Assembly (NCBI GenBank): GCA_951813065.1
Contig: CATOTH010000005.1
Coordinates: 434,001-498,000 of the forward strand
DNA from: an uncultured Bryobacterales bacterium
GTDB lineage: Bacteria > Acidobacteriota > Terriglobia > Bryobacterales > UBA6623
Length of the DNA stretch: 64,000 bases
Direction of reading: 5' to 3'
Made by a program: the position numbers and the translations under genes. The notes under the pieces are model-generated. The model worked only from the letters and a program-made list of their open reading frames with translations, made no database searches and was not told where the DNA came from. Shown here piece by piece: positions 1 to 64,000 of the stretch; position 1 is the first letter of the stretch, and each line of letters starts with the position of its first letter.

Positions 1-1006
1 GGTCGGCAATGATCAGCGGCTTGCGGATTGAGCCCTCGTACATCAGCCAGATCCCGGTCAAGCCATGCTCCCCGGTCATGATTCCGTTGTCCCCGGTGAA
101 GATCACCACCGTGTTGCCGGCGAGGCCTCGGCTGGCCGTTTCGTCGACGATGCGTCCCACCTGCTCGTCCACTCCCGTGATGAGCCGGTACATGCCTTTC
201 ATCATCCGCTGGTACTTTTCCGGCGTGTCGAACCGGCGGAACCACCTCTGCCGACTCATCGAGACCTGGATGAATCCCGGGAGTTGATGGAAGTACTCGT
301 CGCCGGGAATCGGCGGCTGGGGAATGACATCGTCCTGGTAGAGGTCTTCGTAGCGCTTGTCGAACACGTACTGGTCGATGTTGTCGTCCTCCGGATGCGG
401 CGCGCTGAAGCTCACCGACAGGCAAAACGGCTGGTCCGACGGATTCGTCCGAATGAACTCGACGGCGTCGTCTCCGTTGATCGTCGTGATGTGCTTGACC
501 TTGCCGTCGGCGGCCGGGCGGTAGTACGGATTGCGCGTGGAACTGGCGATGCGTCGACGGTAGAAGTCGAACATGCGATCTGGAGCGCGTGGGTCCACCT
601 CCACGCCGAGCTTTCCGACGAACCCGGTGCGGTAGCCGGCACGCCTGAGGAGGGCCGGGTAGCTCCGGTCCATCCGCTGGACGGTCATCGGCGGCATCGT
701 GAACGTGTAGCCGTGCTCCCGCCGGAACTCACCGGTCAGGATGCTGGCCCGCGTCGCGGCGCAGATGGATGTGGTGCAGAAGGAGTTGGTGAACCTCGCG
801 CCGCGCGCGGCGAGCGCGTCGATATGGGGAGTCCGGATGATTTCGTTGCCGGCGCAGCCGAGCATGTCCCAGCGATGGTTGTCGGTCATCAGGAAGACAA
901 TGTTCGGAGTCCCCCCATCGGCCTGTTCCGACGAGAGGGATGTTGCGGCCAGGCCCCCGCCCGAGGCGCTGAGAAACTGCCGTCGGTCGATCGGGCGGTT
1001 CGTCAC
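1..1006 (-). CDS. Sulfatase, Tat-exported, 3' end cut by window edge
   Basis: An S1-family (alkaline phosphatase superfamily) sulfatase that should hydrolyse sulfate esters outside the cytoplasm. The GTG start at 1006 is chosen because GAGGA lies about 9 nt upstream and the N-terminus then carries a twin-arginine signal (DRRQFLSAS). The metal-binding start motif reads FLMTDNHRWDML, with DN where DD is usual. The formylglycine site is CAATR followed by ASILTG, a variant of CxPSR that keeps Cys and Arg but has Ala for Pro. A GKLGVE segment replaces the common GKWHLG. The reading frame runs off position 1, so the C-terminal part is not visible. It lies 166 nt downstream of the PQQ dehydrogenase on the same strand and may share its transcript. 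Family assignment is secure; substrate is unknown. Confidence 0.9.
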   Translation of the reverse strand, partial: MTNRPIDRRQFLSASGGGLAATSLSSEQADGGTPNIVFLMTDNHRWDMLGCAGNEIIRTPHIDALAARGARFTNSFCTTSICAATRASILTGEFRREHGYTFTMPPMTVQRMDRSYPALLRRAGYRTGFVGKLGVEVDPRAPDRMFDFYRRRIASSTRNPYYRPAADGKVKHITTINGDDAVEFIRTNPSDQPFCLSVSFSAPHPEDDNIDQYVFDKRYEDLYQDDVIPQPPIPGDEYFHQLPGFIQVSMSRQRWFRRFDTPEKYQRMMKGMYRLITGVDEQVGRIVDETASRGLAGNTVVIFTGDNGIMTGEHGLTGIWLMYEGSIRKPLIIAD

Positions 1007-1172
1007 GGGGCACATTCCTCACGGGCAACGATAACGCAATCCCGACGAGGGTGCGGGTCGCCAACCGTTCTCTCGAGTGTGCAGGGCCTGCCGTCTATGC
1101 CATTGGCAAGGATTCTCGATGTAGCCACGCGCCTGTCAAGCCAACCCGCATGCGAGCGAGGGAAGCGGCAGG

Positions 1173-3071
1173 CTATTCCAGGCTGAAGGCGACGAATTCG
1201 TCACCCGACTTCTTGCCACCCGTGCCGATCTCGCGGCCTCCGCCGCCGGCCGCGATCACAACGTATTGCTTCCCGTCGACCGCATAGGTGCACGGGGTCG
1301 CGTAACCGCCGGCCGAGAGCTGGTGCTCGAAGAGAATCTTTCCCGAATCGGTGTCGAAGGCTCGGAATTTCTCGTCCTGCGTGGCCCCGAGGAAGAGCAA
1401 CCCACCCTTGGTGACAATTGAACCTCCCACGTTGAATGTGCCGGTCCCTTCGATACCCCTGGCCTTGAGCTCGGCATATTCCCCAATCGGCCGTCTCCAG
1501 CGGTAGTCGCCCGTGGACAGGTCCAGGCACAGCAATTCGCCCCACGGCGGGCGGGCGGCCGAGTAACCCTCCTTGTCCATGAAGAACGGATAGCCGGTGT
1601 GCAGAAACGGGTAACCGACTCCTTCGGGCGCATCGATCAGAGTGAAGTATTTCGGCCAGTTGTTGGCGTTGATGAACATCAGTCCGGCCTCCGGATCGTG
1701 GCTGGCACCGCCCCAGATCGTGCCGCCTACCGTCCCCGGGTTATACACCGTCCCTCCCCTGCTAGGCGGAGTGTAGAGCATGCCACTACGCAGGTCCTTG
1801 AGACGGCTCTTGATGTATGCCCGCGACTCTTCGGAAATGTTCGTGATGGTTGCGTCGTCCCCGAACCCCTGCCGCGCGAATGGTGACGGCTTGGTCGGAA
1901 ACGGCTGTGTCGGGTAGACATGCTCGCCCTCAACATCGGATTCCGGCACGGGGCGCTCCTCGATCTCCCAGACTGGCTCGCCTGTTTCGCGATGAAAGAT
2001 GTACCAGAAGGCCTGTTTCGAGGTCTGCACGACGAGGTCTTGCCACTGGCCGTCATGCATCCGCCGGGCAAGCACCGGCTGGGCAGGCAGGTCGTAGTCC
2101 CAAAGGTCGTGGTGGGTCGTCTGGAAGTGCCACTTGCGCTCGCCGGTGCGGGCGTCTAGAGCGATCACGCAGTTCCCGAAGAGATTCTTGCCGGGGCGGT
2201 CGGCGCCGTAGAAATCGTAAGTCGGCGATCCGGTGGAGACAAAGAGCAACCCGCGTTCGGGATCCAGGCTCATGCCGCCCCAGTTGTTCGCGCCGCCGGA
2301 GAGCTTCCAACTGTCCTTCCCCCACGTGTCGTAGCCAAACTCGCCCGGATGCGGAATGGTGTGGAAGATCCACCGCCGTTTGCCCGTGCGGACGTCGTAG
2401 CCACGGATATGCCCAGGGGCAGCCGGCGCGGGCCCCTCACTGCCGGAACCGCCGCCAAGGATCAGGAGATCTTCGAAGACTACCGGCGGGCTGGCGTAGT
2501 AGCTGCGCGTGGATTCAGCCAGTTCACGGTCCAGGCCCTCTTTCATGTTGAGGACACCGCCGTCCGCGAATTCCTGCACAAGCTTGCCGGTATCAGCATC
2601 CAGGCAGTACATGTGATCCTGCGCGGAGCCGGACATGAAAATGCGCCGATCCTCACCATCAGACCAATAAGCCACGCCGCGGTTCACGCCCTTCGAGCGA
2701 CGCATCTGGATCCCCTCGAAAGGATCGAAGTTCCACAGCATCTCCCCTGTGTCCGCTCTGAGGGCCCGCACCTGCACTTGCGCCGTGGTGACGTACATTC
2801 TGCCGTCAACCACGATCGGGGTGCACTCAATCTTGGTGAGAGGGCGCGACAGGCTGTCACCGGTGGCGTGGACCCAGGCGACCTTGAGCCCGGAGACATT
2901 CGACCGGTCGATTTGGTCCAGCTCTGAGTACCGGGTGGCAGCCAGCGATCCGCCGTAGTGCCGCCAGTCGCTCGAGGCTCCGAGGTAAGCACGTGCGAAG
3001 GGTGCAGACAGAGATGCGGAAGCAAAAGCGGCGCTCTTGAGGAAAGTGCGACGAGTAGGGCGATACGACAT
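1173..3071 (-). CDS. PQQ-dependent dehydrogenase, Tat-exported quinoprotein
   Basis: A 632-residue eight-bladed quinoprotein of the membrane/periplasmic glucose or alcohol dehydrogenase type, which would oxidise a sugar or alcohol using pyrroloquinoline quinone and pass electrons to the respiratory chain. The N-terminus has a twin-arginine signal (TRRTFLKSAAFASA) and the mature part begins with the typical DWRHYGGSLAATRYSEL. Blade-like repeats with Trp-docking patterns (for example AWVHATGD, GERKWHFQTTHHDLWDYD) run the whole length. No cytochrome c domain (CxxCH) or N-terminal membrane domain is present, so an external electron acceptor is needed. There is no Shine-Dalgarno before the ATG; a TATAAT box ends 13 nt upstream, suggesting a very short leader. 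PQQ biosynthesis genes are not in the window. The exact substrate cannot be read from sequence. Confidence 0.92.
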   Translation of the reverse strand: MSYRPTRRTFLKSAAFASASLSAPFARAYLGASSDWRHYGGSLAATRYSELDQIDRSNVSGLKVAWVHATGDSLSRPLTKIECTPIVVDGRMYVTTAQVQVRALRADTGEMLWNFDPFEGIQMRRSKGVNRGVAYWSDGEDRRIFMSGSAQDHMYCLDADTGKLVQEFADGGVLNMKEGLDRELAESTRSYYASPPVVFEDLLILGGGSGSEGPAPAAPGHIRGYDVRTGKRRWIFHTIPHPGEFGYDTWGKDSWKLSGGANNWGGMSLDPERGLLFVSTGSPTYDFYGADRPGKNLFGNCVIALDARTGERKWHFQTTHHDLWDYDLPAQPVLARRMHDGQWQDLVVQTSKQAFWYIFHRETGEPVWEIEERPVPESDVEGEHVYPTQPFPTKPSPFARQGFGDDATITNISEESRAYIKSRLKDLRSGMLYTPPSRGGTVYNPGTVGGTIWGGASHDPEAGLMFINANNWPKYFTLIDAPEGVGYPFLHTGYPFFMDKEGYSAARPPWGELLCLDLSTGDYRWRRPIGEYAELKARGIEGTGTFNVGGSIVTKGGLLFLGATQDEKFRAFDTDSGKILFEHQLSAGGYATPCTYAVDGKQYVVIAAGGGGREIGTGGKKSGDEFVAFSLE

Positions 3072-3084
3072 GGGGTCGATCGGA

Positions 3085-3090
3085 ATTATA
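3085..3090 (-). promoter_or_regulatory. Putative -10 box of the PQQ dehydrogenase gene
   Basis: Reading the minus strand gives a perfect TATAAT ending 13 nt before the ATG at 3071. No Shine-Dalgarno lies in that gap, so transcription would begin within about 7 nt of the start codon (leaderless or nearly so). No convincing -35 hexamer was seen at 16-18 nt spacing. Confidence 0.4.
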
Positions 3091-3190
3091 AGGGAATTAC
3101 AGATGTGAGTGCCGAAATCGTGTGAGGGATCCTATGTCCTATTTGTGAGTGAAAGGCGAATAGGATAGAATCAAAGTAGGACAATCGTAA

Positions 3191-4152
3191 ATGACAGCCC
3201 CGGCTGCATACTTGGTTCGGCTGAAGTTAAGCCCGGCCGGGTACGCCATGATGGAGTCGCTCCTAGGACGCTTGAATTGGCTCTACAACCAGGCCTTGGA
3301 GCGCCGCAAGCTGGCCTACGAGCAACGCCAGGAGTCGCTCAGCTTCTACGACCAGTGCAAATGGCTGACGCAACTGCGTGCAGCCAACGAGTGCGGCTTG
3401 GGAGAGCTTGCGCTCGGGGCCAGCCGCGGCATGCTGCGGCGGCTGGACCACGCCTTCCAGGCGTTCTTTCGGCGCGTGCAGGCGGGCGAGGCTCCCGGCT
3501 TTCCCAGATTCCGCTCCATCCGCCGGTGTGTGACGATCGACGTGGCTGACCCGCACAACGGCATGGTGCGCTGCCAGAACGGGCACTACCTGATTCGCGT
3601 GAAGGGGTTTCCGCGCCTGCGGGCCTACAGCGGGCGGAGCCTGCCGCTGGACGCGCCGCTGAAGGCGGTGCGGCTGACCAAGCGCGGCCGCAAGTGGGAA
3701 GCGTCGCTGGTGTACGAGGTCGAACGGCAAGCGCTGCCAGCGTCGGTCACGGCGGTGGGCATCGACCTGGGCGTCCGCAAGCGCATGACCTGCTCAGACG
3801 GCACGCGCTACGCGCGCGCTCGGCGCAATCGCAAGCGGCAGCGCAAGTTGCAGCGGGCGCTGGCGCGCTGCCGTCAGGGCAGCCGCAACCGTGGCAAGCG
3901 CCGGGCAGCCTTGGCGCTGCATGCGCGCAAGGAACACGTGCGGGAACGCAACGCCTGTCACCGGGCCACGACCGAGATCATCCGCCAGCACGGGCTGATC
4001 GCGGTCGAAAAGCTGCGGACCAAGAACATGACTCGGTCGGGGAAGGGAACGGCGGCGGAACCGGGCTCGAATGTGAAGGCCAAGGCCGGGCTCAACCGGG
4101 AGGTCTTAGCGCAGAATTGGTCACTTCTATTTTCGCAACTCAGGTACAAGGC
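3191..4152 (+). pseudogene. tnpB: TnpB RNA-guided nuclease, N-terminal part (interrupted)
   Basis: The first approximately 320 codons of an OrfB/TnpB protein, the compact RNA-guided RuvC nuclease of IS200/IS605 elements. The helix-turn-helix/wedge region is present, RuvC-I shows GIDLGVRK (catalytic Asp) at about residue 197, and RuvC-II shows GLIAVEKL (catalytic Glu). The frame continues to 4252 by chance, but from 4153 it reads RIT terminal repeat sequence and is no longer TnpB. The zinc finger and RuvC-III lie at 7569-7815. Joining 3191-4152 to 7569-7815 gives 1209 nt, an in-frame 402-residue protein, which is the usual TnpB length. All three catalytic acidic motifs are intact, so the gene looks recently split rather than decayed. 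Confidence 0.88.
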
Positions 4153-4179
4153 TTATTCCGAGCTCGGAATAAGCCTTGT
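4146..4179. repeat. 34-bp perfect palindrome at the RIT left end
   Basis: The stretch is its own reverse complement over 34 nt. It contains TTATTCCGAG back to back with its complement (4153-4172), flanked by ACAAGGC and GCCTTGT. It holds one copy of the target octamer and its inverted copy, so the left end is longer than the right end by about 28 nt. Confidence 0.85.
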
Positions 4180-4210
4180 AATTCCGAGTTCCCGATTATT
4201 CCGAGTTGCT
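4173..4210 (+). repeat. RIT terminal inverted repeat, left
   Basis: 38 nt identical to the reverse complement of 7531-7568. Pairing stops at 4172 on the outside and 4211 on the inside. It contains the recombinase-site-like core GATTATTCCGAGT at 4194-4206 and a half core ATTCCGAG at 4181-4188. Confidence 0.9.
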
Positions 4211-4272
4211 ATCAGTAGGCTTCTTGGAATGCATGTAGATTCAATGCGATAGAAGTAGTCGTCGTCTTCACT

Positions 4273-4285
4273 ACTCGGAATAATC
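4273..4285 (-). repeat. RIT inner subterminal 13-mer, left
   Basis: ACTCGGAATAATC, the exact reverse complement of the core in the left terminal repeat (4194-4206) and of the right inner copy at 7478-7490. Together with the outer copy it forms an inverted pair with 66 nt between, like the arms of a tyrosine recombinase site. Confidence 0.8.
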
Positions 4286-4290
4286 CAACT

Positions 4291-4330
4291 GTCTTCCCAA
4301 GTTACTGGCGTGCCTCCATGCTGGGAAGAC
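4291..4330 (+). promoter_or_regulatory. Hairpin over the ritA ribosome binding site
   Basis: GTCTTCCCA (4291-4299) is perfectly complementary to TGGGAAGAC (4322-4330). The right arm contains GGAAG, the only plausible ribosome binding site for the ATG at 4333. Folding would hide it and could keep recombinase synthesis low. The role is inference; the complementarity is seen directly. Confidence 0.5.
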
Positions 4331-4332
4331 CT

Positions 4333-5573
4333 ATGTCTATCGAACGCTTTTTCCCCAATCCCGCCTCTCGGCAGAGACTGCGTGCAGGGCCGTTAGCCAG
4401 GGATGTCGACGCTTTTGCTGCTCATCTCGCGGCCGAGGGCTATGCTTGCTCCGTTGCCCGGAGTAAACTGTGGTTCTTTGCGAACTTGAGCCGCTGGCTC
4501 GCGGGCCAGCAACTCTCTGTCGAAGCTCTCGATGAGCAGCGGGTCAAGACATTCCTGGGCGAAGGCGGGCCGCACCACAGGCGCCGGATCCACAGGTCGA
4601 ACGCCCGCCAATTGCTGAGCTGGCTGCGTGGGGCCGGCCGGATCCCTGCCGCTCTCTGCAGTCCTGCTGACAACGCTCCGATCGAGCGGGTTGCGCGCAG
4701 GTACGAACGTTTCCTGCTGAATGAGCGCGGTCTCAAACCGACAACCGTCGCGGGGTACGTTCCCACCGTCCGGGCCTTTCTCGCCAACCGCTTCGGAACG
4801 GGGGACATCGCCCTCGAGAGCCTGTCTACACGGGATGCCAATCAGTTCATCCTGCGAGAGGCGCAACGCCTCAGCCGCTCCACTGCCAGGCGGGTCGGCA
4901 CGGTCCTGCGCAGCTTCCTCCGCCATCTGCACCAATGCGGTGCCATCTCCACGGACTCGGCTGCGACGATCCCGTCAGTCGTCAACTGGCGGCAGGCGGG
5001 CCCGCCGAAAGCGATCCCGCTGGAAGCCGTCGAAGCGCTCTTGGCTGGCTGTGATCGCGGGACAGTGGCCGGACGGCGCGACTACGCCATCCTGCTGCTG
5101 CTGGCCCGGCTCGGGCTGCGCGGCGGCGAAGTCACCGCGCTCACGCTGGACGATTTCGACTGGTCCGCTGGCATCGTCAGCGTGCCCGGCAAGGGCGATC
5201 GACGCGAGCCCTTGCCACTGCCCCGCGACGTCGGCGAGGCCGTGACTACTTGCGCAACGGGCGGCCGCTCGCTTGCCCCACGCGGCGGGTCTTCATTCAT
5301 CTGCACGCGCCACGCCGTGGGTTCAGCTCCACCACGGCCATCGGCGACATCGTGCGCCGCGCACTGGCCAGAGCCGCACTGGACCCGCCCTGCAAGGGGG
5401 CCCACTTGCTGCGCCATTCCCTCGCCACCGGGATGCTCCGCAACGGGGCCACGCTGGAAGACATCGGACAGATTCTGCGGCATCGTCATCCCGACACCAC
5501 GCAGCTCTACGCGCAGGTCGATTTCGAGGCGTTGCGCAGCGTCGCCGCCTCGTGGCCCGGAGGTGCGCCATGA
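4333..5573 (+). pseudogene. ritA: RitA tyrosine recombinase, frameshifted
   Basis: First recombinase of the trio. ATG 4333 (MSIERFFPNP) is preferred over the in-frame ATG at 4318 because GGAAG precedes it. The N-terminal SAM-like DNA-binding region and the box I arginine (RLGLRGGEVTAL) are read in one frame. After about 5244 the catalytic C-terminus is found only in the frame one base back: HLLRHSLATG, then RHRHPDTTQLYAQV with the nucleophilic Tyr. A single-base deletion in GGCCGTGACTAC explains this; inserting one base restores AVDYLRNG. With that repair the protein would be 413 residues and stop at 5573, overlapping ritB by 4 nt. No slippery heptamer is present, so a mutation or sequencing error is more likely than programmed frameshifting. 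Confidence 0.85.
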
Positions 5574-6484
5574 CCGGACTGTTGCCCCTGCTGGACGAGT
5601 ATCTCGCCACGCGACGTGCTTTCGGAACTCGGCTGGTCGAGGACGAGCGCCTGCTGCGCAGCTTCCTGGCCTTTCTCGCACAGCGTCAACTGGCCCGCAT
5701 CACCACCCAGCTGGCCCTGCAATGGGCGAGCGAGCCCAGCCGGACACAGCTTGCCTACCAAGCGCGGCGACTGAGGAGCGTTCGCGCGTTCGCGCGCTAT
5801 GCACACGCGGCTGATGCACGCCACGAGGTGCCTCCTGCCGGCCTGCTCCCGGCCCAGCCCCGGCGCGCAACCCCTTACATCTACAGCGACAAGCAGATCG
5901 CCGGCCTGGTCGCTGCAGCCCGGCAGCTGCGGGGCAGCACCCCTTTGCGGGCCGCCACCCACTCCACGCTGCTGGCGCTGCTGGCGGTGACCGGGATGCG
6001 CTCCTCCGAGCCATTGCGCCTAAACCGCGACGATGTCGACTTGCTCAGCGGCGTCCTGACGGTCCGCAACACGAAATTCGGCGCTTTCCGCTGCCTGCCG
6101 GTTGACCAGTCCACCTGCGAAGCCCTGCAAGCCTATGCCCTGCTGCGCGACAGCACTTGCCCGCTACCCGCCACACGGGCCTTCTTTCTCTCCGATCGCG
6201 GCACCCGGATTACCCAAGGCAATCTCGAACGCATCTTCCGCAAGCTGTCCAAGCAAGTCGGCCTGCGCGATCCGTCCGCCTCGTGCGGCCCCCGCTTGCA
6301 TGACATGCGGCACAGCTTCGCCGTCGGCACGCTGCTGCGCTGGTACCGCGAGGGTCGCGATGTCGAGCAACGCCTGCCCCGTCTGGCAACCTACCTCGGC
6401 CACGTCCAGGTGAGCGACACCTACTGGTATCTCACAGCCACCCCGGAACTGCTCCAACTCGCCGCCCGGAGGCTGCCCGCATGA
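5570..6484 (+). CDS. ritB: RitB tyrosine recombinase
   Basis: Second recombinase of the trio, 304 residues. ATG 5570 overlaps the ritA stop (ATGA) and is preceded by GGAGG. The catalytic set of the phage-integrase family is present: box I Arg in VTGMRSSEPLRL, a beta-turn Lys candidate in RNTKFGAF, HDMRHSF for the His-x-x-Arg pair, and LGHVQVSDTYWYL for the second His and the Tyr nucleophile. It would cut and rejoin DNA at the element ends together with RitA and RitC. The 4-nt overlaps on both sides indicate coupled translation of all three proteins. The gene appears intact, unlike ritA. Confidence 0.9.
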   Translation: MTGLLPLLDEYLATRRAFGTRLVEDERLLRSFLAFLAQRQLARITTQLALQWASEPSRTQLAYQARRLRSVRAFARYAHAADARHEVPPAGLLPAQPRRATPYIYSDKQIAGLVAAARQLRGSTPLRAATHSTLLALLAVTGMRSSEPLRLNRDDVDLLSGVLTVRNTKFGAFRCLPVDQSTCEALQAYALLRDSTCPLPATRAFFLSDRGTRITQGNLERIFRKLSKQVGLRDPSASCGPRLHDMRHSFAVGTLLRWYREGRDVEQRLPRLATYLGHVQVSDTYWYLTATPELLQLAARRLPA

Positions 6485-7479
6485 CGCCCGCCGCCGATTT
6501 CCCCCGGCTGCTGGCCGCGTTCTTCTCCGAGCGCCTCATGCAGCAACGCCAAGCCAGCCCGCATACCATTGCCAGCTACCGCGACAGCTTCCGCCTGCTG
6601 GTCCAGTATGCCCTGCGGGAACTGGGCAAGGCGCCGGCCGCCTTGGACATCCGCGACCTGGACACGGATTTCCTCGGGGCCTTCCTGACCCACTTGGAGA
6701 CCGAGCGAGGCAACGACGCCCGCAGCCGCAACACCCGCCTGGCCGCCATCCGCTCGTTCTTCGGCTACGTCGCGGTGCAGCAACCGCAGCATGCGGCCCT
6801 GGCGCAGCGTGTGCTGGCGATGCCTGCCAAGCGCTACACCCGCCGCCCGGTGGACTTCCTGCAGCGCGACGAAATCGAGGCCTTGCTGCAAGCCCCCAAC
6901 CTGCACACCCAGGCCGGGCGCCGTGACCGCACGCTGCTCCTGGTGGCCGTGCAGACAGGCCTGCGGGCGTCCGAACTGCTCCAGCTGCGCTGCCAAGATG
7001 TCCAGTTCGGCCGCGGGGCTCATGTGCGCTGCCTGGGCAAGGGCCGCAAGCAGCGCTGCACGCCATTGCGTCAGGACGCGGCCGCCGCTCTGCGGGCCTG
7101 GCTGGACGAACGCCACGGCGAGCCGGCCGCGCCAGTCTTTCCGAACCGGCAGGGCGGCGTTCTCAGCCACGACGGACTCGCCTACCTGCTGGGCAAGCAT
7201 CTGGCCGTCGCCCGGCAAACCTGCCCCTCGCTGCAAGGCAAGCGAGTCACACCCCACGTGCTGCGCCACACCGCAGCCATGGAATTGCTGCAGAACGGCG
7301 TCGACCGCTCAGTCATAGCACTCTGGCTTGGCCATGAGTCGGTCGAGACGACCTACGTCTACCTACACGCCGATCTCAAGCTGAAGGAAGCGGCTCTGGC
7401 CAAGACGACTCCGATGCCAGACGCACCGGCCCGGTACTGCCCCGATGACGAGGTCCTGGCCTTCCTGAACAGCCTGTGA
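6481..7479 (+). CDS. ritC: RitC tyrosine recombinase
   Basis: Third recombinase of the trio, 332 residues, starting in the ATGA overlap with ritB. It has a clear N-terminal core-binding domain (residues about 10-110) and a full catalytic domain: TGLRASELLQL (Arg), LGKGRKQR (Lys region), HVLRHTAAM (His-x-x-Arg) and LGHESVETTYVYLHA (His and Tyr). It is the member closest to ordinary XerC/D-like integrases. The stop codon at 7477-7479 lies inside the right inner 13-mer (7478-7490), so coding sequence and recombination site overlap. Intact. Confidence 0.92.
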   Translation: MTPAADFPRLLAAFFSERLMQQRQASPHTIASYRDSFRLLVQYALRELGKAPAALDIRDLDTDFLGAFLTHLETERGNDARSRNTRLAAIRSFFGYVAVQQPQHAALAQRVLAMPAKRYTRRPVDFLQRDEIEALLQAPNLHTQAGRRDRTLLLVAVQTGLRASELLQLRCQDVQFGRGAHVRCLGKGRKQRCTPLRQDAAAALRAWLDERHGEPAAPVFPNRQGGVLSHDGLAYLLGKHLAVARQTCPSLQGKRVTPHVLRHTAAMELLQNGVDRSVIALWLGHESVETTYVYLHADLKLKEAALAKTTPMPDAPARYCPDDEVLAFLNSL

Positions 7480-7490
7480 TTATTCCGAGT
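7478..7490 (+). repeat. RIT inner subterminal 13-mer, right
   Basis: GATTATTCCGAGT, identical to the core at 4194-4206 and inverted relative to 4273-4285 and 7535-7547. It overlaps the ritC stop codon and forms an inverted pair with the outer copy 44 nt further on. Confidence 0.8.
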
Positions 7491-7530
7491 CCAACGCGCA
7501 CAACAGTGCGAGCCCCGCCCAAGTTCCACG

Positions 7531-7568
7531 AGCAACTCGGAATAATCGGGAACTCGGAATTACAAGGC
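7531..7568 (-). repeat. RIT terminal inverted repeat, right
   Basis: 38 nt that are the exact reverse complement of 4173-4210. The last 8 nt (TACAAGGC, 7561-7568) are also the presumed target duplication and re-enter the tnpB reading frame. Confidence 0.9.
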
Positions 7569-7815
7569 AGAGTGGGCCGGTCGAGAGTTCGTAGCAGTGA
7601 ACCCGCAATACACGTCGCAGCAGTGCAGTCGGTGCGGCGCCCGGAACCATCCGGGCAAGTCGGAAACCTACCGCTGCGTGAGCTGCGGCTTGGTCGCGGA
7701 TCGGGATCTCAATGCCGCGCTCAACATCTTGGCGGCCGGGGTTATCGCCGCCGGAGCGCAAACGTGGGCCGTTGGGCCGTGCGTCGCTCCAGAACCGTAT
7801 GCGGAAGCTGCCTGA
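7569..7815 (+). pseudogene. tnpB: TnpB C-terminal part (zinc finger and RuvC-III)
   Basis: The displaced 3' end of the tnpB gene that starts at 3191. In frame with TACAAGGC it reads EWAGREFVAVNPQYTSQQ, then a four-cysteine zinc ribbon (CSRCG and CVSCG) and DRDLNAALNILA, the RuvC-III motif with the third catalytic Asp. The stop is at 7813-7815. Cut off from its start, this piece cannot be expressed as TnpB unless the RIT element leaves. An internal GTG at 7597 could start only a 72-residue zinc-finger peptide. In TnpB elements the 3' end of the gene and the flank just after it normally also encode the guide (omega) RNA, so 7650-7860 may have that second role. Confidence 0.85.
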
Positions 7816-8096
7816 CTCGGCACTCTCGTATGTAAGCCCCAATTATAAACGGCCCGCAAGGTCGAGATCCGCCAAATGAGCCGGAATCGGGAACCTAGTC
7901 GAGCCGGGTCCGGCGATTCCGTCCGTTTCCATCCGAAGCGGCGATCCCTGTGGTCCGTACCACCTGCAATGCCCCGAGCGAACGGACTTCTGGCCTGGTA
8001 CAGAAATGACTCGGTGGTCAGCCCTTCCGAACCAATCGGCGCCTCCTGGTCACGAGAGGACAACCCGAAAACCGATCGCTGCCACGCCAGCGGCTG
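7816..8096. other. Gap between TnpB 3' end and ThDP enzyme, no gene seen
   Basis: About 280 nt without a credible ORF. The first approximately 45 nt probably hold the right end of the IS element and the end of any guide RNA. Nothing else could be recognised. Confidence 0.5.
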
Positions 8097-9992
8097 CTAG
8101 ACGCTCTTCGTCCGCTTTTCCGCCAGGCTAAACTTCTGGTGCCATTCCGAGTCGGCACCTCCGCCGTACCGGGATGTCTCGACGTCCACGACGTACGGGC
8201 GACCTTCGCGTGTCGCCTCGACACCGCGCTCCAGGGCGGCTTCAAGCTCGGAGGAATCGTTGACCTTCTCGCCCGCGACGCCCTGGCTCTTGGCTAGCTC
8301 CACGAAGCTGATGTCTGGGTCACCGAGGTACATCCCGGTGTACTGATTGTTCTCCACCATCTTCCCGCCGTAGCGATAGTAAGCGTTGCGCACGGTCTGG
8401 TAATTGCGGTTGTTCGAAACGACGGTCAAGACGGGGATCTCATAACGTGCCTGCGTCCAGAAACCTGCCGCGCTGTACATCACCGAGCCATCGCCAATGG
8501 AACAAATGACTTGTCGATCGGGAACGGCGAGCTTCGCGCCAGCAGCCGCGCCGATTGCCCAGCCCAGCCCGTTGCCAGTATTCGCCACGCGCATCATTTC
8601 CCCGTCACGATGACCGAAGTTGAAGGCGCCGAACTTGGCGGTTAGGTTCTCAGGGACAACGATCGCATTCGGATCAGCAACCTTCGCAATCATCGCTCCA
8701 AGCTCGTCAGGATGGACGGGGCCCTGGCCGAAGTTCTTGCGTGCTGTCTCCTCGGCTTTCGCACGAGCGTTCTGTGTGAACTCCGCAAGCGCCGCCGAGC
8801 GCGGCTTGGCCAGCTTCTTGCGGCGGTTTGCAGTGGTCATTGAATCGATGGCGTCATTGAGGTCCCGGAGACCCTCCCTCGACGTGCCCGCCAAGACCAG
8901 GTCGGTGGGATAGTTGCGGCTGATTACGTCGCTATTCGCGGTGAGGCGGATGAACTTCGCGTCGAGCGGCGCTTCGGGACCGCGCGGGATGACCCTTCCA
9001 CCGAAGTCCGGCGCGCCAATGCTGAAGACAACGTCGGCCCCCGTGATCAGTTCGTGCCGTTGATTGAACCGACCGAGGTTCTGCGGATGGTGGGCCGGGA
9101 AGTTGTCGTACCCCTGGCCCTGGTTCGTGACCGGCAAGCCGAGCTTCTCGGCAAGCGTCATCAACTCGTCGCAACCCTGCGTCTTCCAGACTTCGTCGCC
9201 GGCGACCAGCACTGGGCGTTTCGCCTCGACCAGCAACTTGGCGGCCCGTTCGATAGCGTCCTTCGACGGCCTCATCTTGGCCATCGGCATGAACCGGTCG
9301 CCGGGCAAGATGAGCGCTTCGACGTTCTTCGACTCCAGCGCGTGGTGCGCCATCGCCAGATAGGTCGGCCCACCCGCCGGCGCCGTGGCGACCTTGAAGG
9401 CCCTTCGCAGCATGAGCGCCAAGCTGCGGGCATCCCGGGACTCCCAGGAAATCTTTGTGAACTGGCGGTTGACCTCCTTTTGGTCGTACCCCGGACGCGG
9501 GGCCAGGCCGGCATCGTCACTCCAAAGCTCGTTGTCGTTCAGTCCGGCGGTGACAACGAGCGCGGAGCCATCCTTCGACGCGTTGTACATCTGCCCGGCC
9601 GCCTGCGCAGTTCCGGCGATTACGTGGAGATTCACGAACCCCGGCTTGCCGGAAGCCCGGTAGTAGCCGTCGGCGAGCGAGATCACGATTCCTTCGTGCA
9701 GACCCATGATGAGCTGCGTGTGATCTTGGCCGACGAAGGCATCGAAGAACCCAACTTCGAACGAGCCCGGATTGGTGAAGAGGTAATCGACGCCGGCAGC
9801 CTTCATCTGGGCGACGACGAGTTCCCCGCCGGTGCCGGTCATCTTGATTGCCCCCTCCCCGCTTTCCGACGCCTCCAGGGGCGCGACGAGGGACTGCGCC
9901 GCGGCTGCGGTGAAGCCAAGTCCCGCGAGGGCTTCGAAGAGTCCGCGACGGGAAAGGTCGTTATTCAGGTAGCTGGCGATCAGGTGACGCAT
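8097..9992 (-). CDS. Thiamine-diphosphate-dependent enzyme with Tat-like leader
   Basis: A 631-residue member of the acetolactate synthase / benzoylformate decarboxylase / oxalyl-CoA decarboxylase superfamily, which makes or breaks C-C bonds next to a carbonyl using ThDP. ATG 9992 is chosen because GGGAGG precedes it by 8 nt; the frame stays open upstream but without a supported start. The N-terminal Pyr domain contains LHEGIVISLADGYYRASGKP with the catalytic Glu; the C-terminal PP domain has the GDGS...SNNRNY ThDP/Mg motif. The first approximately 35 residues are unusual: LSRRGLFEALAGLGFTAAAAQ resembles a twin-arginine signal, which would send the folded cofactor-loaded enzyme across the membrane. 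The central FAD/structural domain is present. No partner subunit is adjacent. Substrate is unknown. Confidence 0.88.
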   Translation of the reverse strand: MRHLIASYLNNDLSRRGLFEALAGLGFTAAAAQSLVAPLEASESGEGAIKMTGTGGELVVAQMKAAGVDYLFTNPGSFEVGFFDAFVGQDHTQLIMGLHEGIVISLADGYYRASGKPGFVNLHVIAGTAQAAGQMYNASKDGSALVVTAGLNDNELWSDDAGLAPRPGYDQKEVNRQFTKISWESRDARSLALMLRRAFKVATAPAGGPTYLAMAHHALESKNVEALILPGDRFMPMAKMRPSKDAIERAAKLLVEAKRPVLVAGDEVWKTQGCDELMTLAEKLGLPVTNQGQGYDNFPAHHPQNLGRFNQRHELITGADVVFSIGAPDFGGRVIPRGPEAPLDAKFIRLTANSDVISRNYPTDLVLAGTSREGLRDLNDAIDSMTTANRRKKLAKPRSAALAEFTQNARAKAEETARKNFGQGPVHPDELGAMIAKVADPNAIVVPENLTAKFGAFNFGHRDGEMMRVANTGNGLGWAIGAAAGAKLAVPDRQVICSIGDGSVMYSAAGFWTQARYEIPVLTVVSNNRNYQTVRNAYYRYGGKMVENNQYTGMYLGDPDISFVELAKSQGVAGEKVNDSSELEAALERGVEATREGRPYVVDVETSRYGGGADSEWHQKFSLAEKRTKSV

Positions 9993-10246
9993 GATTCTCC
10001 TCCCAGGCGACAGGCCACATTGATCGTATAGGATTGTGGCCGGAGAAACGGCAAGTAGGTGCGAGTTTCCGCCGTTCCTGCACTCATCCAGACGAGGCAC
10101 TCTGAACCGCGCTGGCGGGCCGGCGTCGACCTCGATGCCGCCCGCGAAGCCAACCCGCCAACAGGATTGGGCCAAGACGTGCGCCTCGGGGGATCGATAT
10201 TGGAACAAACGCCGAGCAGTATCCGTCCGTGCTCGGACCGGATGGG

Positions 10247-10753
10247 TCAAAGGATGGTGATGCCTTCCTGACTCGCCGCCGCCGACAGCCTGGCGTCGCT
10301 GCATACAAGGTCCAGCGTCAGCGGGTCCTCGCCCGAAGCGACGAGAGCCGCCGCCAATTGCATCGCATCGGCGCTAAGGAGCGAATGGATCCGCCGCAGG
10401 CGTAGCGATCGATTCCGCACCCGCTGCATGGGCCGAACTTCCAACCAAGTCTCCGCGAATCCCCGCAGTCGTTCGAGCGACTGCCCTAGTCCGGCGGAAT
10501 CGATAGCGTTCTCTCGATGGAGGCGGTTCAGGGCTGAAGCGCACTCTATCTGACTTGCCCACCAAGTGACAATGGCGGGGTCTCGCCGAAGCAGGTCCCG
10601 TCTCCGAGCGCTCATCGGTTCCTCGACAACCAACGATATGTTGCGGTCCTCCGTCGGGCGGGAATAGCGTGCTCTACCTACCATCGCCCGCCGTCGCCTC
10701 GCGTCCGGTTCTGAACCGGCTTGAAAGACTGCCCCGAACAACAAGCGTGACAC
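10247..10753 (-). pseudogene. PIN-domain (VapC-like) protein, degenerate N-terminus
   Basis: The C-terminal two thirds match a VapC-type PIN ribonuclease: VEEPMS, a helical middle part, then LSADAMQLAAALVASGEDP and LVCSDARLSAAASQEGI with two of the expected acidic residues. The segment before VEEP (MVGRARYSRPTEDRNISL) should hold the first strand and the first catalytic Asp (pattern YLDTSALV) but does not, and neither other frame supplies it. The open frame extends to 10753, with a further ATG at 10684; which start is used is unclear. No antitoxin gene is recognisable upstream. This is most likely a decayed toxin gene. Confidence in the PIN family is moderate to good, in function low. Confidence 0.6.
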
Positions 10754-10862
10754 GATGAGATTGTGGGTACCGATATCGTCAGAGTGCCCAGAAGTTGGCC
10801 ACCGCCGTGGAGGACAGGCGAGCGTTCTCCACGCCTTGAGCTAGTTGCGATCGACCCTCGTG

Positions 10863-10868
10863 TATACT
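10863..10868 (+). promoter_or_regulatory. Putative -10 box of the DUF2272 gene
   Basis: TATACT, five of six consensus positions, 51 nt upstream of the ATG at 10920. No good -35 hexamer is spaced correctly. Low confidence. Confidence 0.25.
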
Positions 10869-10919
10869 CGGCCAAAACCAGCGGTTGTAGTGCAGGCCAA
10901 GCACTTGATGGGAATCTCG

Positions 10920-11927
10920 ATGAAGACGATTTTTCTTGCGTTAGCGGGTACAGTGGCGATTCTGGCTTCGACACCTGACTGGCTCGCGCAACAGAAACCC
11001 TTGGACCGGCTCCCCGCTGAGCAGTTCGACGCCGCGGCACCGTCGGCACTGGTCAATGGCCCACCGGGACAGATGAGCGTCCGGTCCAGCACGTGCCGGA
11101 ATCTGCCGACCGGGGAAATACGGCGGCGGATCGTAGATGTTGCCGTGCAGGAATGGGGGTTCTTCGGATTCTCAATCGTCGACGAAACCATCCAGGAGGA
11201 AGAGCGTTCACTCGTCGGAAACGAAGCCAGCGATGGCGGCTCTCAAGCGTGGAGGCGACACCGTTGGTGGCGAGTGGATCCCGTCGAGGGTGCCCGCGTC
11301 GCATCGACAATCGGTGGCTACTGGGCGGCAACGCCGGACGGATCCTGGATGGTGGACCGTCAGAACAGCAGGTGGAAGGGGCCCGATGGCTTGGCCTCGC
11401 GTTGGCGCGATCCCTGGTCCGCGGCATTCGTCTCCTGGGTAATGTGCGAGGGCGGACTCGGCAGTTCTAATCGGTTCCGACGTTCAATCGCTCACCATGT
11501 CTACGTCGATCAAGCCATACGGGCTCGCGATGCAGGGTCTTCCCAGGCTGGTTTCACGGCATACGACGTCGGCGAGACCGTTGTCGGGCCGGGCGATCTG
11601 CTCTGCAGCAGCCGGCGAGGAAGCTATGGGACAATCGCCCAACGGCGCCGTCATCTCGGAGTCGACGCCCGCATGCATTGCGATGTTGTCGTGAAGCTGG
11701 AGGCGGATCGTAAACGCATTCTGGCTATTGGCGGCAACGTGCGGGGAACCGTCAGTTTGAAACTGCTGCCCGCGGCGCTGCGCGGCGGAAATCTCGCTCC
11801 GACCCGTGAGATATTCGCCCACTTGAGACTACGCGCCGACGCTATCGAAGACGATGCGCTCGACAGCAGTCCGACAGCCCAGGCCCTCCAGGGCGCCTCA
11901 TCCTCGCGATCGATCTCAACCCGCTAG
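10920..11927 (+). CDS. DUF2272 domain secreted protein
   Basis: A 335-residue exported protein with a signal peptide (MKTIFLALAGTVAILA) and a DUF2272 domain in its C-terminal half. The diagnostic stretch is DPWSAAFVSWVMCEGG, followed by a Ser/His-containing segment (SIAHHVYVDQAI), VVGPGDLLC, MHCDVVV and AIGGNVRGTVSLK. The layout WxAAFVS ... GDLL ... HCDVVV ... GGN resembles CHAP/NlpC-like amidase folds in which the nucleophilic Cys of WCAAF is replaced by Ser; that comparison is my inference, and the domain has no established function that I can cite. ATG 10920 is preferred to the ATG at 10908 and to upstream codons because it places the signal peptide at the very start. The gene ends tail-to-tail with the ORF at 11924-12220, both stops sharing CTAG. 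Confidence 0.75.
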   Translation: MKTIFLALAGTVAILASTPDWLAQQKPLDRLPAEQFDAAAPSALVNGPPGQMSVRSSTCRNLPTGEIRRRIVDVAVQEWGFFGFSIVDETIQEEERSLVGNEASDGGSQAWRRHRWWRVDPVEGARVASTIGGYWAATPDGSWMVDRQNSRWKGPDGLASRWRDPWSAAFVSWVMCEGGLGSSNRFRRSIAHHVYVDQAIRARDAGSSQAGFTAYDVGETVVGPGDLLCSSRRGSYGTIAQRRRHLGVDARMHCDVVVKLEADRKRILAIGGNVRGTVSLKLLPAALRGGNLAPTREIFAHLRLRADAIEDDALDSSPTAQALQGASSSRSISTR

Positions 11928-12220
11928 CATTCTGCCTGCGCCGTGAACTTGATCTGCAACAGGTCGAAGGCCCTTCGGTGCAAATCGGTTGGGACGCCTA
12001 GGTTGTCAATCGTTCCCGGCTCGCAAGGAACCTGGACGGTGTTCGCAGTCGGCAACGCCAGATTATCCAGCAAGCCCCTCAATTCCTGCACCAGCCGGCC
12101 GCTCGTTGGATTCCTGCGAACGGCCGCTTTCGTCTTCCCACGCTCTGGGTGCCTACGCTTGCCGTACGCGCGGAGAGATGAAGCCAGCTGCATCGCGAAT
12201 GCGATCGTGCTAGCTCTCAT
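11924..12220 (-). CDS. Hypothetical small protein
   Basis: A 98-residue ORF that I do not recognise. ATG 12220 is preceded by AGGGGAAG at reasonable spacing, and its stop shares the CTAG of the convergent DUF2272 gene, both mild arguments that it is real. The N-terminus (MRASTIAFAMQLASSLRAYG) is weakly hydrophobic, followed by a basic stretch and a more regular C-terminal part (LVQELRGLLDNLALPTANT). No motif identifies a function. It may equally be a chance ORF. Confidence 0.35.
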   Translation of the reverse strand: MRASTIAFAMQLASSLRAYGKRRHPERGKTKAAVRRNPTSGRLVQELRGLLDNLALPTANTVQVPCEPGTIDNLGVPTDLHRRAFDLLQIKFTAQAEC

Positions 12221-12330
12221 GTGTCTTCCCCTAGGCTCCCAAGAGCCGGCCAACCTCTCAAAGATGGCATAGTTGGAACTTGGGTGTCGGCAACTTGAAG
12301 GGCAACGATCAAGAGCATCCAGGACTCGCG

Positions 12331-12504
12331 ATGGCCGCAAGGCTCATACCGGTACTGGCAGCGCTGGCGCTCGGACTGGCACTGGGGTGTGTCGGCGTGT
12401 CTCCGGTCCAGGTTCCCGTGCCGACTCCCAACCCAGTTCCAGGGCCTCAGCTTCCGCCCACATTGCCGGACTTCCAGGACGTAGAAGACCTAGGCCGGAC
12501 GTAG
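12331..12504 (+). CDS. Small proline-rich lipoprotein
   Basis: A 57-residue ORF with a classical lipoprotein signal: MAARLIPVLAALALGLALGC, ending in the lipobox LALGC. The mature part is about 37 residues, rich in Pro and Val (VPVPTPNPVPGPQLPPTLP). Such tiny Pro-rich lipoproteins often act as small envelope or secretion accessory factors, but no function can be assigned. The ribosome binding site is weak (AGGA 8 nt before ATG 12331). No operon partner is apparent. Confidence 0.5.
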   Translation: MAARLIPVLAALALGLALGCVGVSPVQVPVPTPNPVPGPQLPPTLPDFQDVEDLGRT

Positions 12505-12879
12505 GCCAAAGCACTCGGAACGGCTGTAGCTCGACCTACGGGCCTCATTGTGATCGCATGGGCTGTGAGTTGTACTGACGCTCCGATGGTAGGCGGCCCT
12601 GCGGAGGAGTTCAATGCGCTTAGGGCCGGATGAGGCGGAGCTACGGCAACGGACAGGTCTGCGGCGAGTGTGCAGGGAGCCCCGATGGAAGGACTCCCTC
12701 GGAGGCTGCCTGGGCTTATGGGATGTCATTCAATGTCAGGCGCTATCTGGGTTTGCTTACGTTGCAAATCCGGTGTGATCCGACGTGGGGCTTGGGCAAG
12801 CGTGCCCGCAACCGCAGTCGTGATCGATTGACCAACGGCCGCTGGGCTGCTCACAGTGTGGTCGTTAAGGGGGATCGTC
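12505..12879. other. Gene-poor gap upstream of the SulP fragment
   Basis: About 375 nt. All three plus frames were read for the missing N-terminal half of the SulP transporter and nothing similar was found, so the missing part has been deleted or replaced rather than frameshifted. No repeat or insertion sequence end was recognised. Confidence 0.5.
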
Positions 12880-13647
12880 ATGAGTGCGTCTGGAGGAGTG
12901 ACCAGCAGTCGCACCGGCGGCCGCAGCCCGCTAGCAGGGGCAATTGGCGCAGTCCTTTTGCTCGGCTTCCTCGTGGGCTTTGGCAGGGTGGCCGAGCCAA
13001 TCCCGCTCGCGGTGCTTTCCGGGATCCTCATGAAAATCGGGTGGGACATCATCGATTGGCGATTCCTCACTCGTATCCGCCGGATCCGGCTGGAATACAT
13101 CGTCGTGATGCTTATCACCTTCGGACTCACCGTATTCGTCGACCTGATCACGGCGGTTGCGCTCGGACTCATCGCTGCGGGAGTCGTGCGATCAAGAGAA
13201 TCAGAGCGTCACGAATTGGACCGAGTGAGATCGCTGCCCTTGTTGAATCCCGCGTTCTTCCCGGAATCGGACAACCTTGTGGACTTTGATCCGTTCCGAA
13301 TGCCAGTCGGCCTTGTCACGTTGCGCGGACGCTTCTCGATCGCGTCGGCGAATGAAGTGACTCGCGCGGTGACAGCGGACATCGAGGATCACGACATCGT
13401 GATCTTGGACTTTTCGAGCACATCCAGCGTCGACGAAAGCGCCGCCCTGGCAATCGAGCAGTTGATCCACTCCGCCAGGGATAGGGACACGGCCTGGATC
13501 GTGCTCGGTCTGGCGGGCGAAGTGGCCGATGTTCTTCATTCACTCATGGTTCTTGGTGCAATCCCGAGCGAGTGCTTTGTGTCCAACCTGGATGAAGCGG
13601 TAGTCGTCGCGAACGGAATCCTGGATGCGCGCAAAGCCACGACATAG
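12880..13647 (+). pseudogene. SulP anion transporter, 5'-truncated
   Basis: The last approximately 255 residues of a SulP (SLC26-type) sulfate/bicarbonate permease. The order is: a loop (TGGRSPLAG), membrane segments around GAVLLLGFLVGFG, IPLAVLSGILMKIGWDIIDW and YIVVMLITFGLTVFVDLITA, and then a complete cytoplasmic STAS domain (VTLRGRFSIASANEV ... ILDFSSTSSVDESAALAIEQ). Family members are usually about 500-570 residues; the first eight or so membrane helices are absent. ATG 12880 has an AGGGGGA ribosome binding site, so the remnant might still be translated, but it should not transport. A standalone STAS-like role is possible but speculative. Confidence 0.8.
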
Positions 13648-13878
13648 TGCAACGGCAAGCGAAGACGCGCTGCATCAAGCAATCGAATCCGGTGGCGGAT
13701 CGCCGATGGGACTTGCCGTCGGTCCGGACGATCGGAGCCCTGGGGTTGACGCCAGTGGCAGCACCTGGCCGCAATTCGGCCAACGCGGTTTCTGCGCTGG
13801 TGCACCCGTCGGTGCGGGCGGGCAGCCCAGGGATGGCCAGGACCTTTAGACTAACGAGAGCCCACACACCGGCGCCCC

Positions 13879-15567
13879 GTGCAGATCATTGCCAAGAACA
13901 ACGAAATCTACGACGCCGTCATAGTCGGCTCCGGTGCAACCGGTGGCTGGGTCGCGAAGACCCTTTCCGAGTCCGGCATGCAAGTGGCGCTGCTGGAAGC
14001 GGGCCATCGAACAACCGAGGCCGAATTCACGGAACACTTGCTCCCGTACGATCTCAAGTACCGGGGTCGATCCCCAGAAATCGCTCGGAACCGACCGATT
14101 CAGAGCATGAAGTATGCCTGCCGGGAGTCGAACTTCAAGTGGTTCGTCGACGATGTCTGGAACCCCTACACCTACCCCGAAGACAGGCCCTTCCAATGGA
14201 CCCGCGGCCGCCAACTCGGCGGGAGATCGCTCACGTGGGCCCGCCAGAGCTACAGGCTCTCGAAACTCGATTTCTCCGCCGCCAGTCACGACGGCTACGG
14301 AGAGGACTGGCCCATGACCTACGAGGAGATGGTCCCGTACTACGAGACTGTCGAGCGCTACGTCGGAATCAGCGGGGAGCCGCTCGGCCTGATGCAGTTC
14401 CCGGACAGCATCATGCAGCCGCCGATGGGGATGACCTGCGGCGAGAAGCATTTCCAGGCGAAGGTCAACGCCCGGTTCGATCGCCACGTCACCATCGGCC
14501 GCACGGCGATACTGACCAGGCCGCTGAACGGCCGGCAGCCCTGCCACTACTGCGGCCCGTGCGAGCACGGGTGCGTCACGCACTCCTACTTCTCAAGCGT
14601 CTGGACGACGGTCGCCGACGCCGAGAAATCCGGCAATTGCAAGGTGCTGACCGACGCCGTGGTCTCTCACGTGACCATCGACAAGCACACAGGCCTCGCC
14701 AACGGGGTCGCCTACTACGACCGACTTACCCGTGCCCCGAGGGAGATTCGCGCCAAGATCGTTGTGTTGTCAGCTTCGACATTGGAATCAACGCGCATCT
14801 TGCTGAACTCAGGCAATGGCTTCTGCAATTCATCCGGCGTGCTCGGCCATTTCGTGATGGACCACATGTACGGGGGTGTATCCGGCGTGCTGCCGGTGAA
14901 GGAAGACAGGAAATGGGCGGGTCCGCCGCGGCGGCCAAACGGCCTCTACCTGCCGCGTTACGTGAATGTCGACCGCCAGCATGCCGACGGCATGATCCGA
15001 GGCTTCGGAGCGCAGATGCGCAACGCTTCCAGCTACGGGTCGCCGCAAGCGATTTCCCGCGTCCCGGGCTTCGGGGCGGCTTTCAAGCGCGCAGTGGTCG
15101 CGTCCGAGGACTACTGGCGCTTCAGCCTGTCGACGTCAAGCGAGTGTCTCGCGCGCTACGAGAACTACGTCGAACTCGATCCCCGAGTCAAGGATGCTTG
15201 GGGCATTCCGGCACTCCATATGAACGTCACCTGGGGCGAGAACGAAATGCGCTTGTTCAGCTACTCGGCTGACGCCGGCGAGGAGATGCTCCTGGCCGCC
15301 GGAGCCGAAGACATCCGCAAGATCAAGACACCGCGATGGCCCGGAGGCGCGACGCACGAGGTCGGCACGGCGCGAATGGGGGACGATCCACGCAAGTTCG
15401 TGCTCAACAAATGGAACCAGGCCCACGACCTGAAGAACCTCTTCGTCACCGACGGAGCGGCCTTCGTCACAATCGGCCACGTCAACCCCACGCTCACGAT
15501 GATGGCCTTGGCGCGGCGGGCATCGGAGTACTTGGTTGACGCCGCGAAGCGCGGCGACCTCGGCTGA
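13879..15567 (+). CDS. GMC-family FAD oxidoreductase
   Basis: A 562-residue glucose-methanol-choline oxidoreductase, which oxidises an alcohol or sugar hydroxyl with FAD. The N-terminus has the Rossmann motif VIVGSGATGGWVAK ending in the ribose-binding Glu of LLEAG. The C-terminus has GTARMGDDP, the flavin-binding VTDGAAFVTIGHVNPTLT and the catalytic His/Asn pair. A cysteine-rich patch, CHYCGPCEHGC, sits around residue 218; similar patches occur in large subunits of gluconate/fructose dehydrogenases. No signal peptide is evident, though a small hitch-hiker subunit could export it; none lies next to it. The start is GTG 13879 with a weak ribosome binding site. It is followed 87 nt later by a secreted quinoprotein. 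Confidence 0.9.
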   Translation: MQIIAKNNEIYDAVIVGSGATGGWVAKTLSESGMQVALLEAGHRTTEAEFTEHLLPYDLKYRGRSPEIARNRPIQSMKYACRESNFKWFVDDVWNPYTYPEDRPFQWTRGRQLGGRSLTWARQSYRLSKLDFSAASHDGYGEDWPMTYEEMVPYYETVERYVGISGEPLGLMQFPDSIMQPPMGMTCGEKHFQAKVNARFDRHVTIGRTAILTRPLNGRQPCHYCGPCEHGCVTHSYFSSVWTTVADAEKSGNCKVLTDAVVSHVTIDKHTGLANGVAYYDRLTRAPREIRAKIVVLSASTLESTRILLNSGNGFCNSSGVLGHFVMDHMYGGVSGVLPVKEDRKWAGPPRRPNGLYLPRYVNVDRQHADGMIRGFGAQMRNASSYGSPQAISRVPGFGAAFKRAVVASEDYWRFSLSTSSECLARYENYVELDPRVKDAWGIPALHMNVTWGENEMRLFSYSADAGEEMLLAAGAEDIRKIKTPRWPGGATHEVGTARMGDDPRKFVLNKWNQAHDLKNLFVTDGAAFVTIGHVNPTLTMMALARRASEYLVDAAKRGDLG

Positions 15568-15619
15568 TGCCGGGCGGGGTCGCGGTCAGGGTGGCCCTCC
15601 CGGTAGCATTGCGAACCCC

Positions 15620-15625
15620 TATAAT
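15620..15625 (+). promoter_or_regulatory. Putative -10 box of the sugar dehydrogenase gene
   Basis: Perfect TATAAT in the context TATAATTCGA, the same extended sequence as upstream of the Omp85 gene (47552). It ends 29 nt before the TTG start. No consensus -35 was found. Confidence 0.4.
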
Positions 15626-15654
15626 TCGAACTGTTCAAGACAGGCCCGAGAATC

Positions 15655-17571
15655 TTGCTCTACTCAATCCAGAGATTCCTCGCCCCTTCGCTGCTGGTTC
15701 TTGTCGCAGTTTCGCCGACGGCCGCCGAGATCGACCTGGACGAGCTTGACTTCGTCGAAGTCTTCCGCGGCGTCTCGGGTGCGACCTCGATCACGCACGC
15801 TGGTGACGGTTCGGAACGCCTCTTCGTCACCGAACAATCCGGCCGGGTCTTGATCTTCAACGGCGAAAGCCTCCTCACCACCCCGTTCTTGGATATCCGG
15901 CAGCGAGTCCGGGCCGGCGGCGAGCGCGGCCTCCTCAGTGTGGCGTTCCATCCGAGTTATCCGTCGAACGGCTACTTCTTCGTCAACTACACCGACCTCA
16001 GCGGCGGGACGGTCGTCTCGCGCTTCACGGTCACGTCCGATGCCAACGTGGCCGACCCGGACTCGGAAACGATCTTCTTCCAGGCGGCGCAGCCGCAACG
16101 AAACCACAATGGCGGCCAGATTCATTTCGGGCCCGACGGTTACCTCTATATCGGGATGGGCGACGGGGGTGGTGCGGGAGACCGGAGCAACTGGGCACAA
16201 AACCTGGGCAGCGTGCTCGGAAAAATGCTGCGGATCGACATCGATCAGGGAACCACGGCGACCGCGCCAGACACGAACCCGTTCCTGACGACGCCAAACG
16301 CCCGCGGCGAGATCTGGGCCTACGGACTGCGCAACCCGTGGCGGTTCAGCTTCGACCGGCTCACCGGCGACATGTTCATCGCGGACGTCGGCCAGAACGC
16401 GATGGAAGAGATCTCGTTCCAGGCCTCGGACAGCACGGGCGGCGAGAACTATGGCTGGCGGCGGATGGAGGGCTCGAACTGCTACAACCCGTCGGCCAAC
16501 TGCAATTCCAGCGACTCGCTGGTCCTGCCAATCGTCGAGTACGCGAATCTCGGCGGAAACTGCGGCGGCTCGGTCACGGGAGGTTATCGATACCGCGGTG
16601 CCAGACATCCCCAACTCTCCGGCACCTATTTCTTTGCCGACTACTGCACCGGCGAGTTCTTCGGCGCGGTTGAGGAGAACGGTGCCTGGACCAAGCTTGG
16701 ACCGCGCGAAACAGAAATCAGCGTCAGGACGTTCGGCGAGGACGAGGGCGGAGAAATCTACTTCGCTGACTCAGGCGTCGTCTACCGCATCGAGGCGCCC
16801 CGGCCGTCGCCGCAGATCTCCGACGGCGGCGTGGTGAGTTCAGCAACCTTCCAGGTCGGGTCCGGACTGGCGCCGGGCAGCCTGGCAACAGCGTTCGGAG
16901 TCGGCCTCGCTACAACCACCGCAGCGGCCGATGGTTTCCCCTTGCCGAACGATCTCGGCGGCGGGTCAATGAGCTTCAACGACGCCACGGCCGCTCCGCA
17001 GATCTATGCCGCTCCGGGACAGCGGAATTTCCAGGTGCCCTGGGAACTTGGCGGCCTCGCGGAGGCAAACCTTACCGTCACGGTCGGCGATGAGACCAGC
17101 CCAGCGGTCGTGGTTCCCCTGGCTCGAATCAGCCCTGGCGTGTTCGTACTGAACTCCACTGGTCAGGCCGCGGCGTTGATCGCCTCGACCGGAGGGGCCG
17201 TCGCCGGGCCGGCGGGACCGTTCCCGGGATCCCGGCCAGCCCGGGCCGGCGAGACCCTGGAGATCTTCGCGACGGGCCTCGGGCCGGTGACGAATCCACC
17301 GGCCACGGGTGCTGTGGCCCTGGCGGATCCGATGTCCGCCACCGTCGAGTCCGTTAGCGTGCGAGTCGGCGGCGAGTCGATGAACGTGGTTTTCTCCGGC
17401 CTCGCACCGTCGTTCGCTGGCCTCTACCAAGTCAACCTGGAACTAGGGGACTCACCTCCGTCGGGGAACGCCGTTCCGCTTGTGATCCAGGTCGCCGGCG
17501 TCGATTCGAACACAACCTTCATCGCGGTGGAAGAGCCGGAAACGACTCCGACCATGGAGGTTGCCCCCTGA
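15655..17571 (+). CDS. PQQ-dependent sugar dehydrogenase with Solibacter C-terminal domain
   Basis: A 638-residue secreted protein with two parts. Residues about 25-385 form a glucose/sorbosone dehydrogenase (GSDH) six-bladed propeller: ERLFVTEQSGRVLIF, GERGLLSVAFHP, NHNGGQIHFGPDGYLYIGMG, EIWAYGLRNPWRFSFD and GGYRYRGARHPQLSGTYFFADY are all characteristic. Residues about 395-620 match the pattern of TIGR03437, the Solibacter uncharacterized C-terminal domain (LAPGSLATAFG, PQIYAAPGQRNFQVPWEL, ARAGETLEIFATGLGPVTN, VVFSGLAPSFAGLYQVNLE). That domain is the best lineage marker in the window. The N-terminus is a Sec signal (FLAPSLLVLVAVSPTAAE). The start is TTG 15655, the only candidate placing the signal correctly. 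It probably oxidises a sugar outside the cell; substrate unknown. Confidence 0.92.
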   Translation: MLYSIQRFLAPSLLVLVAVSPTAAEIDLDELDFVEVFRGVSGATSITHAGDGSERLFVTEQSGRVLIFNGESLLTTPFLDIRQRVRAGGERGLLSVAFHPSYPSNGYFFVNYTDLSGGTVVSRFTVTSDANVADPDSETIFFQAAQPQRNHNGGQIHFGPDGYLYIGMGDGGGAGDRSNWAQNLGSVLGKMLRIDIDQGTTATAPDTNPFLTTPNARGEIWAYGLRNPWRFSFDRLTGDMFIADVGQNAMEEISFQASDSTGGENYGWRRMEGSNCYNPSANCNSSDSLVLPIVEYANLGGNCGGSVTGGYRYRGARHPQLSGTYFFADYCTGEFFGAVEENGAWTKLGPRETEISVRTFGEDEGGEIYFADSGVVYRIEAPRPSPQISDGGVVSSATFQVGSGLAPGSLATAFGVGLATTTAAADGFPLPNDLGGGSMSFNDATAAPQIYAAPGQRNFQVPWELGGLAEANLTVTVGDETSPAVVVPLARISPGVFVLNSTGQAAALIASTGGAVAGPAGPFPGSRPARAGETLEIFATGLGPVTNPPATGAVALADPMSATVESVSVRVGGESMNVVFSGLAPSFAGLYQVNLELGDSPPSGNAVPLVIQVAGVDSNTTFIAVEEPETTPTMEVAP

Positions 17572-17738
17572 CCATTCGTCTGTTCTCGCACCCTCCCTGG
17601 AGCGGCTCGGTAGGCGCGGATTGATCACGGAGCCGATCGTCCATGACCCTTCGGCCACGTCGGCCTTGACGACGCAACCAACGGTCCGAGGACGTCTGGC
17701 CAACGATCCGGCGTTACCGGGTCCGAGCAGGGCTTAAG

Positions 17739-19412
17739 ATGTGTTCGAAGGAAACGCCCCGGTATCCCCACCGGCCCTTGAAATTCGGGGTGCACAACTT
17801 GCTGGCTCGGCTGTCCATCGGCTTCCTCGCCATCCTCCAGGTTGCTGGAGGATGGCAGGGTGAACTGTTCGACGTCGTTGTCTACGGAGCAACGCCCGGC
17901 GGCATTTCGGCGGCACTGTCTGCGGCTGGTCAGGGCCGCAGGGTCGCCCTCGTCGCATACAACACGCACGTTGGCGGAATGATGACCAGCGGCCTCGGGA
18001 AGAGTGATGTGGAGAACCGCGCGATGATCGGCGGCCTGTTTCGGGAGTTCACCAGGCGGGTCAAGCAGACATATGTCGCGCGTTATGGCGCCGAGTCGGA
18101 GAACGCGAAGCTCTGTCGCGATGGCTACTACTACGAGCCGTCCGTGGCCGAGTCGGTGCTCGAGTCAATGCTCCAGGCGCAGTCCGGGATCACTGTCTTC
18201 CGAGGATGGCGCGTCGAATCCGCGACCGTGGAAACCGACGCGCTCCGTTCCGTCGAATTCGAGCACCGCCGCCGCGGGGAACGTCAAACCCTCGCGAGCC
18301 GTGTTTTTGTCGACGCCACCTACGAAGGCGATCTCTACGCCGCCGCGGGCGCGGAATTCAGGCTCGGGCGCGAGTCACGGGACGCGTTCAACGAGCCGCA
18401 TGCGGGCGTGGTCTACTTCGACTACCAGCGCCGCGTGTTCCTCCCCGGTACCACGGGCGAAGCGAGCGAGTTGCTGCCGGCCTACACGTATCGGTTGTGC
18501 CTCACGAGGGATCCCGAGAACGCGTACCGGCTCGCCGAACCGCCACCCGGATATGACCGGGGCGAGTACCTCGGCTACTTCGAGGATCTGGAAGAGGGCC
18601 GCCTCGCCGGTCCGAAGGTATTCAAGCCGGGAAGGGGTTACAACCCGGCCCACTTTGACACACTCGTCCGCGCCTTGTCCGTGACAGACATTCCCAATCT
18701 CAAGACGGATGTGAATTTCAATCCGCGGCCTCTCGCCTTTCCGTTCCCGGAACAGAACCGCGGTTACATCGAAGGAGATGAAGCCACCCGTCATCGCATC
18801 GCGGAAAGACACCGCCGCCTCGCGCTCGGCCTTCTATGGTTCCTTCAGAACGACCCCACAGTGCCTGAGGAGCACCGCCAGCTCGCCAACGAGCTGCACT
18901 TGCCACGGGATGAATTCCAGGACAACGGGCACTTTCCGTTCCAGCTCTACGTGCGCGAGGGCCGCCGGCTGGTCGGAGAGTACACGCTGACCGAGCACGA
19001 CATCAGTGGCGACGGAAGTGACAGGCGCCCGCGCCGCCATGTCGACACAATCGCGATCGGGGAGTTCCCGATCGACAGCTTTCCCTGCCGGAAGAGGCAG
19101 CCAGGAGACACGACCGTCCTGGAGGGGTATCTCGGCATGCTCGACCACATCACTCGGCCTTACGAGATTCCCTATCGCATCATGATCCCGCGGCGAATCG
19201 ACGGCCTCATTGTTCCCGTAGCGGCCTCGACCACGCACGTGGCGTATTCTTCAATCCGTATGGAACCGACATGGATGGCACTCGGGCAGGCCGCTGGCAC
19301 TGCCGCGCATCTCGCCGTTCAACATCAAGTGCAGCCGCGGGATATCCCCATTGAGGAACTGCAATCCATCCTTGCGCAGCAGGGGCAGGTGCTACAACAC
19401 TCCAGTGAGTAG
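17739..19412 (+). CDS. FAD-dependent oxidoreductase (FAD_oxidored / xanthan lyase-associated type)
   Basis: A 557-residue flavoprotein. The dinucleotide-binding motif FDVVVYGATPGGISAALSAAGQGRRVALV follows an N-terminal hydrophobic segment (LSIGFLAILQVAGG) that looks like a signal sequence or anchor. Next comes the family block GGMMTSGLGKSDV and the region ending in DATYEGDLYAAAGAEF; the C-terminus has IVPVAASTTHVAYSSIRMEPTWMALGQAAGTAA, typical of this family. Members are common beside polysaccharide-degrading genes in Acidobacteriota and Bacteroidota, but their substrate is generally not known. ATG 17739 is used; a GTG at 17790 just before the hydrophobic stretch is an alternative. It overlaps the following sialidase-like gene by 8 nt, so the two are translationally coupled. 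Confidence 0.88.
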   Translation: MCSKETPRYPHRPLKFGVHNLLARLSIGFLAILQVAGGWQGELFDVVVYGATPGGISAALSAAGQGRRVALVAYNTHVGGMMTSGLGKSDVENRAMIGGLFREFTRRVKQTYVARYGAESENAKLCRDGYYYEPSVAESVLESMLQAQSGITVFRGWRVESATVETDALRSVEFEHRRRGERQTLASRVFVDATYEGDLYAAAGAEFRLGRESRDAFNEPHAGVVYFDYQRRVFLPGTTGEASELLPAYTYRLCLTRDPENAYRLAEPPPGYDRGEYLGYFEDLEEGRLAGPKVFKPGRGYNPAHFDTLVRALSVTDIPNLKTDVNFNPRPLAFPFPEQNRGYIEGDEATRHRIAERHRRLALGLLWFLQNDPTVPEEHRQLANELHLPRDEFQDNGHFPFQLYVREGRRLVGEYTLTEHDISGDGSDRRPRRHVDTIAIGEFPIDSFPCRKRQPGDTTVLEGYLGMLDHITRPYEIPYRIMIPRRIDGLIVPVAASTTHVAYSSIRMEPTWMALGQAAGTAAHLAVQHQVQPRDIPIEELQSILAQQGQVLQHSSE

Positions 19413-20604
19413 GATTTCGCAGTGCTTTCTCGCCGTCATCGCGACCGGCTGCTCCCTGCCGGAGAGTGGAGTTCTCTCCCGGCCGGACCCGGAATCCAAC
19501 CCGGAGCGCGCGCTCATGCTGAGCCTGAACGGCGCCGACCTGGACCCTGACGAGATTGATTTCGCAGGACTGCCACGACTGAATGCCCAACACGCCGTCC
19601 TCAGCGACGTGCGGCACCAGGCAGGCCGATGGGTCCACCAACACGCGTACCTCGCCCGGCACGACGGCCGGTACTGGGCGATGTGGAGCGACGGCCCCGG
19701 TATTCCAAAGCCGGACGTCACGCCAGGACAGCACAGGAACGTGGTGCCAGGCCACGACCAAGCCGGCACGAGGGTGTCCTTCGCGACCAGCGAAGATGGC
19801 GTGAACTGGACCGGGCCCGGAGATCTTTCGGGTCCGCCACGCATTGACGGGTACGGGTGGATCGCGCGCGGCTATTGGGAGCGGGACGGTCAGCTGCTGG
19901 CGCTTGCAAGCCACTTCAACGCGCCTGGCTACCCCGGGCCTGGCCTCAGCCTCGAGGCCTTCCGCTGGGACTCGGATGCGGGCGGGTGGGTTGACCATGG
20001 ACGCGTCTTGGACGATGCAATCAACAATTTTCCGCCCAAGAGGCTACCGGACGGCCGCTGGATGATGTCGCGCCGCGACCACCAGCGGCAGGTCACAATG
20101 GCCGTCGGCGGAATCCAGGGCTTTGACCAATGGGAGATTCATCCAATGGCAAGCTACAACTCCGGTGGGCAGCCGGAAGAGCCTTACTGGTATGTCCTGC
20201 CCGACGGGAAGAATGTGGTCGGACTGATACGGGACAACGCCCAGTCCAAGCGCCTGCTGCGGACGTTTTCCACCGACAATGGCCGGACCTGGAGCAAGAT
20301 CGTCCAAACCAATTTCCCGGATGCGACGAGCAAGTTCTTCGCCATGCGAACCTCCAAGGGCTATTTCGTCCTGGTTTCCAACGCCAGTCCGTCCGGCCGC
20401 GATCCGCTGACCCTGTCCATCAGCGACGACGGGCTCGTCTACGATCGCATGTTCTACCTGGTCGGAGGCCGGCACGTCGACTATCCGCACATCATTGAGC
20501 ATGACGGGCATCTTCTGATCTCCTTCTCGGGCGCAAAGCAAACGGTGGAAACGCTCAAGATTTCGCTGGCGGACCTGGATGCCGCGTTCGCGCGAAAGGA
20601 CTGA
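19405..20604 (+). CDS. Sialidase-like beta-propeller lipoprotein
   Basis: A 399-residue exported lipoprotein. The GTG start at 19405 lies inside the end of the upstream gene (8-nt overlap) and gives a signal peptide ending in the lipobox IATGC. The mature protein is a propeller with at least two Asp-box repeats (SEDGVNWTG and STDNGRTWSK, pattern SxDxGxxW), plus blade-like strings such as RWVHQHAYLARHDGRYWAMWSDG. This is the fold of sialidases and related glycoside hydrolases or glycan-binding proteins. The sialidase catalytic Arg triad and Tyr/Glu pair could not be assigned with confidence, so the activity is open. Coupling to the FAD oxidoreductase suggests action on the same glycan. Confidence 0.78.
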   Translation: MSRISQCFLAVIATGCSLPESGVLSRPDPESNPERALMLSLNGADLDPDEIDFAGLPRLNAQHAVLSDVRHQAGRWVHQHAYLARHDGRYWAMWSDGPGIPKPDVTPGQHRNVVPGHDQAGTRVSFATSEDGVNWTGPGDLSGPPRIDGYGWIARGYWERDGQLLALASHFNAPGYPGPGLSLEAFRWDSDAGGWVDHGRVLDDAINNFPPKRLPDGRWMMSRRDHQRQVTMAVGGIQGFDQWEIHPMASYNSGGQPEEPYWYVLPDGKNVVGLIRDNAQSKRLLRTFSTDNGRTWSKIVQTNFPDATSKFFAMRTSKGYFVLVSNASPSGRDPLTLSISDDGLVYDRMFYLVGGRHVDYPHIIEHDGHLLISFSGAKQTVETLKISLADLDAAFARKD

Positions 20605-20937
20605 GGATGTGCAGCGAAGAGCTGCTCTACCGCTGCGGTTGCCGGCGCACGCAGACACCGAATGATCTCCTCGACGTTCACCGGGGAAGTGCATGGCGTG
20701 TCGCCATGGGCAAGCAGTGAGGTGACCCGCTCAACCGCTGGTCTTCCGAGCAGGTAATCGATCAGGACTGTTGTATCCAGGAGCACGAGCGTTGTCTTAT
20801 CCAACGCGCCGTGGATCGCCGCTGCGCTGCCAGCTCACCCAAGCGGCAGGGTCATCATCCCAGTCGTGTTCGCTGTTACGAAGTATGCCGGCAGCCTTGT
20901 GCGAGGAACTAGGGTCGAGCCGCCGTCCAGCGCTTCG
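20605..20937 (-). pseudogene. VapBC toxin-antitoxin remnant
   Basis: The minus strand starts a VapC PIN toxin at TTG 20804: TLVLLDTTVLIDYLLGRP has the first catalytic Asp, and TSPVNVEEIIRCLR matches the second motif. The match ends after about 65 residues, and the frame then runs into the antisense of the sialidase-like gene, so the 3' half of the toxin is missing. Just upstream an open stretch (20937 to 20797) encodes an antitoxin-like tail (SEHDWDDDPAAWVSWQ) whose TAA overlaps the toxin start, as in real vapBC pairs. It is blocked by an in-frame TGA at 20938-20940 and has no recognisable DNA-binding part. Both halves are dead. Confidence 0.6.
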
Positions 20938-20963
20938 TCACGCAATCCGCTCGCATGCACCAG

Positions 20964-22646
20964 CTAGGTTTCTTGGCCGGCGTGCTTGCTGATTCGGGCC
21001 AGGACGGCTCTCCGGGCGAAGTCCAGTTCGGGCAGCCGCATGAGGCGACAGAGCGCGTACAGCACGGCCGCGCCAGAGGGCACCGCGACAACAAGCACCG
21101 CGAGCCGACCGGCAAACGTACCCGGTCCGATCCACGACTCGACTAGCTCGGCGAGGCCCCAGCAGCAAGCGCCCATGACGGCTGAGGCGAGCCCGATCTT
21201 CCCCGCGGACACCAGCAACCGCCTTCCTCCCACGCCATGGATCCGTGCCCTCATGAAGGCGAAGAGAAGGACGGAGTTCAGACTCGCCACGAGCGATGTC
21301 GAGAGTGCAAGCGCCCAGTGGCCCAGACCGAGGGTGTCAATGAAAAATTTGTTCAGGTTGAAGTTCAGCACGACGGACATGACCGACACCAACATCGGGA
21401 TTCGCACGTTGCCGAGGGCGTAGAACGCAGGAGCCAGCAACTTCGTCGAAGCGTATCCGACAAGTCCCAGGCAATACGACGACAAGGCCAGGGCCGTCTG
21501 CTCCGTATCAAATGGCGTGAACACCCCACGCTCGTAGACCACACCAACGAGGGGTCGGCTCAGAATGAAGAGCCCTACTGCCGACGGGATCGTGAGGAGA
21601 AACATCAGGCCAAGGGACTTGGAAAGTGTTTCCCGGAAATCGTTGATCCTGCCCTCGCTCGCGTCTCGGGAAATCAGAGGCAGGGTTACCGCCGCGACGG
21701 CAACCCCGAACATGCCGAGGGGCAGCTGCATGAAACGGAACGCGAACGCGAGCCATGACACTGGGCCACTAATGGTCTGTTCGGCCGAACCCGCGAGCTG
21801 GGAAGCGAACATACTGTTGACCATCACGTTGACCTGCACGGCCGACGCCCCGATCGTGGCCGGGCCCATCAGGCGCAGCAATTGGCGGACGCCAGGATCC
21901 AGAAACCCCGCCATCGGACGGAAGCGGAGCCCTGTACGTCGGAGGGCGGGTATCTGGCAGATGTATTGCACGCCGCCGCCCAGCAGGGTGCCGATGGCCA
22001 TACCGACGATCGGCTCGATGCCCAGTCCGGGCCCAACAGCAAATCCGAGCAGGAGACCGGCAACGACAGACGTGATGTTGAAGAAACCGGAAGACAGGGC
22101 CGGAATACCGAACTTGCCGTGCGAGTTGAGCACACCCATTGCCTTGGCAGCAAGCGCAATGAGAAGGAGGAACGGCATCATTACCCGAGTCATCAGAACC
22201 GTGAGCTCGTACTTGCCCTCGATCTCGGCGTAGCCAGGGAACATTAAGTTCACTAACGGCGGCGCGAAGACTGTTCCCAGAACGCAGATCACGATCAAGA
22301 CTGGCACGAGCAGGGTCGTGAGGCGATTGGAAAGCGCGTAAGCCTCCTCCTTGCCTTCGGTCGAGAGCGTTTGGGAGTAGGTGGTGACGAACGCGGCCGA
22401 CAGCGCGCCTTCCGCGAGGAGATCGCGCAGCAGGTTCGGGATGCGATACGCGGCGACGAACGCGTCCTGTTGCAGGCCGGCGCCGAACAGTCCGGCAAAG
22501 ACAATCTCTCGGGCCAGCCCGGCAACCCTGCTGAAAGCAACCGCCAGGCTCGCAACGCCCGCCTTGCGCACTACCTGAGCGTGGGCAGAATCCGCGTCGG
22601 GCACAGGCCTGGATGGCGAACTCAGACGGACCCCCTTGAGGATCAT
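20964..22646 (-). CDS. murJ: MurJ lipid II flippase
   Basis: A 560-residue polytopic membrane protein of the MOP superfamily that moves lipid II across the inner membrane for peptidoglycan synthesis. The hallmark N-terminal block is present: FSRVAGLAREIVFAGLFG, then DAFVAAYRIPNLLRDLLAEGALSAAFV with the conserved RxPNLLR. About 13-14 hydrophobic segments follow, and the conserved MQLPLGMFGVAVAAVTLP lies near residue 270. Length is slightly above the usual 510-530 because of an approximately 30-residue N-terminal extension. ATG 22646 is used, although no clear ribosome binding site precedes it. The gene stands alone on its strand next to the vapBC remnant. It is expected to be essential and is a good housekeeping marker. 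Confidence 0.95.
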   Translation of the reverse strand: MILKGVRLSSPSRPVPDADSAHAQVVRKAGVASLAVAFSRVAGLAREIVFAGLFGAGLQQDAFVAAYRIPNLLRDLLAEGALSAAFVTTYSQTLSTEGKEEAYALSNRLTTLLVPVLIVICVLGTVFAPPLVNLMFPGYAEIEGKYELTVLMTRVMMPFLLLIALAAKAMGVLNSHGKFGIPALSSGFFNITSVVAGLLLGFAVGPGLGIEPIVGMAIGTLLGGGVQYICQIPALRRTGLRFRPMAGFLDPGVRQLLRLMGPATIGASAVQVNVMVNSMFASQLAGSAEQTISGPVSWLAFAFRFMQLPLGMFGVAVAAVTLPLISRDASEGRINDFRETLSKSLGLMFLLTIPSAVGLFILSRPLVGVVYERGVFTPFDTEQTALALSSYCLGLVGYASTKLLAPAFYALGNVRIPMLVSVMSVVLNFNLNKFFIDTLGLGHWALALSTSLVASLNSVLLFAFMRARIHGVGGRRLLVSAGKIGLASAVMGACCWGLAELVESWIGPGTFAGRLAVLVVAVPSGAAVLYALCRLMRLPELDFARRAVLARISKHAGQET

Positions 22647-22977
22647 TCAGGGGAGAAGTCCGTCCGGCTATTGGGTAGCATATCAGCCGCCCGCGCGGTC
22701 GGCTCCCACGTCTCTAGCGACTGGCCACGGTTGACACTGGAGCCTCAGTCACGGCGCAGCTAGTGAACCGTCTCCGGCTTCAAGATGCGGAGCCCGACCC
22801 GCACTCCCCCCCGTTCTACAAGAAACCCGGCCCTGTGTAGACTGTGTCCTATCGCTTGCCTGGCGGCGCCAGAATTGATTCACAATGCCAATTCATGCAG
22901 TCCATTGGCCCGCTCGGGCGCGACTGCGCGACGCCTTCGCTTTACAGGCGACGTGCAACTGCGCCACTGTGTTTGCT

Positions 22978-24402
22978 GTGCGAAATCTGGTGCTTTCCGT
23001 CTCCCTTTGTTTGGCCTGTTCCGGCCCGCCCTCGGGAACCGAGCCCGCCGAATCGCGCCTCCCGCCAAACATCGTCCTCATCCTGGCAGATGACCTGGGC
23101 TACGCAGACGTTGGGTTCCATGATCTGCAGGACTTCGAGACACCCAATCTCGACAGCTTGGCAGCGGCCGGAATCCGCTTCACCAATGCCTACGTGACTC
23201 ACCCCTATTGCAGCCCCTCGCGGGCGGGCTTGCTCACGGGCCGGTATCAGCATCGATTCGGCCATATTCACAATCCCAAGTTTCGCGCCGGAGAGGGCTT
23301 GCCGCTGGAGGAAACTCTTTTGCCCGAAGTCCTGGCGCCAGGCGGTTACGTCAGCGGGGTGGTGGGAAAGTGGCACTTGGGTGACGGACCGGCATTTCAT
23401 CCGCTCCAGCGTGGATTCGACGAATTCTACGGCCTGCTCGGGGGCGGACACGATTACTTCAAGTCCAACGGAGAAGACGCACGGGAGTACCTGATTCCGC
23501 TCGACGCACACGGTGGGAAGATCCCGGTCGAGGGCTACCTGACCGACCAACTCTCTGAGGCTGCTCTCGATTTTGTCCGCCGTCACTCCGGGCGTCCGTT
23601 CTTTCTCTACCTCTCCTACAACGCCCCTCACGGCCCACTGCAAGCGCCACCGGAAGCGCTTGCGCGGGTCGATTCGATCGCAGACCCCAGGCGACGAACC
23701 TATGCCGCAATGGTCACTGCCCTGGATGATGGCGTGGGCGCGGTCCTCTCGCTTGTCGAGGAACTCGGCTTGACTGAGAGCACGTTGGTGTTCTTTCTGA
23801 GCGACAACGGCGGTCCAACCCCGGCCAACGCTTCGAACAACTCGCCGCTGCGAGCAACGAAGGGGACGGTATACGAAGGCGGCGTGCGAGTTCCATTCGT
23901 CGTCTCGTGGCCTGGGCGCCTTCCGGCCGGTTCCCGATACGAGCCTCTGGTTAGCGCGCTAGACATCTTCTCAACGGCCGTGGCGGCCGCCGGCATCGAG
24001 CTACCTGGAAACCTCGACGGCGTCGATCTCATGCCGTATCTGACCGGAGCCCAGTCCGAAGCACCCCATGACCAGCTTTACTGGTATTCGGACGAGGGTG
24101 GGCAATACGCCACGCGGACGGGCGAAAGCAAGCTGGTACGCATACTTAACCGCGAACCGGAGCTGTACGCGATCGACAACGACATCTCCGAAAGCCATGA
24201 CGTCAGCGATGCCAGCAAATCGCTGACCGACGAACTCGTTCGCGCGATCGATGCCTGGCACGCCCCGCACCCCGGGCCAGCCTGGCCCGGCACCCGCGGC
24301 GAGCGCCCCGTACACCCGAACACCGCGAAGGCGCTGGGAGCGGACCAAGACGAGATCGACGCGTGGGTAGCGAAGCAAGTCTACGACGAGAGCAGGCGAT
24401 GA
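22978..24402 (+). CDS. Sulfatase lipoprotein
   Basis: An S1-family sulfatase of about 474 residues. The frame opens at ATG 22885, but a start at GTG 22978 (or GTG 22969) gives a clean lipoprotein signal, RNLVLSVSLCLAC, so the later start is preferred. The metal site is NIVLILADDLGYADVG; the formylglycine motif is CSPSRAGLLTGRY, a fully canonical CxPSR; GKWHLGDG and FLSDNGGP supply the remaining active-site segments. The mature protein should be anchored in the envelope by lipid and face the periplasm or cell surface. Upstream is divergent murJ; downstream is a gap and then a TonB-dependent receptor that could import the products. A separate maturase must activate the Cys. Substrate unknown. 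Confidence 0.92.
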   Translation: MRNLVLSVSLCLACSGPPSGTEPAESRLPPNIVLILADDLGYADVGFHDLQDFETPNLDSLAAAGIRFTNAYVTHPYCSPSRAGLLTGRYQHRFGHIHNPKFRAGEGLPLEETLLPEVLAPGGYVSGVVGKWHLGDGPAFHPLQRGFDEFYGLLGGGHDYFKSNGEDAREYLIPLDAHGGKIPVEGYLTDQLSEAALDFVRRHSGRPFFLYLSYNAPHGPLQAPPEALARVDSIADPRRRTYAAMVTALDDGVGAVLSLVEELGLTESTLVFFLSDNGGPTPANASNNSPLRATKGTVYEGGVRVPFVVSWPGRLPAGSRYEPLVSALDIFSTAVAAAGIELPGNLDGVDLMPYLTGAQSEAPHDQLYWYSDEGGQYATRTGESKLVRILNREPELYAIDNDISESHDVSDASKSLTDELVRAIDAWHAPHPGPAWPGTRGERPVHPNTAKALGADQDEIDAWVAKQVYDESRR

Positions 24403-25264
24403 CGCATATTCTCCTCTGGACCTTCTCCGGGTATCTGTGACGGCGTTGAATGGTCGGCCGGGTTGACGGCTCGCGATTCGGTTCGGATGGCAGTGAGTTA
24501 CTGCTGCGAGCCGCGGCGGGTGCGGCATCCGGTCGAGGTTGTGGCCGGGGTGCGTGCTGGGCGTGTCCTTGGACCACGAGGGTTCAGGAAATCAATCCCT
24601 GCCAAGCCGCTATCCACGTAGATTTCGAATTGGTTGCCTACCAAGAGCCCGGGAAGACCGCGCGACTGCGAGAATCACCCAATGCGTTCCTCATTGACGA
24701 GGTTCCCCAGGTCCAGTCTCGAAATATTGCATGCCCTTGGAGGAGACAGTATCGGAGCTTGAACGCCAACTCTCGCCCTCTCGCTAGTCATCATTACAAT
24801 TGCAGTTTGTCCGCGCTCCTACACGAGTGAGGCGTAGCCGATGTCGATCGCAGCTCTGAGGCCGCGGCGCCAGGGGCCGATTCGATCGTTGGATCTGGCG
24901 GTGTGATGGTGCACGATCCGGCCTAGCGCAGTGGCGGTGGTGGGTATGAGGAAAGTTTCGCAAGGCAATGGCGGCTATTCCGTGCGCAGAATGAGCTCCA
25001 ATCCATGCCACAGCCTCCATGGCCCTTTCCGGTTGCTGCCACCCGTGAGCGGATCGAGAGATAGGTGACGATTGGCTGGTGGGGTTCGAACTCAAGATGG
25101 GGGAACTTAACGCCAATCCACGGGACACTGTGCAGTGCAGGGTTGGACGACTGTCGCCGGACGATCCGGTATTCTGGCTTGAAGACGACCAGCGTGTCGG
25201 CGACCGGACGCTTGTCCTGCCCACCGGCCGTCGGCACACAGCTTGAGGTGCCCGAGGTCGATCG
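24403..25264. other. 862-nt gap with only ORF debris
   Basis: No gene with a supported start was found. The stretch 25049-25246 is open in one plus frame and looks protein-like (EIGDDWLVGFELKMGE ... DDPVFWLEDDQRVGDR), ending in TGA at 25244-25246; it may be the 3' end of a lost gene. A second open stretch (24450-24830) reads VDFELVAYQEP near its middle but resembles nothing I know. The promoter of the TonB-dependent receptor must lie here but was not identified. Confidence 0.4.
25049..25246 (+). pseudogene. Possible C-terminal remnant of an unknown gene
   Basis: An open frame of 65 codons after a TGA at 25046-25048, reading as a compact acidic/basic segment with PDDPVFWLEDDQRVGDRT near its end. 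Its composition looks more protein-like than neighbouring frames. An internal ATG at 25097 could start only 49 residues. I do not recognise the family. It lies 18 nt upstream of the TonB-dependent receptor gene in the same orientation. Confidence 0.25.
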
Positions 25265-28200
25265 ATGATGAGAATCCGAAGGCTCAGCCGTCGACGGGCG
25301 CCGCAGTGGATCCGTTACTTGCTGACAGTCGCGGTCCTCTACTCCGTGGGGCCAGCCTCGATTGCTCAGGGACAGACCTTTCAGGGCGGTCTGCGCGGTA
25401 CCCTCAGGGACGGCAATGGCGGAATTCTCGTCGGAGCGGCAATCACTCTCGAGAACGAGGAAACCGGGGGGGCCCGAAGTACCGTGTCCAACACGGCGGG
25501 CGAGTACTCGTTCGCAAACCTTCAGCCGGGGCAGTACACGCTGAGAGTGGATCTGGCGGGCTTCGCTCCCTTGGTGCAGGAGCGGTTGGGTGTCGGCATC
25601 TCGTCCTGGCTGGTGTTGGACCTAGTGTTGAGGGTCGGAGGCATCGACGAGACCATTACGGTCACGGGGGCAGGTCCGCTGGTGGAGAGCGGGACCGCTT
25701 CGGTTTCGTCAACGATCGACCGCGCGCAGCTGGAATCCCTCCCGTCCCCCGGTCGGAATGTCTTCATCATGGCGGTGACGACTCCCAATGTCGTGCATAC
25801 CGGAAACCCCGTGTGGGTCAAGCAATCGGATCAAACAAATTCTTCGCTGCTGTCGCTTGGAGGCGGCCCCCTCCGTGGCAACAACTACACGCTCGACGGC
25901 GTCTCGATGACCGACATGCGCAACCGTTCGGTGATCATTCCGATTTTCGAGGCGGTCGAAGAAATGAAGGTGCAAACCAACACCTACGATGCGGAAATGG
26001 GCCGCACTGGCGGAGGAGTGTTCAACACGATTCACCGCAGCGGCACCAACCGCTGGGCGGGCAGCGCGCTGTACCAGTTCCGGCCCGGAAAGCTGAACAC
26101 GTTCTGGAGGAAGCTGGGCTACTTCCAGCAGCAGGAGTTCGACTCCGGCGCACTCGACCAGCAAGACATCAGCAACGCTCCGTATAATCTGGCCGGAGGC
26201 TCGTTCGGGGGTCCGATCGTGAGCGACCGGACGTTTTTCTGGCTGGCGGCCGAGGGCTTCTCCGACGATGCGGTCGAGAACACGTCGATCGCGATCCCGA
26301 CACAGGCCGAGACGGCCGGCGACTTCTCCGAGAGCGGGTCGCGGATCTTCGATCCGTTCGACAGAGATGAGAACGGCAACAGGAACTGGTTCCCTGACAA
26401 TCGCATCCCGGGGCACCGGGTGGATCCGGCGGGCGCGGCGCTGGCCGGGCTGCTGGCGGGCCTCGGCCCGGGCGGCCTGCGGTCGACTTCAGGGATCCAG
26501 ACAGTGCAGGCGATCCAGACCACGGGCAACCTCAACCACGCGGTCACTGACAAGTGGCAACTCACCGCGACCTACCTCTACTACACGTCGGAAGAACCCG
26601 GCTTTGGCCACTACCGGGACCTTCTCAATTCCGAGTCCTCGCCAACCTTCGCCCTCAGTGCCTCCGTCCTGGGTCGAGACGTTCATGCCGTGGCGATCAA
26701 CAACACGTTTGTCGTCACGCCAACGTCGGTTCTGAACCTGAGGTACGGCCAGACCTACTTCAACGATTCTCGCGAGAGCTCGGTATATGGTGACCGCGAG
26801 GTCCGCGACCAACTGGGAATCCAGGGAGACTTCCTGGACAAGATTTACGCGCAGGAGGGCTACAAGGGGCAGTTTCCGCTGATTCACATCGCGGAATACG
26901 GTGACGACGGGCACACCCACGGATCAAGCAGCAACAACGACACGCAGTGGCTGTCCCGAGAGGTGAGCGGGACGTTTTCGCAGTTCGTCGGAAACCACAC
27001 CTTGAAGTACGGCGGGCAGTGGCGTCGGCTGGGCCTGAGCACCTTCCATTTCGGAAATGGCTTCGCGTTGCAGTTCGGCAGGAAATTCACGCAGGGCCCG
27101 AACCCGACCAGCCCTGAAGTCGGTTCTGGCAACGCACTGGCCGACCTGCTGGTCGGAGTGCCGGCCGGCGGCACGGCAACGCTGGGCGCGCAGGCAGATC
27201 TTTTCTTGGACTACTTCGGAGGGTTCATCCAGGACGACTGGAGAGCGACTCCGGACCTCGTGCTCAACCTCGGACTGCGCATCGAGCGCGAAACGGGTCT
27301 GAAGGAAGACACGAATGACTTCGCGGTCGGATGGGAGCGAACTCGCCCATTTCCCGTGCAAGCGTCGCTGGCGCCTGAAATCGAAGCGGCGCTACCGGGG
27401 TTCCCGTTGCGGGGCGGACTGATGTACGCGGGCGTTGACGGCAACCCGACCCACCAATGGAACCCACCGCCGATCAAGGTCGGACCCAGGATCGGATTCG
27501 CCTACAGCCTGAGCGGAGGTACCGTTCTGCGGGGGGGATACGCCGTCTTCTGGGCTCCGTACGCGATACCGTCCGGCACGGGAGCTTCGGAAATCGGCAC
27601 CTATGGCTACACCGCGGTCACCAACATCGAGACCAGCGTCGACGGCATCACGCCGCCGGAAGCGTCCGCATCCAATCCCTTCCCGCACGGCATTCTGGGC
27701 CCCATGGGAAACGCCCGTGGGCGCCTCCAGAACGTCGGCGGCGATGTCTACTTCAACGAGCAATTCCGCGACTCCCCCTATATCCAGAAGTGGTCTCTGG
27801 ACCTGCAACGCAACATTGGCAGTGCCTTGGTGGCCAAGGCCGGGTACGTCGGTAGCACCGGTACCAATTTGCCGATCGGGGGCACCCGCAACTCGGTGAT
27901 CAACATCAACCAGTTGCCCGACTCGCACCTTGCGCTCGGGGCCCGGCTGAACGAACCCTACCCGAATCCCTTCCACGGCAACTCGCAGTTCGGACCCTTC
28001 GCCCACGACGAGACCCTTCCGCTCGGGCAGCTCCTGCGACCCTACCCGCACTTCCGCAACGTCTACGCGCGTCACGTGAGCTCCGGCAGGTCGCTCTATC
28101 ACTCGGTACGCCTAGAGCTGGAAAAGCGATTCAGCGATCGCTGGGGCGCTCGGATCAACTACACCTTCACACGACACCTGGACAACATCTACGAGAGCAA

Positions 28201-28819
28201 TACCCTGACGGAGAGCGAAACGGGAACCGCATACAACACCCCGGGTGAGTGCGCGTTCGGGAAATGCCCCGTGCTGGAGCAGGACTACTCGCCTTCGATT
28301 CTCCATGTCCCGCACAGCCTCAACCTCAATCTGATGCACCAATTGCCCGGCAGGGGCAGGCTGATGGGAGGCTGGACGGCCTCGCTGTCATCCTCGGCAC
28401 GCAGCGGCTTTCCGCTCGTGATCACCCAGAACTCGAACCCGCTGAGCGCGTACGGCTTCAGCCACCAGCGCCCCGCCAATGCCGAAGTGTCCGGCGGGAA
28501 CGACCCGGCCGGCAATGTCTCGCACTACGTGACCGCAGGCTCCGTGGTTCCGACCCAAGGCCTCCAGTTGAGCTCCGCTCCCCGAACGACGGCCACGGCC
28601 AGAACCCCGAGACTCGTCAATTGGGATGTCGCCCTCGAGAAGAGCACGGCGATCTCCGAAGGCGCGAATCTCGTGCTTCGATTCGAATTCATCAATATCT
28701 TCAACGGCGTCAACTGGCGCGGGCCGTCCACCGTCTTCGGATCCGGAGACTTCGGGCGAATCGATGGCAACCGGGGCTTTCCGCGAACATTCCAGTTCAT
28801 GACGAGGGTGACGTTCTAG
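25265..28819 (+). CDS. TonB-dependent receptor, Oar-like with carboxypeptidase regulatory domain
   Basis: A 1184-residue outer-membrane protein. After a signal peptide (to about residue 35, IAQGQ), residues about 36-120 form a CarboxypepD_reg-like beta-sandwich (LRGTLRDGNGGILVGAAITLENEETG). A plug-like domain follows (ITVTGAGPLVESGTASVSSTIDRAQLESLPSPGRNV ... LRGNNYTLDGVSMTD) and then a large beta-barrel ending in Phe (FQFMTRVTF), the usual outer-membrane signature. This architecture is strongly expanded in Acidobacteriota, where such proteins are thought to take up oligosaccharides or other large solutes with TonB energy. Paired ATGs at 25265 and 25268 follow GAGG. No SusD partner is present. 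Ligand unknown. Confidence 0.92.
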   Translation: MMRIRRLSRRRAPQWIRYLLTVAVLYSVGPASIAQGQTFQGGLRGTLRDGNGGILVGAAITLENEETGGARSTVSNTAGEYSFANLQPGQYTLRVDLAGFAPLVQERLGVGISSWLVLDLVLRVGGIDETITVTGAGPLVESGTASVSSTIDRAQLESLPSPGRNVFIMAVTTPNVVHTGNPVWVKQSDQTNSSLLSLGGGPLRGNNYTLDGVSMTDMRNRSVIIPIFEAVEEMKVQTNTYDAEMGRTGGGVFNTIHRSGTNRWAGSALYQFRPGKLNTFWRKLGYFQQQEFDSGALDQQDISNAPYNLAGGSFGGPIVSDRTFFWLAAEGFSDDAVENTSIAIPTQAETAGDFSESGSRIFDPFDRDENGNRNWFPDNRIPGHRVDPAGAALAGLLAGLGPGGLRSTSGIQTVQAIQTTGNLNHAVTDKWQLTATYLYYTSEEPGFGHYRDLLNSESSPTFALSASVLGRDVHAVAINNTFVVTPTSVLNLRYGQTYFNDSRESSVYGDREVRDQLGIQGDFLDKIYAQEGYKGQFPLIHIAEYGDDGHTHGSSSNNDTQWLSREVSGTFSQFVGNHTLKYGGQWRRLGLSTFHFGNGFALQFGRKFTQGPNPTSPEVGSGNALADLLVGVPAGGTATLGAQADLFLDYFGGFIQDDWRATPDLVLNLGLRIERETGLKEDTNDFAVGWERTRPFPVQASLAPEIEAALPGFPLRGGLMYAGVDGNPTHQWNPPPIKVGPRIGFAYSLSGGTVLRGGYAVFWAPYAIPSGTGASEIGTYGYTAVTNIETSVDGITPPEASASNPFPHGILGPMGNARGRLQNVGGDVYFNEQFRDSPYIQKWSLDLQRNIGSALVAKAGYVGSTGTNLPIGGTRNSVININQLPDSHLALGARLNEPYPNPFHGNSQFGPFAHDETLPLGQLLRPYPHFRNVYARHVSSGRSLYHSVRLELEKRFSDRWGARINYTFTRHLDNIYESNTLTESETGTAYNTPGECAFGKCPVLEQDYSPSILHVPHSLNLNLMHQLPGRGRLMGGWTASLSSSARSGFPLVITQNSNPLSAYGFSHQRPANAEVSGGNDPAGNVSHYVTAGSVVPTQGLQLSSAPRTTATARTPRLVNWDVALEKSTAISEGANLVLRFEFINIFNGVNWRGPSTVFGSGDFGRIDGNRGFPRTFQFMTRVTF

Positions 28820-28832
28820 AAGGTCCGCCAGG

Positions 28833-28862
28833 CTTCCGGGCCGCCGGAGCGCGGCCCCGAAG
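28833..28862 (+). terminator. Stem-loop after the TonB-dependent receptor gene
   Basis: CTTC-C-GGGCCGC pairs with GCGGCCC-C-GAAG around a 6-nt loop, starting 13 nt after the stop codon. The stem is very GC-rich with one C-C mismatch. No U-tract follows, so it may act as an mRNA 3' stabiliser or a non-canonical terminator. Confidence 0.5.
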
Positions 28863-29301
28863 ATCCCTCAAGCTCGACCTAGCGCATGTTTGACACTTTT
28901 TCCCGGATATGGGGATGAAACCCCTTACGGATAAAGGAACTTCATCGCCAAGGCGCTGATTTTCTAGGTAACAACGCCAATTCGCGACCCTTTCGATTCA
29001 ATAACTTACAGGCACCCATGCCGAACATGGGCTATACCGTAGCGACTCCCTCGGCCGTGCAACAGGGCTGGCCGACGACTTCAACGTTGGGGGTCAAATC
29101 TATCGCAACCACTCGTCCACCATCAAGGACTTAGCGTCCGAGCCCCGGCGCGGTGTGCGCGTCAGCAACGGCGTTCGGTTCTTCTGGAGGGCGCGGCGAT
29201 TCGGTCCGCTCGTAGTCCAAGTGCGCCCGCTTGCGGGATTCCTTGGTCAGGCATGCGGGGAGACTCCTAGAAATGAGCAATCGTAGAGGGTTTGCAGGTT
29301 C
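28863..29301. other. Intergenic gap before the ABC exporter
   Basis: About 440 nt with no credible ORF. A somewhat AT-richer part around 28890-29000 contains a T5 run (28893 region) and scattered short repeats, but no clear promoter, repeat or RNA could be defined. Confidence 0.4.
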
Positions 29302-30006
29302 ATGCTGGAAGCAATAGGACTTACCAAGCTCTACGGCTCGTTCAAAGCGCTCGACTCGCTCGACCTGTCGATCGAACCCGGGCAAGTCTTCTGCTTGCTC
29401 GGAGCGAACGGGGCGGGAAAGACGACAACGATCAATCTCTTTCTCAACTTCATCGAAGCCAGCTCCGGCGAAGCACGCGTCCACGGACTCCAGGTGGCCG
29501 AGAATCCGCTTGAAACCAAGAAGCACCTCGCATATATCCCCGAGCAGGTGATGCTCTACCGCCACCTAACCGGCCTTGAGAATCTGGAATACTTCACCGC
29601 CCTCGCCAGGCACGAGGAGTATTCGCAAGACCAGCTCCGCCGCTTCTTGAACGAGGCCGGAATCTCCGCAGACGCGATTGACCGGCGCGTCTCCACCTAC
29701 AGCAAGGGCATGCGACAGAAGGTCGGCATCGCGATAGCCGTCGCTAAGAGGGCTAAGGCGTTGCTTCTCGACGAGCCCACTTCGGGTCTCGACCCGAAGG
29801 CGTCGAGCGAGTTTTCCGAGCTACTAAAGAGCATGAGCGGCGAAGGCGTGGCCGTGCTGATGGCGACGCACGACCTGTTCCGAGCCAAGGAAACCGGGAC
29901 CCACGTCGGATTCATGAAGCAGGGACGCCTCGTCGCGCGCCTGACCACGGCAGAGATCGGCCACGCCGATCTCGAAGGGCTCTACCTCGAACACATGCAC
30001 GGATAA
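29302..30006 (+). CDS. ABC transporter ATP-binding protein
   Basis: A 234-residue nucleotide-binding subunit. Walker A is GANGAGKTTT, the signature YSKGMRQK replaces LSGGQ in the way usual for ABC-2 exporters, Walker B is ALLLDEPTSGLD and the switch His is in MATHDLFRAK. The D-loop follows Walker B. It begins a three-gene operon: the first permease starts 12 nt after its stop and the second 2 nt after that. The set resembles exporters with paired DUF3526-type permeases, a class seen in Bacteroidota and Acidobacteriota whose cargo is mostly unknown. The start at ATG 29302 has only a weak ribosome binding site (GCAGG). Confidence 0.93.
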   Translation: MLEAIGLTKLYGSFKALDSLDLSIEPGQVFCLLGANGAGKTTTINLFLNFIEASSGEARVHGLQVAENPLETKKHLAYIPEQVMLYRHLTGLENLEYFTALARHEEYSQDQLRRFLNEAGISADAIDRRVSTYSKGMRQKVGIAIAVAKRAKALLLDEPTSGLDPKASSEFSELLKSMSGEGVAVLMATHDLFRAKETGTHVGFMKQGRLVARLTTAEIGHADLEGLYLEHMHG

Positions 30007-30018
30007 GGAGGCGGACTC

Positions 30019-31431
30019 ATGGTGGTCCGAATCGCTCGCAAGGAGCTTCTGGAGATGACGCGCGACGGCCGCTTCCGGGTCGCGGGAGGAGTCGTCGCGT
30101 TGTTGCTGCTCATCGCTCTCGGACTCGGCTGGCACAGACATTCGAACGTGACCGCGGCGCATGAAATCGCTATTGCACAGGAGCGTGAGATCTGGGAATC
30201 CCAAGGAGAAAAGAGTCCCCACTCGGCCGCCCACTACGGCGTCTACGCCTTCAAACCAACAGGACGGCTGGCTTTCTTCGACCCCGGAACGGAAGCCTAT
30301 ACCGGCGTCACCGTCTGGCTAGAAGCCCACAAGCAAAATCAGTTCCTCTACCGTCCGGCGCTTGACGGCAACACTCTGCAGCGCTTCGGTGAGTTGACCG
30401 CAGCGGCCGTACTGCAACTGCTGCTGCCGCTCTTGATCATCCTGCTCGCCTTCTCCGCGTTCGCCGGAGAACGGGAGTCCGGTACGTTGCGGCAGGTTCT
30501 GAGTTTGGGGGTGCGCCGAAGCGATCTCGCCGTTGGGAAGGCGCTCGGCGTCGTCGGGGCCTTAGCCTTGCTCCTGGTACCGGCCGTTATGCTCGGCGCG
30601 GCAGCGCTGACCGCGGCCAGGGCCGATTCTCCGTCGGGAGGGCTCGTACGGACGCTTTTCCTCGCCGGCGCCTACCTGCTCTATCTCGGAGCATTCGTCG
30701 GCGTGACCCTGGCGGTGTCGGTGCGGGCGCGCTCAGCCCGATTCGCTTTGGTCGCCTTGCTCGGGTTCTGGGTCTTCGTTTGCCTGGCCGCCCCGCGCGC
30801 AGCGACGGACTTGGCCAAAGCCTTGTATCCAACGCCGTCTGTCCAGGAGTTCGCCGCCGCTCTGGCCGAAGAGAAGGAAACTGGAATCGGCGGCGTCGAC
30901 TACGACGATTTCCTCGAGGCCCGCAAACAAGAGTTGCTGGCCGAATACGGCGTGGACGACGTCGAGGCGCTGCCAATCAACTACGCCGGTTGGCGCTTCC
31001 AGGTCAGCGAGGAGTACGGCAACCAATTCTTCGACCGCCACTACGCTCGCCTTTGGGATCAGTTCGAGGCGCAGGACGGATTCCGCCAGAAGATCGGCTT
31101 CGCGGCCCCGCTGTTGGCCGTGCGCTCCTTGTCGATGTCGCTCGCCGGCTCCGATTTCGCGCACTTTCGGCGGTTCGCCGAGCAGGCCGAGCAGTATCGT
31201 AGGCGGCTCGTCGCCTTCTTGAACGACGACATGCGCGACCACGCCGGAGCGGGTTTCTCCTACCGCCGGGACCAGGGGCTGTGGAGCAAAGCCCCGGCTT
31301 TCGCCTATGACGCACCGGACCCGGTCTGGGCGGTATCCGGCCAATCGACGGCGCTGGCCGCCCTAGTGTTGTGGCTCGTCCTCTCCGCCGTCTTGGCACG
31401 GTCCGCCGCGGCGCGTTTGGAGGTCTCTTAG
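30019..31431 (+). CDS. ABC-2 permease, DUF3526 type (first)
   Basis: A 470-residue inner-membrane subunit. One N-terminal helix (VAGGVVALLLLIALGLGW) is followed by an approximately 90-residue extracytoplasmic loop, then a core of five or so helices (LLLPLLIILLAFSAF ... GVVGALALLLVPAVMLGA ... LLYLGAFVGVTLAVSV ... LVALLGFWVFVCLAA). A second large soluble segment of about 190 residues (SVQEFAAALAEEKETG ...) precedes the last helix near the C-terminus. The cytoplasmic coupling motif GERESGTLRQVLSLG is typical of ABC-2 permeases. The big periplasmic insert is the feature that marks the DUF3526 group. Stop at 31429-31431; the next gene starts 2 nt later. Confidence 0.85.
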   Translation: MVVRIARKELLEMTRDGRFRVAGGVVALLLLIALGLGWHRHSNVTAAHEIAIAQEREIWESQGEKSPHSAAHYGVYAFKPTGRLAFFDPGTEAYTGVTVWLEAHKQNQFLYRPALDGNTLQRFGELTAAAVLQLLLPLLIILLAFSAFAGERESGTLRQVLSLGVRRSDLAVGKALGVVGALALLLVPAVMLGAAALTAARADSPSGGLVRTLFLAGAYLLYLGAFVGVTLAVSVRARSARFALVALLGFWVFVCLAAPRAATDLAKALYPTPSVQEFAAALAEEKETGIGGVDYDDFLEARKQELLAEYGVDDVEALPINYAGWRFQVSEEYGNQFFDRHYARLWDQFEAQDGFRQKIGFAAPLLAVRSLSMSLAGSDFAHFRRFAEQAEQYRRRLVAFLNDDMRDHAGAGFSYRRDQGLWSKAPAFAYDAPDPVWAVSGQSTALAALVLWLVLSAVLARSAAARLEVS

Positions 31432-31433
31432 CG

Positions 31434-32870
31434 ATGCTCCTCCGCGTGATGCGCAACGAATGGCGCGGCCTGGCCGCGGATCGCACTCTTTGGGCAGTGA
31501 CGATCTTGCTTGCTGTGGTGATGCTCTTCGCTGCCTCGAACGGCGCCCGCTGGTCGGCCCTGCAACAAGAGCGGCATGGCAGGCTCGTAGCCGACCAGAG
31601 CGAGCGCCTCGAAGAGACCCGTGATCAGCTGCTCGAAATCGCCCGCGGCGGCTCGCCCCGAAGTCGCTTCTTGGATCCCCGCAATCCCGCACAAGTCGGC
31701 CAGAGCTTCGCCGCCGGTTACGCCCTGCTGCCACCGGCTCCGCTTGCCCCGCTGTCGGTCGGCCAGAGCGACATCCTGCCAGCCCACTACAAGATCACGC
31801 TGGAGAGCCGTGAGGCGCTGTTCGCGGGTGACGAGCTCGACAACCCGACGAACCTCCTCGCCGGCAGGTTCGACGTCGCCTTCGTCATCGTCTTCCTCTA
31901 TCCGCTCGTGATCCTAGCACTGAGCTACAACCTGCTCTCTGGCGAGAAGGAGGGCGGTACGTTGGCCTTGGCGCTCGCGCAGCCGATCTCGCTCACGCGA
32001 CTGGCGACAGCCAAGATTCTTGGGTGTGGCGTCGTCGTGCTGAGCCTGACGGCAGCACTGACGCTGGCTGCGACCGTCGCTGCCAGCGTCGACCTGGGCG
32101 CACCCGGCGCGTTTTCGTCCCTTGCCGCCTACTTCGGCATCACCGCTGTGTACGGCCTATTCTGGTTCTCGCTGGCCCTGTTGGTCAACGCCTTCGGCCG
32201 AGGCTCGGCGACCAACGCCGTGATCCTCGCCGGAGCCTGGCTCACGCTCGCGCTGATCGTGCCGTCGGCGACGTCGCTGTTCGCCGCCACGCTGTACCCG
32301 GTTCCGTCACGCGTGGAGATGATCCAGTCCGTCCGCGTCGCTGGCCAAGAAGCGTCCGAGCTCGGCAGCCAACTGCTGAGCGCCTACTTCGAAGACCACC
32401 CGGAAATGGCGCCCGAAGGCGAGATCGACCCGCGTGACTATTACTCCCTCAAATTCGTCATGGAGGATGAAATCTCAAGACAGATCGCCCCGCTCACCGA
32501 GCGGTTCGAAGCCCAGATTCGCGGGCAGCAATCCGTCGTCGAGAAATTTCGCTTCCTGTCCCCGGCCATTCTTGCGCAGCAGGCCTTGAACGATCTTTCC
32601 GGAACCGGCTACTCCCGGTTCGACCACTTCCGCAGCGAGGCCGGGCGCTTCGCCGACGAGTGGAAAAGCCATTTCCTGCCGCAGATCTTCCGCAAGACCG
32701 TCGTCACCGCCGAGGCCTTGGGCGAGCTTCCCCGCTTCTCGTACCGGCCTGAAAGACCTAGCGCGATCGCCGAGCGCGTCGGAGGCACCGCCCTGCTGAT
32801 CGCGCTAAGCGCTGTGCTGTTGCTCGGCACGGCCTTGTGGGCATTGCGTCGCTACCCGCTAACAGCCTGA
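31434..32870 (+). CDS. ABC-2 permease, DUF3526 type (second)
   Basis: A 478-residue permease with the same plan as its neighbour: N-terminal helix (LWAVTILLAVVMLFAAS), an extracytoplasmic loop, helices around FVIVFLYPLVILALSYNLLSG, the coupling motif GEKEGGTLALALAQPI, further helices, and a soluble segment (about residues 305-440) before the terminal helix (TALLIALSAVLLLGTALWAL). ATG 31434 is supported by GGAGG 12 nt upstream, inside the end of the first permease gene; the frame is open earlier but lacks a signal. The two permeases probably form a heterodimer served by the ATPase at 29302. Cargo unknown. Confidence 0.85.
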   Translation: MLLRVMRNEWRGLAADRTLWAVTILLAVVMLFAASNGARWSALQQERHGRLVADQSERLEETRDQLLEIARGGSPRSRFLDPRNPAQVGQSFAAGYALLPPAPLAPLSVGQSDILPAHYKITLESREALFAGDELDNPTNLLAGRFDVAFVIVFLYPLVILALSYNLLSGEKEGGTLALALAQPISLTRLATAKILGCGVVVLSLTAALTLAATVAASVDLGAPGAFSSLAAYFGITAVYGLFWFSLALLVNAFGRGSATNAVILAGAWLTLALIVPSATSLFAATLYPVPSRVEMIQSVRVAGQEASELGSQLLSAYFEDHPEMAPEGEIDPRDYYSLKFVMEDEISRQIAPLTERFEAQIRGQQSVVEKFRFLSPAILAQQALNDLSGTGYSRFDHFRSEAGRFADEWKSHFLPQIFRKTVVTAEALGELPRFSYRPERPSAIAERVGGTALLIALSAVLLLGTALWALRRYPLTA

Positions 32871-33136
32871 TACTCGTCGGAAGCGCTCGGAGCGAACCGC
32901 ACCAGAAGCGGTCGTGGAGCGCGTCTTCAGGGCCAAGATCTGGAGCAACCCGAAGGTTGTGGATAGCCAGTGAAGGCCAATGAGCCCCATTTCGATAGTG
33001 AAGACAGAGCAGCAAACGAAAAGCGCGCGGCTCGTCTTGTTGATACGTTAGAGCAACCCAATTAGCTTTCGCAGAAGCGCTAGCCTTGGCGCGATGATTC
33101 AGCCTCAGAGATCGTTCGAGCGTGGACTGGCAACCG

Positions 33137-34018
33137 CTACTCGGGGCGCACGCTGATCTGGTCAGGAGGCGGAAATTCCGGTGGCACGGGTTGTGTGACC
33201 GCTCCCGTCACAACCCACTCCGCTCCGCGCTGCAGCGTCGCGATGAAGCCGTTGCATCGTTGCGACACAATGGCGTGACCGAGGGTCGTGTGGAAGATCC
33301 GGCCTTCGCCATATCGAATTGCCATCAGGATGGGCTCGTGCTCGCCCGTCCCATTGGTCTCCACCGTCGAGAACGCCGTCGCCAGGACTTGGACGTTTTT
33401 GGCGGGACCCCTCAGGCGATCGTACAGCTCGTCGGTGGCGTGCATCCAGGATTCCGGCAAGCCCCGGGTGATCGGATGGTCCGAGTCGCGGATGTCGACA
33501 CGGAATTCGTGACGCGTGCCATGGCTGCCACCCTTGCCCGGAGTGTCGTCGAGGATGAAGTTGCCGTCCCGCAATCGAATGTACGGCCCGTGCCGTTCCG
33601 TCCGGCCGCGCCATCCGCCGACGGCGATCATTTCGTTGTACGCGGTCCAGTCGGGAAACGCGTTGTTGGCAGCGTGTACCGAGACGAATCCCCCGCCCCC
33701 GGCCACGAATGCCTCGAAGTCTTCCATCGCAGCCGGACTCCAGGGTTCGCCGTTATAGTTGGACACAACCAGGTCGTATTCGGAGAAGGTCGGCCGGAAG
33801 GTGTCCATGGGACCGTCTTTCGGCGGGGTCGTGGCGACTTCGACGCTGAATAGCCCGGTCTCTTCGAGGTAGCCCTTGATGAGTTGCGTAGTCTCCGGCC
33901 AGATTCGGTGATTGTTCTGGCCATCGACAATCAAGGCCGCGTGCTTGGTCTCGGGCGCGGCGCCACAGACCGCGATGAACGCCAGGGAGAGGAACGTTGC
34001 GGTTGCTTGGGATCTCAT
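33137..34018 (-). CDS. ThuA-like secreted protein
   Basis: A 293-residue exported protein with a signal peptide (TATFLSLAFIAVCGA) and a ThuA-like (class I glutamine amidotransferase fold) domain. Recognisable segments are ALIVDGQNNHRIWPETT, YDLVVSNYNGEPWSP, FVAGGGGFVSVHAANNAFPDW, HEFRVDIRDSDHPITRGLP and GEGRIFHTTLGHA. ThuA was first linked to trehalose utilisation, but secreted homologues sit widely in polysaccharide-degradation loci of Planctomycetota and Acidobacteriota without a proven reaction. It is divergent from the NfeD-like gene. The ATG at 34018 has no strong ribosome binding site. Confidence 0.85.
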   Translation of the reverse strand: MRSQATATFLSLAFIAVCGAAPETKHAALIVDGQNNHRIWPETTQLIKGYLEETGLFSVEVATTPPKDGPMDTFRPTFSEYDLVVSNYNGEPWSPAAMEDFEAFVAGGGGFVSVHAANNAFPDWTAYNEMIAVGGWRGRTERHGPYIRLRDGNFILDDTPGKGGSHGTRHEFRVDIRDSDHPITRGLPESWMHATDELYDRLRGPAKNVQVLATAFSTVETNGTGEHEPILMAIRYGEGRIFHTTLGHAIVSQRCNGFIATLQRGAEWVVTGAVTQPVPPEFPPPDQISVRPE

Positions 34019-34154
34019 TGCGACGGTTCAACGCTAGCATGCCGACAACCGCGATTCAAGACGCGCTTGTCCCCAAGCCAGCGTCGCGTACACGGTAGCC
34101 GATCGGGTGCGGTATCGAACGTGTGGCATCGTGAAGCTTGACGCGTGACATCGG

Positions 34155-34562
34155 ATGAAGGCTTGGCAGCGGTACCTGGTCTACCAGCTCCCCGGCCTGG
34201 GCCTGCTCGCGATCTTGCTTGCCGCGGCCACCTACTGGTTCTCATTGCCGATCTGGGCCAGCGCGCTGGCGGCAATGTTGTGGATTGCCAAGGATGCCGC
34301 GTTGTACCCGCTACTGAAAAGAGCGTACGAAGACAGCAAGTCCACTGGCACCGCATCACTGGTCGGATCCCTTGGGACGGCCCAGGAGGATCTTTCGCCG
34401 AAGGGTCTCGTCCGCATCGGGCCTGAACTGTGGCGAGCCGTGAGCGTCGCGCCAGTGGAAGCCGGACAGCAGATCCGGGTCACCGGAAGCGACGGAATGA
34501 CCCTCCGGGTGGAAGCTGTGCCGGACAGCGGCGTTAGCCGGGACCAGGCGCCAGGACCGTAG
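34155..34562 (+). CDS. NfeD-like membrane protein
   Basis: A 135-residue protein with two hydrophobic helices (LPGLGLLAILLAAATYWFSL and IWASALAAMLWIAKDAALY) and a C-terminal OB-fold domain of the NfeD type: LVGSLGTAQEDLSPKGLVRI, then GELWRAV-like (PELWRAVSVAPVEAGQQIRV) and a closing LRVEAVP strand. NfeD proteins partner stomatin/prohibitin-like proteins in membrane organisation; no such partner is adjacent, so this is an orphan short form. It runs tail-to-tail with the TPR lipoprotein gene, with 18 nt between stops. Confidence 0.75.
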   Translation: MKAWQRYLVYQLPGLGLLAILLAAATYWFSLPIWASALAAMLWIAKDAALYPLLKRAYEDSKSTGTASLVGSLGTAQEDLSPKGLVRIGPELWRAVSVAPVEAGQQIRVTGSDGMTLRVEAVPDSGVSRDQAPGP

Positions 34563-34580
34563 GCCCGTGCCGCAACTGGA

Positions 34581-35996
34581 TCACGGGTCGAGTTGCTCCA
34601 CGATCTCGGTCGCGAGATCGGCGTGACCCTGCGCCCTGGCGAGCGCCAGGGCGTTCCGCGCAGAGTTCCGGGCGTCGTCGGCCCGCCCGAGCTGCCGGTA
34701 CACAAGCGCGAGTACGAAAGCGTGCAACGCCGTACCGGAACTCTCGTTGGCCACGGCGGTCTCGAGGTACGGGAGCGCCTCGCGGAACCGGCCGGCATCG
34801 GCGAGTCGCCTCCCGGTGTGGTAGTTCGCCATCGGCTGCGACGGATTGTGCTCCAGGGCCAGACGAAAATGGCGGGAGGCTTCGCCTGCCCGCCCCAGCC
34901 GTTCCAACGTCGTCGCGAGATTCGCGTGGGCGTTGGCGTCCTGGGGATTGACATCGAGCGCCTTGGCGAACGCGTCCGCAGCACCCTGATAGTTCTCGGC
35001 GAAATGGAGCGCCACACCATAGTTGTAGTGGGCTTCCGCGATCGAAGGATTCAGTCCCACAGCGCGGTTGTAATGTTCGGTGGCCAGCCCATGGTTACCG
35101 AGCTCGCCGTAGACCGCGATGAGGTTCACGTGGGCTTGCGCGTAGCCCGGGTCGATTTCCAACGTGGCCTGGTATGCCGAACGCGCACCTTCAAGGTCGC
35201 CCTGGGCGCCAAGGGCGTGACCTTCGTCGAAAGACGCCTGGGCGCTGCTCGCTCGGATGGAGTCCATCGCCTCGATCAAGGGATCCGCGTAGTGCCGGCG
35301 CGCGGTCGCGTCCGCTTGCGAGTACATGGCGAGTTGCGCCGCGGCATCCTCGTCCCGGCCAATCGCGCGGTAGGCATTGGCGAGAGCGTAATGGGCCTCG
35401 CGATAGCCCGGCTCGAGGTCGACTGCCTTCTCGAGATGATCGAGCGCTCCCTGCGGGCTCTTGGACGCAGTCAGCCGCCCCAGCCGGTAGTGCACCGCGG
35501 CGCTCCGCGGAGAGCGCCGGAGCGCCGCCTCCAGGATTTCTTGGGAGCGATCCGCGTCGCCCGACTGCTCGATCGCGTCCGCGAGTCGCAGCGCCGCCGG
35601 AAGGTCATCCGGTCGGAGCGCTAGAGCGGCCCGGAGCGCGTCGTGGGCTTCCTCGGTCTGGCCGAGATCGGTCTGCGTCACACCCAGCAAGTAAACCCAT
35701 TCGAATTCCTGCGAATCCAGGACCCGGCTGCGGTCGAAACACTGAGCCGCCGCTTGGTATTGCCCGTACGCGTACAGTGCGCGCCCCAACGCGCCGACGA
35801 CTGCGGCGTCCACGGGTGCGGCCTTCGCTCGCTCCCAGGCCGATCTGAGTTGCTGCCGCACCGCCGGAGCGACCCCCTCCAATACCGGCTCCTCTAGCGG
35901 GGGAATCCCACGGTCCGAGCAACCGCTTGCCAGTACCGCGCAGACTGCTACCAGCGTTGAGGTCAAGCGACCGGGCTTCGCATTCCGTTCCAACAT
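34581..35996 (-). CDS. TPR-repeat lipoprotein
   Basis: A 471-residue lipoprotein: signal with lipobox ASGC (LVAVCAVLASGCSDRG), then tandem tetratricopeptide repeats covering almost the whole mature protein. The 34-residue spacing and the W/LG-Y-A-P pattern are clear in LGRALYAYGQYQAAAQCFDR, HYRLGRLTASKSPQGALDHL, HVNLIAVYGELGNHGLATEH and HYNYGVALHFAENYQGAADA; about ten repeats can be counted. Such proteins act as protein-interaction scaffolds in the periplasm or on the outer membrane. No enzymatic domain is present and no partner is obvious; the next gene on the strand (TolC) is 122 nt away. Confidence 0.88.
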   Translation of the reverse strand: MLERNAKPGRLTSTLVAVCAVLASGCSDRGIPPLEEPVLEGVAPAVRQQLRSAWERAKAAPVDAAVVGALGRALYAYGQYQAAAQCFDRSRVLDSQEFEWVYLLGVTQTDLGQTEEAHDALRAALALRPDDLPAALRLADAIEQSGDADRSQEILEAALRRSPRSAAVHYRLGRLTASKSPQGALDHLEKAVDLEPGYREAHYALANAYRAIGRDEDAAAQLAMYSQADATARRHYADPLIEAMDSIRASSAQASFDEGHALGAQGDLEGARSAYQATLEIDPGYAQAHVNLIAVYGELGNHGLATEHYNRAVGLNPSIAEAHYNYGVALHFAENYQGAADAFAKALDVNPQDANAHANLATTLERLGRAGEASRHFRLALEHNPSQPMANYHTGRRLADAGRFREALPYLETAVANESSGTALHAFVLALVYRQLGRADDARNSARNALALARAQGHADLATEIVEQLDP

Positions 35997-36117
35997 CGTG
36001 GGAACTTACCTATCGGCTGTATACGGTCCTTGCACCTGTCTCGGCAGCGGCTCGGGCCGGCGGCGATTCTTGCTTACAGGGATGCCGTGTGACCCGCCGG
36101 CAACCGCGCCTGACCAA

Positions 36118-37419
36118 TCAGTCGGTAAACGCCGCCCCCAATCTACCAGACGAGTACGCGAGTGCGAGCCTGGCTTTCGCCAGCCGATACCGGGTTTCGA
36201 CAAACGCTCCCCATGCGGTTGATTCGACCACGCGCGCACGCTCGACCTCGGCCAGCGTGACCAAACCCTCGTCGAACCGTGCCATCAAGACATCAAGACT
36301 CTCCCGGGCATAATCCAATTCCTGCTGAGCGAGCCCGCCCAGCCGCTCGGCTTCGCGAACCGCGACCACGGCCCGCCTTGCTTGCATGTCGATCGACGCT
36401 CTCTTGGCCTCTTGCTGGATCTCGAGCTCGCGCTCCTCGATCCGCGCCCTGGCCACACGCTCCGCCAAGCCCCTCCCGGTGAATAGAGGGACCTGCAACG
36501 CCACGCCGGCCTGCCAGTTGTGCCGCTCGAACCGGCGGAAATAGTCGTCATAGTTGTTGAACCGCGCCAGCATCGCGTACTGGCCCACGATGTCCAGGCT
36601 GGGGTAGCGCGCCGAGCGCGCCTCGCGGGCTTTGTGGCGGGCAGCCCGAATCCGCGCGTCGATCCCGGCCAACTCGGGGTGCACGGGGCTGCTCGGGTGT
36701 ACCGTCGGCCAAAGCGATCGCGGCACTCCTAGGCTGCCGTCCGTGTCGGTGGGCAATGGCTTCAGGCGGACGCCCTCTCCGAGGCCGAGCGTCCAGCGCA
36801 GGTCCGCCTCCAGCAGGTCGAAGCGCTCAACCGATGCTGCGAGACGCTCGGTGGCCCGCGCCCGGTCAAGCCGCACTCGCGCCAAGGCGAGAGGAATCTC
36901 CGACCCCTCCTCGACCCGCGCCACGGTCAGCCCCTCGATGCGCTCGAAGCTTGCCACTTCCGACTCGAGACGCTCGATCTCGCGTGACGCGAGTTCGAAA
37001 TCCAGATACAGGGATCCGGCGCGGTGGGCGGCCTTCTCTGCGGTCGCCGTCGCGGCATGCTCTCCGGATTCGATCAGCGCGCGGGTGCCGTGCGCACGCC
37101 GGGGCCGCTCGAAATCCAGCAACGGCTGGCGCAAGGTGACTTGAGCCACTGAGGGTGTCGCGCCCTGGATGCTCTGTGGAATGCCGGACGTGGCTCCGAG
37201 CCCGGAAGCCGCGCTCACTCGCACGGACCTCTCCGTGCGGATCAGACGCAGATCGCTCTCGGATTTCTCGACATCGAGCCGTGCCAGCTGCACCTCCGGG
37301 TTCTGGGCGTTCGCCAACTGCACGACTTCGCGCAGCCCGATCGGGCGATCGACGGGTCCGTCGGCGGCGATGCCGGCACGAACGGCGATCAACAAGAAGC
37401 AAGCAAGAAACCTATTCAT
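36118..37419 (-). CDS. TolC-family outer membrane channel
   Basis: A 433-residue outer-membrane efflux protein (signal MNRFLACFLLIAVRAGIA). It shows the duplicated alpha-helical coiled pattern of the TolC/OEP family: LREVVQLANAQNPEVQLARL at the first repeat, a second repeat from about 245 (HPELAGIDARIRAARHKARE), and long charged helices rich in Ala, Arg and Glu (ERVARARIEERELEIQQEAK). It is the last gene of a five-gene operon: its ATG at 37419 overlaps the stop of the permease gene by 8 nt. It would provide the outer-membrane duct for the membrane-fusion protein and permease encoded upstream. Confidence 0.9.
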   Translation of the reverse strand: MNRFLACFLLIAVRAGIAADGPVDRPIGLREVVQLANAQNPEVQLARLDVEKSESDLRLIRTERSVRVSAASGLGATSGIPQSIQGATPSVAQVTLRQPLLDFERPRRAHGTRALIESGEHAATATAEKAAHRAGSLYLDFELASREIERLESEVASFERIEGLTVARVEEGSEIPLALARVRLDRARATERLAASVERFDLLEADLRWTLGLGEGVRLKPLPTDTDGSLGVPRSLWPTVHPSSPVHPELAGIDARIRAARHKAREARSARYPSLDIVGQYAMLARFNNYDDYFRRFERHNWQAGVALQVPLFTGRGLAERVARARIEERELEIQQEAKRASIDMQARRAVVAVREAERLGGLAQQELDYARESLDVLMARFDEGLVTLAEVERARVVESTAWGAFVETRYRLAKARLALAYSSGRLGAAFTD

Positions 37420-38632
37420 GGCGAAGGGCCTCCACGGGGTCTAGATTCGAAGCGCGGGTCGCGGGAAGCAGGCCGAAGAACGACCCGGCTACCGCCGCGG
37501 ACAGCCAGGCGAAGGCAGCCCAGCCTGGCGGCACGCGCACCGGCAGCGCAGGCCAGGCCTGGGACGCAGCCCAGGGAACTGCGACCCCAAGCGCCAGGCC
37601 GCAAGTCCCCCCGAGCACGGCTAGCGCAAGGGCCTCAGCAAGAAACTGAAGCCGGATATCGCGGCGGGTGGCGCCAGCGGCCTTCCTGATCCCGATCTCG
37701 CCCGTGCGCTCGGAGACGGAGATCAGCATCGTGTTCATGATGAACACACCGCTGACGACGAGCGTGATCGATGCGACCAGGACCATCGCCAGATTCAGCG
37801 CAAGGAGGATTCTCTCCGCGGCGGCCAGCAGGCCTGAAAGCGTATCCACTCGATAGAGCGAGCCGGGCCGGTGCCGTGACTCCAGGACTTCGCGCACCAG
37901 CACCGCGGCCTCGTCAACCCGGTCCTGCGAGCTGACCGCCACGTATAGAGGGTCCACTCGCTCAACGTCCTGGAAGTACTGCAGCACTGTGGAAGGCACG
38001 AGCACGGAGGACTCCGCCACCTCGGATTGACCGAACGTCTCGACGCTCTCGGAGAAGACCCCGATAACCTGGAACTCCAGGCCGTGGGCCTTAAGGGTCT
38101 GTCCGACCACCCCCGCCGCAGGTCCGTACAGCTTCTCTGCGAGCTGGGGAGTCACCAGGCAGACCTTGGCCCTCGATTCCAGGTCGGTGGCCTCCAGGAA
38201 CCGGCCTTCGTGAACTTTCACGTTCCGCACGAAGCGGTACGCCTCGCTCGATCCGAGGACGCGGATCTGCATTGGCTGGCCGTCGACGAATATCGAGTCC
38301 CAGGAACTCGTCACGCCGGCCACGGCCGAGGCCAGGCTGCCGAGACGCCGTCGGACAGCGTCGACGTCAGCGATGTTGATGTAGTCCGCCTGGGATGCCG
38401 ACACGTTGCCCCCTGCCTCGTAGTAGGCGTAAACCAGGTTGGGTCCGACCCCCCGGATCTGCGCGAGCACGAAGTCGGCTCCGGTCGCGGCTACGGTGGC
38501 GACAAGCGACACCGCGGCGACAGCCGCCGCCATGCTCGACGCGGTCAGGAACGACCTCAGGCGCCGCGCGCGCAGGGCACCGATCGCTGTGCGGACGATT
38601 TCCCCGTACGCCAGAGGGGCCTTGGCGGTCAT
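37412..38632 (-). CDS. MacB/FtsX-type ABC permease without ATPase domain
   Basis: A 406-residue permease with the MacB topology: N-terminal helix (SFLTASSMAAAVAAVSLVATV), a large periplasmic domain (residues about 60-265, MacB_PCD type, with VKVHEGRFLEATDLESRAKVCLVT), then three C-terminal helices with the FtsX motif SERTGEIGIRKAAGATRRDI and the end SNLDPVEALRHE. MacB itself has an N-terminal ATPase; here there is none, and no ATPase gene lies in the operon. ATG 38632 sits in the ATGA overlap with the TPR gene upstream; the frame is open to 38761 but those residues do not belong to the family. It must borrow an ATPase encoded elsewhere. Confidence 0.88.
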   Translation of the reverse strand: MTAKAPLAYGEIVRTAIGALRARRLRSFLTASSMAAAVAAVSLVATVAATGADFVLAQIRGVGPNLVYAYYEAGGNVSASQADYINIADVDAVRRRLGSLASAVAGVTSSWDSIFVDGQPMQIRVLGSSEAYRFVRNVKVHEGRFLEATDLESRAKVCLVTPQLAEKLYGPAAGVVGQTLKAHGLEFQVIGVFSESVETFGQSEVAESSVLVPSTVLQYFQDVERVDPLYVAVSSQDRVDEAAVLVREVLESRHRPGSLYRVDTLSGLLAAAERILLALNLAMVLVASITLVVSGVFIMNTMLISVSERTGEIGIRKAAGATRRDIRLQFLAEALALAVLGGTCGLALGVAVPWAASQAWPALPVRVPPGWAAFAWLSAAVAGSFFGLLPATRASNLDPVEALRHE

Positions 38633-39423
38633 ATCCCTTTCAGCAGCTTGCGCACATGGGACACCGGCTCGGCACTCGGCTTCTGCAACGGGTTCGCCAG
38701 GTAGCGCTCGAGCAGCTGCTTCGCCCACGGATACAAGGACCGGCGCTTCGCGCGGATCCATGTCTGGGCTGCAGCGAGCAATACCGCCGGGTTCGATGGT
38801 TCGGCCGCCAGGGCCTGCTCCAGAAGGGCATCGCTGGCGGCTGTCGAGCCTTGGCGGGCCAAGAACCCCGCATGTCCCAGCAGGTACTCGATTGCGTCGG
38901 GGTCGAGTTCCTCGGCCATGGCGTAGCGCTCGCCGGCACTCTCGGCGTCGCCGGTCTTTTCGAAGTAGTCAGCCCAAGCCAGCAATCCTCTCATCTCGTC
39001 GATGGCCTCAATCCGGCCCGCGAGGGCCCCGGCTTCCTTCCTGCTGCCTCCGACAATTCCCGGTGCGTTGAGATTGAAGTCCTGCAATGCCGTCAGAGTC
39101 TCGACGTTCGACGGATCCAAGGCAACGGACTTCTCGAACATTTCACGGGACTTTCTCGCCATTGGGAGCGCAGTGAGGCGGCGCAGCCCGGTCATCTGCT
39201 CGGCGCGCCGGCCTATCGCTGAACCGAGCCAGAAAGCGGACATCGAGTCCTCCGGATCGGCGCTGACCGCCTTCTCAAGCGCGGTCACCGCCTTGCCGTA
39301 CTCCTCGGCCCAGTAGTGCCGCAGCCCTTCCTCCAAGTGCTCCGCGCCAGGCGTGGAGGCAAGCGCCCACGACAGGCCACCGAGCGCTAGCGCAATCAGT
39401 CCGAGACTACATCCCCGCATCAT
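38629..39423 (-). CDS. TPR-repeat secreted protein of the efflux operon
   Basis: A 264-residue exported protein (signal LGLIALALGGLSWALA) with about five degenerate TPR units: HLEEGLRHYWAEEYGKAVTAL, the EKAVSADPEDSMSAFWLGSA unit, KSREMFEKSVALDPSNVETL, AGERYAMAEELDPDAIEYLL and ASDALLEQALAAEPSNPAVL. It overlaps the membrane-fusion gene by 17 nt and the permease gene by 4 nt, so it is an integral part of the efflux operon, which is unusual. It may tether or sense cargo in the periplasm. No enzyme motif is seen. Confidence 0.82.
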   Translation of the reverse strand: MMRGCSLGLIALALGGLSWALASTPGAEHLEEGLRHYWAEEYGKAVTALEKAVSADPEDSMSAFWLGSAIGRRAEQMTGLRRLTALPMARKSREMFEKSVALDPSNVETLTALQDFNLNAPGIVGGSRKEAGALAGRIEAIDEMRGLLAWADYFEKTGDAESAGERYAMAEELDPDAIEYLLGHAGFLARQGSTAASDALLEQALAAEPSNPAVLLAAAQTWIRAKRRSLYPWAKQLLERYLANPLQKPSAEPVSHVRKLLKGI

Positions 39424-40624
39424 TCACATCCATGCGCACTAGTAAGCGTTGCCCTTCCGAAATGGTCGCACTGCCCGCGAGAAGGACGGTCTCTGACCCG
39501 TCGAGGCCCCTCCTCACTTCAACAAAAACGGGGCCCCTCACGCCCAGCTCGACCGATCTGTGCTTAGCCACTCCGTCCTGCAGGATCCAGGTCGAAGCAT
39601 TTCCTGCAATCTCTCGGACAGCCTCCCGCGGCACGCTAATGGCTCCGGAGACTCGATCGGTCACGACTCTGACTCCAACGGCCAGGTTCGGGAGCAACGA
39701 TCCATCCGGGTTGGGTGCCGAGCACAACACCTCGCCAACCCGTCGAGTGCCAAACTCCACGATCTCGGTTGCAAGCCGGTCGACTTCGCAACCCCACTCC
39801 CTTCCCGGATAGGCATCAGCCGTGAGGCGAGCGGTGGTCCCGAGTGCAATCCGTCCCAAGTCAGGCTCGTCGAGAAAAATCCGGGCGCGGACAGTGCCAA
39901 GATTCCCTACCTGGGCCACGAGATCCCCTCTGGCGACGAAATCACCCTCGCGTACGGGCAACGAAAACAGAGTACCCTTGCGAGGAGCGCGAATCAAGAG
40001 GCTCGAGATGGCCTGGTCGGCTTCGGCGAGGGCCGCCTCGGCGTGGCTGACGGTGGCCAGGAGCTCGCGCTCTCGGGCGGCCTGGACCGGCGCCTCCAGC
40101 TGGGCGCTAACGGCCGCGATCCCAACCTCCAGCTCTTTCTGCTTCCGGCTGGCCTGGTCGAGCTCGGAACGAGCCGCCGCTCCTCGAGCCACGAGTCGAT
40201 CGAGACGGGCGCGATCCTCGAGGACGGACTCTCTCGCAGCTTCGAGCTTGTTGCGTTCGCCTTCCAGGGCGGCGGCGGCCGGTGGGGCCAGGCCGTCCTT
40301 GTACGCGTCGACCCGGGCGCGGGCGGCCTGGACCTGCGCCCACGCTTTTTGGCGGGCGTTCGACTGCCCCTCGTCGGCAAGTCGCAGCAGGAGCTTGCCC
40401 GTCTCAACCGTATCCCCGCTTTGGACGTAGAGGCGGCTCACGCGGCCCGACGCGGCGGCGTGCACCGGCACTTGGCGAGCGGCTTCAATCCGGCCATTCG
40501 TCGTCAGGGCATCCTCGATATCACGCCGCGCCGGCTTGATGCCCACGATCTCCTCCGAAGGGCCCGCACAGGACAGCCCCGTCACCAGCAGAAACGGGCA
40601 CAACGCGATCGCGGCCTTCGACAT
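39407..40624 (-). CDS. HlyD/MacA-type periplasmic membrane-fusion lipoprotein
   Basis: A 405-residue adaptor. The lipoprotein signal ends at LSCAGPS. The split lipoyl domain appears as VHAAASGRVSRLYVQSGDTVETGKLLLRLAD and, after a long alpha-helical hairpin (about residues 85-195, rich in Ala, Arg and Glu), as APRKGTLFSLPVREGDFVARGDLVAQ. A beta-barrel domain (ARIFLDEPDLGRIALGTTARLT) and membrane-proximal domain follow. It bridges inner-membrane permease and TolC. It is second in the operon, starting 9 nt after the stop of the upstream gene at 40634 and ending inside the TPR gene. Confidence 0.9.
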   Translation of the reverse strand: MSKAAIALCPFLLVTGLSCAGPSEEIVGIKPARRDIEDALTTNGRIEAARQVPVHAAASGRVSRLYVQSGDTVETGKLLLRLADEGQSNARQKAWAQVQAARARVDAYKDGLAPPAAAALEGERNKLEAARESVLEDRARLDRLVARGAAARSELDQASRKQKELEVGIAAVSAQLEAPVQAARERELLATVSHAEAALAEADQAISSLLIRAPRKGTLFSLPVREGDFVARGDLVAQVGNLGTVRARIFLDEPDLGRIALGTTARLTADAYPGREWGCEVDRLATEIVEFGTRRVGEVLCSAPNPDGSLLPNLAVGVRVVTDRVSGAISVPREAVREIAGNASTWILQDGVAKHRSVELGVRGPVFVEVRRGLDGSETVLLAGSATISEGQRLLVRMDVNDAGM

Positions 40625-40633
40625 GCGGTTCGG

Positions 40634-41431
40634 TCAGGGGGCGGCGTCGGGGCGGTGGGAGAAGTCCCAAACGCGAAGGTCGGTCTCGCCCGGATTGAAA
40701 TCCAGAATCGCGTACTCGCCGGCCGGCAAGGGTTCGACGGGCCAGACCTTGTAGACGAGCGGAGCAAGCTGCTGGCGGAAGACTTCAACCTCGTCCTGCT
40801 CCTCGAATTGCTCGTCCGCCACGGATACCGTCATGATCTGCTGGACGACCCTCCGGTTCTTTCCCCTCTCGGGCACGATGCGTGCAATCCCGAACCTGGA
40901 GAAGCTGTCGAGCCGTAGGTAAAAGATGGGCTTCGGGTCTGTCGTGACAATCTTGGCCGTGAGCCCCTCGATCGAGAGCGTGCGCTTTCCCGGTATCACT
41001 GGCACGGGCGAAATGATGTTGAAGAATATGCGCTTCGTGCTCTTGCCGAGTTCCCAGAACGCCTGCTCCACGGGCACAGGTTCCTTCCCCTTCAGGTAGT
41101 ACACGCCGTCTTCCAGCGGAACCGAGTGCAGCTCGGTGCGCGCACGCCGTTCGGCGACGCGCTCACGACGGGTTTCCTCTTCCCGGACAGCTGCCGCCGA
41201 CTGGACGCGGCGGTTGTGCTCGTTGGTGCGTGCCAGGTCGACGATCTGGAGCGGCACCTCCTCCCACTGATTGCGGTCAAGGCTGAAGTACCGCACTCGC
41301 TCCTCGCCGACCTCGAACTCGCGGACATTCATCTGGGTGCCATCCGTGAGGAACAGCGCCGCTCGCTGCGCCAGGGCCAATGAGGCGCAGGCAAGCAAAG
41401 CCGCTGCGGCGTATGAGACTCGCTTCCACAT
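40634..41431 (-). CDS. Secreted protein of unknown function heading the efflux operon
   Basis: A 265-residue exported protein. ATG 41431 gives a clean signal peptide (WKRVSYAAAALLACASLALA); the frame is open to a TTG at 41455. The mature protein starts with a short SH3-like or SHD-like strand pattern (ALFLTDGTQMNVREFEVGEERVRYFS), has a strongly charged helix (EEETRRERVAERRARTELHS), and a C-terminal beta-rich domain (KRIFFNIISPVPVIPG ... YAILDFNPGETDLRVWDFS). I do not recognise a named family, although similar proteins with an N-terminal 'translate to residues' domain are common in Acidobacteriota. Its position 9 nt before the membrane-fusion gene ties it to the efflux system. Confidence 0.75.
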   Translation of the reverse strand: MWKRVSYAAAALLACASLALAQRAALFLTDGTQMNVREFEVGEERVRYFSLDRNQWEEVPLQIVDLARTNEHNRRVQSAAAVREEETRRERVAERRARTELHSVPLEDGVYYLKGKEPVPVEQAFWELGKSTKRIFFNIISPVPVIPGKRTLSIEGLTAKIVTTDPKPIFYLRLDSFSRFGIARIVPERGKNRRVVQQIMTVSVADEQFEEQDEVEVFRQQLAPLVYKVWPVEPLPAGEYAILDFNPGETDLRVWDFSHRPDAAP

Positions 41432-41572
41432 GGCGATCAGGAAGAGTTCCCTCAATATACCCCCGGTAGCGAAGTGTGGAGGCGGGCCGCGTCGTCCCTA
41501 CTGGCATTTGCGCCCCGGAATTACGGGTACCCACGGCTACCACGGGGTTGTGGTATTGTCGAGCCCGGTACC

Positions 41573-43402
41573 ATGCCGAATCTCAAGTTGCATCCATCCA
41601 CCGTACGAGAGGGTATCGCGAGAGCGGCGCTGACGGTCGCGGTGACGCTGCTGGCCATCGGTTGCGCGGCGCCCGGCGACGACCGACCCAACATTGTCGT
41701 GGTCATCACCGACGACCAAGGCTACGGGGACATCGGCGCGCACGGCAATGCGATGATCCGGACGCCGAACCTTGACGCCCTGCACGCGGAGAGCGTGCGA
41801 CTCACCAACTTCCATGTCGATCCGACCTGCTCGCCGACGCGTTCCGCACTCGTTACCGGCAAGTACTCATCCCGGACGGGCGTGTGGCACACCATCATGG
41901 GCCGCTCGATCGTGCACCGTGATGAAAGGACATTCGCGGATATCCTTTCCACTGCCGGCTATTCGACCGGTTTCTTCGGCAAGTGGCACTTGGGCGACAA
42001 CGCCCCGTACCGGCCGATGGACCGAGGATTCCAGGAGGTCGTGCGCCACGGCGGCGGCGGCGTGGGGCAGGCTCCGGACTACTGGGGCAACGACTATTTC
42101 GACGACACCTACTGGCACAACGGGGTTCCCACGCCGTACGAGGGCTACTGCACGGACGTGTTCTTCGACAACGCCCTGCGCTTCATCGAAGAGAGCGCGG
42201 AGGGCGGCTCGGCCCCGTTCTTCGTGTACTTGTCGACAAACGCACCCCATGGACCGCTTCTGGTGGACGAATCGTACTCCGCGCCGTATGAGGAGAGCGG
42301 CGTGCCGGATTCAATGAGCAAGTTCTACGGCATGATCGAGAACATCGACGACAACATGGGCCGATTGACCGCGAAGCTGGACGAACTCGGCATCGCCGAC
42401 AACACCGTGCTGATCTTCATGACCGACAACGGCACCGCCGCCGGAATGACCAACACGCACGCGACCCAGATCGTCGGCGCCACGAACAAAAGGCTACTCG
42501 AGCAGGCAGCCAAGCTGCGCGAGGAAGGAGCGTGGCAGGGATTCAACGCCGGAATGCGCGGGCGCAAGGGTTCAGAATACGACGGTGGGCACCGCGTCCC
42601 GTTCTTCCTGCGTTGGCCGGACGGCAACCTCGGAGAGCCGCGGGACATTGCGAACCTGACCGCGCACATCGACGTCGTACCTACTTTCGCGGACATCGCG
42701 GGCGCGGGCGATCTTGGCGAACTGGACTGGGACGGAACGAGCCTGCTGCCGCTTCTTCGCGGTGGGGACTGGAACGACCGCACCCTCGCGGTGCATTCGC
42801 AGCGCATCCCCTACCCCGAGAAGTGGCGCAAGAGCGCGGTGATGACCGAGCGCTACAGGCTGGTGAACGGCCAGGAGCTGTACGACATCACCAGCGACCC
42901 GGGCCAGGTGGAGGACATCGCGGCCGAGAGCCCGGAAGTGGTTGCCGAGTTGCGAGAGGCGTACGACCAGTGGTGGGACCGCATCGGCGATCGCTTCGAT
43001 GGCCATGTCTACATCGACATCGGGTCGGATGCCGAGAACCCGGCCCGCATCAGTTCGCATGACTGGCTACCGGGGGAAGACACCCCTGGCGGGCCCTGGA
43101 ACCAGCGACAGGTCACCCAGGCTCCGGCGGCCAACGGCGCGTGGTATATCCGCGTGAGCGAGGCGGGTACGTACGAATTCGAACTGTTCCAGAGGGACAA
43201 GCCGGCCGAGTTCCCGATCGAGGCGACGGAAGCTGGCTTGCGCGTGGGTGAGGCAGAGCAGACGGCACCGATTCCCGAGGGTGCCACCAGCGTGCGCTTC
43301 ACGATGGAGTTGCCCGCCGGGGAGACGACGATGCAGAGCCGGTTCATCCAGGCGGACGGTACCGAGAGAGGTGCGTTCTACATCTACGCGAACCGCCTGT
43401 AG
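41573..43402 (+). CDS. Sulfatase lipoprotein with extra C-terminal beta domain
   Basis: A 609-residue S1 sulfatase. ATG 41573 leads to a lipoprotein signal ending LLAIGC. Active-site segments are NIVVVITDDQGYGDIG, CSPTRSALVTGKY (CxPTR variant), GKWHLGDN, STNAPHGP and IFMTDNGTAAG. The catalytic domain ends near residue 470; the remaining approximately 140 residues (from HVYIDIGSDAENPARISSHD to the end) form a beta-rich extension with AWYIRVSEAGTYEFELFQR and a repeat-like strand pattern, which resembles a carbohydrate- or surface-binding module, though I cannot name the family. The extension distinguishes it from the other sulfatases here. Substrate unknown. Confidence 0.92.
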   Translation: MPNLKLHPSTVREGIARAALTVAVTLLAIGCAAPGDDRPNIVVVITDDQGYGDIGAHGNAMIRTPNLDALHAESVRLTNFHVDPTCSPTRSALVTGKYSSRTGVWHTIMGRSIVHRDERTFADILSTAGYSTGFFGKWHLGDNAPYRPMDRGFQEVVRHGGGGVGQAPDYWGNDYFDDTYWHNGVPTPYEGYCTDVFFDNALRFIEESAEGGSAPFFVYLSTNAPHGPLLVDESYSAPYEESGVPDSMSKFYGMIENIDDNMGRLTAKLDELGIADNTVLIFMTDNGTAAGMTNTHATQIVGATNKRLLEQAAKLREEGAWQGFNAGMRGRKGSEYDGGHRVPFFLRWPDGNLGEPRDIANLTAHIDVVPTFADIAGAGDLGELDWDGTSLLPLLRGGDWNDRTLAVHSQRIPYPEKWRKSAVMTERYRLVNGQELYDITSDPGQVEDIAAESPEVVAELREAYDQWWDRIGDRFDGHVYIDIGSDAENPARISSHDWLPGEDTPGGPWNQRQVTQAPAANGAWYIRVSEAGTYEFELFQRDKPAEFPIEATEAGLRVGEAEQTAPIPEGATSVRFTMELPAGETTMQSRFIQADGTERGAFYIYANRL

Positions 43403-43442
43403 ACCGTCGTCCTCTGAGGATCTGCATGGCGGAAGCGAGTGA

Positions 43443-43465
43443 GCCATCAGCAGGCTGCTGATGGC
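43443..43465. repeat. Near-perfect 23-nt palindrome
   Basis: GCCATCAGCAG, one G, then CTGCTGATGGC: an 11-bp perfect inverted repeat 40 nt after the sulfatase stop and 180 nt before the DUF3604 start. No U-tract follows on either strand. It could be an operator for a dimeric repressor or a transcript-end stem-loop. Confidence 0.5.
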
Positions 43466-43644
43466 ACGAACCATCGCGAGGACTGACCGAAACGCGCCGG
43501 GCTCATGGTGCGTTCGTCTCACTTTCGGACCGGACTGCGGCTGGTGACGGAACGCATTTCACGCCGAGAAAGCGCGTGACGCGTGATAGGATTAGTGCTC
43601 CCCCGCCCTCGGGCGTTTGTCCGACGCCTCGCACGAGGAATGAC

Positions 43645-45261
43645 GTGAACATCGAAGCAATCTCCAGACGCGATTGGATCCGGCATTGCGCGCAGTCGGG
43701 AACGGGAGCGGCGCTGGCGTCCATCACCCCGGCTGTGGCTGCCGCGGCACAAGCCGTTTCGACCGCGGGGTCCGAGTACAACAACTACTTCGGCGACCTG
43801 CACAATCACAACCAGGTCGGGTACGCGCAAGGCACGCTGGAGCGGAGCTTCGAGGTGGCTCGCAACCACCTGGACTTCTACGCCTTCACGCCGCATTCGT
43901 ACTGGCCCGATGTCGGCGAGTACGACGGCAGGATCCAGTACAAGTGGCGCAACGGCTTCGCCGTAGCCAAGGCGCGATGGCCCGACGTGGTCCGGCTGGC
44001 AAGGGAGTTCGACGACCCCGGCAAGTTCACCACGATCCTCGGCTACGAGCGGCACGGAACCGCCGAAGGCGACTACCACATCCTGTTCCCGGACCTGCAG
44101 GGCGACTACGAGCTGATCGAGAATCTGGACGAGTTGAAAGCGTTCGCCAAGCAGCGGGGCTGCATCCTCGTCCCGCACCATCCGTCGAACCGGCTGGGAC
44201 ATCGCGGCACCGCCTCCGCCAGCATCGACACCGAAGTCTCGCCGGTTCTCGAGATTCACTCCGAGTGGGGCTGCGCCGAGCACGACCGCGCGCCGCATCC
44301 GTACAAGCGCCACACCGAAGGCGGGCGCTGGACCCGTCACACACTGCAGCACTACCTCAGCGAAGGCCACCGCTTTGGCGTGGTCGCCAGCACTGACGAC
44401 CATCTCGGCTACCCCGGAGGGTATCGCGAGGGCCTGGCCGTGGTGAAGGCCCACGAGCTTTCGCGAGAGGCCATCTTCGACGCCCTCAGGAACCGCAGGA
44501 CCTACGCGGTGACAGGCGACCGCATCGAGGTCGACTTCTCCGTCAACGGCGCGATGATGGGTAGCGAGCTGCCCTATTCCCGCAACCGCGAGATCCGCGC
44601 CTCCGTCCGCGGGTGGGATGTCGTCGACCGCGTGGAGATCGTCAAGAACGGGCGCGTCATTCACCGGGACTTCCCGGTCGATCGGGATCCGGGCGCGAGC
44701 CGATGGAACGAGCCAGTCGTCGTCCGGTTCGAGTACGGCTGGGGTCCGTGGCCGGCACTGGGCTGGGGCGGAACAGCCGACTGGGACTTCACGCTGCAAG
44801 TGGAAGGCGGCCGAATCGAAGCGTTCCACCCGTGCTTCAGTTCAGGGCCACTGGATGAGTTCCGGCGCGACAGGATCGTCAGCAGCGATTCGCGCTCGGT
44901 GCGCGTTCAATCGTACACGGCGCTCAAGCAGCGACTCGACGACTATTCGCAAAAGGCGCTCGTCCTCCGGGTCCAGGGTGATGCCAGCACGCGGGTCACG
45001 GTGAATTGCACCAAGCCCACGAAATGCTCGCTCACGCAGTCCTTCGCGGAACTCACCGAATCCAATGAGATGCTCTTCACGAGACCATTCCCTTGGGAGT
45101 CAGCGATGCTGCACCGGGTCGTCTTCCGAGATAACTGGGCGACATCGTTCGGCCTCGAGGATGAAGGGGATGGGGCTCAAGCGGACTGGTACTACGTGCG
45201 GGTGTTCGAATCCAACGGCGAACTGGCATGGTCCAGTCCAGTCTGGGTCGAAGCCGCATAA
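43645..45261 (+). CDS. DUF3604 (PHP-like) protein with Tat signal
   Basis: A 538-residue protein. GTG 43645 is chosen because GAGGA lies 7 nt upstream and the N-terminus then reads NIEAISRRDWIRHCAQ, a twin-arginine signal. The body matches the DUF3604 family, a PHP-superfamily metal-dependent hydrolase fold: NYFGDLHNHNQVGYAQG, FYAFTPHSYWPD, GYERHG, ILVPHHPSNR, LEIHSEWGC and VASTDDHLGYPGGY together supply many conserved His and Asp ligands. A C-terminal beta-rich portion follows. The reaction is not established; a phosphoesterase-type or other hydrolase activity is inferred. The frame is open upstream to 43576, but that part lacks a ribosome binding site. Confidence 0.87.
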   Translation: MNIEAISRRDWIRHCAQSGTGAALASITPAVAAAAQAVSTAGSEYNNYFGDLHNHNQVGYAQGTLERSFEVARNHLDFYAFTPHSYWPDVGEYDGRIQYKWRNGFAVAKARWPDVVRLAREFDDPGKFTTILGYERHGTAEGDYHILFPDLQGDYELIENLDELKAFAKQRGCILVPHHPSNRLGHRGTASASIDTEVSPVLEIHSEWGCAEHDRAPHPYKRHTEGGRWTRHTLQHYLSEGHRFGVVASTDDHLGYPGGYREGLAVVKAHELSREAIFDALRNRRTYAVTGDRIEVDFSVNGAMMGSELPYSRNREIRASVRGWDVVDRVEIVKNGRVIHRDFPVDRDPGASRWNEPVVVRFEYGWGPWPALGWGGTADWDFTLQVEGGRIEAFHPCFSSGPLDEFRRDRIVSSDSRSVRVQSYTALKQRLDDYSQKALVLRVQGDASTRVTVNCTKPTKCSLTQSFAELTESNEMLFTRPFPWESAMLHRVVFRDNWATSFGLEDEGDGAQADWYYVRVFESNGELAWSSPVWVEAA

Positions 45262-45341
45262 GCCCGCGCGCACAAGCTCGGCCTGGCGGGTAGCCGCACG
45301 ACTCGGGATTCCGCGGGGGAGGTGGCTGCTAAATTGGCGGA

Positions 45342-46475
45342 GTGGATCCGCTGCAACTCCTGCTGGCTGGCCTGACCGGCGCTGCCGTCGCGTTCCTCCT
45401 GCCGCGGTTGCTGCGCGGCAGGTCCGGGCATTCGGTCGTGGAGTCGGCGCTGGCGAGGATCGACGCCCGCCTGGACGAGCAGGCGCGGGGGCAACTGGAG
45501 CAAGCGCAGTCCCTGCGCCTCGAGATCGAGCAGCGCCTGTCCACGGGTTTCGACCGGGCTGACCGCACGCAGGCCGACGTCGTGAAGCGCCTTGCGCTGA
45601 TCGACCAGGCGCAGCAACGGCTCACCGAGCTTTCGTCCAACGTCGTCTCGCTGCAGGAAGTCCTGGCGGACCGATCCTCGCGGGGCGCCTTCGGTGAAGT
45701 GCAGCTCCATGCACTGGTCAGCAATGTCCTCCCGGCAGGCAGCTTCAAGATGCAATACACCCTGTCAACAGGCCGGCGCGCCGACTGCATGCTCTTTCTT
45801 CCGCAGCCAACTGGCAACATTGCCATCGACTCCAAGTTCCCCCTGGCGAATTTCCGCAGAAAGGTCGACCCGAGGCTGCCCGCCGCGGAACGCCAGCAGG
45901 CCGGCAAGGCGTTCGCAAGGGACGTCAAGACCCACATCAGCGACGTGGCCGACAAGTACATCCTCCCGGGCGAGACCTGCGATTCGGCGGTCCTGTTTCT
46001 CCCAGCCGAAGCCGTATTCGCCGAGATTCACGCGGCCTGTCCGGAACTGGTGGAACTTGCGCAGCAGCGCTGCGTCTGGCTGACTTCTCCGACGACCCTG
46101 ATGGCTGTGCTGACGACCGCTCGCGCGGTTCTGCGAGACGCGGCAACGCGGCGCGAGGTGCATGCGATCCAAGGACATCTGCGCGCCCTCGGAACCGAAT
46201 TCGGGCGCTTCGAAGCCAGTATCGACAAGCTGGCCGTCCATATCCGCCAAGCCGGCGAGGACATCACGCGCGCGCGCAAGGCCGCGGACAGGATCACCGG
46301 GCGATTTCGCGAAATCGACGAACTCGAACTACCCGCCATGGAAGCCCCCTCGTCCGACCGCGACTCACCTGCAAACGCGGCGATCGATTCTCCGGCGGAG
46401 AACCTCGGGAGGAGGCTGGCGAACCCCTCCTCAGTTGCCGACGAACCGAGCGTACAGGCTCCGGGCGAGCGCTAG
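45342..46475 (+). CDS. rmuC: RmuC family DNA recombination protein
   Basis: A 377-residue protein: one N-terminal helix (LQLLLAGLTGAAVAFLLPRLL), a coiled coil (about residues 30-105) and the RmuC nuclease-like domain (GAFGEVQLHALVSNVLPAG, NIAIDSKFPLANFRRKVD with the conserved D-S-K, ETCDSAVLFLPAEAVFAEI, TSPTTLMAVLTTARAVLRD). RmuC limits rearrangements at inverted repeats and is predicted to be a PD-(D/E)XK-type nuclease. It starts at GTG 45342 after GGCGGA. The last approximately 60 residues are low-complexity and overlap the convergent ThiF-like gene by 45 nt. Confidence 0.92.
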   Translation: MDPLQLLLAGLTGAAVAFLLPRLLRGRSGHSVVESALARIDARLDEQARGQLEQAQSLRLEIEQRLSTGFDRADRTQADVVKRLALIDQAQQRLTELSSNVVSLQEVLADRSSRGAFGEVQLHALVSNVLPAGSFKMQYTLSTGRRADCMLFLPQPTGNIAIDSKFPLANFRRKVDPRLPAAERQQAGKAFARDVKTHISDVADKYILPGETCDSAVLFLPAEAVFAEIHAACPELVELAQQRCVWLTSPTTLMAVLTTARAVLRDAATRREVHAIQGHLRALGTEFGRFEASIDKLAVHIRQAGEDITRARKAADRITGRFREIDELELPAMEAPSSDRDSPANAAIDSPAENLGRRLANPSSVADEPSVQAPGER

Positions 46476-47447
46476 GTCCTGCGTGCCCTTGACGATCGCC
46501 CGGCCATCCGGAAACACCGTCAACTCGTGAGGCGGGCAGCAGAATCGCATCGCATGCTCGCTTGATCGGACCTCGCCCAGGGGCGCGAGCTTCCCGGCCA
46601 ATCCGGCCAGGTCAAGCTCGCGGTCCCCGCCAGGCACCTGCACGGCATCGCGGCCGCACAGCCGCACGGACGGGGACGCTTCGGACTCGAGATGGAGAAA
46701 CTGCCGCTGGCCGCAAGTCATGCACCGCGGTTCGGGACGGTCCGCTCGGACGGACGACCGCTCCCCGGTCCAGGCGTCGATCGACACGAGTCGGGTGTTG
46801 AGGGATTCGAGGCGATCGGCGAGAACCTTGAGCGCTTCGACCACCTGCAAGGAGGCGACGAGCGTTGTTGCCGAACTCAGCACGCCCTCGGTGTCGCAGG
46901 TGGGTTGCCGCCTGCGCGGAGCGGACGGAAACAGGCAGCCCAGGCAGGCCGTCCGGTCAGGCACGACTGGCATCAGGGAACCGCGGGTCCCTACAGCCGC
47001 TCCGTAGATCCAGGCAATGGACCGCTTCACGGCCACGTCGTTGATCAGGTAGCGGGCCTCGAAGTTGTCAGTCCCGTCGAGAATCACGTCGGCGGACGCC
47101 AGTAGCCGATCGGCATTCGACGGCGTCAGGTCGTTGACGAACGCGGTCACGCTCACGTCGGAGTTCGCCTCTCGCAGGGCCTCCGCGGCGGCCACCGCCT
47201 TGGGGGTGCCGAGGTCGGCATCCCGCTCCAGGAACAGGCACTGCCGTTGGAGATTGCTCAGTTCGACGATGTCGCGATCGATCAGGACCGTCTCACCGAC
47301 GCCGGCCCGTACAAGCAGGGACGCCTGCACGGTCCCCAGCGCGCCGACTCCCACCACGACGGCTCGCGCGCGGGCGAGCCGCTGCTGGCCTTCCGTGCCG
47401 ATCTCCGGCAGAAGGCACTGGCGCACGTAGCGGTCGCTGGCTTGCAT
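46431..47447 (-). CDS. ThiF/MoeB-like E1 adenylyltransferase
   Basis: A 338-residue E1-like enzyme that adenylates the C-terminus of a ubiquitin-fold sulfur carrier (ThiS/MoaD type). The nucleotide-binding loop is VVVGVGALGTVQASLLVRAGVG; DRDIVELSNLQRQ, ILDGTDNFEARYLIND and the Zn-binding pairs CLGC and CMTC are present; the catalytic Cys is in PTCDTEGVLSS. After residue about 255 a short C-terminal domain follows, ending in HELTVFPDGRAIVKGTQD. This tail (with conserved CCPPHELTVFPDGRA) is typical of HesA/MoeB relatives with a truncated sulfur-related domain. No ThiS/MoaD gene is adjacent. ATG 47447 follows AGGTGG. It is divergent from the Omp85 gene. Confidence 0.88.
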   Translation of the reverse strand: MQASDRYVRQCLLPEIGTEGQQRLARARAVVVGVGALGTVQASLLVRAGVGETVLIDRDIVELSNLQRQCLFLERDADLGTPKAVAAAEALREANSDVSVTAFVNDLTPSNADRLLASADVILDGTDNFEARYLINDVAVKRSIAWIYGAAVGTRGSLMPVVPDRTACLGCLFPSAPRRRQPTCDTEGVLSSATTLVASLQVVEALKVLADRLESLNTRLVSIDAWTGERSSVRADRPEPRCMTCGQRQFLHLESEASPSVRLCGRDAVQVPGGDRELDLAGLAGKLAPLGEVRSSEHAMRFCCPPHELTVFPDGRAIVKGTQDLALARSLYARFVGN

Positions 47448-47551
47448 ATCCACCTGGGCGGCTGTTCCGCCCGCACGACTCGATCCTAGCAGCGGGCTCA
47501 CTTGAGCGGGAGGCCAGAACGGGCGGGCGGGCCACCTGCCCTCATCCGCCG

Positions 47552-47557
47552 TATAAT
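47552..47557 (+). promoter_or_regulatory. Putative -10 box of the Omp85-SurA-TamB operon
   Basis: TATAAT in the context TATAATTCGA, ending 13 nt before the GTG at 47571, the same distance as at the PQQ dehydrogenase gene. No Shine-Dalgarno lies between, suggesting a very short leader. The -35 region is GC-rich without a consensus hexamer. Confidence 0.45.
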
Positions 47558-47570
47558 TCGAGTTGTAAAG

Positions 47571-50537
47571 GTGCATCGCTCTTGGCTGATCGTACCGGCG
47601 CTCCAGTTGATGGCCGTAGCGCCTTGCAGCGGTTCTGACGCTTTCGGGGTTCCGATCGCGGAAATCCTGTTTGATCCAGCACTACCGCCCGATGTCCAGA
47701 TTTCGGTCGATAGCGCCCTGAGCTTGCGAACGGGGCAGCAGCTCGACCCTGCCGGGCTGCGAGGATCGATCCATGCACTCTTCCGGACCGGGCGATTCGC
47801 CGACGTCCGGGCGGACGCAGTCCGCGTGTCCGGCGGGGTCAGACTGACATTCCAGACGGAACCGGCCTGGTTCATCGGCAACGTCCGCGTTGAGGGCGTC
47901 CCGCGGCCGCCTTCCGAAGGCCGCCTCATCAACGCCACCAAGCTGCGCCTCGGGGAACTCTTCACCGACGAAAAGCTGGCCGATGCATTGCGTTCGTTGA
48001 GGGCGGAGCTCGCCGACCACGGATTCCGCGAAACTGCGCTGGAACCCACCGTGGAGCGCAACCCCCGAACGCAGCAGGCTCATGTCACACTGCATGTCTC
48101 GAGCGGTCCGCGGGCACGGATCGGCGCCCTGCTAGTGGGCGGAGGCAGCGCACCCCTGACCGCGCAGGAGGTCCGCACGATCGCGGGCTGGCCGCGAGGG
48201 GCGGAATACAGGCCAGACCGCCTGCAACGTGGCATCAACCGGCTGAGGCAGCACTTCCAGCAGCAGGACTTCTGGCAGCCCGACATCCGTGTCGAACCTG
48301 CGGAATACAATCCTGCGGAAAGCGAATTGACGCTCGTCGTCGCGATCGATTCCGGGCCTCGGATGCGGGTTCGAGTCGAAGGCACCGGCATGCCCTTCGG
48401 CAAACTCCGCAGGTATCTTCCGGTCCTCGTCCGCGGAGCGGTTGACGAAGACTTGCTGGAATCCGGTAACGTCAACCTGCGGAACTTGTTCCAAGCCCGG
48501 GGCTATATCGACGCGTCAGTCGAGTACGAGGTTGAACGCGCGACGGAAACTGACATTTCAATCGTGTACAGAGTCGATCGGGGAAGCAAACGTGGCGCAG
48601 GTGATGTCGACATCCGCGGAAACCGGTACTTCGACACCGCCGCGATTCGCGACCGCATGCAACTGAAGGCGGCCGTGCTCCGGTCCGGACGAGGACACTT
48701 CACGGACGCGCTGCTTGCGGAGGACCTGCAGGCCATCCGCTCCCTGTACTCGTCGAATGGATTCCGAGCTGCCGAGGTATCCGGGCGGCTAGTCAACGGC
48801 TCGGACGGAAACTCTGGCCGCCTCACCGTCCGCATCGACATCGAGGAAGGAGTCCAGACGCTGGTCGGCGGGCTCGTGACATCAGGTCTTGAGAGGTTCC
48901 CGGTTGACGAGTTTGGATTCGACTTCTCCTCCGCTCCAGGCGAGCCCTTTAGCGAAGCCAGCATCGCGATGGATCAGCAGCGCGTTCTCAACGAGTTCTA
49001 CGAAGCCGGCTACCAGGACGTCACCTTCAACTGGCGGGCCGAGCCCGCCGAGGCCGCCAACGAAGTCGTCCTGTTCTACGCAGTCAACCCCGGGGACCGT
49101 GTGCTAATCGGCAGGACGATCCTCTCGGGATCCCACCGGACCCGGGAGGATGTTGTGGACCGCAGAATCGAGCTCGTTCCAGGTTCCAGCCTCTCCCAAG
49201 CGCGGATCTCCGCCTCCCAACGCAATCTCTACGACCTGGGAGTGTTCTCGAAGGTCGACGTGGCTGTCCAGAATCCCGAGGGCAGCGAGCACGCCAAGAC
49301 CGTGCTGTTCCAGGTCGAGGAGGCTCGCCGCTGGGCGGTCGGAGGAGGAGGGGGGGCTGAGTTCGCCCGCATCGGACGCAATACCGCAGAACTCACCAAT
49401 CCCGCCGGCGATGCAACGTTCAGTCCCCGCATGACCCTGGAGGTGACTCGCCTGAATGTTCGGGGCAAGGCGCATACGATGTCACTCCGAACAAGGCTGT
49501 CGCTGTTGCAGCAACGGGGCCTGTTCACCTACGAGGCCCCACGGTGGTTCGCGTCGGATCGCTGGAGGTTGACCCTGAGCGGCCTGTACGACACGTTCCG
49601 CAACGTCAACACGTTCACCGGCCGCCGGTTCGAAGGCGCCGCCCAACTGACCCAACAGCTCAATTCCTGGACCACCGTCTTGTACCGCTACGCCTACCGC
49701 AGAACGTCTATTGACGAGAACACTCTGAACATCGAGCCGCTCCTAGTGCCCCTGATCTCGCAGCCAGTCCGGGTCGGACTTCTTTCTTCAACCTACATTT
49801 CGGATCGCCGGGATGACCCGACAGATACGTCGACGGGCATGTACAACACCGTGAACGTCGCCCTGGCGTCCAAGTACTGGGGCGGGCAGCCTAACTTCGC
49901 CCGGGTGCTCGCGCAAAACAGCACCTACCATCGGATCGGTTCTCGCATCGTGTTCGCACGCACTGTCCAGGTCGGCATCAACAAGCCCTGGGCCGGACAC
50001 GGGGTGATCGGAGGCGGGAATCCCGAAGGAGAAATCCGCCCGGATCCGAGAATCCCGCTCTCCGAGCGCTACTTCGGTGGCGGCGCGAACTCGCACCGCG
50101 GCTTCGCGTACAACCAGGCCGGCCCGCGCGATCCGGCCACCGGCTTTCCGCTCGGCGGGGGCGCTCAGTTTCTCAACAGCCTCGAGCTGCGGTTCCCACT
50201 TGCCGGCGCGGACTTCTCCGGCGTGCTCTTTCATGATGCCGGCAATGTCTATTCCCGGCCCGGACGGATCAGCTTCAGTCCCAGCCAGCCCGCCCGGACC
50301 ACCCCGGGGGGCGCGCGGGAATTCGAATTCGACTACATGGTGCATGCCATCGGCTTGGGAATTCGCTACCGCACGCCGGTCGGACCGATCCGCTTCGATC
50401 TGGCATACAGCCCGAACCCCCCGCGCTTCGTCGGCTTTGACGGGACTCGCGAGCAACTGCTGACTGGCACGGGAACCTTCCGCGAGCAGCGCATCGGAGC
50501 GCTGCAGTTCCACTTCTCCCTGGGACAGACCTTCTGA
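47571..50537 (+). CDS. Omp85-family outer membrane assembly protein (TamA/BamA type)
   Basis: A 988-residue outer-membrane protein. GTG 47571 is preferred because it places a hydrophobic signal (WLIVPALQLMAVAPC) first; the frame is open to 47502. Residues about 30-600 form a long series of POTRA-like units (for example RLGELFTDEKLADALRSLRA, ADVDIRGNRYFDTAAIRDRM read as GDVDIRGNRYFDT, RTILSGSHRTREDVVDRRIE, ARISASQRNLYDLGVFSKVD). The C-terminal barrel has the loop-6 motif in GGANSHRGFAYNQ (RGF) and ends in Phe (HFSLGQTF). It is longer than BamA (about 800) or TamA (about 570). Because it begins an operon with a SurA-like chaperone and TamB, a TamA-like role is the best guess. Six or more POTRA units are estimated. 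Confidence 0.88.
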   Translation: MHRSWLIVPALQLMAVAPCSGSDAFGVPIAEILFDPALPPDVQISVDSALSLRTGQQLDPAGLRGSIHALFRTGRFADVRADAVRVSGGVRLTFQTEPAWFIGNVRVEGVPRPPSEGRLINATKLRLGELFTDEKLADALRSLRAELADHGFRETALEPTVERNPRTQQAHVTLHVSSGPRARIGALLVGGGSAPLTAQEVRTIAGWPRGAEYRPDRLQRGINRLRQHFQQQDFWQPDIRVEPAEYNPAESELTLVVAIDSGPRMRVRVEGTGMPFGKLRRYLPVLVRGAVDEDLLESGNVNLRNLFQARGYIDASVEYEVERATETDISIVYRVDRGSKRGAGDVDIRGNRYFDTAAIRDRMQLKAAVLRSGRGHFTDALLAEDLQAIRSLYSSNGFRAAEVSGRLVNGSDGNSGRLTVRIDIEEGVQTLVGGLVTSGLERFPVDEFGFDFSSAPGEPFSEASIAMDQQRVLNEFYEAGYQDVTFNWRAEPAEAANEVVLFYAVNPGDRVLIGRTILSGSHRTREDVVDRRIELVPGSSLSQARISASQRNLYDLGVFSKVDVAVQNPEGSEHAKTVLFQVEEARRWAVGGGGGAEFARIGRNTAELTNPAGDATFSPRMTLEVTRLNVRGKAHTMSLRTRLSLLQQRGLFTYEAPRWFASDRWRLTLSGLYDTFRNVNTFTGRRFEGAAQLTQQLNSWTTVLYRYAYRRTSIDENTLNIEPLLVPLISQPVRVGLLSSTYISDRRDDPTDTSTGMYNTVNVALASKYWGGQPNFARVLAQNSTYHRIGSRIVFARTVQVGINKPWAGHGVIGGGNPEGEIRPDPRIPLSERYFGGGANSHRGFAYNQAGPRDPATGFPLGGGAQFLNSLELRFPLAGADFSGVLFHDAGNVYSRPGRISFSPSQPARTTPGGAREFEFDYMVHAIGLGIRYRTPVGPIRFDLAYSPNPPRFVGFDGTREQLLTGTGTFREQRIGALQFHFSLGQTF

Positions 50538-50539
50538 CC

Positions 50540-51223
50540 GTGCACAACCGCTGTCATCTGCGATTCGGAACCGCCGCGATGGCGGGGGCACTTTCACTGC
50601 TGTCAACCGGCGCTCGGGGAGAGATCCTCGACCGCGTCGCAGCGGTGGTCGGTAGCGAGGCGGTCACAGTCTCGGAAATCGACACCGACCTCCGGTTGGA
50701 GGCCCTCTTGAATCGCACGGAACTGGGCGAGCGGTCGCAACGGAACGAGGAGGTTCTGCAGCGCCTGATTGACCGGCGCCTCGTCTTGCAGGACCTGGCG
50801 TTCGCACCGTTCCTGAGGGCGCAGCCCGAAGAGGTTGAAGAGCAGATGGAACTGCTCCGTGCGGATCAGTACCTGGACGGCCGGGACTTCGCGGCGGCGC
50901 TGCTCCACTACGGCGTCATGGAGACGGATTGCCGCAAGTTCGTTGAGGAGCGCATCGCGTTCGAACGGTATGTCTCGTTTCGCTTCGAGACCGGGCTCGA
51001 TGCGGAGACCGCAGCGGTCGAGGCCTTTTACCGGCAGGAATACGCGCCCCGCCAGAGAGCCATGGGCCAGCCTGTGGAGCCGCTCGAGGCCGTCGCGGAG
51101 ACGATCTCGCTGGTTCTGGTGGCCCGACAGGCCAACGTGCTGCTGGAGCGGCGCCTGCAGGAACTGCGGGTCACGCGTCGCATCAAGATCCTGGCATCCG
51201 CTCTGGAGGAGCCGCAGCCATGA
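50540..51223 (+). CDS. SurA-like periplasmic chaperone without PPIase domain
   Basis: A 227-residue exported protein. GTG 50540 lies 2 nt after the Omp85 stop; the signal is AMAGALSLLSTGARG. The mature protein begins ILDRVAAVVGSEAVTVSEID, the standard SurA N-terminal opening, followed by a helical region (EEVLQRLIDRRLVLQDLAF) and the C-terminal helix typical of this fold. The rotamase (parvulin) domains found in SurA are absent, leaving a pure chaperone module. The gene ends in a 4-nt ATGA overlap with tamB. Its place between an Omp85 protein and TamB implies that it escorts the substrates or components of that system. Confidence 0.85.
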   Translation: MHNRCHLRFGTAAMAGALSLLSTGARGEILDRVAAVVGSEAVTVSEIDTDLRLEALLNRTELGERSQRNEEVLQRLIDRRLVLQDLAFAPFLRAQPEEVEEQMELLRADQYLDGRDFAAALLHYGVMETDCRKFVEERIAFERYVSFRFETGLDAETAAVEAFYRQEYAPRQRAMGQPVEPLEAVAETISLVLVARQANVLLERRLQELRVTRRIKILASALEEPQP

Positions 51224-54200
51224 CCTGGCGTTTCCTCTCTTTGAGCCGACGGTTCCGACTCGGACTTGCGGCCACGCTCCTGCTGGGCCTGGGATGGGGC
51301 GGGTTCGAGCGGTTCGTGCACAGCGACGGGTTCAGGGAGCGAGTGCGGGAGGCGATGGTTGGAGAACTCGAGCGCGCTTTAGGCGGGACGGTCTCGATCG
51401 ACGAGTTCCGATCCGGGAACTCGCGACTATCCTTCGACCTCGTCGGACTTGAGATCCGAGCTCGCGACAGCGCTCGCGTGCCGCCACTGCTCGTGGTCCC
51501 GGAAGCATCGATCCAGCTCGGATGGACGACGCTGCTTGGGATGCAGGCATCTTTGGAGTCCTTGAGCGTGAACGACCCGGTTGTTCACCTCGTTGTGGGG
51601 GAAGGTGGCACGTCCAACATTCCGACGTCCGCGGGAGACGGTGAGCTACCGCGCTTGGCGATCAATCAGTTCGAGGTTAACGGTGGGAGCGTGGTACTGA
51701 ACGGCGAGGAGTACGGCGCTCACTTCGGCGGATCAGTCAGCGATTTCCGCACGCACTACGATCCCATCCGAGAGGCATTCTTGCTGGAAGCGACGATCTC
51801 GGATCCGGTTTGGGGTGTAGGCGACGGTCTGGCTCCAGCCGCGGCAAGAGCCGAGTTGGCGGTGTCGATTGGAGGCTCGGGAATCGAAATCAGGCAAGCC
51901 GGCCTGTATTCCGACGATTATTCCTTTTCAGTCCATGGGGCCCTGGCCGGTCCGGGCGAGCTCCGGTTCGAGGGCACCTACTCCGCGGAGGCGAACATCG
52001 GGCCATTCGTGAGATCGCTTGAGGGCGGGCCGTCGCTGTGGTCCGGAATACTGCGCACCGAGGGACGCGTTGAATGGGATCTGCGAACCGCTCGCTTGCA
52101 ATGCGAAGGCAGGGCGCAGGGAACGCAGATCATGTACGCCGGCCTAGAGGCGGAAGCCGAGTTCAATGCGGCGTATGAGAGCGACGGGAGCAGCGTTGAG
52201 GTGACCGAGATCTCAGGCCTCACGCTGGGCGGAGAATTCAGCGGATCGGCGTTGGTGGCCGGTTCCCGGAAGGACCCGCACTTCTCCGCCGATGGAACGG
52301 TAAGCGGAATCCAGATTGGAGCCGTGGTCGATGTCGCCGGGATGACCCGGCTGCCGTGGGACGGAGTGGTGGAGGCAGAAATCGAGGCTTCGGGCTCGCT
52401 GGCGGGAGGGTTCGAAACCGCGCTGGAACTCGCCGTGACGCCTCTTGGCGCAGCGTCGAGCCTCGCGATCGAAGGCGGCGGTTCGCTGCGATACCGCAGC
52501 CGCGACGGAATTGTGACTGTGTCGAGTCTTCAGCTCGAAGCACCGAACGCGCTCGTCAGCGCCGCCGGATCGATCGGTCTGGCGGGCCACGGAGAGATGG
52601 AGATCGAGGCCTCGATGGCATCGCGCCAGGCTGTGGAACGAGTCCTGGCCGTGGTCCAACCGGCAGCCACGCTGCCGCTATCCGCGCCGGACGGGCGTTA
52701 CTCGTTCCGCGGAAGCATGCGCGGAGGGGCGGGCCAGGCGAGCGAGGTGATCTTGGATGGGGATTTTTCGATCGAGGATCCCGTGTTCGGCGACCAGCAA
52801 TGGAAGCGAATCGCAGTCACCGGGACGCTGTCCGCCTCAGGCATCGAGGTCCGTAGCGGCCAGCTGACCGACGAGCAGGGAGGCTTCAGCCTGCACGGCC
52901 AGCTGCCCATGCAAGACGAGGGCACCCTGAGCTTGGCGGTTTCGGCTGCGGACGTTGACGCTGGGAAACTCGCCAAGGCAAGCGGATTCGGGCTGCCGAT
53001 TGAGGGCTCGCTGGCCATGGAACTCGAGCTGTCAGGCACCCTGCGGAATCCGGAAGCGCAGAGCACGATCAACGTGGACGCCCCGAGTTTGTTTGGAGAG
53101 CGGTTCGAGAGCCTCACCGCCGAGGTGCTGTACGACGCCGATGGGTTTGAGTTGAGGAACGCCTCCCTGGAGCGCGGCGAATCGGTCCTGCAAGCCCAGG
53201 CCTCCATGGACCCCGCCGACCAGTCAATCCGATTCGAGATGGAGACCAACCGGTGGCCGCTGGACAGTTTTGCGTGGGTGCAACTGCTGGCACCGGGCAC
53301 AACCGGTGCGGTCAGTTTCGAACTTGGCGGTTCCGGTCTCCTCGAGCGGCCCACGCGTCCCTTGGATGCGCTCGAGCTGGAAGGATCCTGGGTTGTGGCG
53401 GACCTGCGCAAGGACGGCTTGGATCTCGGCCAATGGAGGGGAGAGCTGCGTTCTGAGCGTGATCGTCAGGACATCGAACTAGACTGGGATGCCGCAGCCT
53501 TCGGGGGAAGCGTGGGCGGTCATGTCGCGCTACTCCAAGGCGACCCGGCCAGCTACAAAGGCAGCCTCTCGTTTCGCGATTTGAGAGCGGAGCGACTGGC
53601 GAACTTGTTTGACCTGCCGACCGGGGACTTTCAGGCAAAGATCGCGGGGCAGGCAGTGTTCGACGGAGCGGCAAGCGCCGAGGCATTTGAACTGAGCGGG
53701 ACAATCGACGACATCGACGCGCGGCTGTCAAACGCCGAGAACGCAGCCCGAGTCACGAACGTGTTCCCCATGCGATGGGGCATCACGCACGGCGCTTTGC
53801 GTTTCGATTCGATGCACCTGACCGGCCCGGGCGCAGACTTTGAAATCGACGGCTTGCTTGCTTTGACGGATGAAGCCGAAACGGACCTCGGAATCGAAGG
53901 CAAAGTCAGCCTGGCAGTGCTCCAGGGGCAGTTTGAGGGTTTGGAGGTCGGCGGATCAGCGGACGTCAGCATGCGCGTTCACGGCAGCCTTAGCGATCCG
54001 GAGCTAGAGGGTTCGCTGGAACTCCTCGACGCGTCGATTCGCAGCCCGGGATTCGCTTTCGGCTTCAGTGACATTCGCGGCGCCATTACCTTCGAGCAAG
54101 GAATCGGGAAGATCGATGGGCTGTCGGCGGTGTCCGGGGGTGGGACGTTAAAGCTGACCGGCATCGTGGCCTACAAGGACTCGAATCTCGAGTATCGCCT

Positions 54201-55170
54201 GCAATCGACCGTGGAGGACATGCGGGTCACCCACCCCGAGACGATCAACAGCGTGATCGACGGGCAGTTGACCCTTTCCGGCGTCGGATTGCGCAGCATC
54301 TTGAACGGCGAAGTCCTGATCTCAAGGATGTCGACGCGGAACAACATTTCGTTCGGCGACCTGTTCGCCGCGCCAGCACAACCGGTGGATGGCCGGGGGG
54401 CCATTCCGATGCTTCAGGGCATGCAGCTCAACATTCACGTGGGCGCCGTGCCGAACCTACCGGTCGAGACATCGCTGGTACGCGATATCGAAGCCGATCT
54501 CGATCTCGACCTGATCGGGACGATGGCCAATCCGTCCATGCTCGGCAGCGTTGGAATTACCCGGGGGGAGATCGGCATACTCGGCACGCACTACCGGATC
54601 ACCCGGGGCGACATCCGCTTCGAGAATCCGATCCGCGCCGAGCCGGTGTTGAATGTGGAACTCGAGGCGCGCATCAGGGATGTCGACTTCGCCCTTGTGC
54701 TGTCCGGGCCCAGCAGCAGCTTGAACCTGACCTACCGGTCCGATCCCCCGCTGCCGTTCCATGAATTGGTGAATCTGGTGGTCGTCGGCAAGGAGCCGAC
54801 GTTCGATCCCGGGATCGCGACGCGGCGGCGCATCGAGCAGCAGTCTCTCGTGCAAACCGGGGCCGACAACCTGCTCAGCCAGGCGATCGCCCGTCCCGTG
54901 TCGCAACGCCTCCAACGCTTCTTCGGAGTGAGCCGGCTGAAGGTGGACCCTCAGGTCGGAGGCCTGGAGGCGAACCCCAACGCACGAATCTCGACTGAGC
55001 AGCAAATCGCGGAAGACCTCACCCTGATTTACAGCTACGACCTCTCGTCAGCCCAGCAGCAGGCGATCCGCGTCGAATGGACGCCGGACCGCAAGTGGTC
55101 CTTCATCGTGACTCGCGACCAGAACGGTGTTGTGGGCTCGGACGTCCTGTACAAGGTAAGGCTGCCCTAG
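51220..55170 (+). CDS. tamB: TamB translocation and assembly module protein
   Basis: A 1316-residue AsmA/TamB-family protein. One N-terminal helix (RLGLAATLLLGLGWGGFERF) anchors it in the inner membrane; the rest is a very long repetitive beta-rich segment spanning the periplasm (many GxLxVxG-type strands such as ALEGGSLRYRSRDGIVTVSS read as IEGGGSLRYRSRDGI). The C-terminal DUF490/TamB domain is clear: SLVRDIEADLDLDLIGTMAN, GEIGILGTHYRITRGDIRF, DPPLPFHELVNLVVVGKEPT and IAEDLTLIYSYDLSSAQQQ. TamB with its Omp85 partner helps insert outer-membrane proteins and is also implicated in lipid transfer between membranes. It is coupled by ATGA overlap to the SurA-like gene. Length is within the family range. 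Confidence 0.93.
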   Translation: MTWRFLSLSRRFRLGLAATLLLGLGWGGFERFVHSDGFRERVREAMVGELERALGGTVSIDEFRSGNSRLSFDLVGLEIRARDSARVPPLLVVPEASIQLGWTTLLGMQASLESLSVNDPVVHLVVGEGGTSNIPTSAGDGELPRLAINQFEVNGGSVVLNGEEYGAHFGGSVSDFRTHYDPIREAFLLEATISDPVWGVGDGLAPAAARAELAVSIGGSGIEIRQAGLYSDDYSFSVHGALAGPGELRFEGTYSAEANIGPFVRSLEGGPSLWSGILRTEGRVEWDLRTARLQCEGRAQGTQIMYAGLEAEAEFNAAYESDGSSVEVTEISGLTLGGEFSGSALVAGSRKDPHFSADGTVSGIQIGAVVDVAGMTRLPWDGVVEAEIEASGSLAGGFETALELAVTPLGAASSLAIEGGGSLRYRSRDGIVTVSSLQLEAPNALVSAAGSIGLAGHGEMEIEASMASRQAVERVLAVVQPAATLPLSAPDGRYSFRGSMRGGAGQASEVILDGDFSIEDPVFGDQQWKRIAVTGTLSASGIEVRSGQLTDEQGGFSLHGQLPMQDEGTLSLAVSAADVDAGKLAKASGFGLPIEGSLAMELELSGTLRNPEAQSTINVDAPSLFGERFESLTAEVLYDADGFELRNASLERGESVLQAQASMDPADQSIRFEMETNRWPLDSFAWVQLLAPGTTGAVSFELGGSGLLERPTRPLDALELEGSWVVADLRKDGLDLGQWRGELRSERDRQDIELDWDAAAFGGSVGGHVALLQGDPASYKGSLSFRDLRAERLANLFDLPTGDFQAKIAGQAVFDGAASAEAFELSGTIDDIDARLSNAENAARVTNVFPMRWGITHGALRFDSMHLTGPGADFEIDGLLALTDEAETDLGIEGKVSLAVLQGQFEGLEVGGSADVSMRVHGSLSDPELEGSLELLDASIRSPGFAFGFSDIRGAITFEQGIGKIDGLSAVSGGGTLKLTGIVAYKDSNLEYRLQSTVEDMRVTHPETINSVIDGQLTLSGVGLRSILNGEVLISRMSTRNNISFGDLFAAPAQPVDGRGAIPMLQGMQLNIHVGAVPNLPVETSLVRDIEADLDLDLIGTMANPSMLGSVGITRGEIGILGTHYRITRGDIRFENPIRAEPVLNVELEARIRDVDFALVLSGPSSSLNLTYRSDPPLPFHELVNLVVVGKEPTFDPGIATRRRIEQQSLVQTGADNLLSQAIARPVSQRLQRFFGVSRLKVDPQVGGLEANPNARISTEQQIAEDLTLIYSYDLSSAQQQAIRVEWTPDRKWSFIVTRDQNGVVGSDVLYKVRLP

Positions 55171-55188
55171 GGGCGGACCTCGCCGCGG

Positions 55189-56271
55189 TCAGGCGAGTTG
55201 CAGAGAGGGCTGGGCCGCAAGGTCGAAGCCATCGAATTCCCCGCGCAGGAACCGCGGGTAGGCCGCGGCCGCAATCATGGCCGCGTTGTCGGTGGACAAC
55301 GCAATGGTCGGAAAGTAGACGGGCACCGGCAGGGACGAAAACTCACGCCGCAGGCCCGAGTTGGCCGCGACGCCGCCCGCCACGATCACGGAAGCGAAGT
55401 GCTCTTCGTCGGCGGCGTCTTCCGCGCGTCGCAGCAATTGCCGGACAACCGTTCGCTGGAACGAGGCGATCAAGGCGAGGCACTCATCGCTGGCGGATTC
55501 CCGCAAGGCGTCGATCGTCGGCCGGCCCCGTGAGAACAAGACCCGCCGACGTTCAATTTCGGTCTGGAAATCAGCATCCCTGACATACCTCAGCACAGCG
55601 GTTTTCAGGCCGCTGAAGCTCATGTCGAGATGGTTGCCCTTCATCCGTGACGTGGGCAGCCGAACAGCGTCCGGATCGCCGAACGGGGCAAGCTTGTCAA
55701 GAACAGGGCCGCCGGGATATCCGAGACCCAGCAGCTTGGCGACCTTGTCGTAGGCCTCCCCGGCCGCGTCGTCTCGGGTACGGCCCAGCAACCGGTACGA
55801 GTACTTGTTCGCGCGGGTCCGGTCGACGGCGAACATATGGCTATGGCCTCCGCTGACAACCAAGGCCAGGGCTGGAAACTCCACGTCGCGATGGGCGCGT
55901 CGCTCTTCAAGGACTACCGAGTGGATGTGCCCTTCAATGTGGTTGACCCCGAGCAACGGGATCCGTAACGCGGCGGAAAGGCCTTTCGCGTAGGTCACGC
56001 CCACGAGCAGAGCTCCGATGAGTCCGGGCCCGCAGGTCACGCCCACGGCGCCCAGGTCGCGGTACCCGATACCGGCGTTGCTCAAGGCTTCTCGGACCAC
56101 CGGCACAATCGCTCGCAGGTGCTCACGGGAGGCAAGTTCGGGCACGACACCCCCGTAGGCTGCATGGATGTCGAACTGCGAGGAAACGACGTTGGAAAGC
56201 AACCGCTCGCCATCCGCGACGACAGCCGCGGCGGTCTCGTCACAGGAACTCTCAATGCCAAGGAGATACAT
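55189..56271 (-). CDS. tsaD: TsaD, tRNA threonylcarbamoyladenosine transferase
   Basis: A 360-residue enzyme that transfers threonylcarbamoyl from TC-AMP to A37 of ANN-decoding tRNAs, with TsaB and TsaE. ATG 56271 gives the typical start [18 protein letters not shown]. The metal ligands are in [11 protein letters not shown], and [45 protein letters not shown] and [14 protein letters not shown] are family hallmarks. Length fits the family. It is convergent with tamB (18 nt between stops) and followed on its own strand by nothing nearby. It is a universally conserved housekeeping gene. Confidence 0.97.
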
Positions 56272-56601
56272 GCCGGTCGGAAGCGCCCAGATCCAATGGG
56301 ACTGACAGTTCGATTGTATAGAAGCTCCCGGCAACGGCTTCCATCAACGTTGTCCCCGTGGCAGCCGTTCCCGCGGAGCGCGAGATCGACGGCCTGAACA
56401 CTCTCCGGAACCTCGACTGCGGGCACCCGGACTGGGTCGCGGGCTGGTTTTCTGGCAGGCCACCTGTATCGCCGGAATCGGCCGTATTGATCCAAGTCCC
56501 TGCCAATCGCGACCGAGGCGATTACGCGCATCACCCCGGCGCTACGCCTTCAACCTTTCAATCCGGGACTGAGTCTGCGACGATGACGGGGGCGAATTGG
56601 C
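56272..56601. other. Divergent intergenic region tsaD / sulfatase
   Basis: 330 nt. A TATACAAT sequence (minus strand, around 56316-56323) could serve tsaD. An open frame from GTG 56358 overlaps the sulfatase start but has no recognisable content. Nothing else was seen. Confidence 0.35.
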
Positions 56602-58041
56602 ATGCAAGCGAATCGATCCCTCCCAATGATCAGCCGAGCCTCGTGGGTCCTCGCCGCAATGACCCTCGCCTGTGGAGGAGAGCCGTCGTCCGGGGAGGTT
56701 GAACGACCGAACTTCGTGTTCATCATGGCTGACGACATGGGTTGGGCCGATCTGGGATCGTACGGCTCCAAGGCAATCCAGACGCCCAATCTGGATCGGC
56801 TGGCGACCGAAGGCATGCGTTTCACCGACGCCTACGCGGGGCACACTGTCTGCGCGCCGTCTCGCTGCGCGCTCATGACGGGGATGCACTCCGGCCACGG
56901 GACTGTACGCGCCAACGCGGGAACGGCTCCGATCCGCGACACCGATGTCACGATCGCCGAGGTGCTCAAGTCGGCCGGATACGCGACCGGCGGATTCGGG
57001 AAATGGGGCCTCGGCGTCATGGGTTCCGAGGGGGCCGCCGAGAAACAGGGATTCGACACGTTCTTCGGCTACTACCACCAGGTCCATGCCCACACTTACT
57101 ACCCGCCCTTCCTCGTCGAAGATGGAAAACCGTTCCTCTTGCGCGCCAACGCGACGATGTATGGCCTGGATCCGGAGAAGCTCTCCTCCGACCTGAAGGA
57201 CTATCAAGCCTACAAGGCGATGAGTCCCAGGGGGCCGTTCGTGCCGCGGTCCACTCCGGAGGGCGAGTACCAGTACGCGCAAGATCTCGTGTTTGAGAGA
57301 ACGCTGGACTTCATCCGCGAGAATCGAGACGGGCCGTTCTTTTGCTACGCGCCATGGACCCCTCCCCACGCCGCGTATCACATCCCGGAGGACGAGCCAG
57401 CGGTTCAGCCTTATCGGGACAAGCCCTGGTCGGACCGGGCCAAGGTTCATGCGGCGTTCGTGACCATGATCGACAGGCAGGTCGGCGAGCTCATGGAGTT
57501 ACTCGAGGATCTCGGGATCAGCCGCAAGACTGCGGTTTTCTTCATGTCGGACAACGGCGCTTCCAGCCGGTTCGAGGGCGCGCTTGATTCGAGCGGCCCC
57601 CTGCGCGGAGCCAAGCGGTCCATGCATGACGGCGGGATTCGTTCGCCGCTGATCGCGCATTGGCCCGGAAAGATCGCCGCGGGAGCGGTGAGCGGCCACG
57701 TCACCTACACGCCGGACATGATGCCGACGCTTGCCGAGCTGGCCGGCGCCGAGGAGCTCGTTCCGGAGGACGTGGACGGCCTGTCGATCGCACCGACGCT
57801 GCTTGGCAATGCGGACGACCAGCAGCGTCATGACTACCTCTACTGGGAGGGGGATCAACAGGGTTACAGCCGCGCCGTTCGTCACGGGCAATGGAAACTG
57901 GTATCCCGTGAGCCTGGGGTGTGGCAGGTGTTCGATCTCGAGACAGACATCTCCGAGTCAAATGACGTCGCGTCGGATCACCCGGACCTGATTGCAGGCG
58001 TCGAGGAGTGGATCCAGACAAATCGCACTTCGCCGGAGTAG
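56602..58041 (+). CDS. Sulfatase lipoprotein
   Basis: A 479-residue S1 sulfatase with a lipoprotein signal (WVLAAMTLAC). Active-site segments are NFVFIMADDMGWADLG, CAPSRCALMTGMH (canonical CxPSR), GKWGLG, WTPPHAAYH and FMSDNGASSRF. The C-terminus has the usual small domain (HGQWKLVSREPGVWQVFDLETDISESND). It is the first of a pair: the next sulfatase starts 26 nt after its stop on the same strand, so the two are very likely cotranscribed and may remove different sulfates from one glycan. The start ATG 56602 is preceded by GGGGG at about 10 nt. Confidence 0.93.
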   Translation: MQANRSLPMISRASWVLAAMTLACGGEPSSGEVERPNFVFIMADDMGWADLGSYGSKAIQTPNLDRLATEGMRFTDAYAGHTVCAPSRCALMTGMHSGHGTVRANAGTAPIRDTDVTIAEVLKSAGYATGGFGKWGLGVMGSEGAAEKQGFDTFFGYYHQVHAHTYYPPFLVEDGKPFLLRANATMYGLDPEKLSSDLKDYQAYKAMSPRGPFVPRSTPEGEYQYAQDLVFERTLDFIRENRDGPFFCYAPWTPPHAAYHIPEDEPAVQPYRDKPWSDRAKVHAAFVTMIDRQVGELMELLEDLGISRKTAVFFMSDNGASSRFEGALDSSGPLRGAKRSMHDGGIRSPLIAHWPGKIAAGAVSGHVTYTPDMMPTLAELAGAEELVPEDVDGLSIAPTLLGNADDQQRHDYLYWEGDQQGYSRAVRHGQWKLVSREPGVWQVFDLETDISESNDVASDHPDLIAGVEEWIQTNRTSPE

Positions 58042-58067
58042 AGTCCGCCGAACGCCTGAGGAGCAGC

Positions 58068-59459
58068 ATGAAGAATCTGATCTCACATGGAATCGTCCTG
58101 GCGCTCGCCCTGAGCACTGCCGCGAGTGGCCAGCAGCCGAACATCGTTTTCGTCTTGTCGGACGACCAAGGCTGGAACGACGTCGGATTCAATGGCGGCG
58201 AATTCTACGAAACGCCCCACCTGGACCGCATGGCCCGAGAGGGCATGATCTTCACCGACGCATACAGCGGCGGTCCGAATTGCGCCCCGACCCGGGCGAG
58301 CCTGATCTCAGGCATGTATGTGCCCCGGCACAAGATCTACACGCCGGGAGGGAAGTCCAAGATCAATCCCCGGCAGATGAAACTCTGGGTCCCGGTTCAG
58401 CAGCGCTTTCTCGAGCAGGCCGGCTTGGAAGCACCGAAGCGCGATCCCTTCGAGGTTCGCCAGGCCTTGAACCCCAGCGTCGTCAGTTTCGCCGAGGTGC
58501 TCAAGAACGGCGGCTACACGACTGCCAGGTTCGGCAAGTGGCACGGCGGGCCCGACACGCAGGGATTCGACGTCAGCAGCAGCGACGGCAAACCCGGTAC
58601 GGAGAAGAACCACTACAACGACCCCAACGTGACGTTTGACCTGACCGACGTCGGCGTCGAGTTCATCAAGGAGAACCGCGACCGACCGTTCTTCCTGTAC
58701 CTCGCCCATTGGGATGTCCACTCTCCGCTGGTCGCACGCAAGGAACTGGTGGCGAAGTACAAGGAAAAGCTCGCGTCTTGGACGAAGAACAAGAATCCCT
58801 ACAATCCGACCTACGCGGCCATGGTCGAGGCAGTCGATACCAGCGTTGGCCGCATCCTGGGAACGCTGGAAGAGCTGAACCTCAGCGAGAAGACCCTGGT
58901 CATCTTCTCGTCAGATAACGGCGGCACCAGGGTCTCGATCAACCGGCCTATGCGCGGGATCAAGGGGTCGCTCTACGAGGGTGGCGTGCGCGTGCCAACA
59001 TGCATGAAATGGCCCGGTGTGATCGAGGCCGGAACCAGGTCCGCCACGCCCATCACCAGCGTGGACTTCCTTCCGACGTTCGCCGAATTGGCCGGGGTAT
59101 CCCTGCCCAGCACCCAGCCGGTTGACGGTGAGAGCTTCGTCGCGCTTCTGAGAGGACAGCGAGCGCTGAGCGATCGGGCGATATTCTGGCACTACCCGCT
59201 GTATCTGACGGGCCGTGCGAGTCCGGCGAGCGCCATCCGCAAAGGCGACTGGAAGCTGATTGAGTACTTCGAGGACGGCCGTCTGGAGTTGTACAACCTT
59301 GTGACCGATATCAGCGAATCCAGGAATATGGCAGATGCGGCGCCGTCGATGGCCCGCGAATTGCACGCAGAACTCAGGGCCTGGCGAAAGGCTACGAACG
59401 CAGTCGAGCCGGAAACGGTGAATCCGTACTACACCGACCCAGGGGAAGCCCGGCCCTGA
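58068..59459 (+). CDS. Sulfatase with Sec signal
   Basis: A 463-residue S1 sulfatase. ATG 58068 follows GAGGAG and opens a Sec-type signal (ISHGIVLALALSTAASG) with no lipobox, so this one should be soluble in the periplasm or secreted, unlike its operon neighbour. Active-site segments are NIVFVLSDDQGWNDVG, CAPTRASLISGMY (CxPTR with SG in place of TG), GKWHGGPDTQGFD, AHWDVHSP and FSSDNGGTRVS. The segment between residues about 85 and 150 (PRHKIYTPGGKSKINP ...) is an insertion relative to the other sulfatases and probably shapes the substrate pocket. Substrate unknown. Confidence 0.93.
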   Translation: MKNLISHGIVLALALSTAASGQQPNIVFVLSDDQGWNDVGFNGGEFYETPHLDRMAREGMIFTDAYSGGPNCAPTRASLISGMYVPRHKIYTPGGKSKINPRQMKLWVPVQQRFLEQAGLEAPKRDPFEVRQALNPSVVSFAEVLKNGGYTTARFGKWHGGPDTQGFDVSSSDGKPGTEKNHYNDPNVTFDLTDVGVEFIKENRDRPFFLYLAHWDVHSPLVARKELVAKYKEKLASWTKNKNPYNPTYAAMVEAVDTSVGRILGTLEELNLSEKTLVIFSSDNGGTRVSINRPMRGIKGSLYEGGVRVPTCMKWPGVIEAGTRSATPITSVDFLPTFAELAGVSLPSTQPVDGESFVALLRGQRALSDRAIFWHYPLYLTGRASPASAIRKGDWKLIEYFEDGRLELYNLVTDISESRNMADAAPSMARELHAELRAWRKATNAVEPETVNPYYTDPGEARP

Positions 59460-59547
59460 CCGGAATCGACAGCCGTCGCGCGCTCCTTGCGGTTCGTGAA
59501 TCTTTCCGAATTGCCCTAGAAGGTCCGTCCGCAATCGCAAGAGAAAG

Positions 59548-59575
59548 CCCCCGCGAGCGAACCGCTGCGCGGGGG
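59548..59575 (-). terminator. Rho-independent terminator of a small minus-strand transcript
   Basis: On the minus strand CCCCCGCG, a bulged C and AGCG pair with CGCT and CGCGGGGG around a 3-nt loop, followed by CTTTCTCTT (59547-59539). The stem is about 12 bp and almost entirely G-C. On the plus strand no U-tract follows, so direction is minus. Confidence 0.65.
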
Positions 59576-59580
59576 CGGGT

Positions 59581-59594
59581 GGCGCCGGAGCGCC
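59581..59594 (-). ncRNA. UNCG-type tetraloop hairpin in the small transcript
   Basis: Minus strand GGCGC-TCCG-GCGCC: a 5-bp stem closed by a UCCG tetraloop, just before the terminator. Together with a CAGTA/TACTG pair further upstream it suggests a structured RNA 3' of the 18-codon ORF. Confidence 0.4.
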
Positions 59595-59702
59595 TAGTTT
59601 GCTTGTACCGGTAGTACCACTCGGAACGGCGCGTGGCCGGTCCACAGTAGCGGCGTCCCCGTACTGGCAATGACGGGGAATCAGGACGTCCGAACGGGTG
59701 CG

Positions 59703-59759
59703 TTAGCCTTCGGCCACCTCACCTCCGAGCATGGGACTACCAGCGATATTGTCGTTCAT
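59703..59759 (-). CDS. 18-codon ORF with perfect 13-nt Shine-Dalgarno
   Basis: The ORF reads MNDNIAGSPMLGGEVAEG and stops at TAA 59703-59705. Upstream AAGGAGGTGATCC (59778-59766) is complementary to all 13 nt of the 16S rRNA 3' end as known in bacteria, leaving 6 nt to the ATG. Such full complementarity is rare and argues for real translation. The peptide has a GG motif near its middle and no Cys. It could be a leader peptide, a RiPP-like precursor or a toxin-type micropeptide, but I do not recognise it. A TTGACA lies 62 nt upstream of the ATG and a terminator about 130 nt downstream of the stop. Confidence 0.5.
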   Translation of the reverse strand: MNDNIAGSPMLGGEVAEG

Positions 59760-59797
59760 GTCTCTGGATCACCTCCTTCCGCCAGTGGTTCCCACTA

Positions 59798-59826
59798 AGC
59801 TAACCCACGGCGCAAATGAGTGTCAA
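59798..59826 (-). promoter_or_regulatory. Putative promoter of the small transcript
   Basis: A consensus TTGACA (59826-59821) on the minus strand followed, after 17-18 nt, by a weak -10 (TTAGCT or TAGCTT). It lies 40-60 nt upstream of the perfect Shine-Dalgarno. The -35 is strong and the -10 poor, as in activator-dependent promoters. Confidence 0.4.
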
Positions 59827-59979
59827 CCGCAGGGGCTCGCCCGACCAGGGACACCTCACGTCATCCGGAGGCCGGCCCCGGCGCCCCTCTGCGGCAGCTA
59901 GCGTTCCGGCTACAGCCAGACAATGCGGGCCTGGCGAGGGCAGGCTTCCCGGTCCCGGAGGCGGACGGCGAGACCTCGC

Positions 59980-61440
59980 CTACGGCTTCATCCACGCCTG
60001 TCGGCGGGGCCACTTCGGACCGTCTTCGAAGAACCTCACTCCGGTTCCAATCCGATCATGGTCTCCGAGTTCATCGCGGGCCTTGTCCGCCAGCGCTGTG
60101 AGGCGCTCAACAACCTCCGGGTTCTCCGCCGCCACGTTATCCTGCTCCCCGATGTCGGTCGTGAGATTGTAGAGCGACAGTTCCGTGACAGGCTCGAGCA
60201 ACTCTCCCAAGAATGCTCCACCCTTGGAGAGGAGCCAATCTGATTCATCGCGACCGGGACGCGGGAAGACCAGCTTCCACGGACCGCTGCGAACAGCGTC
60301 AAGGTGAGTCTCCCGGTAGTAGTAGAACGCCTCGTGCGGACTTGCCGCGCCGGGCTCGCCCCGCATCAGGGGTCCGATATCACGTCCGTCGAGCGTGCGG
60401 TCCGCGGGGAGCTGTGCTCCTGCCATCCCGATGAACGTCGGCAGGAGATCCATCGTCGTGGCGACCTCGCCGGTTTCCGTCCCGGTTGGAATGAAGCCGG
60501 GTCCCCACATCACGGTCGGCACGCGGATTCCGCCCTCCCAGGTTGTTCCCTTGGCGCCTCGCAAGGGGCCAGCCGACCCGGCGTGCTCAGCAATCGCGGC
60601 TGTGTACCGGGGATGGGAGTGATTGCTCCAGGGACCGTTGTCCGAGGTGTAGACGACGATCGTGTTCTGGTCAAGACCGAGTTCGGTGAGCAGGTCGAGG
60701 ATTTCGCCGGTGCTCGCGTCAAGCTCCTCGATCACATCGCCATACAGTCCTCGCTCGGACCGCCCCCTGAATGGCTCCGTCACGCCGAGGACCACGTGCG
60801 CCATGGTGTGTGCGATGTAGAGAAAGAAGGGACCGTCCTTGTGTCGCCGGATGAACTCCAGCGCCTCGTCGGTGTAGCGTCTGGTCAAGTCGTCGACCCC
60901 GGCTGATTCCTGGATTCTCTCCTCGTTGCGATACACCCAGTGGACCTCCCCGCTGTCGTTCGCCCCGACGACACCGAACCAATAGTCGAACCCGCGACGG
61001 ACCGGATTGAGCTCGGGCTTGAACCCACGGCGACGCTGCGTAATGTCGACCTTGCCGATCATGCCAGTGGCGTATCCGGCCTGTTGCAGCACTTTCGGGA
61101 GCAGGATTTCCTTCTCATGCACGTACGGGAAGCTGTTCTTCTCGTTGCCGTACTCGGCGACACGGATCGGATAGCTGCCCGTGAGTAGAGCGGTGCGAGA
61201 CGGGCCGCAAACGGTTTGGGCATAGAAGTCCGTGAACCGCATCCCCTCGCGGGCCATCTGGTCGATGCGGGGGGTCTTGAAGCCGGTCGCTCCGAAAACG
61301 CCGAGGTCGCCATAGCCTTGGTCATCGGCGAAGACGATGACGAAGTTGGGCGGTTGCGCGGTCTCTTCGGCTGGCGGCGGAGAGCACGCCCAGCACGTCG
61401 CTAGAAGTGCTAGCACAGGTAGAGTAATCGGTGATTGCAT
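59980..61440 (-). CDS. Sulfatase lipoprotein
   Basis: A 486-residue S1 sulfatase. ATG 61440 is chosen because GGAGGG precedes it and a lipoprotein signal follows (ITLPVLALLATCWAC); the frame is open to 61938 but that part is unrelated. Active-site segments are NFVIVFADDQGYGDLG, CGPSRTALLTGSY (CxPSR), GMIGKVDITQRR in place of GKWHLG, YIAHTMAHVV and VYTSDNGPWSNHSH. The C-terminus shows the usual SGPWKLVFPRPGRDESDW. The gene stands on the opposite strand to the neighbouring sulfatase pair, converging on the small transcription unit at 59540-59826. Confidence 0.93.
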   Translation of the reverse strand: MQSPITLPVLALLATCWACSPPPAEETAQPPNFVIVFADDQGYGDLGVFGATGFKTPRIDQMAREGMRFTDFYAQTVCGPSRTALLTGSYPIRVAEYGNEKNSFPYVHEKEILLPKVLQQAGYATGMIGKVDITQRRRGFKPELNPVRRGFDYWFGVVGANDSGEVHWVYRNEERIQESAGVDDLTRRYTDEALEFIRRHKDGPFFLYIAHTMAHVVLGVTEPFRGRSERGLYGDVIEELDASTGEILDLLTELGLDQNTIVVYTSDNGPWSNHSHPRYTAAIAEHAGSAGPLRGAKGTTWEGGIRVPTVMWGPGFIPTGTETGEVATTMDLLPTFIGMAGAQLPADRTLDGRDIGPLMRGEPGAASPHEAFYYYRETHLDAVRSGPWKLVFPRPGRDESDWLLSKGGAFLGELLEPVTELSLYNLTTDIGEQDNVAAENPEVVERLTALADKARDELGDHDRIGTGVRFFEDGPKWPRRQAWMKP

Positions 61441-61804
61441 CGCGGTCCCTCCGGGCATTAAGATTCTCGAACAGTGTAGCGACCGAATGCTCGCGCTCAA
61501 ACACCGCCAGACCCGACTCGCGCTCCGCGGGAGGTGAACTGGGTCGGGCAGTGCCGGCACTCGACTCCTCAACGCGCGCTCGGCCCTTCTCGGCGGCAAG
61601 CCGTTGCGTAGCGCCAAGGTTCGGCCCAGCCTGCAAGTCAGATCGCACCACAAGGGGGAGTCACCTACCATTTCGAGCGACGCTCGGACTTGACTCCAAC
61701 GGAGACTGCGCGCATACTGCATACACACAACTGAGGAGACAGCAGGCCAGACTAGGACAAACCAGCGCAAGCCATGCGACGTCTCGACGCTGACGGAGGT
61801 TAGG
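61441..61804. other. Divergent intergenic region, sulfatase / CBS gene
   Basis: 364 nt with no supported ORF. It contains the CBS-gene promoter described separately at 61690-61718. The rest shows nothing recognisable. Confidence 0.4.
61690..61718 (+). promoter_or_regulatory. Putative promoter of the CBS-trxB genes
   Basis: TTGACT (61690-61695), 17 nt spacer, CATACT (61713-61718): five and four matches to the sigma-70 consensus at optimal spacing. It lies 86 nt upstream of the ATG at 61805, leaving an approximately 80-nt leader. Confidence 0.5.
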
Positions 61805-62710
61805 ATGACGAGGATCGCGAAAGACATCATGGTCACCAAGTTGGTGACGCTGGAACCGGAAACCCCGGTGTTGCTGGGGATACAGAAGCTGATTCGCTCC
61901 AACATCAAGGGAGCTCCCGTGGTCGACCGTGACCGCAACTACCTGGGCATTTTCACGGAACGTTGCTGTCTCAACGTGCTGACGAGGCTCCTCGACAGGC
62001 GGGGCTGGGCGCACCCAGCCGGCGCTGGGCCGGTCACTTGCGGCGACATCATGACCCGCAAGCTGTGGACTCTGTCCCCCCAGATGGACGCCTTCGACGC
62101 GGTGAACTTCCTCCTCGCACACCGTATATCGGGAGCTCCCGTCGTGGACTCCGAGCGGAGATTTCTCGGGGTGTTCTCCGAGTCTCGCAGCATGCGTGTC
62201 TTGATCGGCGCGATCTACGACAGCCTGCCAGGCGCGGAAGTACGTAGCTACATGGACGGCAACCCGGAACGGCTTGTGAGCGAAGAAATCGGGATTCAGG
62301 AGATCGCCAACCGGTTCCTCACCCGCCCGTACCGACGCTTGCCCGTGGTGCGCGACCGGCGGGTCCTGGGACAGGTCAGCCGGCAGGACGTGCTTTCGCA
62401 GGCGTCGGCGCTGGTCGACGCCCTGCTGAAAGCCAACGAGGGATCGGGACGGTCGTGGACCGTCTCGGCGTTCATGGATTCCAGGGCCCGGACTATCGAT
62501 GAGTCGACGGACCTGTTCAGCATCGCCGGTATCTTCCGAGAGACGTCCCGGCGGAGGCTGCCCGTGCTTCAAGACGAGCGGCTGGTGGGCCAGATCACGA
62601 GGAAAACCCTGCTTCGCGCTGCGAATAACGTCCTGAATCGCCCGGCTGCCAAGGCCGTCCAGCCGCTCTATTTCGCTTCAGTCCCAGACGCCAGCCCGCC
62701 GGGAGCATAG
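61805..62710 (+). CDS. Four-CBS-domain protein
   Basis: A 301-residue cytoplasmic protein made of four CBS motifs (two Bateman modules) and no other domain: AKDIMVTKLVTLEPETPVLLG ... GAPVVDRDRNYLGIFTE; CGDIMTRKLWTLSPQMDAFD ... GAPVVDSERRFLGVFSE; MDGNPERLVSEEIGIQEIAN ... RRLPVVRDRRVLGQVSR; and MDSRARTIDESTDLFSIAGI ... RRLPVLQDERLVGQITR. Such modules bind adenine nucleotides (AMP, ATP, c-di-AMP, SAM) and regulate partner proteins. ATG 61805 follows GGAGG. trxB begins 60 nt downstream; a redox/energy-sensing link is plausible, because some CBS proteins modulate thioredoxin systems in plants, but that is inference. Confidence 0.9.
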   Translation: MTRIAKDIMVTKLVTLEPETPVLLGIQKLIRSNIKGAPVVDRDRNYLGIFTERCCLNVLTRLLDRRGWAHPAGAGPVTCGDIMTRKLWTLSPQMDAFDAVNFLLAHRISGAPVVDSERRFLGVFSESRSMRVLIGAIYDSLPGAEVRSYMDGNPERLVSEEIGIQEIANRFLTRPYRRLPVVRDRRVLGQVSRQDVLSQASALVDALLKANEGSGRSWTVSAFMDSRARTIDESTDLFSIAGIFRETSRRRLPVLQDERLVGQITRKTLLRAANNVLNRPAAKAVQPLYFASVPDASPPGA

Positions 62711-62770
62711 GCCTCTCGTCCGTACCGATAGAATGGGGTTCTCGGTCCGCATCCGCGCGGACTTGGACCC

Positions 62771-63691
62771 ATGCACAACATCATCGTTATCGGATCGGGC
62801 TGCGCCGGAAACACGGCAGCCATTTACGCCGCGCGTGCCAGCCTCGAGCCGTTGGTCGTGGAGGGGCTGGAGGCCGGCGGTCAACTCACGCTCACAACGG
62901 ATGTGGAGAACTTTCCCGGGTTTCCAGAGGGGATCATGGGACCTGATCTCGTCGAGCGGATGAAGCAGCAGGCCCAGCGTTTCGGCGCGACCTACAAGCA
63001 GGGGGAAGTCACGAGAGCGGACCTTTCCTCCCGTCCATTCAAACTGTGGATCGGAGACCAAGAGCTCGAAACCAAGACCTTGGTCGTTGCATCCGGCGCG
63101 TCGGCCCGTTGGCTGGGTCTCGACTCGGAACAGGCCCTCATCGGCCACGGAGTGAGTTCTTGCGCGACTTGCGACGGCTTCTTCTTTCGCGGCCAGCCCG
63201 TGACGGTCGTCGGCGGCGGCGACAGCGCGATGGAAGAGGCGCTCTTCCTGACAAAGTTCGCCACCGAGGTCGCCGTCGTCCATCGGCGCGAGGCCTTCCG
63301 AGCTTCGAAGATCATGCTCGACAGAGCCAGGGCGAACGACAAGATCCGTTGGATCACAAATGCCGCCGTGACTGCCGTCGAGGATCCGGACGCTCGGTCC
63401 GTGAAGAACGTGAGACTCCGCAGCACGGTCGACAGCAAGGAGTGGGACCATCCCACGAACGCCTTGTTCCTGGCGATCGGGCACATCCCCAATACGGAGA
63501 TTTTTCGAGGGCAACTCGACCTTGACGATCAGGGCTACATCGTTTCCTACGGGGGAGCTCGCACCAATATCCCCGGCGTGTTCCACGCCGGGGACGTGCA
63601 AGACCGGGTGTACCGGCAGGCCATCACGGCAGCCGGCGCCGGCTGCATGGCGGCGATCGAGGCCGAGCGCTTGCTGGAGTCCGAAGAGTAG
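62771..63691 (+). CDS. trxB: Thioredoxin-disulfide reductase
   Basis: A 306-residue flavoenzyme reducing thioredoxin with NADPH. The FAD motif is NIIVIGSGCAGNTAAIYAARA (GSGCAG where GSGPAG is usual), the redox-active cysteines are in SSCATCDGFFF, the NADPH motif is VTVVGGGDSAMEEALFL followed by HRREAFRAS, and the C-terminal FAD motif is GVFHAGDVQDRVYRQAITAAGAGCMAA. Length and order match low-molecular-weight TrxB. It follows the CBS gene by 60 nt and is probably cotranscribed with it. The Pro-to-Cys change at the first glycine loop is mildly unusual. Confidence 0.95.
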   Translation: MHNIIVIGSGCAGNTAAIYAARASLEPLVVEGLEAGGQLTLTTDVENFPGFPEGIMGPDLVERMKQQAQRFGATYKQGEVTRADLSSRPFKLWIGDQELETKTLVVASGASARWLGLDSEQALIGHGVSSCATCDGFFFRGQPVTVVGGGDSAMEEALFLTKFATEVAVVHRREAFRASKIMLDRARANDKIRWITNAAVTAVEDPDARSVKNVRLRSTVDSKEWDHPTNALFLAIGHIPNTEIFRGQLDLDDQGYIVSYGGARTNIPGVFHAGDVQDRVYRQAITAAGAGCMAAIEAERLLESEE

Positions 63692-64000
63692 CTCCCGGTC
63701 CGGCGCACCACCGGCAGACGCGCTTGCCGTTCGATCAGGCGGACCTGCCGCATCGGATGATTGCAGGAACGGGAATCGAGTACAGTATTATAGTTTATCT
63801 ATCTTATTGGTCCGACTTTGGTTCATGCTAGATTTTATCTATATTTTGAGGGGGGAGAGGCAGTCGGAAAACCCGCACCGGTGCTCGATTCGCGCGCACT
63901 GCCTGCCAAGCCGAACCATGGCCTTTGGAAAAGCACGGCTGCAGGGACCATGCCGCGGGCGAATCTGAGCCGACCCTGGGCTATAATCCGGGCTTATGGT
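63692..64000. other. Intergenic region with AT-rich island and promoter at window end
   Basis: About 300 nt without a gene. From 63775 to 63850 the sequence is strikingly AT-rich for this genome and carries TTTATCTAT twice (63794-63802 and 63834-63842). At the end TATAAT (63982-63987) stands 8 nt before an ATG at 63996, probably the start of the next gene, which is cut by the window. Confidence 0.5.
63982..63987 (+). promoter_or_regulatory. Putative -10 box of the next gene
   Basis: Perfect TATAAT 8 nt before ATG 63996, which would give a leaderless transcript. The gene itself lies outside the window. Confidence 0.4.

Follow-up and report, generated by a model that had tools for sequence, protein, structure and literature searches.

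A five-gene operon in the genome of an uncultured Bryobacterales bacterium probably encodes most of a MacAB-TolC-like (type VII ABC) trans-envelope exporter that is split over two loci, with the ATPase supplied in trans, most likely by the stand-alone gene at C2:153765-154523, and probably shared with a second permease cluster, PERM′. The operon lies within a stretch of 64,000 nucleotides, referred to here as the window.

Gene Organization and Product Families

Five minus-strand genes (G1, MFP, TPR, PERM, and the TolC-type gene) span positions 36118-41431, and the spacings between them are 9, -17, -4, and -8 nt, respectively. The ORF coordinates bear out the arrangement described in a sequence-only reading of this DNA, namely five reading frames on one strand that overlap by 4–17 nt or lie 9 nt apart. 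PERM starts at the ATG at 38632, in a 4 nt ATGA overlap with the TPR stop codon. The efflux-type gene set proposed in that reading agrees with the family profiles, which matched MFP, PERM, and TolC, and the gene order is kept in relatives, which indicates that the layout is not due to chance. MFP matched HlyD_D23 (4.9e-23) and the NCBIfam RND_mfp model (151 bits against a cut-off of 94.9), and its earlier description as an adaptor therefore stands, whereas its description as a lipoprotein is plausible from the sequence: a Cys near residue 19 recurs across the genus, but the lipobox is non-canonical. The adaptor and the TolC-type partner expected of a canonical MacB system are thus both present in the operon, and the family profiles detected no RND transporter among the five genes. 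TPR2 may also belong to the operon.

Table 1. Features of the operon, of the PERM coupling segments, and of the ATPase and permease genes considered as partners.
Feature	Position	Strand	Description
G1	40634..41431	-	Secreted, function unassigned; ATG at 41431; no family over cut-off
MFP	39407..40624	-	Periplasmic adaptor, HlyD/RND_mfp type; 9 nt gap to G1
TPR	38629..39423	-	Exported TPR protein; TPR families; 17 nt overlap with MFP
PERM	37412..38632	-	MacB-class permease; periplasmic domain present, nucleotide-binding domain absent
TolC-type	36118..37419	-	Outer-membrane channel; OEP 1.7e-36; 8 nt overlap with PERM
TPR2	34581..35996	-	Additional TPR protein, next gene after tolC; TPR families
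Major coupling helix region of PERM	37673..37738	-	MNTMLISVSERTGEIGIRKAAG; mean column entropy 0.71 bit
C-terminal segment of PERM	37415..37453	-	Position of minor coupling helix; mean entropy 0.82 bit
In-window ABC ATPase	29302-30006		Best match DrrA-like
MacB-class ATPase	C2:153765-154523		Stand-alone; candidate cognate ATPase
PERM′ cluster	C7:46185-52480		Second ATPase-less permease cluster
LolD-like ATPase	C2:561520-562200		Orphan, candidate partner
LolD-like ATPase	C5:240634-241332		Orphan, candidate partner
YbbA-like ATPase	C2:961021-961725		Orphan, candidate partner
ADOP-linked ATPase	C7:242k		Orphan, candidate partner
ADOP-linked ATPase	C6:102k		Orphan, candidate partner
LolC/E-like permease	C6:457288-458520		Single, without ATPase

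PERM Is a MacB-Class Permease without an ATPase Domain

PERM matched the MacB_PCD (9.4e-27) and FtsX (5.2e-21) profiles and gave no match to ABC_tran, and the MacB model aligned to it only from position 256 of 648. The periplasmic and FtsX-type transmembrane domains of a canonical MacB are present according to both the profiles and the AF2 model, and the fused N-terminal ATPase domain is absent, as the sequence-only reading had recognized. The top PDB match of the AF2 model was the MacA-MacB-like transporter of S. pneumoniae (5xu1), and the model also matched MacB of MacAB-TolC (5nik_J) with a TMq of 0.80. In the tree, PERM fell within the MacB clade (support 98/96), and the PERM orthologs formed one group (100/99). 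PERM is not a LolC/E-type permease, because it scored 46.6 bits against 362.45 and the tree groups it with MacB. ADOPs (Acidobacterial duplicated orphan permeases, TIGR03434) are likewise MacB/FtsX-type permeases found in Acidobacteriota, and no ATPase lies next to them. They have an internal duplication and about 800 aa, whereas PERM is a single unit of 406 aa that scored 98.2 bits against the cut-off of 622.3; in most ADOPs of the same genome, the coupling helix is more degenerate than that of PERM.

Conservation of the Coupling Segments

We compared 62 PERM sequences region against region, with the regions of PERM itself as the reference, and the lowest mean column entropies were obtained for the two segments that would dock an ATPase (Table 1); those of the other regions were 1.15–2.12, including 1.75 bit for the periplasmic domain. 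The 12 best-conserved 15-residue windows were all located in residues 291–322, which take in the last part of TM2 together with the major coupling helix. The motif SVSERTGEIGIRKAAGA of PERM agrees with SVTERTREIGIRMAVGA of E. coli MacB and is unlike those of LolE, YbbP, and two permeases of the same genome that have an ATPase neighbor. PERM thus has the conserved coupling helix expected of a split type VII ABC permease served by a separate ATPase. The excerpted text of PMC5985334 describes the role of the minor coupling helix position in MacB and states that, in the family of YknXYZ and the S. pneumoniae MacA-MacB-like systems, the permease and the ATPase may be distinct polypeptides.

Distribution of the ATPase-less Cluster

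No ABC ATPase gene was present inside the PERM cluster in any of the 63 loci fetched from 63 genomes across Acidobacteriota; this applies to 27 loci of f3, a Bryobacteraceae-type family, and to 20 loci of other families. Loci fetched around G1 showed the same ATPase-less string in 12 further f1/f2 genomes, of which G008 is a single contig; among these strings, TPR was absent from G003 and G005, and TolC was not found in G013. PERM occurs in 183 of the 200 genomes of the order, nearly always as one copy per genome. Its surroundings vary among the families. In f1, f2, f30, f52, and others, the adaptor and often also TolC are included in the PERM string. In f3, just 7 of the 27 loci have TolC immediately after PERM, and none has the adaptor beside PERM. 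In f4, no TolC lies directly behind PERM in the same orientation (0/9), and eight of the nine PERMs stand alone; the ninth (L154) has a divergent TolC-type gene next door. A tripartite pump is therefore not assured in every family. A plasmid search returned 61 records, all with an identity of less than 60%.

A Stand-Alone MacB-Class ATPase

The search for an orphan MacB-like ATPase that the sequence-only reading had called for was successful in the same genome (G000). The gene on contig C2 adjoins an adaptor-like gene and has no permease beside it. Its best NCBIfam match was MacB, with 260.6 bits over the ATPase part, which is below the full-length cut-off, and, in a small, weak tree, E. coli MacB was its sister (support 80/75); the two are 47% identical, compared with 46% between E. 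coli MacB and the paired ATPase of C9. The linked adaptor is short (314 aa) and gave weak HlyD matches. Among the 18 lone-ATPase loci fetched from Bryobacterales, 14 had the adaptor directly upstream and none had a MacB permease within its gene string, and 16 of the 20 loci fetched across the phylum were adaptor-ATPase pairs without a permease. The ATPase-linked adaptor was found in 170 of the 200 genomes of the order, and in f3 the adaptor sits with the ATPase and not with PERM. The four fetched ATPase loci without an adaptor (G012, G015, G016, and G075) belong to genomes without PERM. In L271 (f23) and L282 (f41), which represent two distant families, the same type of ATPase is followed by four and two MacB-type permeases, respectively, with SVTER..EIG.RKA.GA-like helices, a docking motif near-identical to that of PERM. 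In L190, a related ATPase (56%) has as neighbors a permease of the MacB type and a TolC-like gene. We infer that the C2 ATPase is the candidate cognate ATPase for PERM.

The earlier statement that an ATP-binding gene is lacking is correct for the operon. The window as a whole, however, carries an ABC ATPase; its gene lies about 6.1 kb past tolC, and two ABC-2/DUF3526 permeases follow it. This ATPase was rejected as a partner of PERM because it has ABC-2 permeases of its own and is DrrA-like, not MacB-class.

The C2-type ATPase was detected in 222 of 247 genomes of the phylum (E≤1e-75, a count that may include paralogs) and in 38 of the 39 genomes with PERM (Fisher p = 0.14); because the ATPase is near universal, this co-occurrence is uninformative. 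The ATPase is kept in G012, G015, G016, G017, and G075, from which PERM is gone, and is thus at best shared and not dedicated to PERM; G075 is without PERM′ as well. G294 has a full MFP-TPR-PERM-TolC cluster and no ATPase match at 1e-75, and G021 has PERM and lacks the ATPase-linked adaptor at 1e-45. In f3, PERM and this adaptor were both absent from 1 of 180 genomes against 0.87 expected, that is, without correlation.

G1 and the TPR Proteins

The AF2 model of G1 (mean pLDDT 86.9) consists of an N-terminal hydrophobic helix, a small β domain, a long helix, and a C-terminal β domain. It had no PDB match at E≤0.001, and the best matches were Ig-like β sandwiches (from 5.8e-3, TMq about 0.2); for this reason, we claim no function for G1. 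The gene is present in 96 of 100 relatives; of the 40 loci fetched, 26 have it but not the exporter. It precedes the adaptor in 14 of the 18 f1/f2 loci, the other four being from genomes without PERM, and in none of the 22 f3 loci fetched around G1. Two f3 exceptions emerged from the PERM loci: a divergent G1 adjoins TPR-PERM in G080, and G1 is about 6 kb away in G055. With these counts, the idea that the first gene defines a distinct exporter type finds no support in that form; G1 is not a fixed part of the exporter and may be loosely linked to it. No protein group occurred in more than 13 of 55 named loci as a neighbor of G1. Four named f3 loci contain a LolD-like ATPase (52–53% to that of C5) some 3–9 kb from G1, which was assumed to be unrelated.

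In regards to TPR, which the sequence-only reading regarded as built in, the gene adjoins PERM in 20 of the 27 f3 loci, in f1 and f2, and in some other families, but it is absent from many PERM clusters; TPR is frequent but dispensable. TPR2 was found downstream of tolC in all 11 loci of genus g1 that have tolC (nine full-length copies and, in G007 and G002, copies of about 240 aa) and was not found in L038 (g5).

Discussion

In the proposed exporter, PERM would dimerize in the inner membrane and would bind, through its coupling helices, an ATPase dimer supplied in trans, most likely the C2 protein. On binding of ATP, the stalk helices would zip together and the periplasmic domains would close, by the mechanotransmission described for MacB, and a periplasmic substrate would be pushed through the MFP channel and then the TolC-type duct. 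TPR may act as a periplasmic accessory protein, perhaps concerned with the substrate or with assembly, and the ATPase would probably be common to at least one further ATPase-less permease cluster, PERM′. We infer the physical pairing of PERM with the ATPase, its sharing, the direction of transport, and the substrate.

The sequence-only reading left a choice between a shared ATPase elsewhere and operation without ATP hydrolysis, and the former is favored, since the docking segments are the best-conserved parts of PERM and an orphan MacB-class ATPase is present. A passive or otherwise energized conduit would fit the absence of a cluster ATPase from 63/63 genomes, but it is very improbable because the segments conserved most are those that dock an ATPase; a proton-driven transporter is also absent from the five genes. 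That an ATPase gene was lost or misassembled in this genome alone is hardly credible: the assembly is a draft of 11 contigs with 95.6% completeness, but the same ATPase-less string recurs in the f1/f2, f3, and other-family loci, which rules out a local accident.

An ATP-driven pump could instead use another orphan in trans, of the LolD-like, YbbA-like, or ADOP-linked kind (Table 1). All of these have a type VII-like signature, and either no single-unit FtsX permease accompanies them in the gene string or their neighbors are ADOP permeases. However, a weak tree places them closest to LolD, to YbbA, or to one another and not to MacB, the YbbA-like gene is beside tesA as in E. coli, and a single LolC/E-like permease without an ATPase is available to a LolD-like orphan; we consider this choice unlikely. 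The cluster could also be a machine for envelope biogenesis or lipid/lipoprotein handling with a MacB-like engine. The single, near-universal copy of PERM is unlike an accessory drug pump, the f3 and f4 loci mostly lack an adjoining TolC or adaptor, and MacB-like engines do other jobs according to the excerpted text of PMC5985334. This reading is nevertheless improbable, since the strings of several families include the adaptor and in many cases TolC, and since f3 and f4 may carry their adaptor and channel genes at other loci.

The proposed split exporter shares with MacAB-TolC the MacB-class periplasmic and transmembrane domains, the form of the coupling helix, the adaptor, and the TolC-type channel, but its ATPase domain is neither fused nor encoded in the operon, and it has the extra TPR gene. 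YknXYZ and the S. pneumoniae system are Gram-positive, have the ATPase gene in the same operon, and are without TolC. MsmK, MceG, and FhuC, as far as the excerpted sources describe them, resemble the proposal in that one ATPase serves several permeases in trans, but these systems are importers or act in lipid uptake, whereas the proposed system is a type VII exporter. PMC11573002 mentions both "Acidobacteria" and "duplicated orphan permease". We found no paper combining orphan permease, MacB, and ATPase, and, judged by title, none on such an exporter in the literature on Acidobacteria MacB permeases and genomes. The sharing of one ATPase has precedents among importers.

We tentatively propose that Acidobacteriota may use a single stand-alone MacB-class ATPase, in most cases paired with an adaptor, as the common engine for several MacB-type permeases (PERM, PERM′, and perhaps others) that are physically separate, lack an ATPase, and have partners of their own, so that these modular exporters would be interchangeable pumps on a shared motor. 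If this is true for tripartite MacB-type exporters, the orphan permeases that are numerous in Acidobacteriota would be annotated differently, and one knock-out could silence several exporters at once. The idea makes the separation of permeases from ATPases in this phylum a testable question.

Operon structure and absence of an ATPase

The five genes, all on the minus strand, form an operon, as the sequence-only reading had claimed, with successive spacings of 9, -17, -4, and -8 nt. The permease gene (PERM) starts at 38632, and the longer ORF starting at 38761 is not used. The adaptor (MFP), the TPR protein, the MacB-class permease, and the TolC-type channel were assigned by Pfam and NCBIfam; the first gene product, G1, gave no match over the cut-off in these databases. 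The statement that no ATP-binding gene is present held for the operon and failed for the window, which carries an ABC ATPase that was rejected as the exporter partner, since it belongs to an ABC-2 type system. Judged by sequence reading, a large TonB-receptor-like gene precedes that system. The source genome (5.59 Mb, 11 contigs) is 95.6% complete.

Coordinates of the features
Feature	Location	Strand	Description
G1	window 40634-41431	minus	first gene
PERM	window 37412-38632	minus	MacB-class permease
ABC-2 system	window 29302-32870	plus	ATPase and two DUF3526/ABC-2 permeases
ABC ATPase	window 29302-30006	plus	part of the ABC-2 system
TonB-receptor-like gene	window 25265-28819		
C2 ATPase	C2:153765-154523		stand-alone, own genome
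Second cluster (L105)	C7:46185-52480		MFP-MFP-PERM'-TolC
L106	G000:C6:457288-458520		LolC/E-like permease, own genome
Apparent TPR relic (G003)	L034 about 5004-5183		short, with stops

At E≤1e-60, 183 of 200 genomes in the order had a PERM match, and at 1e-65, 39 of 247 in the phylum sample did. The PERM loci retrieved numbered 63, each from a different genome: 13 came via G1, followed by sets of 30 and 20. None contained an ABC ATPase gene inside the PERM cluster, near which some contigs stop; this result argues against an ATPase merely lost or misassembled here. Some ABC ATPase lay in the flank in seven loci (L042, L047, L111, L116, L127, L147, and L153); from their sequences, those of L042 and L153 belong to ABC-2 systems and that of L147 is ABC-F-like, and that of L111 is encoded on the other strand, beyond an aldo-keto reductase gene. 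We conclude that the MacB-type exporter cluster is real and conserved and that it lacks an ATPase.

Gene order and the G1 family

The order in genome families f1 and f2 was MFP-TPR-PERM-TolC, with exceptions: G003 and G005 lack TPR, TolC was not found at the G013 locus, and about 8 kb of other genes separate TPR from PERM in G007 (L131). An apparent TPR relic lies between MFP and PERM in G003. The same order occurred in two f30 genomes and one f52 genome, and MFP-PERM without TPR in four other f30 genomes, f68, and f27; in f41, a divergent TPR gene adjoins MFP. Among 27 f3 loci, TPR adjoined PERM in 20 and an adaptor stood beside PERM in none. PERM lacked both MFP and TPR in all nine f4 loci, at one of which (L154) a divergent TolC-type gene adjoins it.

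G1 represents a conserved, uncharacterised family present in 96 of 100 relatives, and its well-predicted model gave no clear PDB match. The adaptor adjoined G1 in 14 of 40 loci (f1/f2) and did not in four PERM-less f1 loci and 22 f3 loci. Two f3 exceptions appeared from the PERM side: a divergent G1 adjoins TPR in G080 (L112), and G1 lies ~6 kb from the TPR-PERM cluster in G055 (L111). Because G1 is kept where the exporter has been lost, it is not obligatory, and the proposal that it defines the exporter type was not borne out; a loose functional tie is possible. One Bryobacterales-type G1 locus (L223) lies on CALQCC020000015.1, which is titled Bordetella parapertussis and is probably mislabelled.

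Conservation of the permease

The 12 most conserved windows among 62 PERM sequences correspond to residues 291-322. The mean entropy was 0.71 bit for the major coupling helix, 0.82 for the C-terminal segment, and 1.15 to 2.12 elsewhere, compared among PERM regions only. According to PMC5985334, those two segments touch the ATPase in MacB. The coupling helix of PERM has the MacB form; other forms occur in LolE, YbbP, and own-genome permeases with an ATPase neighbour. Structures matched by the AF2 model of PERM (14 sequences, mean pLDDT 84.5) include 5xu1, a transporter of S. pneumoniae, and MacB; the best listed TM-score was 0.80 (5nik_J).

Candidate ATPase in trans

The own genome gave 48 PF00005 matches, and ten LolD/MacB-like ATPases were chosen from a motif scan. 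Four have an FtsX-type permease as neighbour; the rest lack one or sit among Acidobacterial duplicated orphan permeases (ADOPs). The best MacB match, by a small identity margin, was the C2 ATPase, which has an adaptor-like gene (314 aa) and a UbiD-like gene upstream and no permease at its locus. Among the matches listed, orthologs occurred in at least 26 of 28 genomes, and none was seen there for G011 and G020 (74% and 64% complete).

In 18 selected loci, a non-random sample, an adaptor lay directly upstream of the C2-type ATPase in 14, and a MacB permease was in the string in none. The four loci without the adaptor (G012, G015, G016, and G075) all came from PERM-less genomes; the 14 with it came from 11 genomes with PERM (E≤1e-60), two with fragments (G030 and G102), and one, G034, with no recognisable PERM. 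The number of independent events behind these cases is small, two or three perhaps. In a larger f3 sample the absences of PERM and of the ATPase-linked adaptor were uncorrelated. Of two ATPases 95% identical (L078 and L079), one lies between ADOP permeases and the other with an adaptor only.

Across the phylum, the C2-type ATPase was found in 222 of 247 genomes (1e-75). Among 20 loci selected by choice, 16 had adaptor and ATPase without a permease (one, L281, with a TolC-like gene upstream), and two had the ATPase without an adaptor (L276 and L277). In L271 (f23) and L282 (f41), adaptor, ATPase, and MacB-type permeases stand in line. The coupling helices of these permeases are close to that of PERM, and in the tree they form a separate group, not PERM orthologs. 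These two strings provide gene-neighbour evidence for this type of ATPase as the motor of MacB-type permeases.

A second ATPase-less cluster and possible ATPase sharing

In the second cluster of the own genome, which has no ATPase, two adaptors are accompanied by the 417-aa permease PERM' and a TolC-type channel. PERM' had a match in 26 of 29 genomes searched (1e-60), with at least 60% identity in 24; identity within the genus was 94-95%. Separately, the single permease of L106 follows an rpoC-like gene beside aspartokinase-like genes, and perhaps forms another split pair with LolD-like ATPases on other contigs.

We consider it reasonably probable that the cluster encodes a split MacAB-TolC-like machine with its ATPase in trans. 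That TolC lies directly behind PERM in only seven of the 27 f3 loci slightly lowers our confidence in this reading and slightly raises that in its rival, a role of the cluster other than efflux, which we nevertheless regard as improbable. Four PERM-less f1 genomes keep PERM', so retention of the ATPase there would be explained if it is shared with PERM'; G075 lacks both permeases, and sharing does not explain its ATPase. One ATPase may be common to several permeases, and such sharing is the most interesting possibility here.
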